In this document: positions 1-64,000 of the stretch, in pieces
Numbering within the stretch: the stretch's first letter is position 1
How the letters are laid out: each line of letters opens with the position of its first letter
Assembly (NCBI RefSeq): GCF_012932365.1
Contig: NZ_JAAIIH010000006.1
Location: 1 to 64,000 of the forward strand
Length of the DNA: 64,000 nucleotides
Source: Bifidobacterium moraviense
Lineage (GTDB): Bacteria > Actinomycetota > Actinomycetes > Actinomycetales > Bifidobacteriaceae
Direction: 5' to 3'
Position numbers and translations under genes: made by a program
Notes under the pieces: model-generated
The model's database searches: none
The model's input: only the letters and a program-made list of their open reading frames with translations
What the model was told of the DNA's origin: nothing

Positions 1-17
1 CCGCCAAGGGCGTCTGA
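1..17 (+). CDS. 3' end of an upstream gene (fragment)
   Basis: The first bases read in one frame as Ala-Lys-Gly-Val followed by TGA at 15-17. A strong hairpin begins about 40 bases later, which fits the end of a plus-strand gene lying mostly outside the window. Only four codons are visible, so no function can be given and the reading frame itself is inferred from the stop and the terminator. Confidence 0.35.
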
Positions 18-54
18 TCCGCTTTCGGTAGACTGATTCCCTGAAAAGCGAAGA

Positions 55-90
55 GGTCGGCTCCGGGTATCCCGGAGCCGGCCTTCGTTC
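55..90 (+). terminator. Rho-independent terminator
   Basis: GGCTCCGGG at 59-67 pairs with CCCGGAGCC at 71-79 around a three-base TAT loop, and the stem can extend outward by about four pairs. The 3' side runs into a moderately T-rich stretch (TTCGTTCGTTT). It would end the plus-strand gene that stops at 17. Confidence 0.7.
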
Positions 91-162
91 GTTTGGCGTG
101 GAAGCGCCGGGAGGCGGCGGCCCGGCGCATACCCCATACCGCCATCTTGCGTGTGGATGATG

Positions 163-210
163 AAAGGGGACTTGCGTTCCGGCAGTGCCGGAACGCAAGT
201 CCCCTTTTCT
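163..210. terminator. Bidirectional terminator downstream of the surface-protein gene
   Basis: A near-perfect hairpin: a GGGGACTTGCGTTCCGGC arm, a three-base AGT loop and its complement, flanked by AAA on the left and TTTTCTTT on the right. It lies about 40 bases past the stop of the minus-strand surface-protein gene and has A/T tails on both sides, so it can work in both directions. Confidence 0.8.
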
Positions 211-250
211 TTAGTCAGGCATCAGGCTTCCGCCGATCGGAATATTCCGA

Positions 251-2437
251 TCAGAAGGCCTTGTAGGCGACGCCTTCAACGGTCCAGCCGGACTGCTGCA
301 GGATGGCCTGCTCGGAATCCGACACGGACAGCAGGTGACGGTTCAGCTCGCCGTTGTACAGACGGACCACGTTGCGCAGGCCGTTGTAGGCGGGCACGGT
401 GAACGCGGAGCCCTCGATGCTCCAGGAAGCGTCGGCCTTCAGAGCCTTGATCTCCGCGGCGTCGGTGGACCACACGTGGTCGCCGGTCACCAGATTGAAC
501 GCGCGGGTGACTTCCTTCGCGATCGCGAAGGAAGCAAGACCATCCTCGATGTCGGCCTTCTTGTCGTCGTCGATGGTGGTGCCGTAGGCAGCCTCGACGG
601 CGGCGGTGAAGTCAACGTAGTTTTCGGCGTTGGCGGGCTCGTAGAAGAGCGCGCCCTCGTCGTTCCAGTTGCCGTTGGTGTGCTGGGTGGAGGTCAGGCC
701 GTCGATCTCGGCCTGAGTGGCGGAGTAGAAGTGCTCGCCGGAGACCGGGTTGTACAGACGGTGCACGAAGTCGGCCTTCTGCGGGTTGCCGTTGGTGGAC
801 TGGGCCTTGAACTGGAGCTGCTTCCAGCCCTCGTTCAGCTGGTTGACGATCTCGGCGCTCTTCTCGGCGGACAGGTCGCCCACGGTCTGGGCGGCAGCGG
901 TCTCGTAGGCCTTCTTGGCGGCCTTGTAAACCGGCTCGTACCTGGCCCAGGAGGCGGCAGTGAAGTCGGCCTCGTCGTTCAGGGTCACGTACTCGAGTGC
1001 GGCCTTGGCCAGATCCGTGGTGACCGGGGTCCACACGGCCGTCAGGATGACGTCGTAGCCATTGTTGAGGATGGCGACGGTCTTAGAACCGTCAGTCAGC
1101 TCGGATTCGGTGTATTCGGAGCCGTTGTCCGCGGTCCAGCCAGACAGCAGGTAGCCGGTACGGGTCCAGTCCGGGATCTGATCGGCGGTCAGGGACTCGC
1201 CGTTGTTGACCTTGACCTCGGTGGAGGCCTGAGCGCCGCTGTAGTCGGTGTCCTTGAAGGTGACCTTCACGGTCTTGGTCTTGTCGGTGTCCCACTTGGC
1301 GTAGGCGACCACGGTGCCGCCGACGAAGGCGTCGGTGACCTTGGTGCCCTCCTGTCCGAACTTGTACTCAACGTTGGAGCCCACGGCGGTCTCCCAACCG
1401 GCGAACACGGACTTGTCCTTGGTCGGGGCGGTCGGAGCCTGGATAAACTCGCCGCTCTTGTAGTACGCGCCGGCAACCTTGGTGCCGCCGGTGGAATCGA
1501 ACTTCACGAGCTTGTAGGTGGTCGGGGAAGCCGGGGCGAAGGTCGCATCCTCGGAGGCCTTGTAGTCGGCGCCGAAGGCGACGGTCTTGTCGGCGTTCGC
1601 CGGATCGGTCCACGCGGACTCGGCGGTGTACTCGTCGCCGGCCTGCAGGGTGACGAGAGACGGCAGCTTCACGGTCTCGTCCTTGGCGACATCGACCTTG
1701 TAGTCCGTGTCGGCGGTGCCGTCGGTCTTGGCGCCCGGGACCTGGCTGTCGGCGTCACCGGTGAAGGTCAGGGTGACGACGGACTGGTAGTAGTCCTTCG
1801 CGGCCACGGTCACCGTGGTGTCCTGAGGGTTCTCCCAGGAGACGGTGGTCAGGTCCGTGACGGTCTTCGCGGACTCGTCGCCGACCTTGACGGTGTAGTC
1901 CTTGGCCAGAGTGCCGTCAGCGGCGTCCGTCGGCAGCTGGGCCGCGGTCAGCGCGGAGTTCAGCGGGGCGTAGAACTTGTACGCGTCGGCGTTGGCGGTG
2001 CCGGCGATCGGGAAGAAGGAGTACTCGCCCGCGTTGGAGAAGGTCACCTCAACGGCGTTATCGGCGGCCACGTACTTCGGAGTCAGGGTAACGTCTCCGG
2101 TCACCGGGGCGGAGAAGTCCACGGCGTTGCCGTTCGCGTCGACCCAGCCGACGAACACGGAGCCGTCGGAAGCGACGGCACCATCGGCAGGCGCGAAAGT
2201 CTTGTCGGCAATGTTGAGAGAATCGGACAGAGCGAAACCGGCGGTCAGTGCATCGTCGGTAGTGGTCTTGTTGCCGGCCTTGTCAACAACGATCAGATCA
2301 AACTTGCCATTCGGCGTGTCGGACGGCGTGCTGTCCGCAGCATTCGCCGTGAGCGCGCTCACGCCCATCGTGGCGAGCATGGCCACCGACGCCAGGCCGG
2401 CCAGCGACGCGCGCCACACCTTGTTGTTTCCTGTCAT
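251..2437 (-). CDS. Secreted surface protein with InlB-type repeats and DUF5648 C-terminus
   Basis: A 728-residue exported protein. Residues 1-34 form a Sec signal peptide: a short basic start, a hydrophobic core, and ANA/AD as the likely cleavage site. Residues about 45-125, 305-385 and 385-472 look like InlB B-type repeats, with FVGW, FAGW and LSGW motifs each followed by a conserved AxW or TPKY strand. Residues 474-545 form an Ala/Lys-rich helical segment like a FIVAR spacer. The end (555-728) carries DUF5648-type units, beginning with HRLYNPVSGEHFYS and ending with VRLYNGELNRHLLS. There is no LPXTG motif and no C-terminal anchor, so release or non-covalent wall binding is expected. Known members of these families are surface or secreted proteins in gut bacteria; adhesion or glycan binding is an inference. 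The integrase gene lies 105 bases upstream on the same strand. Confidence 0.85.
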   Translation of the reverse strand: MTGNNKVWRASLAGLASVAMLATMGVSALTANAADSTPSDTPNGKFDLIVVDKAGNKTTTDDALTAGFALSDSLNIADKTFAPADGAVASDGSVFVGWVDANGNAVDFSAPVTGDVTLTPKYVAADNAVEVTFSNAGEYSFFPIAGTANADAYKFYAPLNSALTAAQLPTDAADGTLAKDYTVKVGDESAKTVTDLTTVSWENPQDTTVTVAAKDYYQSVVTLTFTGDADSQVPGAKTDGTADTDYKVDVAKDETVKLPSLVTLQAGDEYTAESAWTDPANADKTVAFGADYKASEDATFAPASPTTYKLVKFDSTGGTKVAGAYYKSGEFIQAPTAPTKDKSVFAGWETAVGSNVEYKFGQEGTKVTDAFVGGTVVAYAKWDTDKTKTVKVTFKDTDYSGAQASTEVKVNNGESLTADQIPDWTRTGYLLSGWTADNGSEYTESELTDGSKTVAILNNGYDVILTAVWTPVTTDLAKAALEYVTLNDEADFTAASWARYEPVYKAAKKAYETAAAQTVGDLSAEKSAEIVNQLNEGWKQLQFKAQSTNGNPQKADFVHRLYNPVSGEHFYSATQAEIDGLTSTQHTNGNWNDEGALFYEPANAENYVDFTAAVEAAYGTTIDDDKKADIEDGLASFAIAKEVTRAFNLVTGDHVWSTDAAEIKALKADASWSIEGSAFTVPAYNGLRNVVRLYNGELNRHLLSVSDSEQAILQQSGWTVEGVAYKAF

Positions 2438-2542
2438 GTCAGGAACCTTTCTTCTAGGGACATGGGTTCATGCGTCGCGCCGAGCAACAAAACCCAGTCG
2501 GGAGAACGGTTCCGACGTCATCGTCGTGCCCAGTCCCAGCGA

Positions 2543-3829
2543 TCAGCCACGTCTGGACACGAGGGCGGCGGTCACTTCGGCGTCCACGGCGTCGGCCACC
2601 TGTCCCAGCCGCTCGGGGAAGAGGAAGCCGTAGACGTCCAGGGTGAGGCTGGCGGAGGTGTGGCCCATCTGGCGCTGCAGGATCTTCACGTCGGCGCCGG
2701 CCTTGATGGCGATGGCGGCGTATGAGTGGCGCAGGCTGTGCGGGGTGAGGCCCTCCACGTCCTGCAGACCGGCGAGTTCCACGGCCTTGTGCCAGACGCG
2801 TCGGCGCCAGTTGTGGTCGTTCACGTGTCCGCCTTTGGCGGAGCGGAACACGTAGGCGGTTTCCGGCTGTCCTTTGATCTGTTCGCGCAGCGGCTTCACG
2901 AGGAACTTGGGGATGGCCACGGTGCGCGGCTTGCCGGATTTGGGCGGTCCCAGCCGCTGCTTGGAGGCGCTGTTCTTCCATGTGCGCCGGATGCGGATCT
3001 GCCGGTTCGTCAGGTCCAGATCGCCCACCTGCAGTGCGAACGACTCGTTGATGCGCGTGCCCACGTAGCTTTGGAAGCGGATGATGAGTCCGTCCACCGG
3101 GCGCCCGATCACTTCTGCGGAGCGGGCGAGCTGTTCGATCTCCGGTACGTTGAGGAACACCAGATCCTTGTATTCCGGGCGTGGCACCTCCACGTCGCGC
3201 GCCGGGTTCTCCATGAGGTAGCGCGCCTTGACGGCGTATTCGAGCACGCCGGCGAACACCACCTTGACGATGCTTTTGACGGATCTGGGGGAGAGGGGTT
3301 TGGCGGCGCGACCCCGATGCAGCTCCGCCGGATAGTCGCCGGTGGCGAGGCTCGCCACCCAGCGGGCGATGTCGTCGTGCGTGATCGCGCCTATGGGCAC
3401 GTCGCTCCACCGCGGGTTCACGTAGACGCGCAGTTCGCATTCGTAGCGCAGCCGCACGCCTTCGCTCACGTTGTTCTTGGAGCGCAGCCACATGTCCGCC
3501 ACGTCTCTGAACCTGCGTTTCGCGTCGTGCGGGCTGGCGTAGCGCCCGCGGCGCACGTCGTCCTCCATGGCGGCGCGGAACGCTTCGGCGTCGGCGAGCT
3601 TGGCGAACGACTGCGAGTGTTGTCGGCGCGTGGTGCCCTCCACGGTGTACCAGCGGCATCGCCATCGGCGTCCCCTGCCGTAGCGCGACGACCGCCACCG
3701 TTCGTCCACCTGCGCGCGCATCGGGTCGCGGCATGCCGCGAGCGACCGTTTCGCCTGCGGCGGGGGCGGGACTCCGTCGTCGTTCTTCAGCCACAGGTCA
3801 TCGATCCATACGCGCGCCATGCCTTTCAT
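2543..3829 (-). CDS. Tyrosine site-specific integrase, phage or island type
   Basis: About 428 residues from ATG 3829. The N-terminal part is an Arg-rich AP2-like arm-binding segment (ARVWIDDLW, then a YGRGRRWRCRW strand), followed by a SAM-like core-binding domain (about 105-215) and a C-terminal catalytic domain. All expected catalytic residues are present: R259 (VGTRINE), a Lys in SGKPRTVAI, H364-x-x-R367 (HSLRHSY), H390 (QMGHTS) and Y400 (LDVYG). It should therefore be active. The start is uncertain: ATG 3958 would add 43 Arg/Pro-rich residues and does have an SD-like GGAGAG, whereas 3829 or 3820 fits the family. No excisionase, tRNA target or other phage gene is near it, so it looks like the remnant of an integrated element or a small solitary recombinase. 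Confidence 0.88.
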   Translation of the reverse strand: MKGMARVWIDDLWLKNDDGVPPPPQAKRSLAACRDPMRAQVDERWRSSRYGRGRRWRCRWYTVEGTTRRQHSQSFAKLADAEAFRAAMEDDVRRGRYASPHDAKRRFRDVADMWLRSKNNVSEGVRLRYECELRVYVNPRWSDVPIGAITHDDIARWVASLATGDYPAELHRGRAAKPLSPRSVKSIVKVVFAGVLEYAVKARYLMENPARDVEVPRPEYKDLVFLNVPEIEQLARSAEVIGRPVDGLIIRFQSYVGTRINESFALQVGDLDLTNRQIRIRRTWKNSASKQRLGPPKSGKPRTVAIPKFLVKPLREQIKGQPETAYVFRSAKGGHVNDHNWRRRVWHKAVELAGLQDVEGLTPHSLRHSYAAIAIKAGADVKILQRQMGHTSASLTLDVYGFLFPERLGQVADAVDAEVTAALVSRRG

Positions 3830-3950
3830 TATCGGCGTTGCACGATGGTCGTCCTGGCGTTGTTTCGGCCGTGAAACCGTTGTGGCGACGGGCTTTCGGG
3901 GACACGATCCAGACACGATGAAGGAGAGCCGCCGTGAGCGTGGCGATACG

Positions 3951-3977
3951 GTGCTCATGGCAGCTCTCCATGAGCAC
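3951..3977. repeat. 10-bp inverted repeat between integrase and GT2 gene
   Basis: GTGCTCATGG at 3951-3960 and CCATGAGCAC at 3968-3977 are perfect complements separated by seven bases. The site lies just beyond the GT2 stop codon and overlaps the farther possible integrase start. It may be a weak terminator without a T tract, or a recombinase-related site. Confidence 0.5.
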
Positions 3978-3994
3978 TACGTAGTAGGGAACGA

Positions 3995-5017
3995 TCAGTC
4001 GTTCGGGGTGTTCGGGCGCTTGCCCAGCGGTCCCTTGGCCGGGTCCTCGCCGATGCGATACAGCGGCATGCCCATGGCGTTGTGCACGATAATGCCCAGA
4101 TACTCCGCCATCACGCCGATCGCCAGCAGGATCAGACCGCTGAAGATGAGCACCACCACCATGAGCGACGTCCATCCCTGCACGGAGATGGCGTGGCTGA
4201 AGAGCTGGATGCAGATGAGCACGATGGCCCAGATGATGCCCACGATCGAGGTCAGTGCTCCGAGGACGCTGATGAAGCGCAGCGGCCTGGTGCCGCTGGT
4301 GAAGACCATGCGCCAGAAGTGGCCGAGCAGGCGGGACAGGTTGTAGGTGGACTGGTGGTCGCCTTCGGAGCGCAATGCGACCGGGCAGGTGGCGATGCGG
4401 CTGGCGATCCATCCCAGAGCCACGTCCAGATAGACGTCGTTGCCGGACTGGTGGGCGAGCGTGCGCGCCACGCTGCCGAGGATCAGGCGAAAGCTCTGGT
4501 ATTTGGGCGCGTCGTTGGAGCCGAGCAGATGCTTGGCGACGAACTTGGCGCCCCATGAGGTGATGTTGCGGAAGAACGAGTGCGGCGCGGCGTTGGTGGG
4601 ATCGGCGTAGACGACGTCCGCCTGCTGTTCAAGGGCATGGTCGAGCATGTCGCCGATGCAGTTGGGATCGTGCTGGCCGTCCTCGTCCATGGTAACGACC
4701 CAGTCGCCGGTGCTCTGCGAGATGCCGGCGAGCGTGGCCGGATGCTGTCCGTAGTTGCGGGTCAGCCATACTCCGTGCACGAACGGGTACTGCCGTTCAA
4801 GGCTGCGGATGACCTCATCGGAACGATCGCGGCCGTGGTCGTAGGCGAGCAGGATCTGGCTGACGCGGTAGCGGTTGCCGCCTTTAGAGCGACGCACGGC
4901 ATGGAACGCAGCCAGTTCGGAGACGACGCCCGTGAGCGTCTTTTCGCCGCCGTACACGGGGATGACGGCGGAAACCGTATGGATGTACTGCTGTTCCTCT
5001 GGTGCTGCTTCGCCCAA
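3995..5017 (-). CDS. GT2 glycosyltransferase, GtrB/DPM-synthase type
   Basis: Predicted to transfer a sugar from a nucleotide sugar to a polyprenyl phosphate on the cytoplasmic face. It has a GT-A domain: VSAVIPVYGGEKTL near the N-terminus, the DED metal-binding motif in MDEDGQHDP near residue 115, then a segment typical of bactoprenol glycosyltransferases. Two C-terminal membrane helices follow (roughly residues 245-310, around ALTSIVGIIWAIVLICI and VVVLIFSGLILLAIG). Start choice: a GTG at 5044 is possible, but TTG at 5017 has a perfect AGGAGG eight bases upstream and is preferred, giving about 340 residues. It is divergent from the epimerase gene and fits a cell-surface polysaccharide locus. 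The exact sugar cannot be read from sequence. Confidence 0.85.
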   Translation of the reverse strand: MGEAAPEEQQYIHTVSAVIPVYGGEKTLTGVVSELAAFHAVRRSKGGNRYRVSQILLAYDHGRDRSDEVIRSLERQYPFVHGVWLTRNYGQHPATLAGISQSTGDWVVTMDEDGQHDPNCIGDMLDHALEQQADVVYADPTNAAPHSFFRNITSWGAKFVAKHLLGSNDAPKYQSFRLILGSVARTLAHQSGNDVYLDVALGWIASRIATCPVALRSEGDHQSTYNLSRLLGHFWRMVFTSGTRPLRFISVLGALTSIVGIIWAIVLICIQLFSHAISVQGWTSLMVVVLIFSGLILLAIGVMAEYLGIIVHNAMGMPLYRIGEDPAKGPLGKRPNTPND

Positions 5018-5048
5018 TCCAAAAGCCTCCTCGCGTGATGACACGTGC

Positions 5049-5070
5049 TAACATGAGAGCGTCCACATAA
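5049..5070 (+). promoter_or_regulatory. Shared 18-bp upstream element, copy 1
   Basis: TAACAT at 5049-5054 resembles a -10 box. Positions 5053-5070 (ATGAGAGC, G, TCCACATAA) match 36887-36904 in front of rmlB with one difference. It lies 104 bases before the epimerase start. It could be a common promoter with its initially transcribed region, or a five-codon mini-ORF (Met-Arg-Ala-Ser-Thr-stop) in which the single difference is silent. Confidence 0.5.
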
Positions 5071-5173
5071 AATATAGCAATCCATCAGTGCCGGCGGTAC
5101 GAGAGCCCCGGGCGCTTCGTTTGCTTTGGGAATACTGCCGTCCGGCGGCTAACAGGAATGGGGCGGCGCAACG

Positions 5174-6094
5174 GTGAAAACACTGGTTCTGGGAGGATCG
5201 GGCTTCATCGGAAGTGCCCTGAACGCGCTGCTGCTTGAGTCGATCGACACGGACGTCGTCGTATTCGACGCGTCGCAGCCGCGGTCGTTTCCCGACGATG
5301 CGCGCGTGCGGTTCGTCAAGGGCTTCTTCGACTCGGGCACGGACTTCGACCAGCTGACCAAGGGAGTGGACGTCGTCATCCATCTGGTCAGCACCTCGGT
5401 GCCTGGCACGGAACAGGACGCGCTCCGCGAGATGAACCGGAACGTCATTCCCTCCATCGCGTTGTTCGAGGCCGCCGTGGCCAACGGCGTGCGTAGGATT
5501 GTGTTCATGTCCAGCGGCGGCACCGTCTACGGCAAGGGCGACGGCAACGGCACGCCGAACGCGGAGACGGATCCGCTGCGTCCCATGAACACCTATGGGT
5601 TCCAGAAGGTGATGATCGAGAACGCGCTGCGCTTCGTCTGCCGCAACTCCGCCACGGAGTATCAGATCATCAGGCTGTCGAATCCGTACGGGCCGGGGCA
5701 GAACCCGCACGGCCCCCTCGGTCTGATTACCAAACTGGTGTACCAGACGCTGCACCATGAACAGGTCACGATCTACGGCGACGGTTCCGTGACGCGGGAC
5801 TTCATCTACATCGATGACGCCGTGCAGGGCATCATCGATATTCTGCGGCACGGCAACGCCAACGACACCTACAATCTGGGCACCGGCGTGGGCGTCTCGG
5901 TGCGTGACGTGGTGGAGACCATACAGCGTGAGCTGCCGGAACGCATGTTGCTCACGCATCAGCCCGGACGACCGGTGGACGTGCCGGTCTCCGTGCTCGA
6001 CGTGGGCAAGTACCGGGCCATCAGTACGATTGCACGGTTCGTTCCGCTCGACGAGGGGATACGACGCACGGCGCGGTTCTTCGAAGGCCACTGA
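5174..6094 (+). CDS. NAD-dependent nucleotide-sugar epimerase/dehydratase
   Basis: A 306-residue extended short-chain dehydrogenase. It has the Rossmann GGSGFIG motif at residues 7-13, the STS/SSGG region (FMSSGGTVYG) and the catalytic Y-x-x-x-K in YGFQK near residue 140, followed by RLSNPYGPGQ typical of UDP-glucose 4-epimerase relatives. The start is GTG at 5174. It probably makes a nucleotide-sugar donor for the neighbouring glycosyltransferases. The next gene begins 61 bases downstream on the same strand, so the two probably form an operon. Substrate (UDP-glucose/galactose or a dTDP sugar) is not resolved. Confidence 0.85.
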   Translation: MKTLVLGGSGFIGSALNALLLESIDTDVVVFDASQPRSFPDDARVRFVKGFFDSGTDFDQLTKGVDVVIHLVSTSVPGTEQDALREMNRNVIPSIALFEAAVANGVRRIVFMSSGGTVYGKGDGNGTPNAETDPLRPMNTYGFQKVMIENALRFVCRNSATEYQIIRLSNPYGPGQNPHGPLGLITKLVYQTLHHEQVTIYGDGSVTRDFIYIDDAVQGIIDILRHGNANDTYNLGTGVGVSVRDVVETIQRELPERMLLTHQPGRPVDVPVSVLDVGKYRAISTIARFVPLDEGIRRTARFFEGH

Positions 6095-6155
6095 CCGTTG
6101 GAGCGACCGATTGCCTAGGAGACCGACTGGAACCATGCGCAAAGGACGGCACGTC

Positions 6156-7595
6156 ATGCAGACGATCGAAGAAGATGCAAGCTCCGGACACGGCCGGCAT
6201 GGTCGCGGGCCGATCCGTGTGAGCGAACGTGTGCTGCTCTGGCTTGCCGTTACGGCGTACTTCCTGATGCTGTGCTACATCGCGTACCGCCTGCCGTTCA
6301 GCGAATATCCGAAGGCGTTCCCGGACGAGGACGCGCGTCTGAGTCTGCCGCAGTACTTCTACGACACCGGACGCCTGCCCACCGGCGCCGAGGAAGCCGT
6401 GCGCTACCCCGGGTGGGGATTCTCCTATGCCAGCTATCCGCTGATGCTCACCACGCTGGTCGCCGGCGTGCTGATGAAGGTCATGGGACTGTTCACGTCC
6501 AACCCGGACTGGATCGTGTTCGCCGCGCGACTGGTGAGCATCACCTCCGCTTCCGCCGTGGTGTACTTCGCGTTCCGGACCGGACGGGTGCTGTTCGGCA
6601 GACCGCTGGGATACCTGTTCGGGCTGTTCCCCATGCTGCTGCCGCAGTTCATCTTCTGCGGGCTCTACTTCAACAACGACATGCCCGCCCTCTGCGGCGC
6701 GTCCATGGTGCTGTACGCGTGGGCGCTGGCTCTGAGGAACGGTTGGCAACCCTCGAACGCCGTGTTGCTGGGTGCCGGCATGGGCATAGTTGCGGTGACG
6801 TACTACAACGCGTATTCGTGGATCCTGCTGAGTCTGGTCTGCTACGCCTGCGTCTGGCATTCACGCGTCAGGGACTGGGGGTTCCTGCGACCGGCACGTT
6901 CGGCGTTCTGGCGCATCACCGGTCTGATCGTCGGCGTGACCGCCATCATCGCGCTGCCGTTCTTCATCCGCGCCGCCGTCATCAACCACGGAGACTTCCT
7001 CGGCTTCGCCACGATCAGACGCTACGGCATGCAGTACGCCGTCCCCGAGCTTCGGCCCGATCTGCGTCCCACGCCGCAGCATCTGGGCATGTCGCTGGGG
7101 GAGATGCTCACCACCGATCACTACATGGGAGCCGGCACCAACTGGCTGCTGATGGTCTACAAGAGCTCCATCGGCCTGTTCGGCTACATGGCGGTGCCGG
7201 TGCCGAACGTCATGTACTGGGCGTACGGCGTCTTCATCGTCGCGGGACTGGTCGGGTTCCTGCTCGCCTGCGTGCGCCGTCTGCACCATAGGGGAGACGA
7301 CGATACCTATGCCGTGCTCGACGCGCTCATGTTCGCCAACATCGTGCTGGTGATGGGATTGGCGATGTACTACAGCTACGCGACCGACTATCAGGCTCAG
7401 GGACGCTACGTGCTGCCGATGCTGCTGTCCGTCGTGTATTTCGTCGTCGGAGGATGGCGGTACTGGGTGAGGACGCTGGTCTCGCGTGCGACACCGTCCC
7501 TGCAGACGAAGGCGCAGTGGGTCTTCGTCGCGGCGGCCGCGCTGCTCATGCTGTTCGGCGACTACGTCGCCATCGCCAAGTACCTGCTGGTATAG
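6156..7595 (+). CDS. Multi-pass membrane protein, GT-C glycosyltransferase-like
   Basis: About 479 residues with roughly 10-12 hydrophobic helices. The first helix (LLWLAVTAYFLMLCYIAYRL) is followed by an extracytoplasmic loop with acidic residues (AFPDEDARLSL), the position at which GT39/GT-C enzymes carry their catalytic acidic pair. ATG 6156 has AAAGGA nine bases upstream; ATG 6135 is an alternative. It sits in one probable operon with the epimerase. By context it would use a polyprenyl-phosphate sugar, such as the product of the divergent GT2 enzyme, to decorate a surface polymer outside the membrane. The family assignment rests on topology and loop residues rather than on a decisive motif. 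Confidence 0.7.
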   Translation: MQTIEEDASSGHGRHGRGPIRVSERVLLWLAVTAYFLMLCYIAYRLPFSEYPKAFPDEDARLSLPQYFYDTGRLPTGAEEAVRYPGWGFSYASYPLMLTTLVAGVLMKVMGLFTSNPDWIVFAARLVSITSASAVVYFAFRTGRVLFGRPLGYLFGLFPMLLPQFIFCGLYFNNDMPALCGASMVLYAWALALRNGWQPSNAVLLGAGMGIVAVTYYNAYSWILLSLVCYACVWHSRVRDWGFLRPARSAFWRITGLIVGVTAIIALPFFIRAAVINHGDFLGFATIRRYGMQYAVPELRPDLRPTPQHLGMSLGEMLTTDHYMGAGTNWLLMVYKSSIGLFGYMAVPVPNVMYWAYGVFIVAGLVGFLLACVRRLHHRGDDDTYAVLDALMFANIVLVMGLAMYYSYATDYQAQGRYVLPMLLSVVYFVVGGWRYWVRTLVSRATPSLQTKAQWVFVAAAALLMLFGDYVAIAKYLLV

Positions 7596-7604
7596 GTATA
7601 CGGA

Positions 7605-7643
7605 CCGTGAGGCGCACGGCCGTTCTGGTCGCGCGCCTCACGG
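7605..7643. terminator. Bidirectional terminator between convergent genes
   Basis: CCGTGAGGCGC at 7605-7615 pairs perfectly with GCGCCTCACGG at 7633-7643. It fills the 56-base gap between the ends of the convergent membrane-protein and DUF4422-GT8 genes. There is no long T tract on either side. Confidence 0.65.
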
Positions 7644-7651
7644 CGTCATGC

Positions 7652-9547
7652 TCACCGCTTCCCCTGCACCTTCCTCGCGACCACCTTCATCAGCTCGCGC
7701 TGCTTGGAGCCCACGGGGGCCACCACGTCCACGTACTTGCGGATGGGGCTGTCCTCGCGCAGGGCGCGGTCGTGGTGCACGGCGGGTTGCGGCTTCTCGA
7801 TGCCGTCCAGGATGGCCATCATCTGCAGCGAGAACGGCGTGGAGTGCGCGTAGTGCCAGTAGAGCGGGCCGAAGTCGCACCACGGGTTCTTCCACGGCTT
7901 GTCGTAGCCGGCGTAGTGCACGATCTTCGGGTCCTTGCGCGAGGCGAGGTACGCCCTGTACATGGCGGCGGGGGCGAAGTTGAAGATGCCGTGCACGCGG
8001 CCGGCGCAGTCGTGCATCACGTTCCACTCGTACGGCAGGTAGTGCACGTCGCCGCGGCACTCCTTGTTGAGGATGTCTTGGTCGTTGTAGATGTAGTCCG
8101 GGTCGGAGGCGATGGCGAGCCACTCGTCCACGGTGTGCAGGTCGCGCATGCGGTTCAGGTCCATCACCAGCACGCCCGCCTGGAAGTAGCCGTACGGGTC
8201 CGCCATGCCCAGCTTCGCGTCCGCGTAGCGGCGGCGCTCGCCGTTCGGCATGTTGAGGTTGCCCACGAAGTCCAGGTCGTGCACGGCGCCCAGCACGTGC
8301 CCCTCCAGATCCGTGTCGAACAGCTCGGCCACGTCGCCGCGGATGATGAGGTCCGAATCGAGGTACAGGATCTTCGAGTAGTACGGCAGCGCGTCCTGGA
8401 TGATGAACCGGTAGTAAGTCTCCATGCTGATGTGCGCGTTGCTGGTGGTCAGGTCGTAGCCTTCCACCGCGGGGCGCACGTCGTAGAAGCGCACGGTGGC
8501 GTTGGGGAACTGCTCCAGGTACTGGCGGATGAGCTGGCGGTTCTCCGGCGTGATGTCCTTGTGCAGCACGATCACGTCGTAGAAGCGGTCCGGGTTCGCG
8601 TTGCGCAGCATCGAGTACATCGTGGTGGTGAGCATCGGCACGTAGTTGTCGTCCGCGGCGAACACCACGGGCACGGTCAGGCGCGGGTTGGTGCTCAGCG
8701 GCTCCAGATCGCCCGCCGGCTCCGGGTCGGTGAAGTGCACGCACTGCAGCGTCTTCACCTTCCAGTCGCGTCCGGCGCCGGCCCTGCGCTGATGCGCCAG
8801 CCAGATGTTGAGCAGTCGCTCGGACAGGTGCCCCGGCGTGCGCATCGTCTCCATGTCCGCGTGCGTGAAGTCGCTGGTCTCGCAGAACTCCTGCAGGAGC
8901 GGGAACAGCCACTCGCAGTAGGCGAAGAAGATCTCCCGGCGCATGATGAACATGTTGCAGAACGCGGCCTCGTGCCCGTTCAGCACGGCGTCCGCGTCCT
9001 CTCGGTACTCGGGATGGCGCGCGCACAGGATGTCGTACACGTGGCGCAGGTCCTTGAGGCGCAGATGCGGGTTGTTCGCCCAGTGCTCCTTGAGGTTCGA
9101 CGTGCCGTCGATGAGCTTCGTGTCGTTGATGGGCGACGTGATCACGTCCCAGCCGTCCACGGCGGCGGCGATGGACGCGTCGTCCAGCCCGTATTCGCGG
9201 ATCGCCTTCTCGCTGATGAACGTGTCCATCACCTCGCCGTAGTCGTTCTGGCGGTGCGGCGTGTCCGAGAAGTCGAAGTAGCGGCGATAGTGGCAGAAGC
9301 CGTAGTAGTCGGCGTGCGCGTTCTTCCACGCCCAGTACTGTGCGGTCAGCTCGCAGTACATCGGGTTGAGCTGGGAGATGTTCTCGCCGACGTTGTCGTA
9401 CAGCGTGCCCTCGAGCGTGCGCTCGGCGGTCTCCGCGCCCACCTGGATCGGCACGAGCGAGGCGCAGTCCGGGAACGCGGCGGGCTTGTGTGCGCTGATG
9501 AAGATGCGGATTCGCGCGGGCTGGGCGCCGGCTTCTGTGTTCGTCAT
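7652..9547 (-). CDS. Two-domain glycosyltransferase: DUF4422 plus GT8
   Basis: A 631-residue soluble protein. Residues about 12-245 form a DUF4422 domain (FISAHKP, then YCELTAQYWAWKN and YGFCHYRRYF, the family's hallmark). Residues about 290-560 form a GT8 domain: VVFAADDNYVP, the metal-binding LYLDSD (397-399 DSD), NDQD (489-492) and HYAGYDKPWK (545-554). GT8 enzymes are retaining UDP-glucose or UDP-galactose transferases; DUF4422 is found in polysaccharide and capsule clusters and is also thought to be a transferase. One polypeptide may thus add two sugars in sequence. ATG 9547 follows a GGGGAGA site. It is divergent from the export permease. Confidence 0.88.
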   Translation of the reverse strand: MTNTEAGAQPARIRIFISAHKPAAFPDCASLVPIQVGAETAERTLEGTLYDNVGENISQLNPMYCELTAQYWAWKNAHADYYGFCHYRRYFDFSDTPHRQNDYGEVMDTFISEKAIREYGLDDASIAAAVDGWDVITSPINDTKLIDGTSNLKEHWANNPHLRLKDLRHVYDILCARHPEYREDADAVLNGHEAAFCNMFIMRREIFFAYCEWLFPLLQEFCETSDFTHADMETMRTPGHLSERLLNIWLAHQRRAGAGRDWKVKTLQCVHFTDPEPAGDLEPLSTNPRLTVPVVFAADDNYVPMLTTTMYSMLRNANPDRFYDVIVLHKDITPENRQLIRQYLEQFPNATVRFYDVRPAVEGYDLTTSNAHISMETYYRFIIQDALPYYSKILYLDSDLIIRGDVAELFDTDLEGHVLGAVHDLDFVGNLNMPNGERRRYADAKLGMADPYGYFQAGVLVMDLNRMRDLHTVDEWLAIASDPDYIYNDQDILNKECRGDVHYLPYEWNVMHDCAGRVHGIFNFAPAAMYRAYLASRKDPKIVHYAGYDKPWKNPWCDFGPLYWHYAHSTPFSLQMMAILDGIEKPQPAVHHDRALREDSPIRKYVDVVAPVGSKQRELMKVVARKVQGKR

Positions 9548-9713
9548 ATGGGTATTCTCCCCGCTCGTTCGCGATTATGGACGGTTCCCTCTAGAATAAT
9601 GACAGTTTTTCCGCAACGGGGCCGCCGCAGGACGGCGCGCCCGCGTTCGCGGGGCGGCAGGATGCCCGTGGCACGTCGCCGGTCAACCGAGGAACAGGAC
9701 GGATAGGACGCTC
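9548..9713. promoter_or_regulatory. Divergent promoter region, GT8 and ABC permease
   Basis: This 166-base gap separates divergent starts. It has an A/T-rich core at about 9588-9608 (TCTAGAATAATGACAGTTTTT) suited to -10 elements; on the minus strand CATAAT near 9575 is another candidate. No clear -35 boxes or operator were recognised. Confidence 0.4.
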
Positions 9714-10541
9714 GTGAAAGACGCATGCAAGAAACTCGCCGAGAAGTACCGCTACTCGATCGTGGTCTTCCGTGAGCTGGTGAAGACCGACTTCCAGCTG
9801 CGCTACCAGGGGTCCTTCCTCGGCATGGCGTGGTCCGTGCTCAAGCCGCTGATGCTCTTCGGCGTGATGTACGTGATCTTCGTGCAGTTCCTCCACTTCA
9901 CGGACGGCACGCCCACGTTCCCCATCTCCCTGCTGTGCGGCACCTGCCTGTGGAGCTTCTTCTCCGAGGCCACGTCCATGGGTCTGGCGTCGATCGTGAA
10001 CCGCGGCGACCTGCTGCGCAAGGTGCACTTCCCGAACTACATCATCGTGGCCGCCACCACCATGGGCTCCATGATCTCCCTGGGGCTGGGCCTGATCGTG
10101 GTGATCCTCTTCGGCTTCTTCGCGCACGCCGAGTACACGTGGCGCGTGCTGCTGGTGCCGTTCAGCATCATTCAGCTGTACTGCCTCACGCTGGGCGTGG
10201 CGCTGATCCTCGCCACCATGTACGTCTACTTCCGCGACATCCAGCACATCTGGGAGGTCGTGCTGCAGGCGCTGTTCTACGCCATCCCGATCATCTACCC
10301 GCTCTCCTTCGTCTCCAAGAACTACCCGGCCGTGGCCAAGATCATGCTGCTCAACCCCATCGCGCAGCCGATCATGGACATCCGCCACAACCTGCTGTCG
10401 CCGAAGTACGTGCCCACGGTGTGGACCGAGATCAACTCGTGGTGGATCCCGATCATCCCGTACGTGCTCACCGTGCTGATCCTGTGGTTTGGCATCCACC
10501 TGTTCCGCAAGAACAGCTCGCGGTTCGCGGAGATGCTGTAG
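9714..10541 (+). CDS. ABC-2 type polysaccharide export permease
   Basis: A 275-residue integral membrane protein of the TagG/Wzm/RfbA group with six predicted helices. Typical features are an N-terminal amphipathic segment (FRELVKTDFQLRYQGSFLGMAWSVLKPL), the first helix LMLFGVMYVIFVQFL, and the C-terminal YVLTVLILWFGIHLF helix ending in a short basic tail. It should form the channel that moves a lipid-linked glycan across the membrane. The start is GTG 9714, with AGGA just upstream. The ATPase partner (TagH/Wzt), normally the next gene, is absent: 117 bases later comes an unrelated CPBP protease. The ATPase must be elsewhere or lost. Confidence 0.87.
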   Translation: MKDACKKLAEKYRYSIVVFRELVKTDFQLRYQGSFLGMAWSVLKPLMLFGVMYVIFVQFLHFTDGTPTFPISLLCGTCLWSFFSEATSMGLASIVNRGDLLRKVHFPNYIIVAATTMGSMISLGLGLIVVILFGFFAHAEYTWRVLLVPFSIIQLYCLTLGVALILATMYVYFRDIQHIWEVVLQALFYAIPIIYPLSFVSKNYPAVAKIMLLNPIAQPIMDIRHNLLSPKYVPTVWTEINSWWIPIIPYVLTVLILWFGIHLFRKNSSRFAEML

Positions 10542-10658
10542 GCCGCTGCCGCCGCACGGCGTGCGCGCCGCGGACACCGTGGGGCGCCGCCGATACCTTC
10601 ACCAGCCGTTCATCTGCGGGCCGGGCCGCGTCGCACGTCGGGCCGTTAAGCTGAAGTC

Positions 10659-11888
10659 ATGTCGACGCCGCAACAATCGCCCCAGTTCCAGCCGCCGCAA
10701 CCGCAGTATCAGCCGGCACCGCAGCCGCAGCCTCCGCAGTACTCCCAGCCTCCTCAGTACTCCCAGCCGCCGCGGCCGCAGTCAGCTCCGCAGCCGGCAC
10801 CGCAGCCGCCGCAGTACCCCGCGCCCTACCAGCCACAGGGCCAGTACCCGCCCGCGCAGCCCCCGGCGCCGCAGCCCGCTCCGGCCCCGATCCCGCAGAT
10901 CCCCGCGTACAAGCTCGCGCGCAGGATCATGCGCCGCGCGGTGAACCGGCCGGCCGGACTCGCGCTCATGTACGCGCTCATCGCGCAGACGCTGGGCATG
11001 GCCTGCTCCTTCGCGATCAGCTTCTCGCTCGGCTTCGCTCGCGGCGCCGGCGCCACGGCCATGAGCGCGCAGGACCTCGTGGCCGAGTCGAACCGGCTGG
11101 TCATGGAGCACATGGGCGTGATCAGCCTGGGCAGCTTCGGCGTGGCCATGCTGGTGCTGGTGCTCGTGGACCGTCGCCGGATCCTGCGCCGCGGCTTCTG
11201 GGTGGGAAGTCACGGCGAGGCAAAGCGCATGCGCGCCTCGTGGCTGGTGAGCTTCGTCGTGGTCATGATCACCGCGCAGGCCGCGTTCGCGCTGCTGGAG
11301 GCGCTCGCCTCGGCGGCGGGGATCAGCGTGGTCTCGCCGGCCATGCAGACCATCAACCAGTCGGCCGTCAACTGGCAGATGTGGCTGTTCGTGGGGCTCG
11401 TCGGCCCCGTCTTCGAGGAGATCGTGTTCCGTGGCGTGCTGCTGCAGTCGCTCGCGCCGTACGGGCGCAACTTCGCGATCGTCACCTCGTCGCTCATGTT
11501 CGCGCTGTACCACGGCGACTTCGCACAGGGGCTGTTCGCCTTCTTCGTGGGACTGCTGCTCGGGTTCGTGGGGCTCGAATACTCGGTCATGTGGTCGATC
11601 GCGCTGCACGTGTTCAACAACGCGGTGCTCGGCGGCGCGCTGCCCTCGCTGGCCGCGTCGTACGGCGACGCGGGCAACACGGCGTACGGGCTCGCGATTC
11701 TGGGCGTCGGCATCGTCGGCGGCATCGTGGTGTTCGCGCGCCACGGCCGCGAGATCCGCGCCTACGCCGCGCTCAACCGGTCGCCGCGCGGCACCTACTG
11801 GGGCTGGACGGCGCCGTGCTTCCTGATCTTCGTGGGGCTGGAGACGATGGTCGTGCTCGTGTCGCTGACCCTCGTGCTCGCCTCGTAG
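10659..11888 (+). CDS. CPBP-family intramembrane metalloprotease with Pro/Gln-rich N-terminus
   Basis: A 409-residue membrane protein. Residues 1-80 are an unstructured run of Pro, Gln, Tyr and Ala with PPQYSQ-like repeats. Several membrane helices follow. The CPBP (abortive infection/CAAX protease) motifs are all present: EExxxR as FEEIVFRG near residue 252, the second motif as FALYHGD near 280, and HxxxN as HVFNN near 316. Members are membrane proteases of the Rce1 type, some involved in bacteriocin immunity; the substrate here is unknown. It stands alone between the export permease and the pyrD-like gene. Confidence 0.85.
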   Translation: MSTPQQSPQFQPPQPQYQPAPQPQPPQYSQPPQYSQPPRPQSAPQPAPQPPQYPAPYQPQGQYPPAQPPAPQPAPAPIPQIPAYKLARRIMRRAVNRPAGLALMYALIAQTLGMACSFAISFSLGFARGAGATAMSAQDLVAESNRLVMEHMGVISLGSFGVAMLVLVLVDRRRILRRGFWVGSHGEAKRMRASWLVSFVVVMITAQAAFALLEALASAAGISVVSPAMQTINQSAVNWQMWLFVGLVGPVFEEIVFRGVLLQSLAPYGRNFAIVTSSLMFALYHGDFAQGLFAFFVGLLLGFVGLEYSVMWSIALHVFNNAVLGGALPSLAASYGDAGNTAYGLAILGVGIVGGIVVFARHGREIRAYAALNRSPRGTYWGWTAPCFLIFVGLETMVVLVSLTLVLAS

Positions 11889-11928
11889 CCGCCGCCCTGT
11901 AGTCGTGCGCCAACCGTACGACGCAGCA

Positions 11929-11996
11929 CAGATTTGGCGGAAGTGACCCCGGAGCGACGATTTCCGGGCTCTCCGGGGTCACTTCCGCCAAATCTG
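11929..11996. terminator. 26-bp perfect inverted repeat, probable terminator
   Basis: The arms 11929-11954 (beginning CAGATTTGGCGG) and 11971-11996 are perfect complements around a 16-base loop. They lie about 40 bases after the CPBP protease stop. There is no T tract, so this may be a dispersed palindromic element acting as a transcript end. Confidence 0.65.
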
Positions 11997-12054
11997 CCGT
12001 ATGCGGGCGGATTCGCCGGGCACGCGTGACCGTGGCTGCTCGTAGGCTTGAGGC

Positions 12055-13248
12055 ATGAGTGATTTCGAGCCGTTCTACGATGTCAACCGCACCTATGACG
12101 AGAACTACGCGGCCGGCCCGTTCGGCCTGTTCGCCGACGCGCTTGAGGATGCGTCGGACGACGTCGAACCCGCCGCGTCCGGCACCGCATCGCCCGCCGC
12201 AGACGCCGCGCACACCGCGTCCGCCGCGACCGTCGCGTCCGCCGTACCCGCCGCGAACGAGTCGCACGAATCCTTCCTCGGCTTCCGCGTGAACCTGCCG
12301 TTCGGCGTCCCCGCCGGACCGCTCCTCAACTCCCGCTTCACCACCGCCGCGTTCCGCATGGGCTTCGACATGGCCGTCTACAAGACCGTGCGCTCGCGCG
12401 CGTGGGGCTGCAACCCGTTCCCGAACGTGCTGGCCGTGCACCCCAAGGACCCCAGCGGCGAGCTGACGCCCGGCAGCGCCGAGCTCGACGAGGGCGTGCT
12501 CGCGGACACCAACTACGAGCTGCCCATCTCCATCTCCAACTCGTTCGGCGTGCCCAGCCGCAGCCCGGACGTGTGGCAGCCGGACATGGCGGAGGCCATC
12601 CGCGCGGCCGGCCCCGGCCAGCTGCTCGTGCCCAGCTTCCAGGGCTCGCGCACGGAGGGCATGACGCGCGAGGAGTACGTGGCCGACCACGCCTTCACCG
12701 CCAAGCTGGTGTGCGAGACCGGCGCGCGGCTCATGGAGATGAACACCAGCTGCCCCAACGAGGGCCACAACCGCCTGCTGTGCCACGACGCGCACCTCGT
12801 GGGCGAGATCACCGAGGCGGTGAAGAACGAGATCGGCGACCGTCCGCTCATCGTCAAGCTCGCCTACCTGCCGGACGACCTGGACCTCGAGCGCATGGTG
12901 CGCGAGACCGTGGCGCGCGGCACCGTGCAGGGCTTCTCCACCATCAACACCATCAGTGCCCGACTCGTGGACGCGCAGGGCCGTCAGGCGCTGCCCGGCA
13001 AGGGACGCGACCGCTCCGGCGTGTGCGGCAACGCGATCCGCTCCGCCGGCCTCGACATGGTGCGCCGACTCGCCGCCGTGCGCGAGCGCATGGGCCTCGA
13101 CTTCGCGATCGTCGGCGTGGGCGGCGTCATCACGCCCGCCGACTATCTGGCGTATCGCGAGGCCGGCGCGAACGCGGTCATGTCCGCCACCGGCGCGATG
13201 TGGGACGCGAATCTGGCGCACGAGATCAAGGCCGCGGTCGCGCGCTGA
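12055..13248 (+). CDS. Dihydroorotate dehydrogenase-family flavoenzyme
   Basis: A 397-residue protein. The first 75 residues are a variable, Ala/Asp-rich segment; the rest is an FMN-binding TIM barrel of the dihydroorotate oxidase family. Visible motifs are FGVPAGPLLNSR (substrate/FMN loop), ISISNSFGVPS, MNTSCPNEGHN (the catalytic-loop and orotate-binding Asn motif, with Cys as in class 1 enzymes), LIVKLAYLPDD, and the phosphate-binding IVGVGGVITPADY near the end. The expected reaction is oxidation of dihydroorotate to orotate in pyrimidine synthesis. No other pyr gene is adjacent. Only GAGG stands close before ATG 12055 and TAGGCT lies about 15 bases upstream, so a leaderless or near-leaderless transcript is plausible. 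Confidence 0.82.
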   Translation: MSDFEPFYDVNRTYDENYAAGPFGLFADALEDASDDVEPAASGTASPAADAAHTASAATVASAVPAANESHESFLGFRVNLPFGVPAGPLLNSRFTTAAFRMGFDMAVYKTVRSRAWGCNPFPNVLAVHPKDPSGELTPGSAELDEGVLADTNYELPISISNSFGVPSRSPDVWQPDMAEAIRAAGPGQLLVPSFQGSRTEGMTREEYVADHAFTAKLVCETGARLMEMNTSCPNEGHNRLLCHDAHLVGEITEAVKNEIGDRPLIVKLAYLPDDLDLERMVRETVARGTVQGFSTINTISARLVDAQGRQALPGKGRDRSGVCGNAIRSAGLDMVRRLAAVRERMGLDFAIVGVGGVITPADYLAYREAGANAVMSATGAMWDANLAHEIKAAVAR

Positions 13249-13438
13249 GCGACGCACGTCCCGCGGGTCGCGCGCCCGCGGTTTCGCGCCGGGCTGAGCT
13301 GTTAGGCTCCGGGCGCATTTCACCGTGTCCCCACACGCGCTGTGGCAGACTAAGGGATAGTTCAACGGCGCGGGCGCGGTCCGCGCGGCGAGTGGCGGAA
13401 CGTATTCGCGGGAGCATCGAAAGCATTCGGGAGGAAAC

Positions 13439-14761
13439 GTGGCAAAGGACAACGACATCCTGCACGTGAACGGCGGCAAGCCGCTCAACGGCACCATCAA
13501 GGTACGAGGCGCCAAGAACTTCGTGAGCAAGGCCATGGTCGCCGCGCTGCTCGCCCCCGGCGTCTCCGTGCTCAGGAACGTGCCCGAGATCCGCGACGTG
13601 CACGTGGTCTCCGACCTGCTGCGCCTGCACGGCGTGGACGTGACCGTGGACGGCGAGAAGGGCGTGGTCACCATCGACGCCACGCACGTGCGTCTGGCCG
13701 ACGTGGCCGACGTGGACACCCTCTCCGGCTCCTCGCGCATCCCGATCCTGTTCTCCGGCCCGCTCGTGCACCGCCTCGGCGAGGCGTTCATCCCCGCGCT
13801 CGGCGGCTGCGCGATCGGCGGCCGACCCATCGACTTCCACCTCGAGACCCTGCGCAAGCTCGGTGCCACGGTGGACAAGGAGCACAAGGACGGCATCCAC
13901 ATCACCGCGCCGAACGGCCTCAAGGGCGCGAAGATCCACCTGCCGTACCCGTCCGTCGGCGCCACCGAGCAGACGCTGCTCGCCGCCGTGCTGGCCGAAG
14001 GCAAGACCGAGCTGTCCGGCGCGGCCATCGAGCCGGAGATCATGGACCTCGTGGCCGTGCTGCAGAAGATGGGCGCGATCATCTCCGTGGACGTGGACCG
14101 CACGTTCCGCATCGAGGGCGTCAAGGAGCTCAAGGGCTACACGCACACGTCGCTCACCGACCGCATCGAGGCCGCTTCGTGGGCGTCGGCCGCGCTCGCC
14201 ACGCACGGCGACATCTTCGTCAAGGGCGCCACGCAGCCGGAGATGATGACGTTCCTCAACGTGTTCCGCAAGGTGGGCGGCGAATTCGACGTGACGGACA
14301 AGGGCATCCGCTTCTGGCATCCGGGCGGGGACCTCAAGCCCGTGGCCATCGAGACCGACGTACACCCCGGCTTCATGACCGACTGGCAGCAGCCGCTCGT
14401 GGTGGCCCTCACGCAGGCGAACGGCCTGTCGATCGTGCACGAGACGGTGTACGAGAACCGCTTCGGCTTCACCAAGCCGCTCGTGCAGATGGGCGCCACC
14501 ATCCAGCTGTACCGCGAGTGCCTCGGCTCGCTGCCGTGCCGCTTCCAGCAGCGCAACTACAAGCATTCGGCCGTGATCTTCGGACCCACGCCGCTCACTG
14601 GCCGCGACATCGACGTGCCGGATCTGCGCGGCGGCTTCTCGCACCTCATCGCGGCGCTGGCGGCGTCCGGCCCGTCCAACGTGCAGGGCATTTCGCTCAT
14701 CGACCGCGGCTACGCCGACTTCCGCGGCAAGCTGCACCAGCTCGGCGCGGATATCGACTGA
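13439..14761 (+). CDS. murA: UDP-N-acetylglucosamine 1-carboxyvinyltransferase
   Basis: A 440-residue EPSP-synthase-fold enzyme that transfers enolpyruvate from PEP to UDP-GlcNAc, the first committed step of peptidoglycan synthesis in the cytoplasm. RGAKNFVSKAMVAALL near the N-terminus is the conserved substrate-binding segment. The active-site Cys, target of fosfomycin, is kept as C124 in ALGGCAIGGRP. The C-terminal half has the DLRGGFSHLIAALAASG motif. GTG 13439 is preceded by GGGAGG, five bases away, an ideal site. It is monocistronic by position. Confidence 0.95.
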   Translation: MAKDNDILHVNGGKPLNGTIKVRGAKNFVSKAMVAALLAPGVSVLRNVPEIRDVHVVSDLLRLHGVDVTVDGEKGVVTIDATHVRLADVADVDTLSGSSRIPILFSGPLVHRLGEAFIPALGGCAIGGRPIDFHLETLRKLGATVDKEHKDGIHITAPNGLKGAKIHLPYPSVGATEQTLLAAVLAEGKTELSGAAIEPEIMDLVAVLQKMGAIISVDVDRTFRIEGVKELKGYTHTSLTDRIEAASWASAALATHGDIFVKGATQPEMMTFLNVFRKVGGEFDVTDKGIRFWHPGGDLKPVAIETDVHPGFMTDWQQPLVVALTQANGLSIVHETVYENRFGFTKPLVQMGATIQLYRECLGSLPCRFQQRNYKHSAVIFGPTPLTGRDIDVPDLRGGFSHLIAALAASGPSNVQGISLIDRGYADFRGKLHQLGADID

Positions 14762-15149
14762 CGGATATCGGCCGGGCGGACAACGGCTGACGGACAACAG
14801 CTGGCGGACAACAGCTGACGCCGGGATTGCTGGTTGTGTCGGCCGGCCTGCGGGTGGCGGCCCGTCTTCTCGCGCATGCATCCCCGTTCGCGGCGCCTTA
14901 TGACCTGCGGCGGGGATTTTCGTTGCCGCCGGCGCGAGGGGAAGACGCGGGGACGGCGTTCCGCGGCGCCGGGTCTCGCCGGGGCAACTGAACCGCGAGC
15001 CGGGGTGTGACGCGCGCCGGGTCTCGGCCGGCGCCGGCACGGCGGACCGGTCTTGGTGTTGGCCCGGCGCCGGCGCAGCGGGTCATCGGGCACGGCGGGA
15101 GGCGTCGGAACCCGCGAGCCGGTCCCCGATCGCGCGCGCCGGCTCGGAG

Positions 15150-15373
15150 AGGGGTATCTGCGGAGTCAGGGGTAGATTCCGCCGTCTGCACGAAGGTATC
15201 TGCAGAGTCAGGGTGCCCGAAAGGCCATACCGCGGGTATGGCATGAGACGAATCGTTGCAATGACGCCAATCACCGGTGCCGGTCAGACACGGATGCGCG
15301 GTCTAGGCACCCTGACTCTGCAGATACCTGTCTGCACATCCGGGAATCTACCCCTGACTCTGCAGATACCCCT
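15150..15373. repeat. Long inverted repeat with 68-bp arms, each holding two direct copies of a 20-mer
   Basis: The left arm 15150-15217 and the right arm 15306-15373 are reverse complements with about nine mismatches, all but one in the centre of the arm. Each arm carries two direct copies of GGTATCTGCAGAGTCAGGG (one with a G), so the motif occurs four times. The 88-base spacer contains its own palindrome, GCCATACC...GGTATGGC. Confidence 0.85.
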
Positions 15374-15596
15374 CGTTTCCGGCCGCCGGGACCCGCAGGC
15401 GACGCGCCGGCAGCCGGTCGCCGGTGCCGGTGCCTGGCAGACCGATGCCGGTGACCGGTGACCGGTGACCAGGCCGGCAGCCGGTAACCGGAGGACGGAA
15501 GAAGAGCCCCGCGCAATGTCGTCGAACCGCGGCACGACGTCCGCGAGCGATTAGCCGGCGGCTCGCAGAAGGCGCGAACAGCAACGAAAGTGCATG

Positions 15597-15627
15597 AAAA
15601 AGGGCCGCACCCTTGCGGATGCAGCCC
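15597..15627 (-). terminator. Terminator of rplS
   Basis: Read on the minus strand, GGGCTGCATCC, a GCAA loop and GGGTGCGGCCC form a stem followed by TTTTTC. It lies 49 bases past the rplS stop. Confidence 0.85.
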
Positions 15628-15675
15628 CTGAAGCTATTCGGCCCGATGGCCGACGCGCCGATGCCGAGCGAAGAC

Positions 15676-16044
15676 TCAGGCAGCGGTCTTGTTGTTGCGG
15701 CGCTCGACGATGCGAGCGGCCTTGCCGCGCAGAGCGCGCAGGTAGTACAGCTTGGCGCGACGCACGCGGCCGGAGCGCACGAGCTTGATGGAGTCGATCA
15801 CCGGGGAGTGCAGCGGGAAACGACGCTCGACGCCCACGCCGAAGCTGATCTTGCGCACCACGAAGGTCTCGCGCAGACCGGCACCCTGACGGGCGATCAC
15901 CACGCCGGTGAAGGTCTGGATACGGGAGTTGTTGCCTTCCTTGATCTTGACGTTGACGTCGACGGTGTCGCCGGGACGGAACGCCGGGATCTCCTCGGCG
16001 GGCTTGAGGTGCTTGGCCTCGAAGGCTTCGATGTAGTTAGCCAT
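15676..16044 (-). CDS. rplS: 50S ribosomal protein L19
   Basis: A 122-residue ribosomal protein at the 30S-50S interface. It begins [13 protein letters not shown] and carries the family core: [53 protein letters not shown], and the basic end [24 protein letters not shown] 16044 is chosen over the upstream in-frame ATG because GGAGG stands six bases before it. The usual neighbours trmD and rimM are not on the near side; the downstream side is a repeat-filled gap. Confidence 0.96.
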
Positions 16045-17138
16045 GATTGTCCTCCGCACTGCCGCATGTCAGCGCTGGTACGGGACCTTGCGGTCCGTGC
16101 GGTGTTCCCCTCGGTCTGCCGACGGGAAGCCTCGCCAATCCGCCGGGAGTCGGATCCGGCAACGCGCAGCCGATGCATGCGCGCGGATCGCCCGGCTGGA
16201 CCTGATGAACGACGGGATCATGCGGCTGCCCGTCGTCCGGCACAGCAAAGCACGATATTACCGCGCCCCCTGCCCAATGGCGATGGGCATGGCCGCGTCG
16301 CATGGTCCGCGTGACGGTGAAGGGGAGGGTTGCGTCACGTGGGTCGCGCGGGCGTTTCGGACGCGGTGCTGGGATTGGCGGAATTCCGGGGTTTTGAGGG
16401 TGTGCGGTCCGCATGACGCACGGTCCGCGTGACGCACGGCGCGGTCCGCGTGACGGTGGTGGCGCGCGGGGGCGTGGCGTGCGGGGACGTGCTGTGCTGC
16501 GGGAAGGGTGTTGCGCGTCACGGGGAGCGCGGCATGTGTCACGGGGAGCGTCCGCTCCGCGTGACGGGGTAGATGGGAACGTTGGGATTCCGGGGTTTTG
16601 GGGTGGTGCGTCACCGGGAGCGGACGCTCCGCGTGACGATGGGGGCGCTCCACGTGACGCGGAGCGCGGCTCGTGGGCGATGGTGTGGGCGATGGCGTGC
16701 GGCGACGGCGAACGGCGACGCGCGTGCAACACACGAGCGCGTAAAGCGCATGCAGCGCATGCGCGACGGCGTGAAAGCGGCATGGAGGTGGCGTGGAAGT
16801 GGCGTGTGCGAGACGGCATGCGGCGACGCGCATGCGGCGCGTGCGCAATGGCGTGGGCGACGGCACGCGGCGACGCGTGTGCAACGTGTGCCGACGGCGT
16901 GAAAGTGGTGCGGAAGCGGCGTGCGGCGACGCGTGCGCGACGGTGCGGAAGCGGCGTGTGCGATGGCGTGACGCCGTGATCGAAACTGATCGTTTGGTGT
17001 GCGGCCGTCGCGGCGCAATCGCTTTCATCCGGCGTCGCGCGCCCTGCGGATTCGTCTGGCAATCATCCAGTGTATGATTGCTCACACCGCCTCGCGACAC
17101 GCCGTATAAGACAATGTTTGCAACGGTTATAACCCTTT
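16045..17138. other. Long gene-free gap upstream of rplS, degenerate repeats
   Basis: No gene is supported. From 16260 to 16670 the sequence repeats variants of GTCACGGGGAGCG and CTCCGCGTGACG, and it includes one copy of an 80-bp dispersed element (16581-16660). From 16680 to 16980 it is a degenerate stretch of GGCGACGCG and CGGCGTG units. The rplS promoter should be near 16050-16100 on the minus strand but no clear boxes were found. Confidence 0.7.
16581..16660. repeat. Dispersed 80-bp element, copy 1
   Basis: Matches 32837-32916 over 80 bases with about ten mismatches and no gaps. It contains ATTCCGGGGTTTTG followed by a palindrome of the type GTCACCGGGAGCG / CGCTCCGCGTGAC. A partial third copy begins near 16379. 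Confidence 0.8.
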
Positions 17139-17167
17139 TTGACACCACCGACTGTGAGCGATAACAT
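17139..17167 (+). promoter_or_regulatory. Sigma-70-type promoter of the sugar transporter
   Basis: TTGACA at 17139-17144 and TAACAT at 17162-17167 are separated by exactly 17 bases, close to consensus. Transcription would start near 17174, leaving a leader of about 135 bases. Confidence 0.8.
17153..17166. promoter_or_regulatory. LacI-type operator overlapping the -10 box
   Basis: TGTGAGCGATAACA is an imperfect version of the TGTGAGCGCTCACA palindrome found before araB. It covers the promoter's -10 box, the position expected for repression. A further GGTTATAACC palindrome is at 17125-17134. In bifidobacteria the LacI-family regulator AraQ binds sites of this form; linking it to this site is an inference. 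Confidence 0.6.
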
Positions 17168-17308
17168 CGTCTCGGTTATCGACGATGATCGCTTTTGGGT
17201 GGTCATGATCGATTGGCTGGACCCAGTCGCCCGCCCGGGTGAGGAAACAAGGCAGTATCCCTGCGAGCGAAGGGGTCCAAAAGGGTGAAACAAATCAAGG
17301 GAAGAACA

Positions 17309-18685
17309 ATGTCTCAGACTGCAACGAGCGCCGGCGAGAAGCAGGGCTCCATGAAGTATGTGGTCATTCTGGCGGTGAGCGCCGGTCTGGCCGGTCTGCT
17401 GTACGGCTACGACACCGTCAGCATCTCGGGTGCCATCACGTACCTGTCCGCGCTGTGGACGCTGAGCCCGGCGCTCGAGGGCCTCATCATCTCCTCCATC
17501 ATGATCGGCGGCGTGATCGGCGTGGGCGTCTCCGGCTTCATCTCCGACCGCATCGGCCGCCGCCCGGTGCTGCTGATCGGCGCCGCGGCCTTCTTCGTGG
17601 CCGCCCTCTGGTCCGCCATGGTCAACGACCCGACCTCCATGATCATCGCCCGCATCCTCGGCGGCGTCGGCATCGGCCTCGCCTCCTCGCTGGCCATCAC
17701 GTACATCACCGAGTGCGCCCCGGCCAAGTACCGCGGCACGCTGTCCTCGATGTACCAGCTGCTCACCATCCTGGGCATCTTCCTGACCAACCTCATCAAC
17801 TTCTGGATCGCCGGCATGGGCGGCATCGAGTCCGACTTCGCCGACAAGGCCTGGCGCTGGATGCTGGGCATCGGCGCGCTGCCGGCGCTGATCCTCTTCA
17901 TCGCCCTCGCGCTGTCCCCGGAGTCCCCGCGCTTCCTGCTGCAGAACGGCAACAAGGAGAAGGGCTTCGCGGTGCTCGAGCGCATCGGCGGCACCGCCTC
18001 CGCCAAGAAGGAGGCCGCCGAGATCGAGGCCTCCATCGAGGAGAACGCCAAGGGCAAGCTCTCCGACCTGTTCCACGCCCCGCTGGCGCACGCCATGCTC
18101 GTGGGCATCTTCCTGGCCATCTTCAACCAGGCCGTGGGCCAGAACGCCATCTCCTACTACGCGCCGACCATCTTCAAGCCGATCTTCCAGGGCGACACCG
18201 CGTCCTTCCTGTGCTCCACGCTGATCGGCCTCGTCGAGCTCGTGTTCACCGTGGTGGGCATGTACCTCATCGACCGCCTCGGCCGCAAGCCGCTGATGCT
18301 CGCCGGCTCCCTCGGCATGTGCGTCTTCTACTTCCTCATGGGCCTGTCCATGCTGCTCGGCTGGAGCGGCTACGCCACGCTGCTCTTCGCCTGCCTCGTG
18401 ATCGCGTCCTTCGCGTTCTCCATGGGCCCGGTCACGTGGGTCATGATCTCCGAGCTGTTCCCGACCTACCTGCGCGGCCGCGCCGCCGGTCTGTGCACCG
18501 TGTTCCTGTGGGGCGCGAACTTCCTGGTGGCCCAGTTCACCCCGATGATGTTCTCCTCCTGGGGCGGCGGCACGTTCATCTTCTGGGCCGCGATGGATCT
18601 CATCGCGTTCCTCGGCGTGAAGTTCCTGGTCCCGGAGACCAAGGGCCGCACGCTGGAGGAGATCCAGAGCTTCTGGTCCAAGTGA
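17309..18685 (+). CDS. MFS sugar:proton symporter, probably for arabinose or xylose
   Basis: A 458-residue transporter of the sugar porter family (AraE/XylE/GalP type), with 12 helices. It has the motif GFISDRIGRRPVLL between helices 2 and 3, the helix-5 motif in the YRGTLSSMYQL region, the central PESPRFLL loop end, the QNAISYYAPTIF sugar-binding segment in helix 7, and VPETKGRTLEEIQ at the C-terminus. ATG 17309 has AAGGGAAG about six bases upstream, better than GTG 17285. It lies directly before araBDA and both have LacI-type operators, which suggests pentose import. Glucose or xylose cannot be excluded from sequence alone. Confidence 0.88.
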   Translation: MSQTATSAGEKQGSMKYVVILAVSAGLAGLLYGYDTVSISGAITYLSALWTLSPALEGLIISSIMIGGVIGVGVSGFISDRIGRRPVLLIGAAAFFVAALWSAMVNDPTSMIIARILGGVGIGLASSLAITYITECAPAKYRGTLSSMYQLLTILGIFLTNLINFWIAGMGGIESDFADKAWRWMLGIGALPALILFIALALSPESPRFLLQNGNKEKGFAVLERIGGTASAKKEAAEIEASIEENAKGKLSDLFHAPLAHAMLVGIFLAIFNQAVGQNAISYYAPTIFKPIFQGDTASFLCSTLIGLVELVFTVVGMYLIDRLGRKPLMLAGSLGMCVFYFLMGLSMLLGWSGYATLLFACLVIASFAFSMGPVTWVMISELFPTYLRGRAAGLCTVFLWGANFLVAQFTPMMFSSWGGGTFIFWAAMDLIAFLGVKFLVPETKGRTLEEIQSFWSK

Positions 18686-19121
18686 TCCGGCTCCGCGCCT
18701 CGGCTTCGGCATGGTGATGCCGCGGCGTTCCGGCGCGCGTGACGCGGTGCGATTCGTCCGCCGTTTCATGACGCGCCGGTGCGTTGCGGCGCACGATGCG
18801 CTATTGTTGGGCATGACGATGTGAGCGCTCACAACAGAGCCTCGCGCAGACGCTCAATTAATGGAGATTGATACCGATGGATGCACGGCGAACGGTTGGA
18901 ACCCCGGCCTTCGCCGACGCATCCGCACCGGGTGCCCGGTGGCTTGTGAACGTACACAACGCGAACGCGCGCAGCGCCTCGCGACCGTCCGTGCACGACC
19001 CACTGGTCCGCTCGTGGCCCGGCAGGCACCGCGCCTAGCGGCGACCGGCCGGCACATACGAAGCAACACGACCACACAGACGATTACGCCACACACCAAG
19101 ATTCGCGACAAGGAGTTGCAC
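18686..19121. other. araB upstream region and long leader
   Basis: This 436-base gap holds the perfect LacI-type palindrome at 18820-18833. If transcription starts near that operator, araB has a leader of almost 290 bases. One frame is open through the leader into araB (from ATG 18861), but its composition is unlike protein and the good ribosome site lies at 19122. No riboswitch was recognised. Confidence 0.6.
18820..18833. promoter_or_regulatory. Perfect LacI-family operator upstream of araBDA
   Basis: TGTGAGCGCTCACA is a perfect 14-base palindrome with the central CG of LacI-family sites. It is the likely AraQ-type control site of the arabinose operon. The regulator gene is not in the window. 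Confidence 0.8.
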
Positions 19122-20753
19122 ATGGCTGCCAGCAGCGAGGTTTCGCCTCAGGAGTTCGCCGAGAAGATCCGCGGCGGACGCACGTCCCTCGGCATCGAGT
19201 TCGGTTCCACCCGCATCAAGGCGGTGCTCATCGACGATCAGTACCGCACCATCGCGTCCGGCGACTACCAGTGGGCCAGCCACCTCGTGGACGGCCTGTG
19301 GAGCTACGACCTCGCCGAGGTGTGGCACGGCCTGCAGGTGGCGTACGCCGCCATGGCCAACGATGTCTACAACGCGTACGGCGAGCGTCTGACCCGCATC
19401 GGGCACATCGGCTTCTCCGCCATGATGCACGGCTACCTCGCGTTCGACAAGGACGGCGAGCAGCTCGTCCCGTTCCGCACCTGGCAGAACACCAACACGC
19501 ACGAGGCGCACCTCAAGCTCTCCGACCTGTTCCAGTACAACATCCCCGAGCGCTGGTCCGTGGCGCATCTCTACCAGGCCGTGCTCAACAAGGAGGAGCA
19601 CGTCTCCAAGGTCGACTTCATCACCACGCTCGCCGGCTACGTCCACTGGAAGCTCACCGGCAAGAAGGTGCTCGGCGTGGGCGACGCCTCCGGCATGTTC
19701 CCGATCGACCCCACCACCAAGACCTACGAGGCCGAGTTCCTGCGCAAGTTCGACGCGCTGCCCGAGATCGCCTCCCAGCCGTGGAAGATCGAGGACCTCC
19801 TGCCCACCCCGCTCGTGGCGGGCACCCCGGCCGGCGAGCTCACCGAGGAAGGCGCCAAGCTCCTCGACGTGGACGGCTACCTCAAGCCCGGCATCGTGCT
19901 GGCCCCGCCGGAAGGCGACGCCGGCACCGGCATGGTGGCCACCAACTCCGTGCGCGTGCGCACCGGCAACGTCTCCGCCGGCACCTCCATCTTCGCGATG
20001 GTCGTTCTGGAGAAGAAGCTCGCCCGCCTGCACCCGGAAGTGGACCTCGTCACCACCCCGGCCGGCGATCTGGCCGGCATGAGCCACGCCAACAACTTCA
20101 CCTCCGACCTCAACGCTTGGGTGGGCCTGTTCGGCGACTTCGCCAAGGCCATCGACCAGCCCGTGAGCACCGGCGCCCTCTACGGCACCCTGTTCCGCGC
20201 GGCCATCAGCGACCAGGCGGACGCCAACTGCGGCGGCCTCATCAACTACCCGTTCCGCTCCGGCGAATTCCTCGCCGGCCTCGAGGAGGGCCGTCCGCTC
20301 TTCGCCCGCAGCCCCGAAGCCCACATGAACCTCGCGAACTTCATGCGCGCCCAGCTGTTCAGCGCCTTCTCCCCGGTCAAGATCGGCATGGACGTCATGA
20401 CCAAGGACGAGGAGGTCAAGATCGACTCCCTCGTGGGCCACGGCGGCATCTTCACCACGCCGAAGGTCGCGCAGAAGATCCTCGCCGCCGCGTTCGACAC
20501 CCCGATCAAGGTGATGTCCACCGCGGCCGAGGGCGGCGCCTGGGGCATGGCCGTGCTCGCCGACTACCTGTGGCACACCCCGTGGCCGCTGGCCGACTAC
20601 CTCGACCAGCGCGTCTTCAAGGACGCCGAGTCCACCACCGAGCAGCCCGACCCGAAGGACGTGGAAGGCTTCGAGAACTTCTTCGCCCGCTTCCAGGCCG
20701 GCCTCGCCATCGAGAAGAGCGCAATCCGCAACATCGATCTGGAAAGCAAGTGA
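19122..20753 (+). CDS. araB: L-ribulokinase
   Basis: A 543-residue FGGY-family kinase that phosphorylates L-ribulose with ATP, second step of L-arabinose catabolism. The N-terminal phosphate-binding segment is GIEFGSTRIKAVLID, followed by a catalytic-domain segment HIGFSAMMHGYLAFD and later GNVSAGTSIFAMV and GGAWGMAVLADYL of the C-terminal half. It is the bifidobacterial type of FGGY ribulokinase rather than a close match in layout to enteric AraB. ATG 19122 is chosen because AAGGAG stands six bases upstream. araD follows after 75 bases and araA after that, giving a three-gene operon. Confidence 0.88.
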   Translation: MAASSEVSPQEFAEKIRGGRTSLGIEFGSTRIKAVLIDDQYRTIASGDYQWASHLVDGLWSYDLAEVWHGLQVAYAAMANDVYNAYGERLTRIGHIGFSAMMHGYLAFDKDGEQLVPFRTWQNTNTHEAHLKLSDLFQYNIPERWSVAHLYQAVLNKEEHVSKVDFITTLAGYVHWKLTGKKVLGVGDASGMFPIDPTTKTYEAEFLRKFDALPEIASQPWKIEDLLPTPLVAGTPAGELTEEGAKLLDVDGYLKPGIVLAPPEGDAGTGMVATNSVRVRTGNVSAGTSIFAMVVLEKKLARLHPEVDLVTTPAGDLAGMSHANNFTSDLNAWVGLFGDFAKAIDQPVSTGALYGTLFRAAISDQADANCGGLINYPFRSGEFLAGLEEGRPLFARSPEAHMNLANFMRAQLFSAFSPVKIGMDVMTKDEEVKIDSLVGHGGIFTTPKVAQKILAAAFDTPIKVMSTAAEGGAWGMAVLADYLWHTPWPLADYLDQRVFKDAESTTEQPDPKDVEGFENFFARFQAGLAIEKSAIRNIDLESK

Positions 20754-20828
20754 GCCTCCGGATCCCGGAACCTTTTTACGAACAACAACCCAACAATCGA
20801 ACAACCACCGTCAGAAAGGTAGCCCATC

Positions 20829-21521
20829 ATGGCAACGTTGGCTGATTACGGTCCCGAAGTCAGGGCCGAGGTCAAGCAGGTGCGCGAGGTCGTCGCCACC
20901 CTGCACGAGCAGCTCATCAAGTGGAATCTGGTCGTCTGGACCGCCGGCAACGTCTCCCAGCGCCTGCGCACCGCCGACCTCTTCGTCATCAAGCCCTCCG
21001 GCGTGCGCTACGAGTACCTCACCCCCGGCTCCATGGTCGTGTGCGATCTCGACGGCAACGTCGTCGACGGCACCGAGGCCCCGTCCTCCGACACCGCCTC
21101 CCACGCCTACATCTACCGCAACATGCCCGACGTCTACGGCGTCGTCCACACCCACTCCACCTACGCCACCGCGTGGGCGGCCACCGGCCAGAACATCCCC
21201 TGCGGCCTGACCATGATGGGCGACGAGTTCGGCGGCCCGGTGCCGGTCGGCCCGTTCCGCCTCATCGGCTCCGAAGCCATCGGCAAGGGCGTCGTCGAGA
21301 CCCTCAAGAAGTACCCGAAGTCCCCGGCCGTCCTCATGCAGAACCACGGCCCCTTCACCATCGGCAAGGACGCGGAAGCCGCCGTCAAGGCCGCCGCCAT
21401 GACCGAGGAAGTCGCACACACCATGTGGGCCGCCAAGCAGCTCGGCGACATCATCGAGATCCCGCAGGCGGACATCGACAAGCTCAACGACCGCTACCAG
21501 AACGTCTACGGTCAGCACTGA
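20829..21521 (+). CDS. araD: L-ribulose-5-phosphate 4-epimerase
   Basis: A 230-residue class II aldolase-fold enzyme that converts L-ribulose 5-phosphate to D-xylulose 5-phosphate, which then enters the bifid shunt through phosphoketolase. Visible motifs are WTAGNVSQRL (substrate loop), VIKPSGVRYEYLTP, the phosphate-binding APSSDTASHAYIYRNMP, the zinc-binding VVHTHSTYATAWA, and VLMQNHGPFTIG with the third zinc His. AGAAAGGTAGCCCATC precedes ATG 20829. All expected zinc ligands are present. Confidence 0.95.
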   Translation: MATLADYGPEVRAEVKQVREVVATLHEQLIKWNLVVWTAGNVSQRLRTADLFVIKPSGVRYEYLTPGSMVVCDLDGNVVDGTEAPSSDTASHAYIYRNMPDVYGVVHTHSTYATAWAATGQNIPCGLTMMGDEFGGPVPVGPFRLIGSEAIGKGVVETLKKYPKSPAVLMQNHGPFTIGKDAEAAVKAAAMTEEVAHTMWAAKQLGDIIEIPQADIDKLNDRYQNVYGQH

Positions 21522-21560
21522 GCGGAGACGCGGAGCGCCTTGCGACGCGCAGTTTCCCTA

Positions 21561-21609
21561 GGCTCCCCTCACTGAGGGGAGCTGTCAGCGAAGCTGACTG
21601 AGGGGAGCC
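21561..21609. repeat. Nested palindromic element between araD and araA
   Basis: GGCTCCCCTC at 21561-21570 pairs with GAGGGGAGCC at 21600-21609; an alternative hairpin forms with TGAGGGGAGC at 21573-21582, and GTCAGC/GCTGAC forms an inner stem. The layout resembles REP-like elements seen widely in gut bacteria. It sits inside the operon, where it could attenuate araA or stabilise the araBD message. Confidence 0.75.
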
Positions 21610-21688
21610 CCAAACCGGCCCTCCCGCCAGCCCCGCACCCAAAGATTTATAACTTAACACCACCACAATGAAGTCAAAGGAGCCAATC

Positions 21689-23206
21689 ATGGCAATGGAA
21701 AACCCCTTCGAGGGCAAGGAAATCTGGTTCGGCGTCGGTTCGCAGGACCTCTACGGTGAGGAAGCCCTGCGTCAGGTTGCCGCCCACTCTGCTGAGATGG
21801 TCGACTACCTCAACAAGACCGGCGTGATCCCGGCCAAGATCGTCCTCAAGCCCACGCTGAAGTCCTCCGACGGCGTCAAGCAGTTCATGGTCGAAGCCTC
21901 CGCCAACCCGAACGTCATCGGCGTCATCGCCTGGTGCCACACCTTCTCCCCGGCGAAGATGTGGATCCGCGGTCTCGAAGTGCTGACCAAGCCGCTGCTG
22001 CAGCTGGCCACCCAGCACCACAAGGAGATCCCGTGGGAGACCATCGACATGGACTTCATGAACCTGAACCAGGCCGCCCACGGCGACCGCGAGTTCGGCT
22101 ACATCGTGTCCCGTCTCGGCATCCAGCGCAAGATCGTCGTCGGCCACTACACCGACCCTGAGGTTGCCGCCAAGATCGGCACCTGGGCTCGCGCCTGCGC
22201 CGGCTGGGATGCGTCCAACAACATGAAGGTCATGCGTTGGGGCGACAACATGCGTAACGTCGCCGTCACCGAGGGCGACAAGACCGAGGCCGAGCGCGTG
22301 TTCGGCGCCTCCATCAACACCTGGGCCGTGAACGAGCTCGTCGCCGCCTACGACAAGGTGAAGGACGATCAGGTCAAGGCTCTCATCGAGGACTACAAGG
22401 CCAAGTACGACGTTGATCCGGCTCTGCTGGACGCCAAGTACGATTCCCTGTTCATCGCCGCCAAGGAAGAGGCCGCGATGGTCAACATGATGCGCGAGAA
22501 CGGCTGCACCGCCGGCATCGACAACTTCGAGGATCTGGGCGCTCTGCCGCAGCTGCCGGGCGTCGGCCCGCAGCGCTTCCCCGCTGAGTACGGCTGGGGC
22601 TTCTCGGCCGAGGGCGATTGGAAGACCTCCGTGCTGGTGCGCATCGGCGCCGTGATGGGCTACGGCCTTGAGGGCGGCGCTTCCCTGATGGAGGACTACT
22701 CCTACAACTTCACCGAGGGCAACGAGCTTGACATGGGCTCCCACATGCTCGAGGTCTCCCCGGCCATCGGCACCATCGCGAAGCCGAAGCTGGAGATCCA
22801 CCCGCTGGGCATCGGTGGCAAGGCCGACCCGGTGCGTCTGGTCTTCTCCGGCAAGCCGAAGAAGGACGCCGTCGTGGTCTCCATGGCCGACGAGCGCGAG
22901 CGCTTCCGTCTGCTCATGGATGTCGTGGACGTCGTCGAGCCGCAGGGCTCCCTCAAGGAGCTGCCGTGCGCCCGCGCCGTGTGGAAGCCGCAGCCGTCCC
23001 TGAAGACCGCCGTGCAGTGCTGGATCACCGCCGGTGGTTCGCACCACACCTGCATGACCACCTCCGTGGGCCGCGAGGCTTGGGAGGACTTCGCTCGCAT
23101 GGCTGGCGTGGAGCTCGCCGTGATCGACGACAAGACCGACGCTCGTCAGTTCGAGAAGGAACTGCAGCTGTCCGAGATGTACCACCGTCTCAACAACCAG
23201 CACTGA
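21689..23206 (+). CDS. araA: L-arabinose isomerase
   Basis: A 505-residue enzyme that interconverts L-arabinose and L-ribulose, the first step of the pathway. It begins MAMENPFEGKEIWFGVGSQDLYG, the family signature, with the WCHTFSPAKMWIRG substrate segment near residue 85 and the metal-binding glutamates and histidines in the C-terminal half, for example ENGCTAGIDNFEDLG and EVSPAIG. ATG 21689 is preferred over ATG 21668 because AAAGGAG lies eight bases before it. Codon use differs slightly from araB/araD, with more GTT, GCT and CTG, which fits very high expression. Confidence 0.95.
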   Translation: MAMENPFEGKEIWFGVGSQDLYGEEALRQVAAHSAEMVDYLNKTGVIPAKIVLKPTLKSSDGVKQFMVEASANPNVIGVIAWCHTFSPAKMWIRGLEVLTKPLLQLATQHHKEIPWETIDMDFMNLNQAAHGDREFGYIVSRLGIQRKIVVGHYTDPEVAAKIGTWARACAGWDASNNMKVMRWGDNMRNVAVTEGDKTEAERVFGASINTWAVNELVAAYDKVKDDQVKALIEDYKAKYDVDPALLDAKYDSLFIAAKEEAAMVNMMRENGCTAGIDNFEDLGALPQLPGVGPQRFPAEYGWGFSAEGDWKTSVLVRIGAVMGYGLEGGASLMEDYSYNFTEGNELDMGSHMLEVSPAIGTIAKPKLEIHPLGIGGKADPVRLVFSGKPKKDAVVVSMADERERFRLLMDVVDVVEPQGSLKELPCARAVWKPQPSLKTAVQCWITAGGSHHTCMTTSVGREAWEDFARMAGVELAVIDDKTDARQFEKELQLSEMYHRLNNQH

Positions 23207-23289
23207 GCCGGTATCGGCACCGGTGCGCTAGCGGGCTGACGCGGTGCGCCGGATGCTGCCGGCCCGTCGCGTAACGCGACGCATGCATG

Positions 23290-23334
23290 GGCAGGGCCCG
23301 ATTCCATTGCGGAGTCGGGCCCCTGCCGCGTTTT
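23290..23334 (+). terminator. Terminator of the araBDA operon
   Basis: GGCAGGGCCCGATTCC pairs with GGAGTCGGGCCCCTGCC around an ATTGC loop, followed after a short GCG by TTTT. It stands 84 bases past the araA stop. Confidence 0.85.
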
Positions 23335-23370
23335 CGGACGTGCTTCGGACGTGCTTCGGACGTGTCCGCC

Positions 23371-23545
23371 GTCCGGATGCACATCCGACGATGGTCCCGG
23401 GTGTGGTTTCGGACGATATTCGCCGTTCCGTCGTCCGTCCGGATGCACATCCGATGACGGTTCCGGGTGTGGTTTCGGACGATATTCGTCGTCTCGTCGT
23501 CCGGATGCACATCCGACGATGGTCCTGGGTGTGGTTCCGGACGGC
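23371..23545. repeat. Three tandem 62-66-bp units with GGATGCACATCC core
   Basis: Units begin at 23371, 23437 and 23499, each with GTCCGGATGCACATCCGA, a perfect palindromic core, followed by GGTTYCGGACGATATTCG. The same core, opened by an insert, appears in the palindromes at 35000-35114, and a GGTGCACATCC variant is near 29705. Confidence 0.85.
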
Positions 23546-23553
23546 GTGCCGAC

Positions 23554-25377
23554 TCAGCGCTTGCCGGCGTACAGATCGCGGTCGATCACGTCCGCGAACA
23601 CGCGGTTCACGGCCGGACGCACCACCTTGAGCGACGGCGTGAGGCACTTGTTGTCCTGCGTGAGCTGCACGGGCAGCACCACGAACTTGCGCACGGACTC
23701 GGCGCGCGAGACCGTCGCGTTGGCGCGGTCCACGTACGTCTGGATCTCCGCGCGCACCTCGTCGTTCGCGGCCGCCTCCTCGAGCGGCATGTCCGCCGGC
23801 AGCTTGCGCGTCGGCAACCACGCGGCCAGCCCCTCCGGGTCGAGCGTCACCAGCGCGCCGATGAACGGGCGCTGGTCGCCCACCACCACCGCGTGCTCCA
23901 CGATCGGGCACTTGGCGATCTCCTCCTCCAGCGGGATCGGCGACACGTTCTTGCCGCCCGCCGTGATGATGATGTCCTTGATGCGCCCGGTGATCGTGAT
24001 GCGCCCGTCGTCGTCGATCGTCGCGAGATCGCCGGTCCTGAGCCACCCGTCGGACGTGAACGCCTCGGCCGTCTTGGCGGGCAGGTTGTGGTAGCCGCGG
24101 AACACGTTCGGCCCCTTGACCTGCAGCTCGCCGCCCTCGCCGATGCGCACCGAGGAGCCGGGCGCGGGCTGGCCCACCGTGCCGATCACGTTGTCCGTGA
24201 CGCGCGTGGCGGCGAACGGCGCCGCGGTCTCCGTCATGCCGTAGCCCTGGATCATCGGCAGCCCGATGCCGTTGAAGAAGTGCGCCAGATCGAGCGAGAG
24301 CGGCGCGCCGCCGCACGCCACGTAGCGGATCCTCGGGCCCAGAGCCCCGCGCACCGTGCGATACACGGTCGTCTCGAACATCGCGCGCTCCGCCACCTGC
24401 TTCGCCGTGGGACGCTCGCCCGCCTGTTCGGTGCGCGACCACGCGATCGCCGCGGCCGCGGCCTTGGCGAACAGGCGTCCCTTCCAGCCCGAGCCGGCCT
24501 TGCGCGACGCCGCGTTGTACACCTTCTCGAACACGCGCGGCACGCCCAGCAGGTACGTCGGCTGGAACGAGCGCAGGTCCGGCAGCAGCGAGCGCGTGTC
24601 CGGCAGATAGCCCACCACGCCGTCGTCCGAGGCGATGGACGCGTACTGGATGAAGCGCGCGAAGCAGTGCGCGAGCGGCAGGAACAGCAGCAGGCGCGGA
24701 TGGTCGTCGGTGATCATCTCGTGCAGCGCCAGACTCGCGGCCTTGACGATCGAGACGAAGTTGCGGTGCGTCAGCTCGGCGCCCTTGGGCGCGCCCGTGG
24801 AGCCGGACGTGTACACGATCGTGGCGAGGTCGTCCGCGCGGCCGGCGGCGATGCGGCGGTTGAGCTCGATGTCCGTGACCGACGCGCCCAGCCCCTGCAG
24901 CGCGCCCATCGCGTTGTTGTCGAGCATGAGGATGCGGCGCAGCGCGGGGCACTGATCCATCACCGTGTACAGGCGGTGGAAGCGCTCCTCGTCGTCCGCG
25001 ATGGCCAGCTTCACGTTCGAGTCGTTGAGGATGCGCTGCGCCTGCGCGGCGGAGTCGGTGTCGTAGATCGGCACGCTCACGGCGCCGATCGCCGCCAGCG
25101 CGAAGTCGAGCACGCCCCATTCCCAGCGCGTGGAGGAGAAGATCGTCACCGCGTCGCCGCGCTCGATGCCGAACGCCATGAAGCCCTTCGCGGCCTCGCG
25201 CACCAGATGATGGAACTCGCCGGTGGTGATGTTCGCCCAGCTGCCGGGACCGGTCTTGCGGCTGGCGATCACCGTGTCCGCGCCGGTGCGTTCCAGACGG
25301 TCGGCGAGCAGGCTGAAGATCGTCTCGTCGTCGGCCACGGTGATCGACTCGCCGGGCGTGGTGTATTCCTGAAGCAT
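23554..25377 (-). CDS. Long-chain fatty acid-CoA ligase (AMP-forming)
   Basis: A 607-residue member of the acyl-adenylate family (FadD type). The P-loop is TIVYTSGSTGAPKGAELTH near residue 170; later come GYGMTETAAPFA (A5) and GWLRTGDLATIDDDGRITITGRIKDIIITAGGKNVSP (A7-A8), with catalytic Lys in the A10 region near the end. It activates fatty acids with ATP and CoA for phospholipid or related lipid synthesis, since bifidobacteria lack beta-oxidation. ATG 25377 is chosen because CAGGAG lies about eight bases before it and the upstream in-frame codons are atypical. It is transcribed alone, with the ECF operon on the same strand upstream. Confidence 0.92.
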   Translation of the reverse strand: MLQEYTTPGESITVADDETIFSLLADRLERTGADTVIASRKTGPGSWANITTGEFHHLVREAAKGFMAFGIERGDAVTIFSSTRWEWGVLDFALAAIGAVSVPIYDTDSAAQAQRILNDSNVKLAIADDEERFHRLYTVMDQCPALRRILMLDNNAMGALQGLGASVTDIELNRRIAAGRADDLATIVYTSGSTGAPKGAELTHRNFVSIVKAASLALHEMITDDHPRLLLFLPLAHCFARFIQYASIASDDGVVGYLPDTRSLLPDLRSFQPTYLLGVPRVFEKVYNAASRKAGSGWKGRLFAKAAAAAIAWSRTEQAGERPTAKQVAERAMFETTVYRTVRGALGPRIRYVACGGAPLSLDLAHFFNGIGLPMIQGYGMTETAAPFAATRVTDNVIGTVGQPAPGSSVRIGEGGELQVKGPNVFRGYHNLPAKTAEAFTSDGWLRTGDLATIDDDGRITITGRIKDIIITAGGKNVSPIPLEEEIAKCPIVEHAVVVGDQRPFIGALVTLDPEGLAAWLPTRKLPADMPLEEAAANDEVRAEIQTYVDRANATVSRAESVRKFVVLPVQLTQDNKCLTPSLKVVRPAVNRVFADVIDRDLYAGKR

Positions 25378-25676
25378 TGCGTGACTCCTGTCCGTGTGGT
25401 CCGTGTGTCCGCGGCGAGGCGCGGCCGGGATCGGGCTCGGGCGTTCGGATGCGTGACCGGGCTCGGGTGCGGCGACGGCGGCGGGGTGCGGGCGTCGCGC
25501 GGCACATGGTTCCAATGTGATCACTCTAGGCCCGATCGTCCGATTCGGGGTTGCCGAATCCTACAAAAAGCGGGGCGGACGGTTGGACGGGTGCGGCGCG
25601 GGGCGCGCGACGGGTGCGGGGTACGCGGCGGATGTGGGGTGCACGACGGTGCGGGGTACACGACGAGTGCGGCGCG
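25378..25676. other. Gap between ECF ATPase and acyl-CoA synthetase genes
   Basis: About 300 bases with a degenerate stretch of GTGCGGGGTACRCGACG-like units at 25600-25670. No gene, clear terminator or promoter boxes were recognised. Confidence 0.5.
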
Positions 25677-27437
25677 TCACGCTGCGTCTGCCGCGACGGA
25701 CGCGGTGCGGGCGGTGAGCGCGCGCACCAGACGCCGGGCGTTCGCGGCGTCGAGGACGTCGTGCGGATCGCGTCGGTCGTGAGCAGGGTCCGCGGCGTTC
25801 GCGACGCGCAGCGGGTAGGCGTCGACCGCACGCCCGTGGTCGATGGTGAGCACGTCGTCGGCCACGCACAGCGCGAACTCCGGGTCGTGCGTCACCACCA
25901 CGACCGTGCGCCCGCTCGCCGCGAGCCCGCGCAGCAGCCCGGCCACCTGACGCATGTGGCGCATGTCGAGGCCGCTGGTCGGCTCGTCGAAGATGATGAT
26001 GCCGCGCGCGGACGCCAGCGCCGCGGCGATCGCCACGCGCTGCTTCTGCCCGCCGGAGAGGGACAGCGGATGCCGGTCGGCCACGTCGGCCAGGTCGAGG
26101 CGCGCGAGGATGCCGCGGGCGGCCTGCTCGCGCGCGGATTCTGCGGATGCGGCGGATTCTGCGGGTGCGGCGTCGGCGTCCTGCTGCCCATCGCGGTCGC
26201 CGCGCTCCGGCATGGCCAGCAGCACCTCGTCGAGCACCGACTCGGTGAACAGCTCGCAGTTCACGTCCTGCAGCACGGTGAAGCAGGCCTTCAGACGCGC
26301 CTTGCGGTTGAGCGCGCGGGAATCGGGAGGCGGCGTCACCAGATCGCCCTTGCAGCGCCGGTCCAGCCCCTGCAGGCAGCGCACGAACGTCGACTTGCCG
26401 GCGCCGTTGAAGCCGGTGACCGCGGTGACGCGGCCCGCGGGCAGCGTGGCGCGGTCGACGCTCAGCGTCGGCGCCTTGGCGCGTCGGTACGTGTAGGAGA
26501 AGCGGTCGACGACGTAGTCGCCGCGGGAGGGCGTCGGCGTATCGGTCGCGGCGTTCGTGCGCGTCGCGACCGCCGCAATCGTTCCATCGGGCACGCCCGG
26601 CGCGTTCGGCGTCTCCGCCGCGTCGGTCATGTCCGGGGTCTGCGCCGCATCCGCCGAACGCATCATCGCCGCCGCCTGCGCCGCGATCTGCTCGGCGCGC
26701 ACCGGACGCAGCCCCAGCCCGAGCCGCTCGTCGTCGGACAGCGCGCGCAGCTCGTCGCCGCTCATCTCGCGCTCGAGCCGGCCGTCGCGCAGATACAGCG
26801 CGCGGTCCACGAGCCCGTCCAGCCAGTACAGGCGATGCTCCGCGATCACCACGGTCTTGCCCTGCCGCTTCCACAGCGCCACGATGCCGCGCAGATCCTC
26901 GATGGCGCGCGCGTCCAGATTGCTGCTCGGCTCGTCCAGCACCAGCACGTCCGGGCCGGCCGTGGAGACCGAGGCACACGCCACCTTCTGCTTCTGCCCG
27001 CCGGACAGCGCCGTGATGGGCCGGCCCAGCAGGTCCTCCATGTGGAAGTCGCGCGCCACGGCGCCGATGCGCTCGCGGATCTCAGCCGGCGGCATGCGGA
27101 AGTTCTCGCAGGCGAACGCCAGCTCGCCGGTCACGTCGAGCGTGAAGAACTGGCTCTTGGGGTTCTGGAACACCGAGCCCACGTGCTGCGCGATGCCCGC
27201 GAGCCCTCCCGAGGCGTTCGCGGTGTCGAGGCCCGCCACGGTGACGCGGCCGGTGAGCGTGCCGTCGAAGTAGTGCGGCGCAAGGCCGTTGATGAGACGG
27301 GTCACGGTGGTCTTGCCGCAGCCGGAGTCGCCGCACAGCAGCACGGTCTGGCCGGCATGGATGCGGAAGTCGAGGTCCGTGACGCCGGCGTGCATGCCGC
27401 CCGCGTACTCGAAGGAGACGTGATCGAAGCGAATCAT
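25677..27437 (-). CDS. ECF transporter energising ATPase, two ABC domains fused
   Basis: A 586-residue protein with two complete nucleotide-binding domains, corresponding to EcfA1 and EcfA2 joined. Domain 1 has Walker A GDSGCGKTT near residue 35, signature ALSGGQKQK near 135 and Walker B VLVLDEPSS. Domain 2 has GFNGAGKST near 345, a second LSGGQKQRVAIA and IIIFDEPTSGLD. A linker of about 60 residues lies between them, low-complexity in part. It powers substrate uptake with the T and S subunits encoded upstream. ATG 27437 has GGAAAGG upstream. The C-terminus carries a short extension after the second domain. Confidence 0.93.
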   Translation of the reverse strand: MIRFDHVSFEYAGGMHAGVTDLDFRIHAGQTVLLCGDSGCGKTTVTRLINGLAPHYFDGTLTGRVTVAGLDTANASGGLAGIAQHVGSVFQNPKSQFFTLDVTGELAFACENFRMPPAEIRERIGAVARDFHMEDLLGRPITALSGGQKQKVACASVSTAGPDVLVLDEPSSNLDARAIEDLRGIVALWKRQGKTVVIAEHRLYWLDGLVDRALYLRDGRLEREMSGDELRALSDDERLGLGLRPVRAEQIAAQAAAMMRSADAAQTPDMTDAAETPNAPGVPDGTIAAVATRTNAATDTPTPSRGDYVVDRFSYTYRRAKAPTLSVDRATLPAGRVTAVTGFNGAGKSTFVRCLQGLDRRCKGDLVTPPPDSRALNRKARLKACFTVLQDVNCELFTESVLDEVLLAMPERGDRDGQQDADAAPAESAASAESAREQAARGILARLDLADVADRHPLSLSGGQKQRVAIAAALASARGIIIFDEPTSGLDMRHMRQVAGLLRGLAASGRTVVVVTHDPEFALCVADDVLTIDHGRAVDAYPLRVANAADPAHDRRDPHDVLDAANARRLVRALTARTASVAADAA

Positions 27438-27554
27438 GCGGTCAGACCTTTCCGAAGCGGGACATCGGGTCGATGATGGCACGCGACGGACGCGAACGCC
27501 GCAAGAAACCAGAGTTCATCGGCAGAAAGTATCCTCTCTTGCGCGCGAGGGGCG

Positions 27555-27585
27555 CACTCAGAAGAAGGGACCCTTCTTCTGAGTG
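27555..27585. terminator. Perfect hairpin between ecfT and the ATPase gene, copy 2
   Basis: CACTCAGAAGAAGGG and CCCTTCTTCTGAGTG are perfect 15-base complements with a single-base loop. It nearly repeats the hairpin at 27676-27710 that overlaps the end of ecfT. Confidence 0.7.
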
Positions 27586-27675
27586 TCCATGCCGGATAGC
27601 AGCCCGCGGACGCGCGGAACGATCCTTGCAATATGGCCGTTGTTCCCCGCCGCCGGAGCGTGTCTTCCCGCCGAG

Positions 27676-27710
27676 GACACTCAGAAGTCGGGTCCCTTCT
27701 TCTGAGTGTC
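27676..27710. terminator. Hairpin overlapping the ecfT stop codon, copy 1
   Basis: GACACTCAGAAG at 27676-27687 pairs with CTTCTGAGTGTC at 27699-27710; two bases of the ecfT stop codon lie in the stem. Together with copy 2 it may lower expression of the downstream ATPase gene. Confidence 0.65.
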
Positions 27711-28446
27711 ATGCCAGCACCCCGAATCCCACGCACGCCAGTGCGCCGAAGCATGCCGCGCAGCCCGCGATCAGCAGCGCGTCGGCCCAGCCGAACCCGA
27801 TGCGCGCGATGCTCGTGCGCGTGGGCGAGGCGCCGAGTCCGCGCGTCAACGCCGCTTGGCTCAGCTCGTCCGCGATCTTCACCGAGTTCGTCACCATCGG
27901 CACCACGCGGTACTCGAACATCTCCGACGCCTTGCCGCCGCCCACGTGCACGCCGCGCATGCGCATCGCGTCGTTGATCTGCCGCGCTTCGGCCGTCACG
28001 GTCGGGAAGAAGCGGAACATCACCGCGAGCGGGATCGTTACCGCCTGCGGCACGTGCGCCCGCTGCAGCGCGGCGATCAGCTCGTCCGCCGTGGTGGTGA
28101 ACAGCAGCCAGTACGCGGCCACCGCGCTGGGCAGCGTCTGCGTGGTCATGCCGATGCCCGCGTAGATGAACCAGCCCAGGAACCCGCCCACGTGCGGCAG
28201 CGCCCACTCGGCCAGCGCATACGACGCCGCGAGCATCAGCGCGAAGCACGCCGCCGCTCGCACGCGGCCGCACACGCCGAGCAGCAGGAACGAGACGGCC
28301 GTGAGCGCCCAGCGGATCGCGCCGGCCGTGGCCGAGTTGCCGCCGAGCAGCGTCAGGCAGAACGCGCCCACGGTGAGCGTGAAGAGGATCTTGGTGCGCG
28401 GATCGAACCTGAGGATGCCGCGGTAGGAGGAGGTGGCGAAGTTCAT
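27709..28446 (-). CDS. ecfT: ECF transporter transmembrane subunit EcfT
   Basis: A 245-residue membrane protein with about five or six helices. The N-terminus GILRFDPRTKILFTLTVGAF and the coupling-helix motifs AxRx (near LRGVHVGGGK and ARQINDAMRMRG) are those of the CbiQ/EcfT family, whose coupling helices bind the ATPases. It couples ATP hydrolysis to toppling of the S component. ATG 28446 has no good ribosome site. It lies 94 bases after the S-component gene and 271 bases before the ATPase gene, all on the minus strand. Confidence 0.9.
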   Translation of the reverse strand: MNFATSSYRGILRFDPRTKILFTLTVGAFCLTLLGGNSATAGAIRWALTAVSFLLLGVCGRVRAAACFALMLAASYALAEWALPHVGGFLGWFIYAGIGMTTQTLPSAVAAYWLLFTTTADELIAALQRAHVPQAVTIPLAVMFRFFPTVTAEARQINDAMRMRGVHVGGGKASEMFEYRVVPMVTNSVKIADELSQAALTRGLGASPTRTSIARIGFGWADALLIAGCAACFGALACVGFGVLA

Positions 28447-28540
28447 GCGATCATGCGGTGCGATTGTGTGGTGAGACTATGCGGTGCGACTAGGCGACTG
28501 TGCGACTGTGCGATGCGGCGCGGAGCGCGGATCGCGCGGA

Positions 28541-29191
28541 TCAGACCAGTCCCGCGCGCTGGAAGTGCTTGCGCATGAGCAGCTTGGCGATCCACGCGCC
28601 GATCAGGCCGCCCGCCACGCCCATGAGGACGATCACCGGAAGCATCCACGTGGGGAACAGGTTCGCCATGCCGTCGGCCCATTCGGCGCCCTTCTTCGCG
28701 GCCATCGCGGCGAGGTAGTCGTTGCGCCCGATGTAGAACGGCAGGAACAGGCCGAGGTTCCACAGGTTGAACACGCCCGCCGAGACGATGTTGAGGCCGA
28801 GCTTGCGGTAGCCGCCGGCGCGCGCGATGAGGTCGGCCGCCACGCCCGCCACCACGGCGGTGACGATGGTGTACCAGTTGCCGTGGATGACGCCCATGAT
28901 GAGCGCGAGCAGCACGCCCACGATCGTCACCGCGCCGAAGTTGCGGGACTTCATGAGCACGAGCATGTACGGCACGCCGCCCAGGATGCCGCAGGCGAGG
29001 CCCATGAACAGCTGGCCGCCGGGGATGAGGTTCGCGATCATCGCGGCCACGCAGATGAGCACGAAGTACAGGACGGTGTACACGCCGATGAAGATGTAGT
29101 CGCGCGTGCCGAGGCGGCCGGGCTTGGCGGGCTGCTCGGGGGTCGCGGACGTTGCCTGCGTTGCGGCGGAGGGCGTGGTGCTGTTGGTCAT
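28541..29191 (-). CDS. ECF transporter S component, Trep_Strep/MptD-like
   Basis: A 216-residue membrane protein with six predicted helices after a 30-residue Thr/Pro/Ala-rich start. Features include RDYIFIGVYTVLYFVLICVAA, PYMLVLMKSRNFGAV, and ALIMGVIHGNWYTIV, as in the Trep_Strep family of putative S components. It should bind the substrate and move it across the membrane with EcfT and the fused ATPase. The substrate is unknown; these proteins occur in gut Firmicutes and actinobacteria without a settled ligand. ATG 29191 has only a weak upstream site. It is the first gene of the ECF operon. Confidence 0.8.
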   Translation of the reverse strand: MTNSTTPSAATQATSATPEQPAKPGRLGTRDYIFIGVYTVLYFVLICVAAMIANLIPGGQLFMGLACGILGGVPYMLVLMKSRNFGAVTIVGVLLALIMGVIHGNWYTIVTAVVAGVAADLIARAGGYRKLGLNIVSAGVFNLWNLGLFLPFYIGRNDYLAAMAAKKGAEWADGMANLFPTWMLPVIVLMGVAGGLIGAWIAKLLMRKHFQRAGLV

Positions 29192-30346
29192 GATCGTTCG
29201 TTCGCTTTCGCTGGATTGCGTTGTTCGTACGGGAATCGGGCCGCGGCGCCGTTCGACGACGGGCCTCGGCCACACCTGATTCAGCACAGTAGGCGGTCGG
29301 CGGGCGAAAGTCACTACTTGTTTTTCGGGGCGATCCGTGCTAGCGCGCGGGGCGTCGTTCGCGTGGAACGTCGTGCGCGTGGAGCCGGTGTGCGCAGCGC
29401 GTCGTGCGCGTGGAGCCGGCGTGCGCAGCGCGTCGTGCGCGTCGTGTGCGTCGTACGCGCCGCGGCACGTCGTGTGCACCGCGGCACGTCGTGCGCCGCG
29501 CGTCGACACGACTCTCAGCAAGCGAAGGCCCGAGTTTTGGCGGACGGTGGCGTGATTCCGCCGATTTCGGGGAAACTCGGTCCTTCGTTTGCCTGAAGAC
29601 CGGCGGCCGGAGTCTGCGTTCGGCAAGGGAAGGCCCGGGTTTTGGATGCCGGTGGCGTCATTCCGCCGATTCTGGGAAAACTAGGCTCTTCGTTTGCTGG
29701 GATGGGTGCACATCCGGCAAGGGAAGGCCCGGGTTTCGGGCGGATCGGCGTCATTCCAACGGCCGATGAGGAAACCCGGCCGTTCGCGTGCCCAAGGACC
29801 GATGATCGGGGTTCGCGTTCGGCAAGGGAAGGCCCGGGTTTCGGATGCCGGTGGCGTGATTCCGCCGATTCTGATAAAACCCGAGGCTTCGCTTGCCCGG
29901 GAGGGGCGGCGACCGACCGGCGACCGGAAGACGCGCGCGGATGCGGATGATGTCGAACGATGCCCGGCGTTGGTTCCACGGGCATCCCGGGCGCCGTTCG
30001 TAGCCGGTCGTCGGCACGGTTCAGGTTGGTCGCCCGACATATAATCGGCCCAGAGCATGGGCGGACACGTCGGAGCCCGGGGTCCGACGCCCGGCACGCG
30101 GCGCGTCGATCGTCATATGGCGCGTACGACGATGCGGCGACGTCGAACGGCGAGCGCGTCAGGCGTCGCGTCAGGTACCGATCGTGCATCGCGCCGACGT
30201 CGTGCGATGCGACGTCGGCACATGGCGCGGCGGTCGCGACGCGCACGACGTGCCGACGCGGCCGTGCGCCTGCGACGACCGCGACCGCGACCACGCCCCA
30301 ACCACGACGATCACGAACCAGACCACGAACAGACCAAGGAGCGCAC
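29192..30346. other. Long gap holding an array of 75-bp palindromes
   Basis: A 1155-base region with no supported gene. From about 29345 to 29510 it is a degenerate stretch of GTCGTGCGCG and GTGGAGCCGG units. From 29518 to 29896 it holds four 75-bp palindromic units. From 30060 to 30300 it is rich in CGTCGTGCG and CGACG. Open frames on both strands translate the repeats (for example GGVIPPI recurring) and are not taken as genes. Confidence 0.7.
29518..29896. repeat. Array of four 75-bp palindromic units
   Basis: Units lie at 29518-29592, 29623-29697, 29717-29791 and 29822-29896; every one is exactly 75 bases. Each has 20-base arms, GCAAGGGAAGGCCCGGGTTT on the left and its approximate complement on the right, around a 35-base centre that usually contains GGTGGCGTSATTCCGCC. 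The spacers are 30, 19 and 30 bases and are themselves partly palindromic; the first and third are related. Confidence 0.9.
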
Positions 30347-30919
30347 ATGAGCGAGCGCGAACAGCACGAACAGAGCACCGGCACGGGCACGACCGCGGGC
30401 AAGGAGGCGCGCCGCAGCCGCCTCGCCGACGTGCTGGCGAACATCCCGCCGAACGCCCCCGCGCGCGATCTGGGCCTGCTGCTGGAGGGCGTGACGAGCG
30501 GCACCCCGATGCGCATCGTGGCCGAGGAGGACCTGCCGCACTCGATCGCGCGCCCCGCCGAGGTCCCCGAGAACTGGCGCGAGCTGGCCGACGCCCGCGC
30601 GAAGTCGTACGGCGCCACCGCGGAGGATCTGGCCGCCGCGGACGCCTTCGAGCATGAGCTCAACGAGCACAAGGCGTGGGGCCTGTGCTTCTTCGGCTGG
30701 TCGAACGCGGCCGGCTACGGCTACACCGACGACCACGACGCACGCACCGAGGCCGAGGACGGCTGGGATTCGTACGCGCACTTCGCCGCGCTGCCGTTCG
30801 GCGCGCAGACCGCGCTGGCCGTGCGCGCGCTCATGGGCGACACGGACGCCGACCGCGTCTCCGCATGGCACTTCCTCAAGCACGAGCGCCACATCACGTG
30901 GGACGTCGACTACCGCTGA
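30347..30919 (+). CDS. Conserved-looking protein of unknown function
   Basis: A 190-residue, acidic, probably cytoplasmic protein with no signal peptide or membrane segment. The first 25 residues are polar (Glu, Gln, Thr). A segment reads LADVLANIPPNAPARDLGLLLEG, the middle is Ala/Asp-rich, and the end has several aromatic residues (LCFFGWSNAAGYGYTDDHD, AWHFLKHERHITWDVDY). No family was recognised. ATG 30347 has AAGGAG five bases upstream, an ideal site, and codon use is like that of the real genes around it, so it is taken as genuine. The aldo/keto reductase follows 93 bases later, perhaps in the same transcript. Confidence 0.75.
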   Translation: MSEREQHEQSTGTGTTAGKEARRSRLADVLANIPPNAPARDLGLLLEGVTSGTPMRIVAEEDLPHSIARPAEVPENWRELADARAKSYGATAEDLAAADAFEHELNEHKAWGLCFFGWSNAAGYGYTDDHDARTEAEDGWDSYAHFAALPFGAQTALAVRALMGDTDADRVSAWHFLKHERHITWDVDYR

Positions 30920-31012
30920 CAGGCAGGGGCCGACGAACAGAAGACCGGCAGAAGCTGACAGGCAGAACACGCAGAACACGCAGAACACGCAGCAACAGAG
31001 CGAGGAGCGAAC

Positions 31013-31882
31013 ATGAGCGAACTGGACAAGGACGCCGCCAAGGTCCCGATGATCGAACTGGCGGACGGCAACCGCATCCCGCAGGTGGGACTGGGCGTGC
31101 TGCGCATCGACGACGAGGGCGTCACCCCGGTGGTCGAATCCGCGCTGGCCGCCGGATACCGCCACATCGACGGCGCCGCGGGCTACAACAACGAGGGCGG
31201 CGTGGGCCGCGCGCTCGAGGCCGGCGGATGGACCACGGGCGAGCGTCGCCGCGACCTGTGGGTCACCACGAAGCTGCGCGACTCCGAGCAGGGCTACGAC
31301 TCCACGCTCAAGGCGTTCGACCGTCAGATCGGGCTCCTCAGGCTCGACTACGTGGACATGTACATGATCCACTGGCCCACGCCGTTCGACTGGCGCAGCG
31401 ACGTGAGCTGGAAGGCCATGAGGAAGCTGCGCAACGAGGGCCGCATCCGCACGCTGGGCGTGTGCAACTTCCTGCCTGAGCATCTGGAGCGTCTGCACGA
31501 CGAGACCGGCGACTGGCCGGCGATCAACCAGCTGGAGATCCATCCCACGTGGCAGCAGCGCGAGACGGTGGCGTTCTGCAAGGCACACGGCATCGCGGTG
31601 GAGGCGTACTCGCCGATGGCGCGCGGCAAGGATCTGGCGGCCGGCGACGGCACGATCGAACGCATCGCGGCCGCGCACGGCGTGAGCCCGGCGCAGGCGA
31701 TCCTGCGCTGGCACGTGGAGAACGGGACGATCATCATCCCCAAGTCGGCGCACGCGGCGCGTCAGCGCGAGAACATCGACCTGTTCGGCTTCGCGCTCAC
31801 GCCCGAGGAGCATGCGGCGATCGACGCGCTCGACGGCGACGGGCGCATGGGGCACGACCCGATGACGTTCTCGTACGCCTGA
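31013..31882 (+). CDS. Aldo/keto reductase
   Basis: A 289-residue NADPH-dependent oxidoreductase with a TIM-barrel fold. All four catalytic residues are visible: D53 and Y58 (GYRHIDGAAGYNNE), K87 (LWVTTKL) and H120 (MYMIHWP). The C-terminal cofactor loop reads IIIPKSAHAARQRENIDLFGF. It belongs with the 2,5-diketo-gluconate reductase-like group; the physiological substrate is unknown. GAGGAG stands about seven bases before ATG 31013. The leader contains three 9-bp GCAGAACAC repeats at 30962-30988. Confidence 0.92.
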   Translation: MSELDKDAAKVPMIELADGNRIPQVGLGVLRIDDEGVTPVVESALAAGYRHIDGAAGYNNEGGVGRALEAGGWTTGERRRDLWVTTKLRDSEQGYDSTLKAFDRQIGLLRLDYVDMYMIHWPTPFDWRSDVSWKAMRKLRNEGRIRTLGVCNFLPEHLERLHDETGDWPAINQLEIHPTWQQRETVAFCKAHGIAVEAYSPMARGKDLAAGDGTIERIAAAHGVSPAQAILRWHVENGTIIIPKSAHAARQRENIDLFGFALTPEEHAAIDALDGDGRMGHDPMTFSYA

Positions 31883-31892
31883 TCGGGCGCCC

Positions 31893-32720
31893 ATGCCTGA
31901 CCGACCACGCATACCGCACATACCACGCCAAGCGGCGCGACGCCGGCATCGGGGCCAGCCGCGCAATCCGCGGCGTGATTCGCGCGCCGACGCCCGCTAC
32001 CGCAACGCGTCGTTCACCGCCACCGTGCGCGGACGCGCGGCGATCGCGCTCGCGGCGGCCGTGGCGCTCGGCGTGATCGTGGGCATCGCGCTGCCCAGGC
32101 TCAGTCCGGCGATTGGGCGCCTCACCGGTCTGTACACGGCCGTGGGCGGCGCGGCGGATGCGTTGAACGCGCTCGCGGTGGTGGACGATCCGCGCCCGGG
32201 GTCCGCGTACGACCGCGACGCGTTCGGATTCCGCCAGACCGACGATGATGGCGACGGATGCGACGTGCGCGAGGCGGTGCTGGCGCGAGACCTGACCGAC
32301 GTGACGTTCACCAAACCCGGCGGATGCCAGGTGAAGTCCGGTACGCTGCACGACCCGTACACCGGCGCGACCATCGCGTTCACGCGCGGCGCAGGCACCA
32401 GCGCGGCGGTGCAGATCGACCACGTGGTGGCGCTGGAGAACGCGTGGAAGTCGGGCGCGAGCGCATGGAACACGGCGCGGCGCTACCAGTTCGGCAACGA
32501 CCCGCTCAACCTGCTCGCCGTGGACGGACCGACCAACGAGGAGAAGGGCAGCGCGTCGGCCGCGTACTGGCTGCCGCCGGACAAGGCGTACCGATGCGCG
32601 TACGTGGCGCGGCAGATCGGCGTCAAGGCCAAATACGCGCTCAGCGTGACGGGCTCGGAGAAGCGGGCCATGCAGGGCGTGCTGCACGCGTGCCCCGGGC
32701 AGGACGTGCCGCGTTCGTAG
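31893..32720 (+). CDS. Secreted or membrane-anchored HNH nuclease, DUF1524 type
   Basis: A 275-residue protein. Residues about 45-70 form a hydrophobic segment (AAIALAAAVALGVIVGIAL) after a basic start, suggesting a signal anchor. The DUF1524/HNH region follows: GFRQTDDDGDGCDVREAVL, QIDHVVALENAWKSGA with the metal-binding Asp-His pair, and FGNDPLNLLAVDGPTNEEKGS with the catalytic Asn. Secreted members in actinobacteria are thought to degrade DNA outside the cell, for nutrient use or competition. ATG 31893 lies 10 bases after the reductase stop with no clear ribosome site, so translational coupling or a later start is possible. Confidence 0.8.
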   Translation: MPDRPRIPHIPRQAARRRHRGQPRNPRRDSRADARYRNASFTATVRGRAAIALAAAVALGVIVGIALPRLSPAIGRLTGLYTAVGGAADALNALAVVDDPRPGSAYDRDAFGFRQTDDDGDGCDVREAVLARDLTDVTFTKPGGCQVKSGTLHDPYTGATIAFTRGAGTSAAVQIDHVVALENAWKSGASAWNTARRYQFGNDPLNLLAVDGPTNEEKGSASAAYWLPPDKAYRCAYVARQIGVKAKYALSVTGSEKRAMQGVLHACPGQDVPRS

Positions 32721-33084
32721 CCGCCGCTTTCGTCGCGACGCGCAATGTCGCGCAACGTGGGCCGGCCCATGCGTCACCGGGAGCGGCATCTGCGTCACGC
32801 GGAGCGTCCGCTCCATGTGACGCGAGTGGTTAAATCGTTGAAATTCCGGGGTTTTGCGGTGGTGCGTCACGGGGAGCGTCCGCTCCGCGTGACGGTGGTG
32901 GCGCTCCGAGTGACGCACGACGCACGACGTGCACATGATGATGGGTCGGTGCTCCGCGTGGCGCAGGATGTGTGCGCGACGTGGGCCGGGCGTCCCGCGT
33001 CGCAGGGTGAGAGCGGTAACATGCTCGTCGCGCGACGGGGGTACAACGTGCCACGGAACAGAACGAAGAGGAGCGCATCGGCAT
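32721..33084. other. Gap upstream of mntH with dispersed palindromes
   Basis: No gene is seen. It holds several GTCACGCGGAGCGTCC-type palindromes (32770-32825), the second copy of the 80-bp element (32837-32916) and CACGACG runs. The stretch 33000-33084 before mntH (AGAGCGGTAACATGCTCG) may hold its promoter. Confidence 0.6.
32837..32916. repeat. Dispersed 80-bp element, copy 2
   Basis: Matches 16581-16660 with about ten mismatches over 80 bases. Inside it GTCACGGGGAGCG and CGCTCCGCGTGAC face each other as a palindrome. Confidence 0.8.
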
Positions 33085-34731
33085 ATGGCAATTGAGCGCG
33101 ACGACGCGGCCGTGAACGGCGGCAACAGGGGAACGAACGGCGATTCGACGGCATCGGCATCGGCGACGGCAGGCATCGGCATGGCATCGCACAGCGGCAA
33201 CGGCACGGCCGCGACGTCAGACGAGGCGGCGGGCGCAGCGCAGAACGCGACGCGGGACGCGGCACAGGGCAAGCCCGGCGCGGGCAAGTGGCTCGACGCC
33301 AAGGCGCCCACGGGCACCGGCTTCGGCCGCCGGCGCCACGGCGGGCACGACGACTACGCGAGCTACTGGCCGTCCGGCGCGAGCGCCGACGGCGAGACCA
33401 CGCAGTTCCCGCAGCTCGGCGTGCAGGTGGGCCATGCCGGGCACGAGGCGGAGATCGACGTGGAGCGCGGACACGCGCACGAGGCCGTGCGGACCGGCGC
33501 CGGCGCGAACGGCAAGCGCAAGGGCCATGCGCTCGCCAGTATCCTGGGCCCCGCGTTCGTGGCGGCCGTGGCCTATGTGGACCCGGGCAACGTGGCCGCG
33601 AACATCACGTCCGGCGCGCGCTACGGCTACCTGCTGGTGTGGGTGCTCGTGCTCGCCAACGCGATGAGCGTGCTCATCCAGTACCAGTCCGCCAAGCTGG
33701 GCATCGTCACCGGCAAGTCGCTGCCGCAGTTGCTGGGCGAGCGCATGAGCGATGCGGGCCGGTTCATGTTCTTCATGCAGGCCGAGGTGATCGCCATCGC
33801 CACGGATCTGGCGGAGGTGATCGGCGGCGCGATCGCGCTGAACCTGCTGTTCAACCTGCCGCTGTTCGTTGGCGGATGCGTGATCGGCGCGGTGTCCACG
33901 GTGATGCTCATGTTCGAGGGCGGGCGCACGCAGCGCGTGTTCGAGAAGATCGTGATCGCGCTGCTGCTGGTCATCACGTTCGGCTTCATCGCGGGACTCG
34001 TCATAGCGCCGCCGTCGCCGGGCGACGTGCTGGGCGGCATGATCCCGCGCTTCGCGGACACGGATTCGGTGCTCATGGCCTCCTCGATGCTGGGCGCGAC
34101 CGTGATGCCGCACGCCATCTACCTGCATTCCACGCTGGTCAACGACCACTACGCGGGCGGCGAGCAGAAGCCGAGCGTCCGCACGCTGCTGCACGGATCG
34201 AAGATCGATGTGGTGTGGGCGCTGCTGCTGGCCGGCACGGTGAACCTGTCGCTGCTGCTCATCGCCGCGAACAGCCTGTACGGCATGCAGGGCACGGATT
34301 CCATCGAGGGCGCGCAGCGCGCGATCGTCTCGGTGCTCGGCCCTGGCATCGGCGTGATCTTCTCGATCGGCCTGCTGGCCTCGTCGCTGAGCTCCACGTC
34401 GGTGGGCACGTATGCGGGCGCGGAGATCATGCGCGGCCTGCTGCACGTCAAGGCGCCGATGTGGGCGTGCCGCGTGGTCACGCTGGTGCCGGCGCTGGTG
34501 GTGCTGTGGTTCGCGCCGAATCCGACGATGGCGCTGGTGGTGGGGCAGGTGATCCTCTCGATCGGCATCCCGTTCGCCATCGTGCCGCTGATGCGCTACA
34601 CGCACGACCGGCAGCTCATGGGCGACTACGCGGACGGCATGGTCAAGCACGTGATCTTCATCGCCGTGGCGGTGCTCATCATCGCACTGAACGTGCTGCT
34701 GGTGTTCCTGACGCTCACCGGGCGCGCCTGA
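33085..34731 (+). CDS. mntH: NRAMP-family divalent metal transporter with long N-terminal extension
   Basis: A 548-residue proton-coupled importer of Mn2+ or Fe2+. The core has 11 helices. The helix-1 metal-binding motif is kept (YVDPGNVAANI) and so is the helix-6 motif (MPHAIYLHS). The first 140 residues are an unusual hydrophilic extension: an Ala/Ser/Thr/Gly-rich part followed by a charged part with GRRRHGGHDDY and a His/Glu-rich region (VGHAGHEAEIDVERGHAHEA). GAGGAG stands 11 bases before ATG 33085. The extension is not normal for the family and could sense metal or be a wrongly included leader, but an in-frame ATG nearer the core is lacking. Confidence 0.88.
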   Translation: MAIERDDAAVNGGNRGTNGDSTASASATAGIGMASHSGNGTAATSDEAAGAAQNATRDAAQGKPGAGKWLDAKAPTGTGFGRRRHGGHDDYASYWPSGASADGETTQFPQLGVQVGHAGHEAEIDVERGHAHEAVRTGAGANGKRKGHALASILGPAFVAAVAYVDPGNVAANITSGARYGYLLVWVLVLANAMSVLIQYQSAKLGIVTGKSLPQLLGERMSDAGRFMFFMQAEVIAIATDLAEVIGGAIALNLLFNLPLFVGGCVIGAVSTVMLMFEGGRTQRVFEKIVIALLLVITFGFIAGLVIAPPSPGDVLGGMIPRFADTDSVLMASSMLGATVMPHAIYLHSTLVNDHYAGGEQKPSVRTLLHGSKIDVVWALLLAGTVNLSLLLIAANSLYGMQGTDSIEGAQRAIVSVLGPGIGVIFSIGLLASSLSSTSVGTYAGAEIMRGLLHVKAPMWACRVVTLVPALVVLWFAPNPTMALVVGQVILSIGIPFAIVPLMRYTHDRQLMGDYADGMVKHVIFIAVAVLIIALNVLLVFLTLTGRA

Positions 34732-35138
34732 GCTGCGGCGGTTCGTGGCTCGCGATCTTCCTCGGCCGCTTCCGGCTCCGTTGCCGCTGCCGTCTCCCCG
34801 CGGGACTGATTCCGCTCATTGTGCGGCGGCGATTTCGCGGATTGAGCGAATCGAGTTCCGGGGCGCCTGTTTTGGCCGGCTCCCGGACTGGATTCGCTCA
34901 ATCCATGGTTCGTCGGGACTGGATTCGCTCATTCCGTGACTGACGCCGTGACTGACGCCGTGGCCGACATCATGCGGCATGGGCGTCCGGGCTCCGATGC
35001 GGATGTGCAAACGGACGGAATCGGCCTCCGGAATGTCCGCATGCACATCCGTTGCCGGTATGCGGATGTGCAAACGGACGGAATTGGGCCCGGAAACGTC
35101 CGTATGCACATCCGAACCCGCCGCGTGCCGTCGGACCG
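34732..35138. other. Gap between mntH and the DHA2 exporter, repeats
   Basis: It separates two convergent genes. It holds GATTGAGCGAATC and GGATTCGCTCA units at about 34836-34941, related to the family at 50258-50541, and two 52-bp palindromes at 35000-35114. No gene is supported. Confidence 0.7.
35000..35114. repeat. Two 52-bp palindromes in tandem
   Basis: CGGATGTGCA at 35000-35009 pairs with TGCACATCCG at 35042-35051, and the same arms lie at 35063-35072 and 35105-35114. The two units have the same length and a 63-base period; their centres share AACGGACGGAAT and GTCCGYATGC. Confidence 0.85.
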
Positions 35139-36716
35139 TCAGCGACGCGCGCGGCGGACGCGGGCGGCGCGTGCCTGTGCGCGCTGCACCACGTCGTGCG
35201 TGGACCCCGCGCCGGCGCCCTTGACGCCGAAGAGCACGATGAGCAGCTGCACGAACACCAGTCCGGCGCTTACGCGCAGCGTCCATTCGGTGCCGAAGAT
35301 GCTCGCGAGGACGTGGTCGCCGCCGTGCAGCCGGGTGAGCGTCTCCATGAGGATGACGAGCACCGGCGCGCCGATGGCGCCCGCGATCTGGCGCACGGTG
35401 TTCGTGACCGCCGACCCCGCGGACACCTCGTCCGGTTCCAGGCAGTTGAGCGACCACGTGGTGATGGGCATGATGATGAAGCCCATGCCGATCTGGCGCA
35501 CGAACTGCCAGATGGAGATCCACCAGATCCACGTATCGGTGCCGATCAGGCTCATCATGATGGTGCCGAACAGCAGCACCACGGTGCCGGTGAGCGCCAC
35601 CGGGCGCGCGCCGAGCCGGTCGAGCAGCTTGCCGCCGAAGAACTGCGAGATGCACATGCCGAACGCGCCGGGCATCATCACCAGGCCGCTGATCGTGGCG
35701 GAGAAGCCGCGGTCGTCCTGAATGTACAGCGGCATGATCACCATGATCGAGCTGAACGCGAAGAAGCTCAGCGCCGCGCAGATCGTGCCCACGGTGAAGC
35801 TGCGGTTCCTGAGCACCCCAAGGTCGAGCAGCGGAGGCTGCACTGAGTCGTCGCCCGCCGCCTCGGCCGCCGCGTGACGCCGCGCCCCGCGCACCTGCCG
35901 CAGCACGAACCACGCGATGCCCGCCACGCCGATGAGCGTGACCAGCCACACCATCGGATGCGTGAACGGATACGCCTCGATGTTGGTGAAGCCGAACATG
36001 AGCCCGCCGAAGCCGATCACCGAAAGGCCCACGGAGAAGAAGTCGGTCTTGGCGGAGGCGTCCACGCGGCCGAAGTCGCGCAGCCCGAAGAACGCGAGCG
36101 TGAGACACAGCACGCCGATCACCGTCAGGGAAAAGAATATGGAGCGCCACCCGAACGTGTCGGTCTGCGCGCCGCCGAGCGTGGGGCCCAGCGCCGGCGC
36201 CACGCTCATCGCCATGCCCACGGTGCCCATCGCGGTGCCGCGGCGCGAGAGCGGGTAGATGGAGAACACGGTGATCTGCAGCACCGGCCACATCACGCCC
36301 GTACCGATGGCCTCGAGCAGACGCCCGGCCATGACGAGCAGGAACGACGGCGAAAGCCACGCCAGCAGCGAGCCCACGGTGAACACCGCCATGGACGTGA
36401 GCACGATCTGCCGCGTGGTGAAGCGGCGCGTGAGGAACGCGGTGAGCGGGACCATCACGCCCATCACGAGCTGGAAGATGGACGTGAGCCACTGCCCGGT
36501 GGTCACGGAGATGTGGAAGTCGGACACGATGGTGGGCAGCGCGGGACTGAGCTGCAGCTGCGTGAAGTTGCCCACGAACGTGATGAACGTGAGGATGGCA
36601 AGCGAGGCGAGCGCGGGGCGCGTCAGGTGGCCGTCCACGTACGCCTCGGCGCTGCCGAGGGCGCGCGATGCGCCGCCGCGATTGTTGTCCCCCGTGATGC
36701 CCAGCCGTGATGCCAT
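35139..36716 (-). CDS. DHA2-family MFS multidrug exporter
   Basis: A 525-residue transporter with about 14 helices, EmrB/QacA type. Visible are the proton-antiport motif ALGPTLGGAQTDTFGWRSIFF (motif C, helix 5), FLTRRFTTRQIVLTS (motif A) and ARPVALTGTVVLL. The last 30 residues are basic (ARAARVRRARR). It should export toxic compounds using the proton gradient. AAGGA lies about eight bases before ATG 36716. It stands alone and is divergent from rmlB. Confidence 0.9.
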   Translation of the reverse strand: MASRLGITGDNNRGGASRALGSAEAYVDGHLTRPALASLAILTFITFVGNFTQLQLSPALPTIVSDFHISVTTGQWLTSIFQLVMGVMVPLTAFLTRRFTTRQIVLTSMAVFTVGSLLAWLSPSFLLVMAGRLLEAIGTGVMWPVLQITVFSIYPLSRRGTAMGTVGMAMSVAPALGPTLGGAQTDTFGWRSIFFSLTVIGVLCLTLAFFGLRDFGRVDASAKTDFFSVGLSVIGFGGLMFGFTNIEAYPFTHPMVWLVTLIGVAGIAWFVLRQVRGARRHAAAEAAGDDSVQPPLLDLGVLRNRSFTVGTICAALSFFAFSSIMVIMPLYIQDDRGFSATISGLVMMPGAFGMCISQFFGGKLLDRLGARPVALTGTVVLLFGTIMMSLIGTDTWIWWISIWQFVRQIGMGFIIMPITTWSLNCLEPDEVSAGSAVTNTVRQIAGAIGAPVLVILMETLTRLHGGDHVLASIFGTEWTLRVSAGLVFVQLLIVLFGVKGAGAGSTHDVVQRAQARAARVRRARR

Positions 36717-36882
36717 GCGCCGCCGTCCTTGATCGTTTCGTGGATCGAAAGCTACGCAAGTCTACGCTCACCCCGGGAGCGCGGCGGCGTGGGGTGTCGT
36801 GCGGCGAGGGACGACGGTGCGTGCGGACGATGCGGCGGCGCGATGCCGTGCGCGCGGATCGCCGTCGACCGGAAAGACGTGG

Positions 36883-36904
36883 CACAATGAGAGCATCCAC
36901 ATAA
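36883..36904 (+). promoter_or_regulatory. Shared 18-bp upstream element, copy 2
   Basis: CACAAT at 36883-36888 resembles a -10 box. Positions 36887-36904 (ATGAGAGC, A, TCCACATAA) repeat those at 5053-5070 with one change. It stands 51 bases before rmlB, so both polysaccharide loci may share control. Confidence 0.5.
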
Positions 36905-36927
36905 CCGGGACCGAGAACCCCGGTTAG

Positions 36928-37977
<1,050 letters not shown>

Positions 37978-38053
37978 GCGCGGCGCGGCGCAACGCGGAA
38001 CGGCAAGGCACAGGACGGCACGGCACAAGACGGGACGGAAAGGCGATAGCGAC

Positions 38054-39505
38054 ATGGACTTCGAGAAGGAACTGAGCGTCACGGAGACGAACATCCCCGG
38101 ACTGCTGGTGTTCGACCTGCCGGTGCACGGCGACAACCGCGGCTGGTTCAAGGAGAACTGGCAGCGCGCCAAGATGACCGCGCTGGGCCTGCCGGACTTC
38201 GGACCGGTGCAGAACAACATCAGCTACAACGCCTCGCGCGGCGTGACGCGCGGCATCCACGCCGAGCCGTGGGACAAGTTCATCTCCGTCGCGACCGGTG
38301 AGATCTTCGGCGCGTGGGTGGATCTGCGTCCGGGCGAGACGTTCGGGCGCGTGTACACCACCAGGCTGGATCCGAGCCGCGCCATCTACGTGCCGCGCGG
38401 CGTGGGCAACAGCTTCCAGGCGCTGCGGGACGGCACGGTGTACACGTATCTGGTGAACGCGCACTGGAGTCTGGAGCAGAAGAAGACCTACACGTTCGTG
38501 AACCTCGCGGACCCGCAGCTCGGCATCGAATGGCCGATCCCGCTGGAGGAGTCCGAGCGTTCCGAGGCGGACCTGCATCATCCGATGCTGGCCGACGCGC
38601 GCCCGATGGCGCCGCGCCGCACGCTGGTGACCGGTGCGAACGGGCAGCTGGGTCGCGCGATCCGGGACTACGTGGCCGCGCACGGCCTGCAGGGCTTCGA
38701 GTTCACGGACATCGACGAGTTCGACTTCTCCGACCCGGCCGCGTACGACCGGTTCGACTGGAGCCTGTATGGCACCGTCATCAACGCCGGCGCGTACACG
38801 GCCGTGGACCGCGCCGAGACGCCGGAGGGTCGCGCGGCCGCGTGGAAGGCAAACGCGCAGGGGCCGGCGCTGCTGGCGCGCGCGGCGCGGGAGCACAACC
38901 TCACGCTGGTGCACGTCAGCTCCGACTACGTGTTCGACGGCACCGCCGAGGTGCACAGCGAGACCGAGGCGTTCTCCCCGCTGGGCGTGTACGGGCAGAC
39001 CAAGGCGGCGGGCGACATCGCGGTGGCGAACACGCCGAGGCACTACATCCTGCGTTCGAGCTGGGTGATCGGCGAGGGGCGCAACTTCGTGCGCACGATG
39101 ATGACCCTGTCCGACCGCGCGGCGGACCCGTCGGACGCGCTGGACCACGTGACCGTGGTGGACGACCAGTTCGGCCGCCTCACGTTCACGCGCGACATGA
39201 CGGAGGCGATCTTCCATCTGCTGGATGCCGCGGCGCCGTACGGCACGTACGACCTGACCGGCTCCGGCGCGGTGAGGAGCTGGGCGGACATCGCGCGCGC
39301 GGTGTTCGACCTGACGAACGGCAACGGCGACGCGGTGCGCCCGGTCTCCACGGCCGAGTACTTCGCCGCCGCGAAGGCGCCCGTCGCACCGCGTCCGACG
39401 CACTCCGCGCTGGATCTGGGCAGGATCACGGCCGCGGGGTACGCGCCCGCGGACTGGGAGGAGTCGCTGCGCGCGTACGTGCGCGCGGAACTCGCGAAGC
39501 GCTGA
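38054..39505 (+). CDS. rmlCD: Bifunctional dTDP-4-dehydrorhamnose 3,5-epimerase and reductase
   Basis: A 483-residue fusion of the third and fourth steps of dTDP-L-rhamnose synthesis. Residues about 1-185 are an RmlC cupin: GDNRGWFKENWQ, QNNISYNASRGVTRGIHAE with the catalytic His, VGNSFQAL. Residues about 193-483 are RmlD: TGANGQLGRAI (Rossmann), NAGAYTAVDRAE, VSSDYVFDG and the catalytic Y-x-x-x-K in YGQTKAAGD. The fusion is known in bifidobacteria and some other actinobacteria. Start ATG 38054 has AAAGGCGATAGCGAC before it. Fusion would channel the unstable keto intermediate. Confidence 0.95.
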   Translation: MDFEKELSVTETNIPGLLVFDLPVHGDNRGWFKENWQRAKMTALGLPDFGPVQNNISYNASRGVTRGIHAEPWDKFISVATGEIFGAWVDLRPGETFGRVYTTRLDPSRAIYVPRGVGNSFQALRDGTVYTYLVNAHWSLEQKKTYTFVNLADPQLGIEWPIPLEESERSEADLHHPMLADARPMAPRRTLVTGANGQLGRAIRDYVAAHGLQGFEFTDIDEFDFSDPAAYDRFDWSLYGTVINAGAYTAVDRAETPEGRAAAWKANAQGPALLARAAREHNLTLVHVSSDYVFDGTAEVHSETEAFSPLGVYGQTKAAGDIAVANTPRHYILRSSWVIGEGRNFVRTMMTLSDRAADPSDALDHVTVVDDQFGRLTFTRDMTEAIFHLLDAAAPYGTYDLTGSGAVRSWADIARAVFDLTNGNGDAVRPVSTAEYFAAAKAPVAPRPTHSALDLGRITAAGYAPADWEESLRAYVRAELAKR

Positions 39506-39589
39506 AACCGCACGTCGAATCGGCAGGCGCTGGATCAGCAGGCGCCGCATCATCACATCGAACCATCAGGAAACGCAAGGACGGCAACC

Positions 39590-40480
39590 ATGAAGGGCAT
39601 CATCCTGGCCGGCGGCTCCGGCACCCGCCTCTACCCGCTCACCACCGTCACGTCGAAGCAGCTGCTGCCCGTGTACGACAAGCCGATGATCTACTATCCG
39701 CTGAGCGTGCTCATGATGGCCGGCATCCGCGACATCCTCATCATCTCCACGCCGAAGGACCTGCCGAACTTCGAACGTCTGCTGGGCGACGGGTCGCAGT
39801 ACGGCGTGCGGTTCTCCTACAAGGTGCAGCCCAGCCCGGACGGTCTGGCGCAGGCGTTCATCCTGGGCGAGGAGTTCATCGACGGCGAGCCGTGCGCGCT
39901 GGTGCTGGGCGACAACATCTTCTACGGCAACGGCCTGGGCAAGCAGCTCAAGGACGCCGTGCGCCACGCGGAGAACGGCGTGGGCGCCACGATCTTCGGC
40001 TACTACGTGGACGATCCCGAGCGCTACGGCGTGGTGGAGTTCGACGACAAACGCCGCGTGGTGAGCATCGTGGAGAAGCCCGAGCATCCCGCGTCCAACT
40101 ACGCGGTGACCGGCCTGTACTTCTACGATTCCCGCGTGGTGGACTTCGCCAAGCAGGTGCGTCCCTCCGCGCGCGGCGAGCTGGAGATCACCGACCTCAA
40201 CCAGATGTACCTGAAGGACGGCTCGCTGCACGTGCAGACGCTGGGCCGCGGCTACGCCTGGCTGGACACCGGCACCATGGACTCCCTGTACGAGGCCGGC
40301 GAGTTCGTGCGCACCGTGCAGCGCGCGCAGGGCCTGCCCATCGCCGTGGCCGAGGAGATCGCGTACGAGAACGGCTGGATCAGCAAGGCCATGTTGCTCG
40401 AGGCCGCGGAGCGCTATGGCAAGAGCCCGTACGGCAAGCACCTCAAGGACGTGGCGGAGGATCGCATCATCAAGCGATAG
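39590..40480 (+). CDS. rfbA: Glucose-1-phosphate thymidylyltransferase
   Basis: A 296-residue nucleotidyltransferase (RmlA) that joins dTTP and glucose 1-phosphate, the first step of dTDP-rhamnose synthesis and usually feedback-inhibited by the end product. Motifs: [13 protein letters not shown] (nucleotide loop), [26 protein letters not shown] with metal-binding Asp, [25 protein letters not shown], and [15 protein letters not shown] lies eight bases before ATG 39590. It is the last gene of the rml cluster, 84 bases after rmlCD, and is convergent with the exonuclease gene. Confidence 0.96.
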
Positions 40481-40497
40481 CGCGGTGATGCGGACGG

Positions 40498-41892
40498 CTA
40501 CCGCCGCCTGCAGTGCTTGCCGCCCACGCCGGGGCGACCGTCCGGGCCCCACGGTCCGCGGCCCTGCGCGCGCAGTTTGGCGAGATGATGTTTCATGGCC
40601 ACGAGCATGACGTGCGCGTCCTCGAGCCCCAGATGGCGCTCGTCCTGATCCGGGGACAGCGCGCCCTGACGCTTGGCGTAGGCGTCGAGGCGGTTGTCGC
40701 CGTGCGGGTGGTCGTCGTCCGGCATCGAGCCGGGATCCCACCGGCGGCTCATGGGCAGCGTGTCGATGATGGTGATGAGGCCATCGCGCCACGCCTCCGC
40801 GTATCCGGCCACGTTCAGCATGAAGAAGCCGTGCTCGAACGTCGCGTTGTGCGCCACGTACGGCTGTTCCGTGAGCCGCCGCAGCAGACCGGCCTGCGCG
40901 GCCGGCCACTCGTCGAACGCGCGCAGACCGGACTGCGGTCCCCGCGTGCGCACGTCGATGCCGGTCAGCTCGGCGATCGGCCGGTTCTCGCGCCGCGCCG
41001 CGCGCTCCGGCACGCCGAACGAGAGTCTCGCCTGCCCGAACGCGTCGCCCTGCTCGTAGCGGTCCTCCTCGTACCGGTACGCGTCGCCGGGCGTCTCGGG
41101 GCGCGGGGAGATCATGTTCATGTATTCGAATCCGGCGTCGATGACGTACACGCGTGCCGGATCGATGCCGGTGGTCTCGATATCGATGCCCATCACGCGG
41201 TCCACGTCGCGGCCGGGCAGATAGGCGTCGCGCCAGTCCGAATCGGCGTCCGGGACGTTGCGTGCGTCCCCGGCGCTGCCGCCGAAACGCCGCTGCGCGC
41301 GCTGCCGTTCGCGCTGCTCGCGCTGCTCGCGCCGGCGTTCGGCGCGTGCGTCGAGGATGTCCGCCGTGCGGTCCCGCACGTCCGCCAGGGCATCATCGCC
41401 GTTCACGTCGCCGTCGGTCGCGCTCAGCACCTGCACGGTGGCGCGCCCCCGCCGCTCCTCGGAGACCGACCAGCGGCCCTCGGCCACGCCGCGGTCGATC
41501 AGACACAGGATCTCGTCGTTGAGACGGCGGTTCGCGTACGCCATCGCGCGCGCCAGACGGTACGAGGGCAGCACGCGGTCGAAGTCGGTCATGAACGCCG
41601 TGGAGCATTGCGCGATGATCGGCTCGAGACGGTCGCGCACCGCATAGTCACGTCTGAGCAGGTCATGCACGTCCGATGCGGCGCCCGCCTCCAGATCGGC
41701 GTCCGAGGCGCACCCGATGCCGTGCTCCGGATCGAGCCCGGCCACCCAATCCCAGTCGATCGTGGCGCCGTCCGCGTCGCGCGGCATGATCTCCGCCCAC
41801 GCCGCGATGTCCGCCCTGGCCTCGCTCAGCCATGTCGTGCGGTTCGTCCGATTCGCCTGCGCGTTGCGCATCGCGTCGTTCATTACGTCCAT
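40498..41892 (-). CDS. DEDDh-type 3'-5' exonuclease with unknown N-terminal region
   Basis: A 464-residue protein. Residues 232-445 form an RNase T/DNA polymerase III epsilon-like exonuclease: DIETTG at 236 (acidic pair), HNATFEHGF at 348, and RHLGLEDAHVM with His 420 and Asp 425. In the second motif the usual Asp (HNAxFD) is Glu, a possible change in metal binding. A highly charged Arg/Gln/Glu coiled stretch covers about 180-203. Residues 1-175 match nothing recognised. It probably trims DNA or RNA 3' ends in repair or turnover. ATG 41892 and ATG 41883 are both possible starts. It ends only 17 bases from rfbA on the other strand. Confidence 0.8.
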   Translation of the reverse strand: MDVMNDAMRNAQANRTNRTTWLSEARADIAAWAEIMPRDADGATIDWDWVAGLDPEHGIGCASDADLEAGAASDVHDLLRRDYAVRDRLEPIIAQCSTAFMTDFDRVLPSYRLARAMAYANRRLNDEILCLIDRGVAEGRWSVSEERRGRATVQVLSATDGDVNGDDALADVRDRTADILDARAERRREQREQRERQRAQRRFGGSAGDARNVPDADSDWRDAYLPGRDVDRVMGIDIETTGIDPARVYVIDAGFEYMNMISPRPETPGDAYRYEEDRYEQGDAFGQARLSFGVPERAARRENRPIAELTGIDVRTRGPQSGLRAFDEWPAAQAGLLRRLTEQPYVAHNATFEHGFFMLNVAGYAEAWRDGLITIIDTLPMSRRWDPGSMPDDDHPHGDNRLDAYAKRQGALSPDQDERHLGLEDAHVMLVAMKHHLAKLRAQGRGPWGPDGRPGVGGKHCRRR

Positions 41893-42278
41893 ACCGGCGA
41901 TTGTAGCGTCGGGTGAATGTGCGCAGGGTGGCGATGGCGCATGATGCCGTGCGAACGTGATGTTCGATATTCATCGCGATGCATATATGGATCGCATATG
42001 CGGCGCATGATGCATGCCGTGGTGCCGTCGCGCATGGCATGCATACCTGCAAGGCCATATGAAGAAGGCCCGGCGTGTTCGGCGCCGGGCCCGAGAGAGG
42101 AAACGGAGAAGAAGGGGTTCAGTTATGTGTGGTCTGCGGCCACGTTCCCCATATAACCGCGCGATGCTTCATGCGGCGTGCGCGGCGGCTGGGAATTTCA
42201 TGGGATGTGGTCGCGGAGCGTTCGCTGAAAGCCCCTGCCGATCCGCTCGTTCCTATCGGTTCGCCTGATCCCGCCGGC
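41893..42278. other. Gap between the exonuclease and the small unknown gene
   Basis: It holds palindromic ATGCAT, CATATG and GCATGC words at 41960-42060 and a terminator at 42067-42091. The exonuclease promoter on the minus strand should lie near 41900-41980. No gene is supported. Confidence 0.6.
42067..42091 (-). terminator. Terminator, minus strand
   Basis: GGCCCGGCG at 42067-42075 pairs with CGCCGGGCC at 42083-42091; on the minus strand TTCTTC follows. It lies about 190 bases after the stop of the small unknown gene at 42279. Confidence 0.65.
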
Positions 42279-42713
42279 TCACTTGCTCTTCTTGGGGCCG
42301 CGGTGCTTCATCGAGCCGGCCACGGCGTCGGCCACGTCGAAGATCACCACCTGCTCCTTGGGGAACTCGGTGCCGGGCACGGCCTTGTAGCTGGTCTCGC
42401 CTTCCGGCGCGGGCTCCAGCGGGAAGAACGGCAGCACGGCCTCCAGCACCTTCGGCGTCTTGACGGAGATGGACAGCAGCTGCTTCTCCACCGGCTTGCT
42501 GAACTTCACCGCGTTCGGCTCGTCCTTGGCGCACGGCTGGATGGCGATGCGCCTGCTGCGCTCGTTGATGAACACCTTCACGTACGCCGGATAGCCCAGC
42601 GCCTTCGCGGTGTCCTTGTTGAACCGCAGCACGGAATCGGTGACGGTGAGCTTCGGCTTCAGCGCCGGCTCGGTGAGGCTCACCTCGGTGAATCCCTGCA
42701 ATGATGCTGCCAT
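42279..42713 (-). CDS. Small protein of unknown function, probably well expressed
   Basis: A 144-residue soluble protein with no signal peptide or membrane helix. It contains GFTEVSLTEPALKPKLTVT near the start, LRFNKDTAKALGYPAYVKVFINERSRRIAIQPC in the middle and a basic end (KHRGPKKSK). No known family was recognised. AAGGAG stands six bases before ATG 42713, an ideal site, and the upstream region is AT-rich for this genome, which fits strong expression. Codon use is that of a real gene. It is divergent from the histidine kinase. Confidence 0.8.
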   Translation of the reverse strand: MAASLQGFTEVSLTEPALKPKLTVTDSVLRFNKDTAKALGYPAYVKVFINERSRRIAIQPCAKDEPNAVKFSKPVEKQLLSISVKTPKVLEAVLPFFPLEPAPEGETSYKAVPGTEFPKEQVVIFDVADAVAGSMKHRGPKKSK

Positions 42714-43088
42714 GATGCACTCCTTGCGAATCATATGTCGAACGATATATGCGAATATATGCGCGACGATGACGGTCATGAACATCACCAGCATAACATC
42801 GTTCGATCGAAAGACGAACATCGATGATGTTCCGATCGACGTGCCGATGATGTCACTGGTGATATCGACGCGATAATGTCGCCGCATATTCGGCGTCGAT
42901 ATCGCACTTCCACATCCGCTTCGTTGCCGTTCGTCGTCGCCGTACGCCTTGTGCGATGTCCGCATGATGTCCGCATGATGTCCGCATGATGTCCGCATGA
43001 TGTCCGCGTGATGTCCGCGCACGACGGTAGACAGCACAGTATCGGGACGTTCCATCGGGAACCCGGAAGCAGTCAGGCGGGAGCAATC
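42714..43088. promoter_or_regulatory. AT-richer divergent control region with an 11-bp repeat
   Basis: This gap separates the small unknown gene and the histidine kinase. From 42725 to 42900 the base composition is clearly richer in A/T than around it, with short palindromes such as GTTCGATCGAA, CGAACATCGATGATGTTC and GATATCGACG. From 42955 to 43020 there are six 11-bp units. The promoter boxes of neither gene could be fixed with confidence. Confidence 0.6.
42955..43020. repeat. Six-copy 11-bp tandem repeat upstream of the kinase gene
   Basis: Units of GATGTCCGCAT start at 42955, 42966, 42977 and 42988; the fifth and sixth, at 42999 and 43010, end in GT and GC. The array ends 69 bases before the kinase start. 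Near-perfect short units of this type can change copy number by slippage. Confidence 0.9.
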
Positions 43089-44489
43089 ATGGGAGATCTC
43101 AGCACCGCGCAGACCGTGGCCGCCGTGGTGGTCGCGCTGCTCGCACTGGTCGTGGCGTGGGTATGGGGCTATCGCGTGGGCCGCATGCTCGAGGAGGAGC
43201 GCGAAATCGGCGATCGGCGCGGCGACGAGGAGGACCGTTCGCTGTTCGGCGACGACGTGCCGGTGCGCGAGGCCGAGCACGGGCTCATCGACGTGATGCC
43301 CAGCGCCGTGGTCATCGCCGACGAGCGCGGCATGGTCCACTACTATTCCCCAGGCGCGCGCCAGCTCGGCGTGGTGCAGGGCGGCTGGCTCTCGTCGCGC
43401 GAGGTGGAGGACATCGTGCGCGAGACCGCGGCGGCGGGGGAGATCGTGCAGCGCGAGATCGAGATGCCGGTCAACTACCCCGCGGGCGTGCGCCCCCGTA
43501 CGCGCCCCAGCGGGCGCGGCATCAGGGCCGGCGACGCGGCGCCCACGGACACGCTGCACCTGCGCGTGCGCTCCGGGCGCATCACGCAGCGCCTGTACGC
43601 CGTGCTCATCGAGGACGTCAGCGAGCAGCGCCGCTTCGAGGCCATGCGCCGCGACTTCGTCACCAACGTCTCGCACGAGCTCAAGACCCCGGCCGGCGCC
43701 ATCAGCCTCCTCGCCGAGACCATCGCGGACGCCGCCGACGATCCGGACATGGTCCGCTACTTCTCCGGGCGCATCTCCAAGGAATCCGCGCGCCTCACGG
43801 AGATGGTCAAACGCCTCATCGACCTGCAGAAGGCGCAGAGCGTGGGCATGAACCTGGCCGCGGCCAACGTCTCCGTGCTCAGGGTGGTGCGCGAGGCGGT
43901 GCAGGAGAACGCCGTGCAGGCGTCCGCCAAGCGCATCGCGATCGGCATCTCGTTCAACGGCGCGTCCGTCGCGTCCACCGCGGCGGAGGCGAGCGAGCGC
44001 GGCGAGCGCGGGGACGCCACCGTGTTCGTGGACGAGGAGTCGCTGCGCACCGCCGTGAAGAACCTCGTGGAGAACGCCGTGCGCTACTCGCCGGAGCGCA
44101 CACAGGTGGGCGTGGGCGTGACCGTGGACGACGGGCGCGTGACGATCCGCGTGGTGGATCAGGGCATCGGCATCCCCGCCGATTCGCTCGACCGCATCTT
44201 CGAACGCTTCTACCGCGTGGATCCGGCGCGCTCGCGGGCCACGGGCGGCACCGGGCTGGGGCTGGCGATCGTCAAGCACTGCGTGCAGGAGTGCGGCGGC
44301 ACGATCTCCGTGTGGTCGCGCGAGGGGGAGGGTTCGACCTTCACGATCGAGCTGCCCACCGCGCAGGCCGCCATGGCCGCCGCCGGCGTGGATGCGGATG
44401 CCGGCGACGGCAGGGCCGCCAAGGTTCCCGCCGTGCCCGCGGCCCCGGATGCGCCCGCGACGCCGGATGCATCGGGCGGCGCCGCCTGA
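43089..44489 (+). CDS. Sensor histidine kinase, SenX3/PhoR type
   Basis: A 466-residue membrane kinase. A single N-terminal helix (residues 6-28) is followed by a cytoplasmic PAS-like region (about 65-180), a HisKA domain with phospho-accepting H196 (FVTNVSHELKTP) and an ATP-binding domain with the N box (N325 to N329, NLVENAVRYS), VVDQGIGIP, and TGGTGLGLAIVKH. The last 45 residues are a disordered Ala/Asp/Pro tail. There is almost no extracytoplasmic loop, as in SenX3, so it senses intracellularly or through the Pst complex. GGGAG precedes ATG 43089. The regulator follows 238 bases later and pst beyond it. Confidence 0.9.
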   Translation: MGDLSTAQTVAAVVVALLALVVAWVWGYRVGRMLEEEREIGDRRGDEEDRSLFGDDVPVREAEHGLIDVMPSAVVIADERGMVHYYSPGARQLGVVQGGWLSSREVEDIVRETAAAGEIVQREIEMPVNYPAGVRPRTRPSGRGIRAGDAAPTDTLHLRVRSGRITQRLYAVLIEDVSEQRRFEAMRRDFVTNVSHELKTPAGAISLLAETIADAADDPDMVRYFSGRISKESARLTEMVKRLIDLQKAQSVGMNLAAANVSVLRVVREAVQENAVQASAKRIAIGISFNGASVASTAAEASERGERGDATVFVDEESLRTAVKNLVENAVRYSPERTQVGVGVTVDDGRVTIRVVDQGIGIPADSLDRIFERFYRVDPARSRATGGTGLGLAIVKHCVQECGGTISVWSREGEGSTFTIELPTAQAAMAAAGVDADAGDGRAAKVPAVPAAPDAPATPDASGGAA

Positions 44490-44727
44490 AAATTACGTAG
44501 CGAAGCGCGACGCTATGTAGTTCGGGAAAATGTGCCCGGAAAGGGGAACGGGACGTGAAGCGGGGGTGTCCGCGGTGGGTATGATGGGTGGCGAATTCAT
44601 GAACGTCGGACGTTCCGGGCGCGTTGCGTATGCGCCATGAGCGGTGTGGAAACGCCCGGCGATGCACGAGTAAGTCGGTAAGTCCAGAGCGTCCCGCCGA
44701 GGGGAGCGGAAGGAGAGAGTCGGACGC

Positions 44728-45435
44728 ATGACTCGCATCTTGATCGTCGAAGATGAGGAATCGTACCGAGAGCCGCTGGTGTATCAGCTGCATCGGGAAG
44801 GCTACGAGGTGTCCGCGGCCGCCACGGGGGAGGAAGGTCTGGAGCTGTTCACCAAGGGCGGCATCGATCTGGTGCTGCTGGACCTCATGCTGCCGGGGCT
44901 CGACGGCAATTCGCTATGCCGCCGCATCCGCGAGCAGAGCCGCGTGCCCATCATCATGCTCACCGCCAAGAGCGCGGAGATCGACAAGGTGGTGGGGCTG
45001 GAGATCGGCGCCGACGACTACGTGACCAAGCCGTACTCGTTCCGCGAGCTGCTGGCGCGCATCCGCGCCGTGCTGCGCCGCAATCAGGGCGGTTCGCTCG
45101 ACTCGTCGTTCGCGGACGAGGACGTGCCGCTCAAGTGCGGCGACATCTCGATGCTCGTGGGGCAGCATCAGGTGATCGTGCGCGGCGAGGTGGTGTTCTT
45201 CCCGCTCAAGGAGTTCGAGCTGCTCGAATACCTCATGCAGAACAAGGGGCGCGTGATGACGCGCCACCAGCTCATCGACCGCATCTGGGGATCCGACTAC
45301 GTGGGCGACACCAAGACGCTGGACGTGCACGTCAAGCGCGTGCGCTCGAAGATCGAGGAGGATCCGGCGCACCCGCGCTACCTCACCACCGTGCGTGGTC
45401 TGGGCTACAAGATCGACGAGCCCAGCGGCGACTGA
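44728..45435 (+). CDS. OmpR-family response regulator, RegX3/PhoB type
   Basis: A 235-residue DNA-binding regulator. The receiver domain has the acidic pocket (VEDEES) near residue 8, the phospho-accepting D52 in LVLLDLMLPG, and the Lys in VTKPYSF. A winged helix-turn-helix follows (LKEFELLEYLMQNKGRVMTRHQLIDRIWG, KTLDVHVKRVRSKIE, VRGLGYKID). Together with the kinase upstream and pst downstream it is the likely phosphate-starvation regulator. AAGGAG lies 12 bases before ATG 44728. The kinase-regulator gap contains an inverted repeat (CTACATAGCG-like) near 44497-44523. Confidence 0.93.
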   Translation: MTRILIVEDEESYREPLVYQLHREGYEVSAAATGEEGLELFTKGGIDLVLLDLMLPGLDGNSLCRRIREQSRVPIIMLTAKSAEIDKVVGLEIGADDYVTKPYSFRELLARIRAVLRRNQGGSLDSSFADEDVPLKCGDISMLVGQHQVIVRGEVVFFPLKEFELLEYLMQNKGRVMTRHQLIDRIWGSDYVGDTKTLDVHVKRVRSKIEEDPAHPRYLTTVRGLGYKIDEPSGD

Positions 45436-45483
45436 GCCGGTCGCGCCGCACGCGCGGACCGGTCGTGCGATCCGGCCTGCCGA

Positions 45484-45526
45484 GCCTCGCGGAACCCGCG
45501 GAAAACGTGGGTTCCGCGAGGCTTTT
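45484..45526 (+). terminator. Terminator of the two-component operon
   Basis: GCCTCGCGGAACCC pairs perfectly with GGGTTCCGCGAGGC, followed at once by TTTT. It lies 48 bases past the regulator's stop codon and separates it from pstS. Confidence 0.92.
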
Positions 45527-45586
45527 CGCATCCGCGCGCGGACGTGTTCGGCGCATGATTCGCGCGTGCGCCACACATCAGGAAGT

Positions 45587-45608
45587 GTTCATCTTCCGTT
45601 CACTCATT
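45587..45608 (+). promoter_or_regulatory. Pho-box-like direct repeat upstream of pstS
   Basis: GTTCATCTTCC and GTTCACTCATT are adjacent 11-base units, the spacing of PhoB/PhoP/RegX3 boxes. TAGGCT at 45636-45641 could be the -10, with no good -35, as expected for an activator-dependent promoter. Confidence 0.75.
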
Positions 45609-45701
45609 TTGGGTTCCCCCTCCTCCCCGCGACCCTAGGCTTGATGGTGTCATGAGAAGGGCGGTTCATGTGACCGTCCCCATTCGATAGAGGGAAAGAA
45701 C

Positions 45702-46820
45702 ATGCGCAAGATTGTGATTCGTTCGATCGCCGCCGTCGCGTCCATCGCGGCGATGGCTTCTCTGGCCGCGTGCGGCGACAACGCCCCGGCCGCCTCCAAC
45801 TCCGGCTCCGGCTCCGCCGCCTCCGGCGAGCAGATCTCCGGCACGTTCACCGGTGAGGGCGCCACCTCCCAGGAGCAGGCCATCAAGGCTTGGATCAACG
45901 GCTACAAGCAGCAGAACCCGAACGCGAACATCTCCTACAACGGCACCGGTTCCGGCGCTGGCGTGACCAAGTTCCTGTCCGGCGCCACCGCGTGGGCCGG
46001 CTCCGACGCCACCCTGAAGGACGACGAGGCCTCCCAGAAGCCGAAGCAGTGCGCCGCCGACGCCAGCATCTTCGAGGTGCCGGTCTACATCTCCGCCATC
46101 GCCGTGGTGTACAACATCTCCGGTCTGGACAACAGCAAGCACATCCAGATGGACGCCGCCACCATCGCCAAGATCTTCGACGGCAAGATCACCAAGTGGA
46201 ACGATCCGGCCATCACCTCCCAGAACCCGGATCTGACTCTCCCGGACAAGGCCATCACCGTGGTTCACCGCTCCGAGGACTCCGGCACTACGCAGGACTT
46301 CACCAGCTACCTGCAGGATGCCGGCGGCCAGGAGAACTGGTCCTACAAGCCCGCCAAGGCGTGGCCGAACAAGGTCGGCCAGGGCGCCGAGGGCACGGCC
46401 GGCGTGTCCAACACCGTCTCCATGGGTGACGGCACCATCGGCTACATCGACGCCTCCAAGATCGGCAAGCTCGGCTCCGTGGCCGTGAAGGTCGGCGACG
46501 CCTACGTGCCGTACTCGGCCGAGGCCGCCGCCAAGGTCGTGGACGCCTCCCCGATCGACGACACCGCGAAGTCCCCGCGCGTCGTGATCAAGCTCGACCA
46601 CAAGACCACCGAGGCCAACGCCTACCCGGTCGTGCTCGTCTCCTACGACGTGGTCTGCTCCGCCTACGCCGACGCCAACACCGGCAAGTTCATCAAGTCC
46701 TGGCTCACCTACGAGGTGAGCGACGAGGGCCAGCAGCTGGCCGCCGAGAACGTCGGCTCCGCCCCGATGTCCGACACGCTGCGCGCGAAGGTCACCAAGT
46801 CCATCGAAACCATCAAGTGA
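45702..46820 (+). CDS. pstS: Phosphate ABC transporter, substrate-binding lipoprotein
   Basis: A 372-residue lipoprotein that captures phosphate outside the membrane. The signal peptide ends in the lipobox SLAAC with C24 as the lipidated residue; a Ser/Gly/Ala-rich linker follows. Phosphate-binding segments are visible: the GEGATSQEQA start of the mature domain, YNGTGSGAGVTKFLSG, and HRSEDSGTTQDFTSYL. AGGGAAAG precedes ATG 45702. First gene of the pst operon; expression should rise on phosphate starvation through the box at 45587-45608. Confidence 0.97.
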   Translation: MRKIVIRSIAAVASIAAMASLAACGDNAPAASNSGSGSAASGEQISGTFTGEGATSQEQAIKAWINGYKQQNPNANISYNGTGSGAGVTKFLSGATAWAGSDATLKDDEASQKPKQCAADASIFEVPVYISAIAVVYNISGLDNSKHIQMDAATIAKIFDGKITKWNDPAITSQNPDLTLPDKAITVVHRSEDSGTTQDFTSYLQDAGGQENWSYKPAKAWPNKVGQGAEGTAGVSNTVSMGDGTIGYIDASKIGKLGSVAVKVGDAYVPYSAEAAAKVVDASPIDDTAKSPRVVIKLDHKTTEANAYPVVLVSYDVVCSAYADANTGKFIKSWLTYEVSDEGQQLAAENVGSAPMSDTLRAKVTKSIETIK

Positions 46821-46863
46821 GTCGGCCGCTGATCGGCTGAATTCACGCTCATTCACCGCCTTC

Positions 46864-46902
46864 AATGCTGTAGTCTCCCGCCTCGCGCGGGGCTACAGCA
46901 TT
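46864..46902 (+). terminator. Intra-operon hairpin between pstS and pstC
   Basis: AATGCTGTAG pairs with CTACAGCATT, with further inner pairing of CCCGC and GCGGG. There is no T tract. It likely attenuates or protects RNA, so that pstS is made in excess of pstCAB. Confidence 0.7.
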
Positions 46903-46933
46903 GCTGGTGTGTGAACGATCGTAAGGAGAGCTT

Positions 46934-47908
46934 GTGAGTACCCCGCAAAGCAAGGCCGCGGCCGCGGCAGAGATCGACCACGCGGCTTCCGGCAAGAACG
47001 CGGACAAGGTGTTCAAGGGGATCGCCTACGGATGCGGCATCCTCATCCTGTTCACCCTCGCCGCCGTGCTGATCTTCCTGCTCATCGAGGCCTGGCCGCT
47101 GTTCGGCGGCGATCAGGCCGCCGTGGGCGATCGAGTCCAGGCCTACTCCCAGAGCACCACGTCGAACTTCTGGGTGTTCGTGGGCATCCTGATCTTCGGC
47201 ACCGTGCTGGTGTCCGCGCTGGCCCTGATCATCGCGTTCTTCATCGCACTGGGCATCGCCCTGTTCATCTCGCACTACGCGCCCAAGAAGCTGGCCACCG
47301 GCCTGAGCTACGTGGTCGACCTGCTCGCCGCCATCCCCTCCGTCATCTACGGTCTTTGGGGCTTCCTGGTGCTGGTCCCCGCCATCCAGCCCGTGTGGGA
47401 CTGGGTCGCGAAGTACTTCTACTGGACGTACATCTTCTCCGGCCCGGTCGCCAACCCGGCGCGTTCCGTGGCCACCGTGGCCATCGTGCTGGCCGTCATG
47501 ATCCTGCCGATCATCACCTCCGTGTCCCGCGACATCTTCATCCAGACCCCGCGTCTGCAGCAGGAGGCCGCGCTCGCGCTGGGCGCCACCAAGTGGGAGA
47601 TGATCAAGCTGGCCGTGATCCCGTTCGGCAAGTCCGGCGTGATCTCCGCCGCAATGCTCGGCCTCGGCCGCGCACTCGGCGAGACGATGGCCGTCAAGAT
47701 GATCCTCGACGGCGGCTACGAGATCTCGGTGCGACTCCTGCAGGCGCACCAGAACCAGACCATCGCAGCGCAGATCGCCGCCAACTACAACGAGGCCACG
47801 GACACCACCAGCGTCGCCATCCTGATCGGCGCCGGTCTGGTGCTGTTCCTGCTTACCTTCGTGGTGAACTTCTTCGCCCGTAAGATCACAGAGAAAGCGA
47901 ACGCCTGA
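46934..47908 (+). CDS. pstC: Phosphate ABC transporter permease PstC
   Basis: A 324-residue membrane subunit with six helices. The coupling (EAA) loop reads EAALALGATKWEMIKLAVIPFGKSGVISA, and DLLAAIPSVIYGLWGFL is the conserved Pst segment. Start GTG 46934 has AAGGAG five bases upstream. It ends in TGATGAG, where the last A of its TGA is the first of pstA's ATG, so translation is coupled. Confidence 0.96.
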   Translation: MSTPQSKAAAAAEIDHAASGKNADKVFKGIAYGCGILILFTLAAVLIFLLIEAWPLFGGDQAAVGDRVQAYSQSTTSNFWVFVGILIFGTVLVSALALIIAFFIALGIALFISHYAPKKLATGLSYVVDLLAAIPSVIYGLWGFLVLVPAIQPVWDWVAKYFYWTYIFSGPVANPARSVATVAIVLAVMILPIITSVSRDIFIQTPRLQQEAALALGATKWEMIKLAVIPFGKSGVISAAMLGLGRALGETMAVKMILDGGYEISVRLLQAHQNQTIAAQIAANYNEATDTTSVAILIGAGLVLFLLTFVVNFFARKITEKANA

Positions 47909-48903
47909 TGAGTGCCGCAACGAATTCATCCAGTCAGATCGAGGGCGCGCCGAACATCGACTTCTCCAAGTTCGAGACCACCCGCTCCCATAACGCGGCG
48001 CGTCAGCGCAAGGACAGGGTCATGACGGTGCTCATCGCGCTGGCCTTCGTCGTCGCGCTGATCCCGCTGATCTCCGTGCTGTTGACCACCATCGCGGGCG
48101 GCATCAAGCGCCTCAACTTCGATTTCCTGTCGCACAACATGCAGGGCGTGTTCGGCGGCAAGCCGACCCCGTCCGGCGGCTACGGTGGCGTGCTGCACGC
48201 CATCATCGGCACGCTGGAGATCACCGGCGGCGCCATGATCATCTCCATCCCGATCGGCCTGATGTGCTCCGTGTACCTCGTGGAGTACGCGCGCGGCGGC
48301 AGGCTGGCGCACACCGTGAGCCTGCTGGTCGACGTGATGAGCGGCATCCCGTCCATCGTGGCCGGCCTGTTCGCCTACTCGCTGTTCACCATTCTGGGCG
48401 GCCCGGGCACCATCAACGGCTTCGAGGGCTCCGTGGCCCTCTCGCTGCTCATGATCCCGACCGTCGTGAAGACCAGCGAGGAGATGCTCAAGATCGTCCC
48501 GAACGATCTGCGCGAGGCCTCCTACGCGCTGGGCGTCACCAAGCAGCGCACGATCACCAAGGTCGTGCTGCGCACGGCCCTGCCGGGCATCGTCTCCGGC
48601 GCCATCCTCGCCATCGCGCGAGTCATCGGTGAGACCGCGCCTCTGCTCATGACCGCCGGCTTCATCCTGAACACCAACGTGAACCTGTTCAACGGGCCGA
48701 TGGCCACGCTGCCGGTGTACGTGTTCAAGGAGTTCTCCGACCAGACCGTGACCTGCCCGGCCGCCGCCGGCGCCGGCTGCGTCGAGGACATCCCGACCGA
48801 GCGCGCCTGGGCCGCCGCCCTCGTGCTGATCATCATCGTCCTGGTGCTCAACCTCATCGGCCGACTCATCGAGAAGATGTTCGCCGTGAAGACCGAGCGC
48901 TGA
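47908..48903 (+). CDS. pstA: Phosphate ABC transporter permease PstA
   Basis: A 331-residue membrane subunit, partner of PstC. After a 40-residue polar start it has six helices, with DVMSGIPSIVAGLFAYSLF and the EAA loop EASYALGVTKQRTITKVVLRTALPGIVSG. The loop with TCPAAAGAGCVEDIPTERAW near the end faces outside and holds two cysteines. ATG 47908 overlaps the pstC stop by one base. Confidence 0.96.
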   Translation: MSAATNSSSQIEGAPNIDFSKFETTRSHNAARQRKDRVMTVLIALAFVVALIPLISVLLTTIAGGIKRLNFDFLSHNMQGVFGGKPTPSGGYGGVLHAIIGTLEITGGAMIISIPIGLMCSVYLVEYARGGRLAHTVSLLVDVMSGIPSIVAGLFAYSLFTILGGPGTINGFEGSVALSLLMIPTVVKTSEEMLKIVPNDLREASYALGVTKQRTITKVVLRTALPGIVSGAILAIARVIGETAPLLMTAGFILNTNVNLFNGPMATLPVYVFKEFSDQTVTCPAAAGAGCVEDIPTERAWAAALVLIIIVLVLNLIGRLIEKMFAVKTER

Positions 48904-48932
48904 GTCGTCCGTAATAGCAAAAGGAAATTCAC

Positions 48933-49712
48933 ATGGGACAGCGTATTGATGTCAATCATCTGAACATCTACTACGGCGACTTTCTGGCCGTGGAAGATGT
49001 GAACCTCCACATCGAACCCAACAAGGTCACCGCGTTCATCGGCCCCTCCGGCTGCGGCAAGTCCACCGTGCTGCGCACGCTCGACCGCATGCACGAGATC
49101 ATCCCCGGCGCCCACGTCAAGGGCGAGGTGCTGCTCGAGGGCAACAACCTGTACGGCAAGGACGTGGACCCCGTCTCCGTCCGTCGCCAGGTGGGCATGG
49201 TCTTCCAGCGCCCGAACCCGTTCCCCACGATGTCCATCCGCGAGAACGTGCTCGCCGGCGTGCGCCTGAACAACCGCAAGATCTCCAAGTCCGACGAGGA
49301 CGATCTGGTGGAGTGGGCGCTGCGCGGCGCCAACCTGTGGCAGGAGGTCAAGGACCGTCTGGACAACCCGGGCATCGGTCTTTCCGGCGGCCAGCAGCAG
49401 CGTCTGTGCATCGCCCGCGCCGTGGCCGTGCACCCGCAGGTGCTGCTCATGGACGAGCCCTGCTCCGCCCTGGACCCGATCTCCACGCTCGCCGTGGAGG
49501 ATCTGATCAACGAGCTCAAGGGCGACTACACGATCGTGATCGTGACCCACAACATGCAGCAGGCCGCGCGTATCGCCGACTTCACGGGCTTCTTCAACCT
49601 GAAGGCCGTGGGCCAGCCCGGTCACCTCGAGTACTTCGCGGACACGAACACCATGTTCAACAACCCGCAGAACGACGAGGCCGAGCGCTACATCTCCGGC
49701 CGCTTCGGCTGA
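48933..49712 (+). CDS. pstB: Phosphate ABC transporter ATP-binding protein
   Basis: A 259-residue ATPase that drives phosphate import. Walker A is [17 protein letters not shown], the Q-loop [12 protein letters not shown], signature [14 protein letters not shown], Walker [13 protein letters not shown], and the switch His in [14 protein letters not shown]. The [18 protein letters not shown] end is the usual PstB terminus. AAAGGAAATTCAC precedes ATG 48933. No phoU gene follows within the window. Confidence 0.97.
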
Positions 49713-49823
49713 TCCTTTCCGTCCGCGGCGGACGGTCGCGGTGCGGATGCGCGTGCGCCCTCGGGTGGATGCGCGCCCGCGTCCGCGGCACGACGCGGCG
49801 GACGGATCTTTCCCTCTTGGGTC

Positions 49824-49857
49824 GACCCTCGTGCTTGCCGTACGGCGCACGGGGGTC
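49824..49857 (+). terminator. Terminator of the pst operon
   Basis: GACCCTCGTGC at 49824-49834 pairs with GCACGGGGGTC at 49847-49857, followed by TTCCCGT. It lies about 110 bases after pstB. Confidence 0.6.
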
Positions 49858-49884
49858 TTCCCGTATTCGGGCGCGGTGGGGCGT

Positions 49885-49990
49885 GTGCTGCGACGGAGAC
49901 GATGACGATCTTGTCCTCCGGGCGCGCGGTGACGTTCGCCCAGTCGGCGAGGTCCACCGGAGCCTGATGCGGGATGTGCGGGGTGGGCAG
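49885..49990 (-). pseudogene. Possible coding remnant
   Basis: On the minus strand one frame reads TLKALPTPHIPHQAPVDL and then DWANVTARPEDKIVIVSVAA, which looks like natural protein rather than a shadow. It has no good start or stop and runs into repeat DNA upstream. It may be a fragment of a decayed gene whose family was not recognised. Confidence 0.25.
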
Positions 49991-50010
49991 CGCCTTGAGC
50001 GTGGTGGGGA

Positions 50011-50156
50011 GATCCTTCGACTGCGGCTTCGCCTCCGCTCAGGATGACGGAGGAGGGGGCTTCGCTTTCGCTTGGGATGACGGAGGAGGGGGCTTCGCTT
50101 TCGCAGACGGAGGAGGGGGCATCGCTTTCGCAGACGGAAGAGGTATCGCCGTCGCC
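50011..50156. repeat. Dispersed element with degenerate short tandem copies
   Basis: GATCCTTCGACTGCGGCTTC, CGCTCAGGATGACGG and then about three and a half copies of a unit like GACGGAGGAGGGGGCTTCGC. The first part is of the type of REP-like elements common in gut actinobacterial genomes. Confidence 0.7.
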
Positions 50157-50257
50157 GGTGGGGCGTGTGTTGCGCGGTGCCGGTGGGGCGTGTGCTGCGA
50201 GGTGCGGTGGGGGCGCTGCGCTGTACGGTGCGTTGCGCTGCGTGCTGTGCCGCGCAT

Positions 50258-50541
50258 CCGATCTGCTCATTCTGCGATGTGGCGATGTCGGATTGAGCGG
50301 ATCCGATGCCGGGGGACGTGGAATCGGACCGTCAGACATTGGATCTGCTCATTGTGCGTAACGGCGGCATCGGATGTGCTCATTCTGCGATGCGGTGATA
50401 GCGGATTGAGTGAATCCGATGCCGTAGGACATGAAACCGGGTCGCCAGGTATCGGATCTGCTCAATTTGTGTAATGGCGGCATCGGATGTGCTCAATTTG
50501 CGGTGCGGAGGTACGGGATTGAGCGGATCGGATGCGCGGGG
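50258..50541. repeat. 113-bp tandem repeat, two and a half copies
   Basis: Units start at 50258, 50371 and 50484. Each contains GGATCTGCTCATTCTGCG or a variant, then GGATTGAGCGGATCCGATGC. The GATTGAGCG words recur at 34836-34941. Confidence 0.85.
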
Positions 50542-50645
50542 CACGAGGCGTGCGGTGCGGCGGCGGGACGAGGTCCCGGTGCATGCCGCGATGCCGACTG
50601 CGACCGGCGTGTGGCATACGACATCGGCATACGGTCACGGCGCTA

Positions 50646-50697
50646 CATCGGCACGCGGCACCGGCACGCGGCATCGGCACGCGGCATCGGCACGCGA
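50646..50697. repeat. Four-copy 13-bp tandem repeat
   Basis: CATCGGCACGCGG is repeated four times with two single-base changes. It abuts the terminator at 50698-50730. Confidence 0.85.
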
Positions 50698-50730
50698 AAG
50701 ACCCCCGCAGGGCAATCCTGCGGGGGTCTT
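50698..50730. terminator. Strong hairpin terminator of the purine permease
   Basis: AAGACCCCCGCAGG pairs perfectly with CCTGCGGGGGTCTT around a five-base loop. On the minus strand TCTTTCG follows. It is about 70 bases past the permease stop. Confidence 0.9.
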
Positions 50731-50800
50731 ACCGGCTGGCTATCTGGGGTTATCTGGGCTATCTGCCCGCTGCTGCGGCACGATCAGCGCGGATCGCGGA

Positions 50801-52183
50801 TCACAGCACGGCCAGCAGGATGAAGTTGAGGATGAAGAGCGCGGAGACGATCCAGATGATCGGATGCACGCTCTTGGCGTCCTTCTTGCAGATCTTCACG
50901 ATGCAGTACGTGATGAAGCCGCCGGCGATGCCGTAGCTGATGGAGTACGCGAGCGCCATGAACACGGCCGCGAAGAACGCCGGGATGGCCTCGGTGATGT
51001 CGCTCCAGTCGATCTCCCTGAGCGAGGCGGCCATCATGCAGCCCACGATCACCAGCACGCCGGCGGTGGCGGCGGACGGGATGGCGGAGATGATGGGGGA
51101 GAGGAACGCGGAGAGCGCGAAGCAGATCGCCACCACCACGGAGGTCAGTCCGGTGCGGCCGCCCGCGGCGATGCCCGCGGAGGACTCCACGTAGGTGGTG
51201 GTGTTCGAGGTGCCGCAGATCGCGCCGATCGAGGTGGCGATGGAGTCGGCGAACAGGGCGCGGTCGAGCTTGGAGGAGAAGCCCTTGCCGTCCTCCATGT
51301 GCTGCATGTCCTCGTCGGAGAAGATGCCGGTGCGGCGGCCGGTGCCGATGAACGTGCCGAGCGTGTCGAACGTGTCGGACATGGAGAACGCGAAGATCGT
51401 CACGAGCACCAGCGGCAGCTTGGCCGGGTCGGAGAACAGCGCGGGGAAGCCGTCGGCGGTGAAGATCACGCCGAACGTCTGCGGCAGCTGCGCGAACGTG
51501 TCGCCGATGGAGAGGGATTCGGACATGGAGGTCAGGCCCATCGGGATGCCGATCACGGCGGTCACGGCGATGGACAGCAGCATGCCGCCCTTCACCTTGA
51601 GCACGGTGAACACGATGGCGAGCAGCAGACCGATGAGGAACAGCCACAGCGTGGGCGTGTTGAGCGTGGCCAGGCCCGGCGTGGCACCCACGGCCTCGGT
51701 GGTGGCCTTGTCCGGCGTGAAGGTGATGAGGTCCACGTTGAGCATGCCCACGTAGGCCACGAAGATGCCGATGCCGCCGCCGATGGCGTTCTGCAGCATG
51801 GGCGGGATGGCCTCGATGATCATCTTGCGGATCTTGGTGACGGTGATGACGATGTTGATCAGGCCGCACAGGAACACCATGCACAGCGTCTCCTGCCACG
51901 TGAACTTCAGACCGAAGCACACGGTGTACGTGAAGAACGCGTTGAGGCCCATGCCCGCGGCCTGCGCGTACGGCACGTTGGCGAACAGGCCCATGACGAG
52001 CGTGCCGATGATGGCCGCGATGATGGTGGCCAGGAACACGCCGCCCCACGGCATGCCGGTCTGGCTCAGGATGCTCGGGTTGACGATGATGATGTAGCTC
52101 ATCGCGAAGAAGGTCGTCAGACCCGCGGTGATCTCGGTGGAGACGGTGGTGCCGTTCTCCTTGAGGTGGAAGAATTTCTCCAT
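50801..52183 (-). CDS. NCS2 family purine permease, AzgA/PbuG type
   Basis: A 460-residue membrane transporter with about 12-14 helices for adenine, guanine or hypoxanthine. It has the AzgA-type motifs: TTFFAMSYIIIVNPSIL at the start, GMGLNAFFTYTVCF, and SDTFDTLGTFIGTGRRTG, with TSIGAICGTSNTTTYVESSAGIAAGGRTGL holding the glutamate region that binds purine. AAGGAG lies ten bases before ATG 52183. Monocistronic. Specificity between guanine/hypoxanthine and adenine is not resolved. Confidence 0.9.
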   Translation of the reverse strand: MEKFFHLKENGTTVSTEITAGLTTFFAMSYIIIVNPSILSQTGMPWGGVFLATIIAAIIGTLVMGLFANVPYAQAAGMGLNAFFTYTVCFGLKFTWQETLCMVFLCGLINIVITVTKIRKMIIEAIPPMLQNAIGGGIGIFVAYVGMLNVDLITFTPDKATTEAVGATPGLATLNTPTLWLFLIGLLLAIVFTVLKVKGGMLLSIAVTAVIGIPMGLTSMSESLSIGDTFAQLPQTFGVIFTADGFPALFSDPAKLPLVLVTIFAFSMSDTFDTLGTFIGTGRRTGIFSDEDMQHMEDGKGFSSKLDRALFADSIATSIGAICGTSNTTTYVESSAGIAAGGRTGLTSVVVAICFALSAFLSPIISAIPSAATAGVLVIVGCMMAASLREIDWSDITEAIPAFFAAVFMALAYSISYGIAGGFITYCIVKICKKDAKSVHPIIWIVSALFILNFILLAVL

Positions 52184-52523
52184 GCTTGGAACTCTCCTTG
52201 GATTTCTCTCTCCTGCCGCGGATGCGGCGGAAGCGGACTCGGAACGCGGCGCGGCGCGGCGGTGCGCAGAACGCCGTGCGACACGTCGTGCGTGACGACG
52301 TGATCGCGGAGGTGGTGCGTCGGGTGCCGTGCGTCCGGTGATGCGGCTGCGATCCGGTCCGAACGGCTCCAGCCTAGCATCGCCGTGCGTCCATCGCGTG
52401 ACGCGTGAGGCTGACGCGTGACGTGCGCCGCCCGCAACGAGAACGGCTCCCTTCCCGTGCCGGGGTTCGGCGGGGAAGGGAGCCATTCGGCGTCGCGCGT
52501 GAGCCGCGGGACGGATCAGCGGA
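52184..52523. other. Gap upstream of the purine permease gene
   Basis: It carries the terminator of the Rpf-like gene at 52445-52484 and otherwise a GTGACGTGCGCC-like GC-rich stretch. No promoter boxes were clear and no purine riboswitch was recognised. Confidence 0.5.
52445..52484. terminator. Terminator of the Rpf-like gene
   Basis: GGCTCCCTTCCC at 52445-52456 pairs with GGGAAGGGAGCC at 52473-52484; on the minus strand GTTCTCGTT follows. It lies about 40 bases after the gene's stop. Confidence 0.75.
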
Positions 52524-53582
52524 TCAGTACCACTTGTGCGAGAGCCAGAACGAGTATGCGCCCTGGATGGAGCCGTAGCGCGAGTTGCAGTAGTTGAAGA
52601 ACCACTTGAGCTGCGTCTGGTAGTTGGTGCGCCAGTCGTCGCCGAACGCGGCCATCTTGCTGCCGGGCAGCGCCTGCGGCAGACCGTACGCGCCGGACGA
52701 CGGGTTGGAGGAGTTGACCTGCCAGCCGGACTCGTGGCTGATGATGAACACGGTGGCGGTGAAGTCGGACTCGCTGTAGCCGTTGGACAGCAGGTAGTCG
52801 TGCGCCCACTGCTGCATCTCGCCCACGGGGGCAGTGGTGCCGATCGACGCGGACGAGGACGAGCCGGAGTTGGAGCTCGAGGAGCCGGTGGACTTCGCGG
52901 CGGCCTTCTTGGTGCCCACGAGCACCACCTTGTCCACCGGGGCGGTCTTGACGTACTTGGCGATGGTGGAGGTGGAGACGACCGTGCTGCCGTTGCGCGT
53001 GACGAGGTTGGTGGACTCGACCACGCCGTTGACGCCCTCGGTCTCCACCTTGGTGGTGCCCTCGGCGAGCGTGTCGTCCTGCTTCTCCACGGTGTTGAAC
53101 GGGATCTCCTCGTCGGAGGTCTCGATGGTGGCGTCGGCGCGCGTGATGGTGATGGTGGTGGATTCGTCCACGGGCTGGTCGAGCGCCGGGGTGACGGTGT
53201 CCGTGGGCTCGAGCGTGATGTTGCCGGCCTCGAGGACCGACTTGACGGTGGTGAAGTTCTCGCCGAGCACGATGCGGCTGTCGCCGTTGATGCTGACCGT
53301 GACGTACGAGGTGTTGGCGGTGGCGCCGCCCTGGCCTTCGCTGATGGCCTTGCGGACCGTGTCGCGCGAGACCTCGATGCCCTCCATGTTGGTGGCGGAG
53401 TAGGCACTGATCTCGGTGGAGTCCGACGAGGCGACGGCGGTGGGCTGGCTGTAGAAGCCGCGCGAGGCGAAGCCGATGCCGATCACGGCAGCGATGACCG
53501 TCACTCCCGCTCCCAGGCGCATCCACTGGCGCTTCGTGATGAGCTTGATCGCGGCGGTGTGGGCTGCGTGATGGCGAGCCAT
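52524..53582 (-). CDS. Rpf-like secreted transglycosylase with DUF348/G5 region
   Basis: A 352-residue exported protein. After a basic start, residues about 27-45 form a hydrophobic signal anchor (GAGVTVIAAVIGIGFAS). Residues about 75-150 resemble DUF348 domains (VTVSINGDSRIVLGENFTTVKSVLEAGNI) and 150-230 a G5 domain (PFNTVEKQDDTLAEGTTKVETEGVNG). A Ser-rich linker follows. The C-terminal 80 residues are lysozyme-like, with the likely catalytic Glu in FIISHESGWQVN, then PSSGAYGLPQALPGSKM. It should cleave peptidoglycan glycan strands in growth or revival from rest. ATG 53582 has AAGGAG upstream; the longer frame lacks this site. Confidence 0.9.
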   Translation of the reverse strand: MARHHAAHTAAIKLITKRQWMRLGAGVTVIAAVIGIGFASRGFYSQPTAVASSDSTEISAYSATNMEGIEVSRDTVRKAISEGQGGATANTSYVTVSINGDSRIVLGENFTTVKSVLEAGNITLEPTDTVTPALDQPVDESTTITITRADATIETSDEEIPFNTVEKQDDTLAEGTTKVETEGVNGVVESTNLVTRNGSTVVSTSTIAKYVKTAPVDKVVLVGTKKAAAKSTGSSSSNSGSSSSASIGTTAPVGEMQQWAHDYLLSNGYSESDFTATVFIISHESGWQVNSSNPSSGAYGLPQALPGSKMAAFGDDWRTNYQTQLKWFFNYCNSRYGSIQGAYSFWLSHKWY

Positions 53583-53740
53583 ATCACTCCTTGGATTCGT
53601 TTGCAGATCCTCGGCGGCTTCGGCCCTGTCATAGGCGCAACGTGTGCCGTCGGCGTACACAATTCCTACATACTAGTCCGAGGAGGCTAGATATGCCAAT
53701 CGAGGGGATCCGGGCAAACTAGATATGGGATCGCGGTAAA

Positions 53741-53788
53741 CGTTGGACCCGTTGCGGTCGCTACGATGCGGCCGTCGCGGGTCCAACG
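53741..53788 (-). terminator. Terminator of trxA
   Basis: CGTTGGACCCG pairs perfectly with CGGGTCCAACG; read on the minus strand the hairpin is followed by TTTACC. It stands 17 bases after the trxA stop. Confidence 0.75.
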
Positions 53789-53804
53789 GGGAATCCGCGT
53801 GACG

Positions 53805-54149
53805 TCACTCGGCGTTGGCGGCGTTCAGGTCGAGCTTGCGCGCCTGGGCGATGAGGTCGTCCAGATCGGCGGCACGCAGCGCGCCGGCCTGCTTGAAGAT
53901 GATCTGGCCCTTCTTGGCGATCATCAGCGTGGGCACCGCGGAGATGCCCGCGGCGGCGGCGAGATCTTGGTTCTGGTCGATGTCCACCTTGGCGAAGACG
54001 ATGTCCGGGTTCGCCTCGCTGGCGGCCTCGAACACCGGTCCGAACGCCTTGCACGGGCCGCACCAGGTGGCCCAGAAGTCCACCAGCACGATGTCGTTGT
54101 CGGTGACGGTCTTCTCGAAATCGGCGGAGGTGATCGCACGCGTAGCCAT
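53805..54149 (-). CDS. trxA: Thioredoxin
   Basis: A 114-residue redox protein with the thioredoxin fold and the active site C30-G-P-C33 (FWATWCGPCK). The cis-Pro follows in ISAVPTLMI. It reduces protein disulfides in the cytoplasm. AAAGGAA lies about six bases before ATG 54149. Residues after 100 form a short acidic tail (LDLNAANAE). Transcribed alone. Confidence 0.95.
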   Translation of the reverse strand: MATRAITSADFEKTVTDNDIVLVDFWATWCGPCKAFGPVFEAASEANPDIVFAKVDIDQNQDLAAAAGISAVPTLMIAKKGQIIFKQAGALRAADLDDLIAQARKLDLNAANAE

Positions 54150-54356
54150 AATCGGTTCCTTTCCCTTTCGGCGTTCATCAACGCGGTCGCTGTTCCATCA
54201 GCTGGAATCCAAGCATTCCAGCACCAATGGACGCCTCGGCGCCGCGTTCGCCGTGGGTGGAGCGCCCCGCGCGTCGCGGGTTCGCCGCGTGCGCGTGGCC
54301 CGTCGCGTCCGTGTCGCGTCATGCGCTCGTCATGCGTTCGCCCGATAATGGGGGCC

Positions 54357-54983
54357 ATGCCAGTCTTGAATGATGAGGTGCCGGATCCCGACGACTTCGA
54401 CGCCGACCGTCCGCGCGGAGAGTTCGACAACATCACGCCCGAGGACTTCGTGCGCGGCAGCGGCCATCACAATCCGCCCGGGTGGTTGGGCCCGGCGGAC
54501 ATCGACCGCGCCCGCCGCCAGCTGCCCATCGCGTACGTGGAGATCGTGCCGGTGCGCGTGGACGACCTGGGGCGCGTCAACCGCGTCGGCTCGCTGCTGC
54601 GCGTAGGCGACGACGGGGACATCGAGCGCACGCTGATCACCGGCCGCGTGCTGTTCCACGAGTCGCTGCGCGAGGCCATCGCCCGCAACATCGCCAAGGA
54701 TCTGGGCGACATCGCGCTGCCGGTGCTGCCCAGCAGCCTGCAGCCGTTCACCGTGGCCGAGTTCTTCCCCACGCCCGGCGTGAGCGAGTTCTACGATCCG
54801 CGCCAGCACGCCATCGCGCTGTGCTACGTGGTGGCGATCGCCGGCGACTGCAAGCCGCAGGACGAGACGCTGGACGTGGAGTGGGTGGATCCCCACAGCG
54901 AGGTGCTCGACCAGTTCGTGGCACAGATGCCCAACGGTCACGGCCGTCTGGTGCGTCAGGCGCTGGCGTGGGCCGGCGTGTGA
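54357..54983 (+). CDS. DUF4916 (Nudix-like) protein
   Basis: A 208-residue protein starting MPVLNDEVPDPDDFD. The core IDRARRQLPIAYVEIVPVRVDDLGRV and ITGRVLFHESLREAIARNIAKDLG belong to DUF4916, a group related to Nudix hydrolases; the LREAIARNIAKDLGD stretch is in the place of the Nudix box but lacks its full set of glutamates. FFPTPGVSEFYDPRQHAIALCY follows. A hydrolase role is possible but not shown. GATAAT at 54344-54349 is seven bases before ATG 54357, so this is probably a leaderless message. Confidence 0.75.
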   Translation: MPVLNDEVPDPDDFDADRPRGEFDNITPEDFVRGSGHHNPPGWLGPADIDRARRQLPIAYVEIVPVRVDDLGRVNRVGSLLRVGDDGDIERTLITGRVLFHESLREAIARNIAKDLGDIALPVLPSSLQPFTVAEFFPTPGVSEFYDPRQHAIALCYVVAIAGDCKPQDETLDVEWVDPHSEVLDQFVAQMPNGHGRLVRQALAWAGV

Positions 54984-55061
54984 GCCGGCGTGCGGCCCGG
55001 CGGATGCCGGATCGGACCCGAACCCGTTGCCCGCGAAGGGCGTGATCGTGTGGAGGACGCG

Positions 55062-56015
55062 ATGGATGCGATGCGCATAGTGAACCATGTCTACAGCCGG
55101 GCGCCGAGGCACGGCGTGGGCGGCGCGCAGGACGTGCCGCTCGTGCTGGTGCACGCCTTCCCGGTGGACCACCATATGTGGGACGAGTGCGCGGCCAGGA
55201 TCGCCGAGCAGGCCGAACGCGAGGGACTGGGCACGCTGACGATCTGGGCGCCGGACATGCCCGGGGCCGGCGAGGGGCCCGTCCCGGACGCCGCGGCGAG
55301 CGGCCCGATGGCCGACGACGGCGCGTACCCGCAGGCGCTGGACCGCATGGCCGACGCCTACGTGGCGCTGCTGCGCGAGGCCGGCTACCGCCGCGCCGTG
55401 TGGGCGGGGCTCTCGATGGGCGGCTATCTGGTGCTGGACATCCACCGCAGGCACCCGGACGCGGTGGCCGGCATCGCCCTGTGCGACACCAAGGCGGACG
55501 CGGACGGCCCGGAGGCGCACGCCAGCCGCCTGTCCATCGCCGAGACCATGGAGGCCACCGGCACGCGCGAGCCGATCATGCACTTCGCGGCGGCCAACCC
55601 GCTGCGCGACTCCACGGTCAAGCGCTCGCACGAGTTCATCGCGCGCATGACCGCGCTCATCGAGGCGCAGGACCCCAGGGGCGTGGCGTGGCGCGAGCGC
55701 ATGGCCGCCGGACGCCCGGACCTCAACGACCAACTGCAGCTCATCACCGTGCCCGCGGCCGTGGTGTGCGGCGACAAGGACCCGTCCAGCCCGCCGGCGG
55801 TGATGGGGCCGATTGCCGAGCGCATGACCGGCACCACGCCGGCGTTCACGGTGATCGAGGACTGCGGGCACTTCTCCGCGATGGAGCACCCCGACGAGCT
55901 GGCGCGTCCGCTCGTGGCGCTCATGGCGCGCGTGCGCACGCTCGACGCGATGCGCGAGGACGGCGACGCCGAGGACGCCGCGAAGGACGACGCCGCGAAG
56001 GAGGATCGCGCGTGA
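55062..56015 (+). CDS. Alpha/beta hydrolase
   Basis: A 317-residue esterase/hydrolase-fold protein. The oxyanion loop is VLVHAFPVDHHMWD, the nucleophile is S118 (GLSMGGY), the acid lies in VVCGDKDPSSPP and the catalytic His is H270 (DCGHFSAMEHP). The C-terminal 20 residues are Asp/Glu/Ala/Lys repeats. GGAGG lies five bases before ATG 55062. Its last bases overlap the start of nudC by four (GTGA), so the two are translationally coupled. The substrate is unknown. Confidence 0.87.
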   Translation: MDAMRIVNHVYSRAPRHGVGGAQDVPLVLVHAFPVDHHMWDECAARIAEQAEREGLGTLTIWAPDMPGAGEGPVPDAAASGPMADDGAYPQALDRMADAYVALLREAGYRRAVWAGLSMGGYLVLDIHRRHPDAVAGIALCDTKADADGPEAHASRLSIAETMEATGTREPIMHFAAANPLRDSTVKRSHEFIARMTALIEAQDPRGVAWRERMAAGRPDLNDQLQLITVPAAVVCGDKDPSSPPAVMGPIAERMTGTTPAFTVIEDCGHFSAMEHPDELARPLVALMARVRTLDAMREDGDAEDAAKDDAAKEDRA

Positions 56016-57175
56016 CGACGCAGCAGACGGTGCAAACGACACAGACGCAGCGGACGACTCCCGCGGCTTCCTTTTCCTCGCTGGCCCTCACGCAGGTGCT
56101 GCCGTTCCTGCCGCTCGCGCAGGGCGACATCGACTATCAGGTGTCCCGCCGCGGCGAGGAGTGGCTCATCGACGCGACGCTCGCCGAGCCGTCCACGCGC
56201 GTGATGTTCGTGGACGCCGGCCGACTCGCGGTGCCGCGAGGCGAGAGCATGAAGGTGAACCAGTCGGCGGCGCGGATGCGTCTGGCCACGGTGCCGGGCG
56301 CGTACGTGGCGGCCGATCTGGCCGCGCATCCCGGCGCGTTCGCGGTCTTCCTGGGCGCCTACGGCTCCGGGGAGCGGCTCGAGCACATCGTGGCCGTGGA
56401 CGTGACGCGCGCCTCGCGGCCCGTCCGTGCCGACGATGCGACCGCCATCCCGCACGCGGCGAACGTGGGCGCGGACGACGCGTTCGACGCCGACGCCGAC
56501 CGTCCCGGCGCGTCCGACTCCGGGCGGTCGCCGTCGATCATCGAGCAGGCGCACGACCGCTTCGACTGGGTGGACCTGCGCGGCTTCGCGCCGCACGCCT
56601 CCGCGCGCGAGGCCGGACTGGCCACCAGCGCGGCCAGCATCAGCATGTGGCATCGCGGCCAGCGCCACTGCCCGTGCTGCGGCGCGCCCGTCGCCCCGGC
56701 GCTGGGCGGCTGGGCGCAGCGCTGCACCAACGCGGACGACGGCGAACGCATCCTCTTCCCGCGCATCGAGCCGGCGGTCATCACGGCCGTGGTGGACGCG
56801 CAGGACCGTCTGATGCTGCAGCACAACGCCGCGTGGCACGGCAACCTGTATTCGGTGTCCGCTGGGTTCGTGGAGGCCGGCGAGAACCTGGAGCACGCGG
56901 CGCGCCGCGAGGCGAAGGAGGAGACCGGCGTGAGCGTGGGCGAGCTGCGGTATCTGGGCTCGCAGCCGTGGCCGTTCCCCGCCTCGCTGATGATGGCGTT
57001 CAAGGGCCGTGCGCTGGACGCGGACATCCACGTGGACGGCAAGGAGACCACCGACGCGGTGTGGATGACGCGCGACGAGTACACGCAGGCGGTGATCGCC
57101 GGACGCATGGACCCGCCCGGCAAGGCCACGATCGCCCGCTACATGATCGAGGAATGGCTCGGGCGCGAGCTGTGA
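56012..57175 (+). CDS. nudC: NADH pyrophosphatase, NudC type
   Basis: A 387-residue Nudix hydrolase that splits NAD(H) or removes NAD caps from RNA. The N-terminal domain is followed by a zinc-ribbon remnant (HCPCCGAP ... QRCTN), which lacks the usual fourth Cys. The Nudix box is GFVEAGENLEHAARREAKEETGV near residue 290, and the NudC-specific SQPWPFPASLM follows. The start is GTG 56012, with GGAGG seven bases upstream, and overlaps the hydrolase stop. Confidence 0.92.
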   Translation: MTTQQTVQTTQTQRTTPAASFSSLALTQVLPFLPLAQGDIDYQVSRRGEEWLIDATLAEPSTRVMFVDAGRLAVPRGESMKVNQSAARMRLATVPGAYVAADLAAHPGAFAVFLGAYGSGERLEHIVAVDVTRASRPVRADDATAIPHAANVGADDAFDADADRPGASDSGRSPSIIEQAHDRFDWVDLRGFAPHASAREAGLATSAASISMWHRGQRHCPCCGAPVAPALGGWAQRCTNADDGERILFPRIEPAVITAVVDAQDRLMLQHNAAWHGNLYSVSAGFVEAGENLEHAARREAKEETGVSVGELRYLGSQPWPFPASLMMAFKGRALDADIHVDGKETTDAVWMTRDEYTQAVIAGRMDPPGKATIARYMIEEWLGREL

Positions 57176-57274
57176 GCGTTCACGTCCCGGGGGACGAGGA
57201 ATCCGTGTGTGATCTTCGTCTCATCGGGACGCCGATCACGCCTCCGGCGAAATCCGAGGGTCACTCTCGTCGCG

Positions 57275-57280
57275 TATAGT
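57275..57280 (+). promoter_or_regulatory. -10 box upstream of the L,D-transpeptidase gene
   Basis: TATAGT lies 40 bases before the ATG and matches five of six consensus bases. No good -35 was found at the right distance. Confidence 0.45.
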
Positions 57281-57319
57281 GAACGGCAGTGTGACCTTAG
57301 TGATTGTTAAGGACCAGCC

Positions 57320-59272
57320 ATGAGTGAAGAGACGAAGCCGTTCGATCCGCAGGAGACCATGCCGATGCCGCCCGTGGGCGACACTCCGCAGCGGTTCGAT
57401 TTCCAGTCGGCGGATCGCATTGCCGAGGGCGACGAGGCCCCGACGGTGCCGTTCGTGCCGCAGATGCCGGAGATGCCCACGGTGACCATGCAGCCGATCG
57501 ATGCGACGTTCGCCGAACCCGCCGCCGCGCCCGAGCCTCCCGCGCCCGCCGCTGCCGCCGCGCCGCTGCCGCAGGCCGAGCCGGTCTTCGCGCAGACCGC
57601 GGCGCAGCCGGTCATGCCGTCCGCGTCCGCCCCGGCCCCCACCACCGAGCACATCCCCGCCGTCAGGACTGCCGTCATGTCCGACTTCGAGGAGCTCTCC
57701 ATGCCCGCCGGCACGCGCGCCGGCCGAGTCCGAGGCCGCGGAGGCAGCGGCTCCGGCGACGGCGCCGCCGCGCTCGCCGCCCGGCCCGGCGGCAGGCGCC
57801 ACGTGGGTCTCATCGTCACGCTGTGCGTGTTCGCGGCCCTGCTGGTGGCGATGGTCGGCGGCTTCTTCGGCGCCCGCGCCTACTTCACCGACCGCGTCGC
57901 CCCCGGCGTCACCTTCGCCGGCCAGAGCCTGACCGGCAGCACCGCGGACCAGGTCCGCGCCGTGGTGGAGTCCAAGGTGGCCGATTCCAAGGTGGCCGTC
58001 ACCACCACGTCCGGCGCCTCCGTGACCGCGTCGCTCAAGGACCTCGGCGTCACCGCCGACGTGGACGCCACGGTGAACGAGCTGCTCGCGGCCAAGCCCG
58101 CGGACGGGTTCGCCGGCACGATCGCCCGCATCAACCCGTGGAGCGCGCAGGACGTGACGCTCACGCTCTCCACCGACAAGTCCACGCTCGCCACCTACCT
58201 CACCGGCGAGCTCGTGCACTCCGACCAGCAGGCCGTCGCCTCCTCCGTGGCCTACGACGAGGCGAGCAAGCAGTACGTGGCCACCACCGGCAAGGAGGGC
58301 CAGACCCCGGATCCCAAGCCGGTGGAGCAGGCCATCGCCTCCCTCGCCGCCGCGCCCGGCACCACGGTGAACGCCAGCGTGGACTACGAGTCCGTGGCCA
58401 TGCCCATCACCGGCGAGACCGCGCAGCAGGCCGCCGCGGAGGGCAACAAGCGCCTTGCCTCCAAGCTCGTGGTGAACAACGGCGCCAAGCAGAGCTTCAC
58501 GGTCCCGGCCGAGGAGATCGCCAAGTGGATCTCCTTCGACGCCGACCCCGAGGCCGGCACCATCGCCGTGAAGTACGACGATCAGGCCGTCAGGACGTAC
58601 CTCGCCTCCCAGCTGCCGGACGCCCTCAAGCAGGACATGGTCAAGGCCTCCGTGGTGACCGACAAGAACGGCAAGGTGCTCATGAACACCGTGCAGGGCG
58701 TGGACGGCGTGAACGTGACCGACACCGCCGACGCCGCCGCGCAGGTGATCGACGCGCTGCACAACGGCGCCGACGTCACCGCCACCGCCAAGACCGAGGT
58801 CACCAAGTACGAGACCGAGACGCGCGTGGTGGACTACACCAGCCCCAACGGCGACCCGCACATGGTGGTCAACCTCAGCGAGCAGAAGGCCTACGGCTAC
58901 CGCGGCTCCACGCTCGTGGCCACGTTCAACATCTCCTCCGGCAAGCCGTCCACCCCGTCCGACAACGGCACGTTCTTCGTGTACGTCAAGTACGAGTCCA
59001 AGACCATGCGCGGCGCCGACTACGTGAGCCCCAACGTCCCGTACGCCACGTTCTACAACGGCGGCGAGGCGTTCCACGCGGCCAAGTGGAACCCGGACGG
59101 CATCGCGTCCGGCCAGCCGCGCTCGCACGGCTGCATCAACATGAACCTGGCCGACGCCAAGTGGGTGTACGACAACATGCCCGTGGGCGCGATGGTCGAG
59201 GTGGTCGGCAGCACGCCGGCGTCCGTGAACCCGGCCGATCCGAACGCCTACGGCACCCCCGTGCGCAGCTGA
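57320..59272 (+). CDS. L,D-transpeptidase (YkuD) with peptidoglycan-binding domain
   Basis: A 650-residue membrane-anchored wall enzyme. Residues 1-155 are a cytoplasmic Pro/Ala/Glu-rich segment; residues about 160-185 form one helix (VGLIVTLCVFAALLVAMVGGFF). The outer part has repeated putative peptidoglycan-binding domains (about 200-500) and a C-terminal YkuD domain with the catalytic H603-G604-C605 in RSHGCINMNLADAKW. It makes 3-3 crosslinks or attaches proteins to peptidoglycan. AAGGA precedes ATG 57320. The cytoplasmic tail may be a site of phosphorylation, an inference. Confidence 0.93.
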   Translation: MSEETKPFDPQETMPMPPVGDTPQRFDFQSADRIAEGDEAPTVPFVPQMPEMPTVTMQPIDATFAEPAAAPEPPAPAAAAAPLPQAEPVFAQTAAQPVMPSASAPAPTTEHIPAVRTAVMSDFEELSMPAGTRAGRVRGRGGSGSGDGAAALAARPGGRRHVGLIVTLCVFAALLVAMVGGFFGARAYFTDRVAPGVTFAGQSLTGSTADQVRAVVESKVADSKVAVTTTSGASVTASLKDLGVTADVDATVNELLAAKPADGFAGTIARINPWSAQDVTLTLSTDKSTLATYLTGELVHSDQQAVASSVAYDEASKQYVATTGKEGQTPDPKPVEQAIASLAAAPGTTVNASVDYESVAMPITGETAQQAAAEGNKRLASKLVVNNGAKQSFTVPAEEIAKWISFDADPEAGTIAVKYDDQAVRTYLASQLPDALKQDMVKASVVTDKNGKVLMNTVQGVDGVNVTDTADAAAQVIDALHNGADVTATAKTEVTKYETETRVVDYTSPNGDPHMVVNLSEQKAYGYRGSTLVATFNISSGKPSTPSDNGTFFVYVKYESKTMRGADYVSPNVPYATFYNGGEAFHAAKWNPDGIASGQPRSHGCINMNLADAKWVYDNMPVGAMVEVVGSTPASVNPADPNAYGTPVRS

Positions 59273-59347
59273 GCGCGGCGGGTCGCGGGAGGCGCGGCCG
59301 GATGGCGGCGTCTTCACGCAATCATCACGCCGTGTTATGGTGTCGGT

Positions 59348-59749
59348 ATGAGCGATGAAGACAACAAGCCGCTGAACCTCGACATCCCCGACCACCTGTC
59401 GTACTCCGAGGACCACGTGTGGGTGGACCAGTCGGCCGAGCCGTCGGTCGTGGGCGTGACCGACTACGCCGTGAGCCAGCTGGGCGATCTGGTGTTCATC
59501 GATCTGCCCGAGCCCGGCACGCAGGTGCAGGCCGGCGACGAGATGCTCGAGCTGGAATCCGCCAAGGCCGTGGAGCCGGTGATCGCGCCGGTGGCCGGCA
59601 CCATCCGCTACGTCAACCAGGGCGCCGCCGACGATCCGAGCGTGGTCAACAACGACCCGTACGGCGAAGGCTGGCTGGTGAAGATCGAACTGGACGACGA
59701 CGAGCCCGAACTGCTCGACGCCGAGGGCTACGCCAAGCTCATCCGATAG
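59348..59749 (+). CDS. gcvH: Glycine cleavage system H protein-like lipoyl carrier
   Basis: A 133-residue lipoyl-domain protein. The lipoylation site is K73 in ELESAKAVEPV, and HVWVDQSAEPSVVGVTDYAVSQLGDLVFIDLPEPG is the usual GcvH beginning. No gcvP, gcvT, lipoyl synthase or other partner lies nearby, so the function may be lipoyl transfer rather than glycine cleavage. It is 75 bases after the L,D-transpeptidase gene and 27 before the App1 gene. A possible -10, TATGGT, lies just before ATG 59348, which suggests a short leader. Confidence 0.9.
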   Translation: MSDEDNKPLNLDIPDHLSYSEDHVWVDQSAEPSVVGVTDYAVSQLGDLVFIDLPEPGTQVQAGDEMLELESAKAVEPVIAPVAGTIRYVNQGAADDPSVVNNDPYGEGWLVKIELDDDEPELLDAEGYAKLIR

Positions 59750-59776
59750 GCGGTCCGGCAGACGAATAGGCACGAC

Positions 59777-60988
59777 ATGAGCGATCCGAAGCACATGCGC
59801 GGCGAACGTCACGAACGCCACGAGCAGCGTCCCATCCGCGCGCGGCGCACCACCACCATCGTGGACGCCGCGTCGTGGCGCGAGCGCATCGAGAACCAGC
59901 CCATCATGGTGCGCGCCGGGCGGCGGCTCATCACCCGCGGGTTCGGCCTGTGGACCATGCTCTCCTCCCTGTTCACCACCCAGCTGGGGTGGTACCCGCG
60001 CGTGGAACCCTACGTGGGCTACGGCACCGAGGACTACTCGCGCCTGATCTGCCGCACCGTGCGCGCCCCGGAGAAGGGCGAGGCCGGCACCCTGATGCGC
60101 GGCATCCGCGGCATGCTCACCGTGCCCGCGCCGCACACGCAGGTGCGCATCCGCGTGGACGAGCGCCCGCTGGAGACCGTGCAGCTGGGCGCCTCCGAGG
60201 TGTACGACCGCGTGGACCCCGCGCGCTCGCAGCCCAGCCGCTTCGCCGTGTCCGACGACGCCGGCTACCTCGATCTGGTGGCGGACCACCATCTGGCCCC
60301 CGGCAAGCATCAGGTGGCGTACAGCGTGGAACGCCGGCACGACGTGACCGCCCCGCTGTTCACCATCCCGTCCACCGCGCAGGTGGGCATCATCTCCGAC
60401 GTGGACGATACGATCATGGTCACGCAGGCCCCCACGCTGTGGAAGGCCGCGTACAACCTGCTGTTCCTCAACCCGCGCAAGCGCGCCGTGGTGCCGGGCA
60501 TGAACGTGCTGTTCGCCAAGATCGCGGACATCTTCCCGGACGCGCCGTTCTTCTACCTGTCCACCTCGCCGTGGAACGTGGAGACCTCCATCCGGCACTT
60601 CATCCGGTACCAGGGCTACCCGGAGGGTCCGCTGCTGCTGCGCGACCTGGACCCCCGCCCCAAGACGTTCATCCCCTCCGGCGTGCAGCACAAGCTCGAG
60701 TTCGCCGAACAGCTCATGGCGGACTTCCCGCACATGCGCTTCATTCTCATCGGCGACGACGGCCAGAAGGACCCCACCACGTACGCCACCATCGCCAAGC
60801 GCTACCCGGGGCGCGTGATCTGCATCGGCATCCGCCAGCTCACGCCCAAGGAATCGCCGATGGTTCCGCAGTTCGCCGGCGTCACCGCCACGCAGCCGAT
60901 CCCCGTCACCGACGTGCCCGTGTTCACCGGCACCACCGGATCGAACCTCATGAAGACGATGCTGCCGTATCTGCGGCACAACGCATAG
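59777..60988 (+). CDS. App1-type phosphatidate phosphatase (DUF2183)
   Basis: A 403-residue HAD-like phosphatase. Residues about 200-390 hold DUF2183, with the catalytic DxDxT as D208-V-D210-D-T212 (IISDVDDTIM), FFYLSTSPWNVETSIRHFI, and PSGVQHKLEFAEQLMADFP followed by FILIGDDGQKDPTTY. The N-terminal part has a beta-rich domain after RAGRRLITRGFGLW. In yeast App1 dephosphorylates phosphatidic acid; here it may act on lipids or other phosphomonoesters. It may be co-transcribed with gcvH. Confidence 0.87.
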   Translation: MSDPKHMRGERHERHEQRPIRARRTTTIVDAASWRERIENQPIMVRAGRRLITRGFGLWTMLSSLFTTQLGWYPRVEPYVGYGTEDYSRLICRTVRAPEKGEAGTLMRGIRGMLTVPAPHTQVRIRVDERPLETVQLGASEVYDRVDPARSQPSRFAVSDDAGYLDLVADHHLAPGKHQVAYSVERRHDVTAPLFTIPSTAQVGIISDVDDTIMVTQAPTLWKAAYNLLFLNPRKRAVVPGMNVLFAKIADIFPDAPFFYLSTSPWNVETSIRHFIRYQGYPEGPLLLRDLDPRPKTFIPSGVQHKLEFAEQLMADFPHMRFILIGDDGQKDPTTYATIAKRYPGRVICIGIRQLTPKESPMVPQFAGVTATQPIPVTDVPVFTGTTGSNLMKTMLPYLRHNA

Positions 60989-61026
60989 GGCGAACGCATA
61001 GGGCGCCGGTGTAGCATGAGGGCACT

Positions 61027-63372
61027 ATGACCGATATGCCTTCGTACCCCAGCGCCGCGGTGGAGCCGCACGAGCGCGTCTTCCACGGCGACACGTTCGT
61101 CGACCCCTACGAGTGGATGCGCAACAAGGACGATCCGCGCACGCAGGCGTACGTGCGCGAGCAGAACGCCTTCACCGACGCGCGCATGGCGCCGCTCGCC
61201 GGACTGCGCACGCGGCTGTTCGAGGAGCTCAAGTCGCGCGTGGAGCAGACCGACATGTCCGTGCCCACGCGCATCAACGACTACTGGTACTTCGCGCGCA
61301 CGCAGGAGGGCAAGCAGTACGCCGCGCAGTGCCGCATCCCCATCGCCGGACCGGACGACTGGACGCCGCCCGAGGTGGACCCCAAGGCCGAGCCCGGCTC
61401 GCTGCCCGGCGAGCAGGTGATCTTCGACGCCAACCGCGAGGCCGAAGGCCACGACTTCTTCCGCCTCGGCGGGCTCGACCTGAGCCGTGACGGGCGCTGG
61501 ATGCTCTACGGCGTGGACTTCACCGGAGACGAGCGCTACGACCTCAGGATCCGGGACCTGAGCACCGGCGAGGACCTGCCGGAGACCATCGAGCAGGTGT
61601 CCGCGGGCGGCTGCCTCACCCCGGACGGCCGGTGGGCGTTCTACGTGAAGGTGGACGACGCGTGGCGCCCGTACGCGATCTGGCGCCACCGCGTGGGCAC
61701 GCCCGCGTCCGAGGACGTGGAGGCGTGGCGCGAGGACGACGAGCGGTTCTGGGCCGGCGTGGGGCTGAGCTTCGACGAGCGCAACATCGTGATCGGCACC
61801 GGGTCCAAGACCACCACCGAGGTGCTCACCCTGCCCGTGGACGACCCCACCGGCACGTTCACGCCGTTCATCCCGCGCCGCGAGGGCGTGGAGTACGACG
61901 TGAGCTTCGCGCGGTTCGAGGGCGCGGGCGACGCCGGCGAGGACGTGCCGGTGGCCGTGGTGTACCACAACGTGAGCAACCCGAACTTCCAGATCAACGT
62001 GATCGACATGCGCCGGCACGAGCCGCCGTACGACTTGGACGAGGGCACCGTGGTGGCGTCCGGCTCGCCGTACGGCTGCGAGACCGGCGGGCAGTACGCC
62101 GGCATGCCGGTGGGACGCCCGTGGCATCATCCGGGCAATCCGACGGTTCTCGACGGGGCGCGCGGCCTCGGCATCGAGGGCATCGCCATCCACCGGCACT
62201 TCGTGCTGCTCTCCTACCGCGCGGACGGCCTGCCGCATCTGGCGGTGATGACCAAGGACCGCGCCGTGGAGGACTGGAAGGCCGACCGTCCCTGGCGCTT
62301 CGAGGAGGTGCGACCGCATCCCGCGCCGGAATCCACCGCCAAGCCGTGGGCCGAGCGCCTGTATTCGATCGGCGCGAGCGGCAACCCGTCGTACGAGGCG
62401 CCGCGCCTGCGCTACTCGTTCGGCAGCTACACGCTGCCCGGCGAGCTGCACGAGCTCGATCCGGCCACCGGCGCCGACGTGCTGCTCAAGCGCGCGCAGG
62501 TCCTGGGCGACTTCAGCGCCGACGACTACGTGGAGCACCGGCTGTGGATCACCGCGCGCGACGGCGAGAAGATCCCCGTCTCGCTGGTGTGGAAGCCGTC
62601 CGTCTGCCATCCGCAGATCGAGGGGCGGCCGGCGCCGACGTTCATCACCGGCTACGGCGCGTACGAGATCAGCTCCGACCCGCACTTCGCGGTCTCGCGC
62701 CTGAGCCTCATGGACCGCGGCGTGCTGTACGCGGTGGTGCACGTGCGCGGCGGCGGCGAGATGGGCCGCGCGTGGTACGAGCAGGGGCGCAGGCTCAAGA
62801 AGCGCCACAGCTTCGAGGACTTCGTGGACGCCACGCGCGTGCTGCAGGACCAGGGGTGGGCCGATCGCACCCGCACCGTGGCCAACGGCGGCTCCGCGGG
62901 CGGTCTGCTCATGGGCGCGGTGGCCAACATGGCGCCGGACCTGTACGCGGGCATCGAGGCGGACGTGCCGTTCGTGGACGCGCTGACGTCGATCCTCGAC
63001 CCGGACCTGCCGCTGACCGTGACCGAATGGGACGAGTGGGGCGACCCGTTGCACGAAGCGCAGGTGTACGACTACATGAAGTCGTACACGCCGTACGAGA
63101 ACGTGCCCACGGCCGCCGAGCGCCGCGAACGGTTCGGCACCGACCACTTCCCGAAGATCTTCGTCACCACGTCGATGAACGACACGCGCGTGCTGTACGT
63201 GGAGCCGCTCAAGTGGATCGCGCGCCTGCAGGAGCCCGAGGTGGGCGCGGACGCGATCGTGAAGATCGAGGTGGAAGCCGGGCACGGCGGCATCACCGGG
63301 CGCTACAAGCAGTGGGAGGAGGTCTCCTACGAGAACGCGTGGTGCCTGGCCGCGATGGGCATCCGCGAGTAG
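61027..63372 (+). CDS. Oligopeptidase B (prolyl oligopeptidase family)
   Basis: A 781-residue cytoplasmic serine peptidase. The N-terminal part is a beta-propeller (with YEWMRNKDDPRTQAYVREQN at the start) and the C-terminal 280 residues an alpha/beta hydrolase. The catalytic triad is S623 (ANGGSAGGLLMG), D719 (TSMNDTRVLY) and H753 (EAGHGGITGR). FEDFVDATRVLQDQGW is typical of oligopeptidase B, which cuts after basic residues in short peptides. TAGCAT at 61011-61016, about 11 bases before ATG 61027, and the lack of a ribosome site suggest a leaderless transcript. Confidence 0.9.
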   Translation: MTDMPSYPSAAVEPHERVFHGDTFVDPYEWMRNKDDPRTQAYVREQNAFTDARMAPLAGLRTRLFEELKSRVEQTDMSVPTRINDYWYFARTQEGKQYAAQCRIPIAGPDDWTPPEVDPKAEPGSLPGEQVIFDANREAEGHDFFRLGGLDLSRDGRWMLYGVDFTGDERYDLRIRDLSTGEDLPETIEQVSAGGCLTPDGRWAFYVKVDDAWRPYAIWRHRVGTPASEDVEAWREDDERFWAGVGLSFDERNIVIGTGSKTTTEVLTLPVDDPTGTFTPFIPRREGVEYDVSFARFEGAGDAGEDVPVAVVYHNVSNPNFQINVIDMRRHEPPYDLDEGTVVASGSPYGCETGGQYAGMPVGRPWHHPGNPTVLDGARGLGIEGIAIHRHFVLLSYRADGLPHLAVMTKDRAVEDWKADRPWRFEEVRPHPAPESTAKPWAERLYSIGASGNPSYEAPRLRYSFGSYTLPGELHELDPATGADVLLKRAQVLGDFSADDYVEHRLWITARDGEKIPVSLVWKPSVCHPQIEGRPAPTFITGYGAYEISSDPHFAVSRLSLMDRGVLYAVVHVRGGGEMGRAWYEQGRRLKKRHSFEDFVDATRVLQDQGWADRTRTVANGGSAGGLLMGAVANMAPDLYAGIEADVPFVDALTSILDPDLPLTVTEWDEWGDPLHEAQVYDYMKSYTPYENVPTAAERRERFGTDHFPKIFVTTSMNDTRVLYVEPLKWIARLQEPEVGADAIVKIEVEAGHGGITGRYKQWEEVSYENAWCLAAMGIRE

Positions 63373-63420
63373 CGTCGCCCGGCGGCGCGCTGCCGCGTTG
63401 TGCTGCCGCGTGGTGCTGTG

Positions 63421-63551
63421 CATATCTGCCTATCCTTGGCTCGAATATCGCAAGGATCTGCAGATATGCATGCTGAGCGGCCGATTCGGGGCTGGTACGA
63501 CGCAGATCTGCCGATTCCTTGAATTTCGATGCCAAGGATTGGCAGATATGC
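63421..63551. repeat. Two palindromes with a GCAGATATGC arm
   Basis: In 63421-63468 CATATCTGC and ATCCTT face AAGGAT and GCAGATATG. In 63502-63551 GCAGATCTGCCGATTCCTT faces AAGGATTGGCAGATATGC. Both lie in the gap between the oligopeptidase and leuB genes and may terminate transcription. Confidence 0.8.
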
Positions 63552-63653
63552 GGTGCGGGGCCGCGCAGGCCGATGGGTCTCCGGCCGGCAGCCCGCCACG
63601 GATGCGCGTGTCCACAGGCTGAGCGCGTCCCGTTCGACCAATGGATGCGCGAG

Positions 63654-63659
63654 TAGTCT
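63654..63659 (+). promoter_or_regulatory. -10 box for a leaderless leuB message
   Basis: TAGTCT lies eight bases before ATG 63668, and no ribosome site stands between. The distance fits transcription starting at or next to the A of ATG. Confidence 0.5.
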
Positions 63660-63667
63660 CGCGTGCT

Positions 63668-64000
63668 ATGAGCAAGACATACACCATCGCGGTCATCCCC
63701 GGCGACGGCATCGGCAAGGAAGTCACTCCCTGGGCCCAGGCCGCGCTCGAGAAGGCCGCCGAAGGCGAAGCGGCCTTCACGTACGAACACTTCGATCTCG
63801 GCGCCGAGCGCTACCTGCGCGACGGCGCGATCCTTCCCGAGGAGGAAGAGGAGCGCATCAAGGCCACCGACGCCATCCTGCTGGGCGCCGTGGGCGACCC
63901 GCGCATCAAGGCCGGCATCCTGGAGCGCGGCCTGCTGCTGAAGCTCCGCTTCGATCTGGACCAGTACGTCAACCTGCGCCCGTCCAAGCTGTACAAGGGC
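63668..64000 (+). CDS. leuB: 3-isopropylmalate dehydrogenase, N-terminal part
   Basis: The first 111 residues are in the window; the gene runs off its right edge. AVIPGDGIGKEVTPWAQAALE is the family start, with the NAD-binding and substrate loop LLGAVGDPRIKAGILERGLLLKLRFDLDQYVNLRPSKLY. The LxLRxxLxxYxNLRP pattern is that of LeuB, with the substrate-binding arginines kept. It performs the oxidative decarboxylation in leucine synthesis. TAGTCT is eight bases upstream, so a leaderless message is likely. Confidence 0.9.
   Translation, partial: MSKTYTIAVIPGDGIGKEVTPWAQAALEKAAEGEAAFTYEHFDLGAERYLRDGAILPEEEEERIKATDAILLGAVGDPRIKAGILERGLLLKLRFDLDQYVNLRPSKLYKG

Follow-up and report, generated by a model that had tools for sequence, protein, structure and literature searches.

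The intergenic region separating murA from rplS in Bifidobacterium moraviense carries an inverted repeat, at positions 15149..15374 of the 64,000-nucleotide stretch of DNA that we analysed (the window), which belongs to a dispersed family of four-site elements. These elements have a common architecture, their sites are helically phased, many of them are inherited vertically, and the word that their sites display follows the genome more than it follows the locus. The reading that we favour, with a probability of about 0.5 and on the strength of sequence comparison, is that the element would be a docking site in double-stranded DNA for a multi-subunit protein complex, with a fast-evolving reader. 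In what follows G, C and L numbers are our handles for genomes, contigs and loci.

The window element is a true inverted repeat, as the initial annotation had it, with arms (15149-15217 and 15306-15374) that are 87% complementary, 69 nt long rather than the 68 first proposed, and separated by 88 nt, a distance that was confirmed when re-measured. The motif TATCTGC[AG]GAGTCAGGG occurs twice in each arm, the two starts being 42 bp apart. The claim that there are two motif copies per arm therefore stands, with the correction that the repeated word is not a 20-mer: it is the 19-mer GGTATCTGCAGAGTCAGGG, found at 15195(+), 15310(-) and 15352(-), while the copy at 15153(+) has one G/A change. As had also been remarked, the mismatches between the arms gather at their centre, mainly within the 24-25 nt that separate the motifs. 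From left to right, the parts are the outer arm site M1 (TATCTGCGGAGTCAGGGG, 15155..15172, forward strand), a left 24-bp spacer of fixed length and variable sequence (15173..15196), and the inner arm site M2 (TATCTGCAGAGTCAGGGT, 15197..15214, forward strand), 42 bp past M1; beyond the gap come the inverted copies, inner M3 (15309..15326, reverse strand) and outer M4 (15351..15368, reverse strand), on either side of a right 24-bp spacer (15327..15350). The left half of the gap holds a small perfect dyad, GCCATACC-GCG-GGTATGGC (15224..15242), which makes an inner hairpin of the predicted fold, and a core word picked by eye and regular expression, CGTTGCAATGACGCC (15254..15268), lies near the centre of the 96-bp gap; variants of it, picked in the same way, are present in most of the other copies of this genome. 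With up to three mismatches the motif matches four times in the window (mean 0.01 in 100 shuffles of the window, none of which had four), and a scan that is agnostic to arm sequence finds a single element there, 15149-15374.

Both neighbouring genes, murA (13439..14761, forward strand) and rplS, which encodes ribosomal protein L19 (15676..16044, reverse strand), turn their 3' ends towards the element. A comparison of this gap between related species had been proposed in the initial annotation; it proved informative: the murA-rplS adjacency, and the element at that junction, were seen in B. moraviense alone among 30 rplS loci. In 22 named Bifidobacteriaceae no rplS was found near murA within the 6 kb fetched. 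Because this adjacency with its element was seen in none of these relatives, we take the junction that holds the window copy to be a rearranged one. On its other flank, close to a pyrD-like gene, murA has an element in B. myosotis and B. simiarum. Elsewhere in the window, positions 2630-3142 encode a tyrosine recombinase domain (PF00589, 83 bits); genes that score about as high are present in G079, G093, G051 and G016. The palindromes at 63421-63551 do share the word TATCTGC, as first noticed, but differ in motif and geometry: they belong to a separate dispersed family of ATATCTGCCNATCCTTG hairpins (approximately 46 bp), paired 82 bp apart, with 37 matches in the genome at two mismatches or fewer against 1 for a control.

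The case of a motif that occurs nowhere else, considered at the outset, fails at the scale of the genome: its 2.56 Mb hold 51 + 51 motif matches, against 1 for a reversed control pattern. After removal of one spurious weak pair (L046:1359), these make at least 27 clusters, a lower bound to which one or two copies might be added, and all of them lie between genes predicted by a home-made gene finder trained on the 64-kb window. The plan M1-42-M2-gap-M3-42-M4 is complete in 23 of the 27 copies listed. One of these has extra tandem 42-bp units (L059:2002-2150, between infB and rbfA, with four forward arm motifs and the 42-bp unit tandemly repeated almost unchanged), which tells us that units can be added. 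Four of the 27 (L045, L047, L048 and the first element of L055) have lost the inner motifs; this is consistent with deletion between two AGATATCTG palindromes that flank these motifs, and the remaining gaps, 52, 52, 52 and 48, are off the ladder described below. The neighbours are ordinary genes, such as infB-rbfA, gatB, recQ-luxS, ferritin or those for sugar-binding proteins, and where both were called (25 copies) they are oriented '--' in 9 cases, convergent in 8, '++' in 7 and divergent in 1. A Pfam scan of 50 of the 52 predicted neighbours, leaving out L039:2319-2591 and murA, brought out no common theme and no recurrent DNA-binding gene.

The spacing of the sites is strikingly regular. 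Within the genome of B. moraviense the distance between inner motifs is 85-87 (5 copies), 96-97 (10), 106-108 (7) or 120 (1), and 20,000 uniform nulls never reached this periodicity. In a set of 133 elements drawn from many species it is 74-77 (55 elements), 84-88 (54), 96-97 (12) and 106-108 (7), with five others at 55, 65, 118, 120 and 139; these counts include orthologues and are not independent, so that the sample size is overstated. Gap lengths between the arms fall on a ladder with rungs at about 76, 87, 97 and 108 bp. When arm periods from 26 to 60 bp (35 values) were scanned at 30 trpS loci with no assumption about the arms, matches appeared at 42 only, at 17 loci; 42 bp makes four turns of B-DNA. 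In the B. moraviense copies related core words (CGTTGCAATGACGCC in the window copy, GGCGGAATTCCGCC in others) lie near the centre of the gap. Their distance to the left arm is about 34-36, 44-46 or 56 bp and that to the right arm mostly 41-44 or 55 bp, with single copies at 36/51 and 44/33; these words were chosen by eye, and of 23 one gave no match and another a match at the wrong place. The sites are helically phased, as is expected of a multi-site DNA docking site.

The family extends through the genus. Of 112 Bifidobacterium genomes, 12 are matched by a model built from the arms of B. moraviense; copies in other species follow the same plan with an altered motif middle. Leaving this middle free (TATCT-N9-GGGG-N24-TATCT-N9-GGG) brings the count to 24 of 112, for 2 control matches overall. 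Among 396 genomes of the order the same pattern is found in 6, all of them among the 22 Bifidobacterium sampled, and in none of the 374 others. The gap downstream of trpS contains an element in 17 of 30 species, and 7 of these 17 genomes (G098, G041, G067, G023, G075, G091 and G094) are negative for the pattern, so that 24 of 112 is a lower bound. The arms missed in this way read, for example, TTTCTTCAATCTGAGAGGCAG or TATCTGCGATCTGTGAGGCAG, and the gaps of the seven elements, read by hand in the same register, are approximately 75-76 or 86, again on the ladder. Searches of plasmids and phages gave no element match; 2.9 million viral contigs gave one exact pattern match, which looks like chance in AT-rich DNA. 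We found no description of these elements in the literature searched. Two observations in B. myosotis may be recorded here: a palindromic array near rplS (L344:2200-2400), with ACTGTCGG words about every 21 bp, was caught by the 42-bp scanner, and a pair of closely similar elements, equally oriented and 16 kb from each other (L240:2502 and L240:18602), lies near two conserved genes for tyrosine recombinases.

Vertical inheritance has kept many elements at the ends of the same genes. In the 133-element set the recurrent neighbours are trpS (8 genomes), a sodium:solute symporter gene (7) and an amidohydrolase gene (7), and neighbours face the elements by their 3' end in 155 cases (median distance 87 bp) as against 78 by their 5' end (median 210 bp). 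The flanks of 16 of the 20 G021 element loci fetched match those of G054 element loci. We used these G021-G054 pairs since, among the G021-G013 and G054-G013 pairs, several have a single flank in common, which makes loop and flank identities mix non-orthologous DNA; two pairs were dropped from the pair comparison because the G013 locus has only half an element (L324). Over the 16 orthologous pairs identity amounts to 0.89-0.90 for the motifs, 0.80 for the flanks, 0.74 for the spacers and 0.71 for the loops, where it must be kept in mind that elements, here as in the 133-element set, were chosen by their TATCT..GGGG frame and exact 42-bp spacing, so that framework identities are circular, while gap length and middle word are free of these selection conditions. 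Alignment gaps number 0 in spacers, 1 in motif positions and 188 in flank positions, a contrast conditioned on picking elements with at least one arm intact. Loop length is the same in most of the 16 pairs, and differs by 11 twice (87/76), by 22 once, by 42 once and by 1 once. The difference of 42 corresponds to one extra unit, and for that of 22 a third species is intermediate (87/75/65, differences of 12 and 22). Since the gaps of orthologues differ by 11, 12 and 22, they change in about whole turns.

Inheritance is accompanied by loss. Behind trpS, genome G072 (which we take to be B. longum-like, just as we take G050 to be B. breve-like) keeps a remnant of one arm only (TATCTTCACTTCGAGGGGCGGATTT). 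G076 has no element there, with a trpS flank that is, beyond the element, 92% identical to that of G017, and the pattern matches 0 times in the whole G076 genome and 15 times in G017. The relic and the absence together make the system dispensable, and it can be lost, apparently as a whole. The trpS gap of G024, by eye, has one motif per side and a gap of 76, and in B. moraviense itself the interval from trpS to the amidohydrolase gene is free of elements. Other palindromic repeats occupy the trpS gap in species without the four-site element (L384 in G024, L389 in G020, L373 in G065). The order of putP, the amidohydrolase gene and trpS also varies between species (L272, L273, L329, L245, L246, L186), which, judged from flanks alone, would fit an inversion with both breakpoints at elements.

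At nine positions in the middle of the motif, which make up its middle word, and leaving out 8 of the 133 elements for want of a genome assignment, agreement between loci of one genome is 77.4% (0.774). Between distant genomes it is 60.3% (0.603) for the same locus and 50.1% (0.501) for different loci; between sister genomes, 79.6% for the same locus and 69.3% for another. The middle word is thus largely common within a species and different between species, being inherited partly by locus, with a larger effect of the genome. Indeed, all the B. moraviense elements listed with an orthologue in a species using another word have the AGAGTCA-type word of their own genome. The spacers show this as well, less markedly than words, with a likeness of 0.595 inside one genome and of 0.493 between distant genomes, so that part of the effect may reflect composition or copying instead of a reader. 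As to symmetry, over the 133 elements M1 resembles its dyad partner M4, and M2 its partner M3, more closely than by chance and more closely than direct neighbours resemble each other. In B. moraviense the left and right motifs are correlated (p 0.001 and 0.005), and left-right pairing of the 25-nt spacers is 0.635 within copies and 0.639 between copies (p 0.62), on which ground hairpin pairing was discarded as the driver; over the 133 elements the latter comparison gives a modest excess (0.611 within, 0.563 between). Hairpin-templated copying may contribute to the likeness of the arms.

How might such a site work? Two arm sites per side, four helical turns apart, would line up copies of one protein along a single face of the helix. 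As the arms are inverted about the core and the gap shifts by approximately whole turns, the two sides could then meet across a bent or looped core, the length of the gap counting modulo one turn. A dedicated DNA-binding protein would read the arm sites, its preferred middle word shifting between species and the sites of the genome following suit; we infer this reader because words are common across a genome at inherited places. The task most likely served would be at the level of the chromosome (anchoring, topology or recombination control) and not the regulation of a gene set, because the sites persist at fixed places, mainly past the 3' ends of ordinary genes. The fixed 42-bp period and the lack of a T-run at 264 of 266 element ends suggest reading at the DNA rather than the RNA level. 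This is in line with the binding-site cluster of the initial annotation, a proposal that the dispersed copies, the 42-bp period, the helical steps of the gap and a motif conserved better than spacer, loop and flank all favour. Several facts count against the docking site and its reader. No reader protein was found and no DNA-binding gene recurs beside elements among the neighbour genes examined, the system is dispensable, as G072 and G076 show, words correlate somewhat by locus (0.603 versus 0.501), and the better match of M1 with M4 and of M2 with M3 is also explained by a hairpin. A wider proposition, which we put forward tentatively and hold to be rather doubtful, is that bifidobacteria possess a site-reader system with tens of ancestral, fixed docking sites, the word of which is rewritten genome-wide as the specificity of the reader changes, and which can be lost whole.

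Other explanations must be weighed against the docking site. The elements might be a family of MITEs mobilised in trans, in which each arm would be a long terminal repeat bearing a pair of transposase sites and the helical gap would reflect synapsis of close ends. Dispersal in at least 27 copies within one genome, long inverted repeats whose ends have two sites each, short copies that look internally deleted (4 of the 27 listed) and a window copy at a junction not common to relatives would all suit this account, and amplified species-specific subfamilies would yield genome-specific words. Yet many copies are orthologous, hence mostly old, and have kept motif and phasing while their spacers drifted to 74%; there is no phage or plasmid match; no cargo-bearing copy was met among the fetched loci, motif matches in B. 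moraviense being clustered in compact elements; and at the one locus compared, trpS, alignment of the relatives without an element brings out no clean empty site, but a relic in G072 and a gap like that of a deletion in G076. These facts speak against the ends of a small non-autonomous element, the other suggestion of the initial annotation, and make us consider the MITE account unlikely, though an ancient origin as MITEs may lie behind the family. Attachment sites of a tyrosine recombinase (arm-type and core sites as in phage att, or the ends of recombinase-in-trio or mobile integrase cassettes), with inversions between copies, would account for arms that stand, left and right, at stepped distances from a palindromic core, and for the putP/amidohydrolase/trpS order if the breakpoints lie at elements; cassettes with a 20-bp palindrome and an inverted repeat are described in B. 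longum (PMC2430713). Against this, the cassette repeat given there differs in sequence and spacing, the elements are stable between species, and G021, with 41 arm matches, has two PF00589 matches only, both strong and, as we read them, XerC/XerD-like, in a search that a very divergent recombinase could escape and that leaves XerC/XerD as possible partners. Adjacent tyrosine recombinase trios resembling RIT elements or mobile integrase cassettes exist in G013 and G093 (L231, L232). The ends of such trios were tried as candidates and rejected: those in G013 (C17) and G093 (C35) have no arms, and G021 has its two recombinases for 41 arm matches. A dedicated tyrosine-recombinase att site is probably not what we see, and we rate this whole line of explanation as quite improbable.

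An action at the RNA level, where transcripts would carry towards their 3' end a long hairpin serving as a terminator, a stability element or a processing site, draws on the very stable predicted fold of the window element (-164 kcal/mol, z -14), on the preference for gene 3' ends (155 against 78) and on the best agreement being that of M1 with M4 and of M2 with M3. A hairpin, however, needs neither a fixed 42-bp period nor whole-turn changes in its loop; pairing of the 24-nt spacers is hardly better inside an element than from one element to another; and Rfam gave nothing above gathering score for the window element, with chance microRNA models below the cut-off only. The intrinsic terminator was rejected, a T-run directly following the hairpin at only 2 of 266 element ends. 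Moreover rplS has its own terminator-like hairpin with T-run ahead of the element (15605..15618, reverse strand; 1 found, 0.4 expected from shuffles), and a strict finder saw a terminator before the element in 4 of 17 trpS genomes. We would be surprised if RNA were the main level of action, while the hairpin may contribute. Finally, the elements could be extragenic palindromes of the REP/BIME kind with a general role, bound by gyrase, HU or an IHF-like protein and having no dedicated reader. They are intergenic, dispersed, imperfectly palindromic and mostly at gene 3' ends, but a species-specific arm word is hard to square with a general architectural protein, and B. moraviense lacks an IS200/RAYT-type transposase. 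On this last point the REP/RAYT pairing was discarded, PF01797 (Y1 HUH transposase) having 0 matches in this genome and the control being positive in 5 of 14 genomes; there seems to be little chance that this description is sufficient.

If the docking site is the right reading, bifidobacteria would have a genus-wide chromosomal docking system, unnamed in the literature searched, with a geometry that can be read from sequence alone. It would explain intergenic palindromes otherwise set aside as repeats and offer a natural series of changes in protein-DNA specificity; as close species differ in presence and in word, the reader and the reason for its fast change should be findable by direct comparison.

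The proposed mode of action, dispersed intergenic palindromes used as docking sites, is a familiar one, and none of the families tested for their defining features fits. The matS sites of MatP, the Noc sites and P1 parS are dispersed or multi-site docking sites of chromosomes or plasmids, and P1 parS has helically phased sites. Each matS or Noc site is one short sequence, in contrast to the four sites of the elements, and we know of none of these systems (matS/MatP, Noc, P1 parS) that changes its word between congeners at fixed loci. The attachment sites of phages and ICEs, where arm-type sites flank a core-type site at helically defined distances, come near in layout; unlike them, the elements are symmetric and intergenic, number 10-30 copies per genome and occur in at least one genome, G021, where no dedicated recombinase is seen. 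Mobile integrase cassettes or RIT elements are on record in bifidobacteria, with three recombinase genes, a palindrome and an inverted repeat (PMC2430713, PMC3414803), from which the elements depart by repeat sequence and spacing and by the absence of arms at two trios. REP sequences and BIMEs are likewise dispersed intergenic imperfect palindromes biased towards gene 3' ends (PMC12306157 on RepRanger). The Bifidobacterium elements differ from these by four sites of fixed period, a helical ladder of gaps and a species-specific word at inherited loci, and B. moraviense differs from REP bearers by having no RAYT gene. For the behaviour of the word there is a parallel with the recombination hotspots of PRDM9, where reader and word shift together genome-wide; PRDM9 is eukaryotic and its positions move, whereas the positions of the elements stay. 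Should the site-reader system be real, it would amount to a PRDM9-like moving specificity in bacteria, exerted on a set of addresses that does not move.
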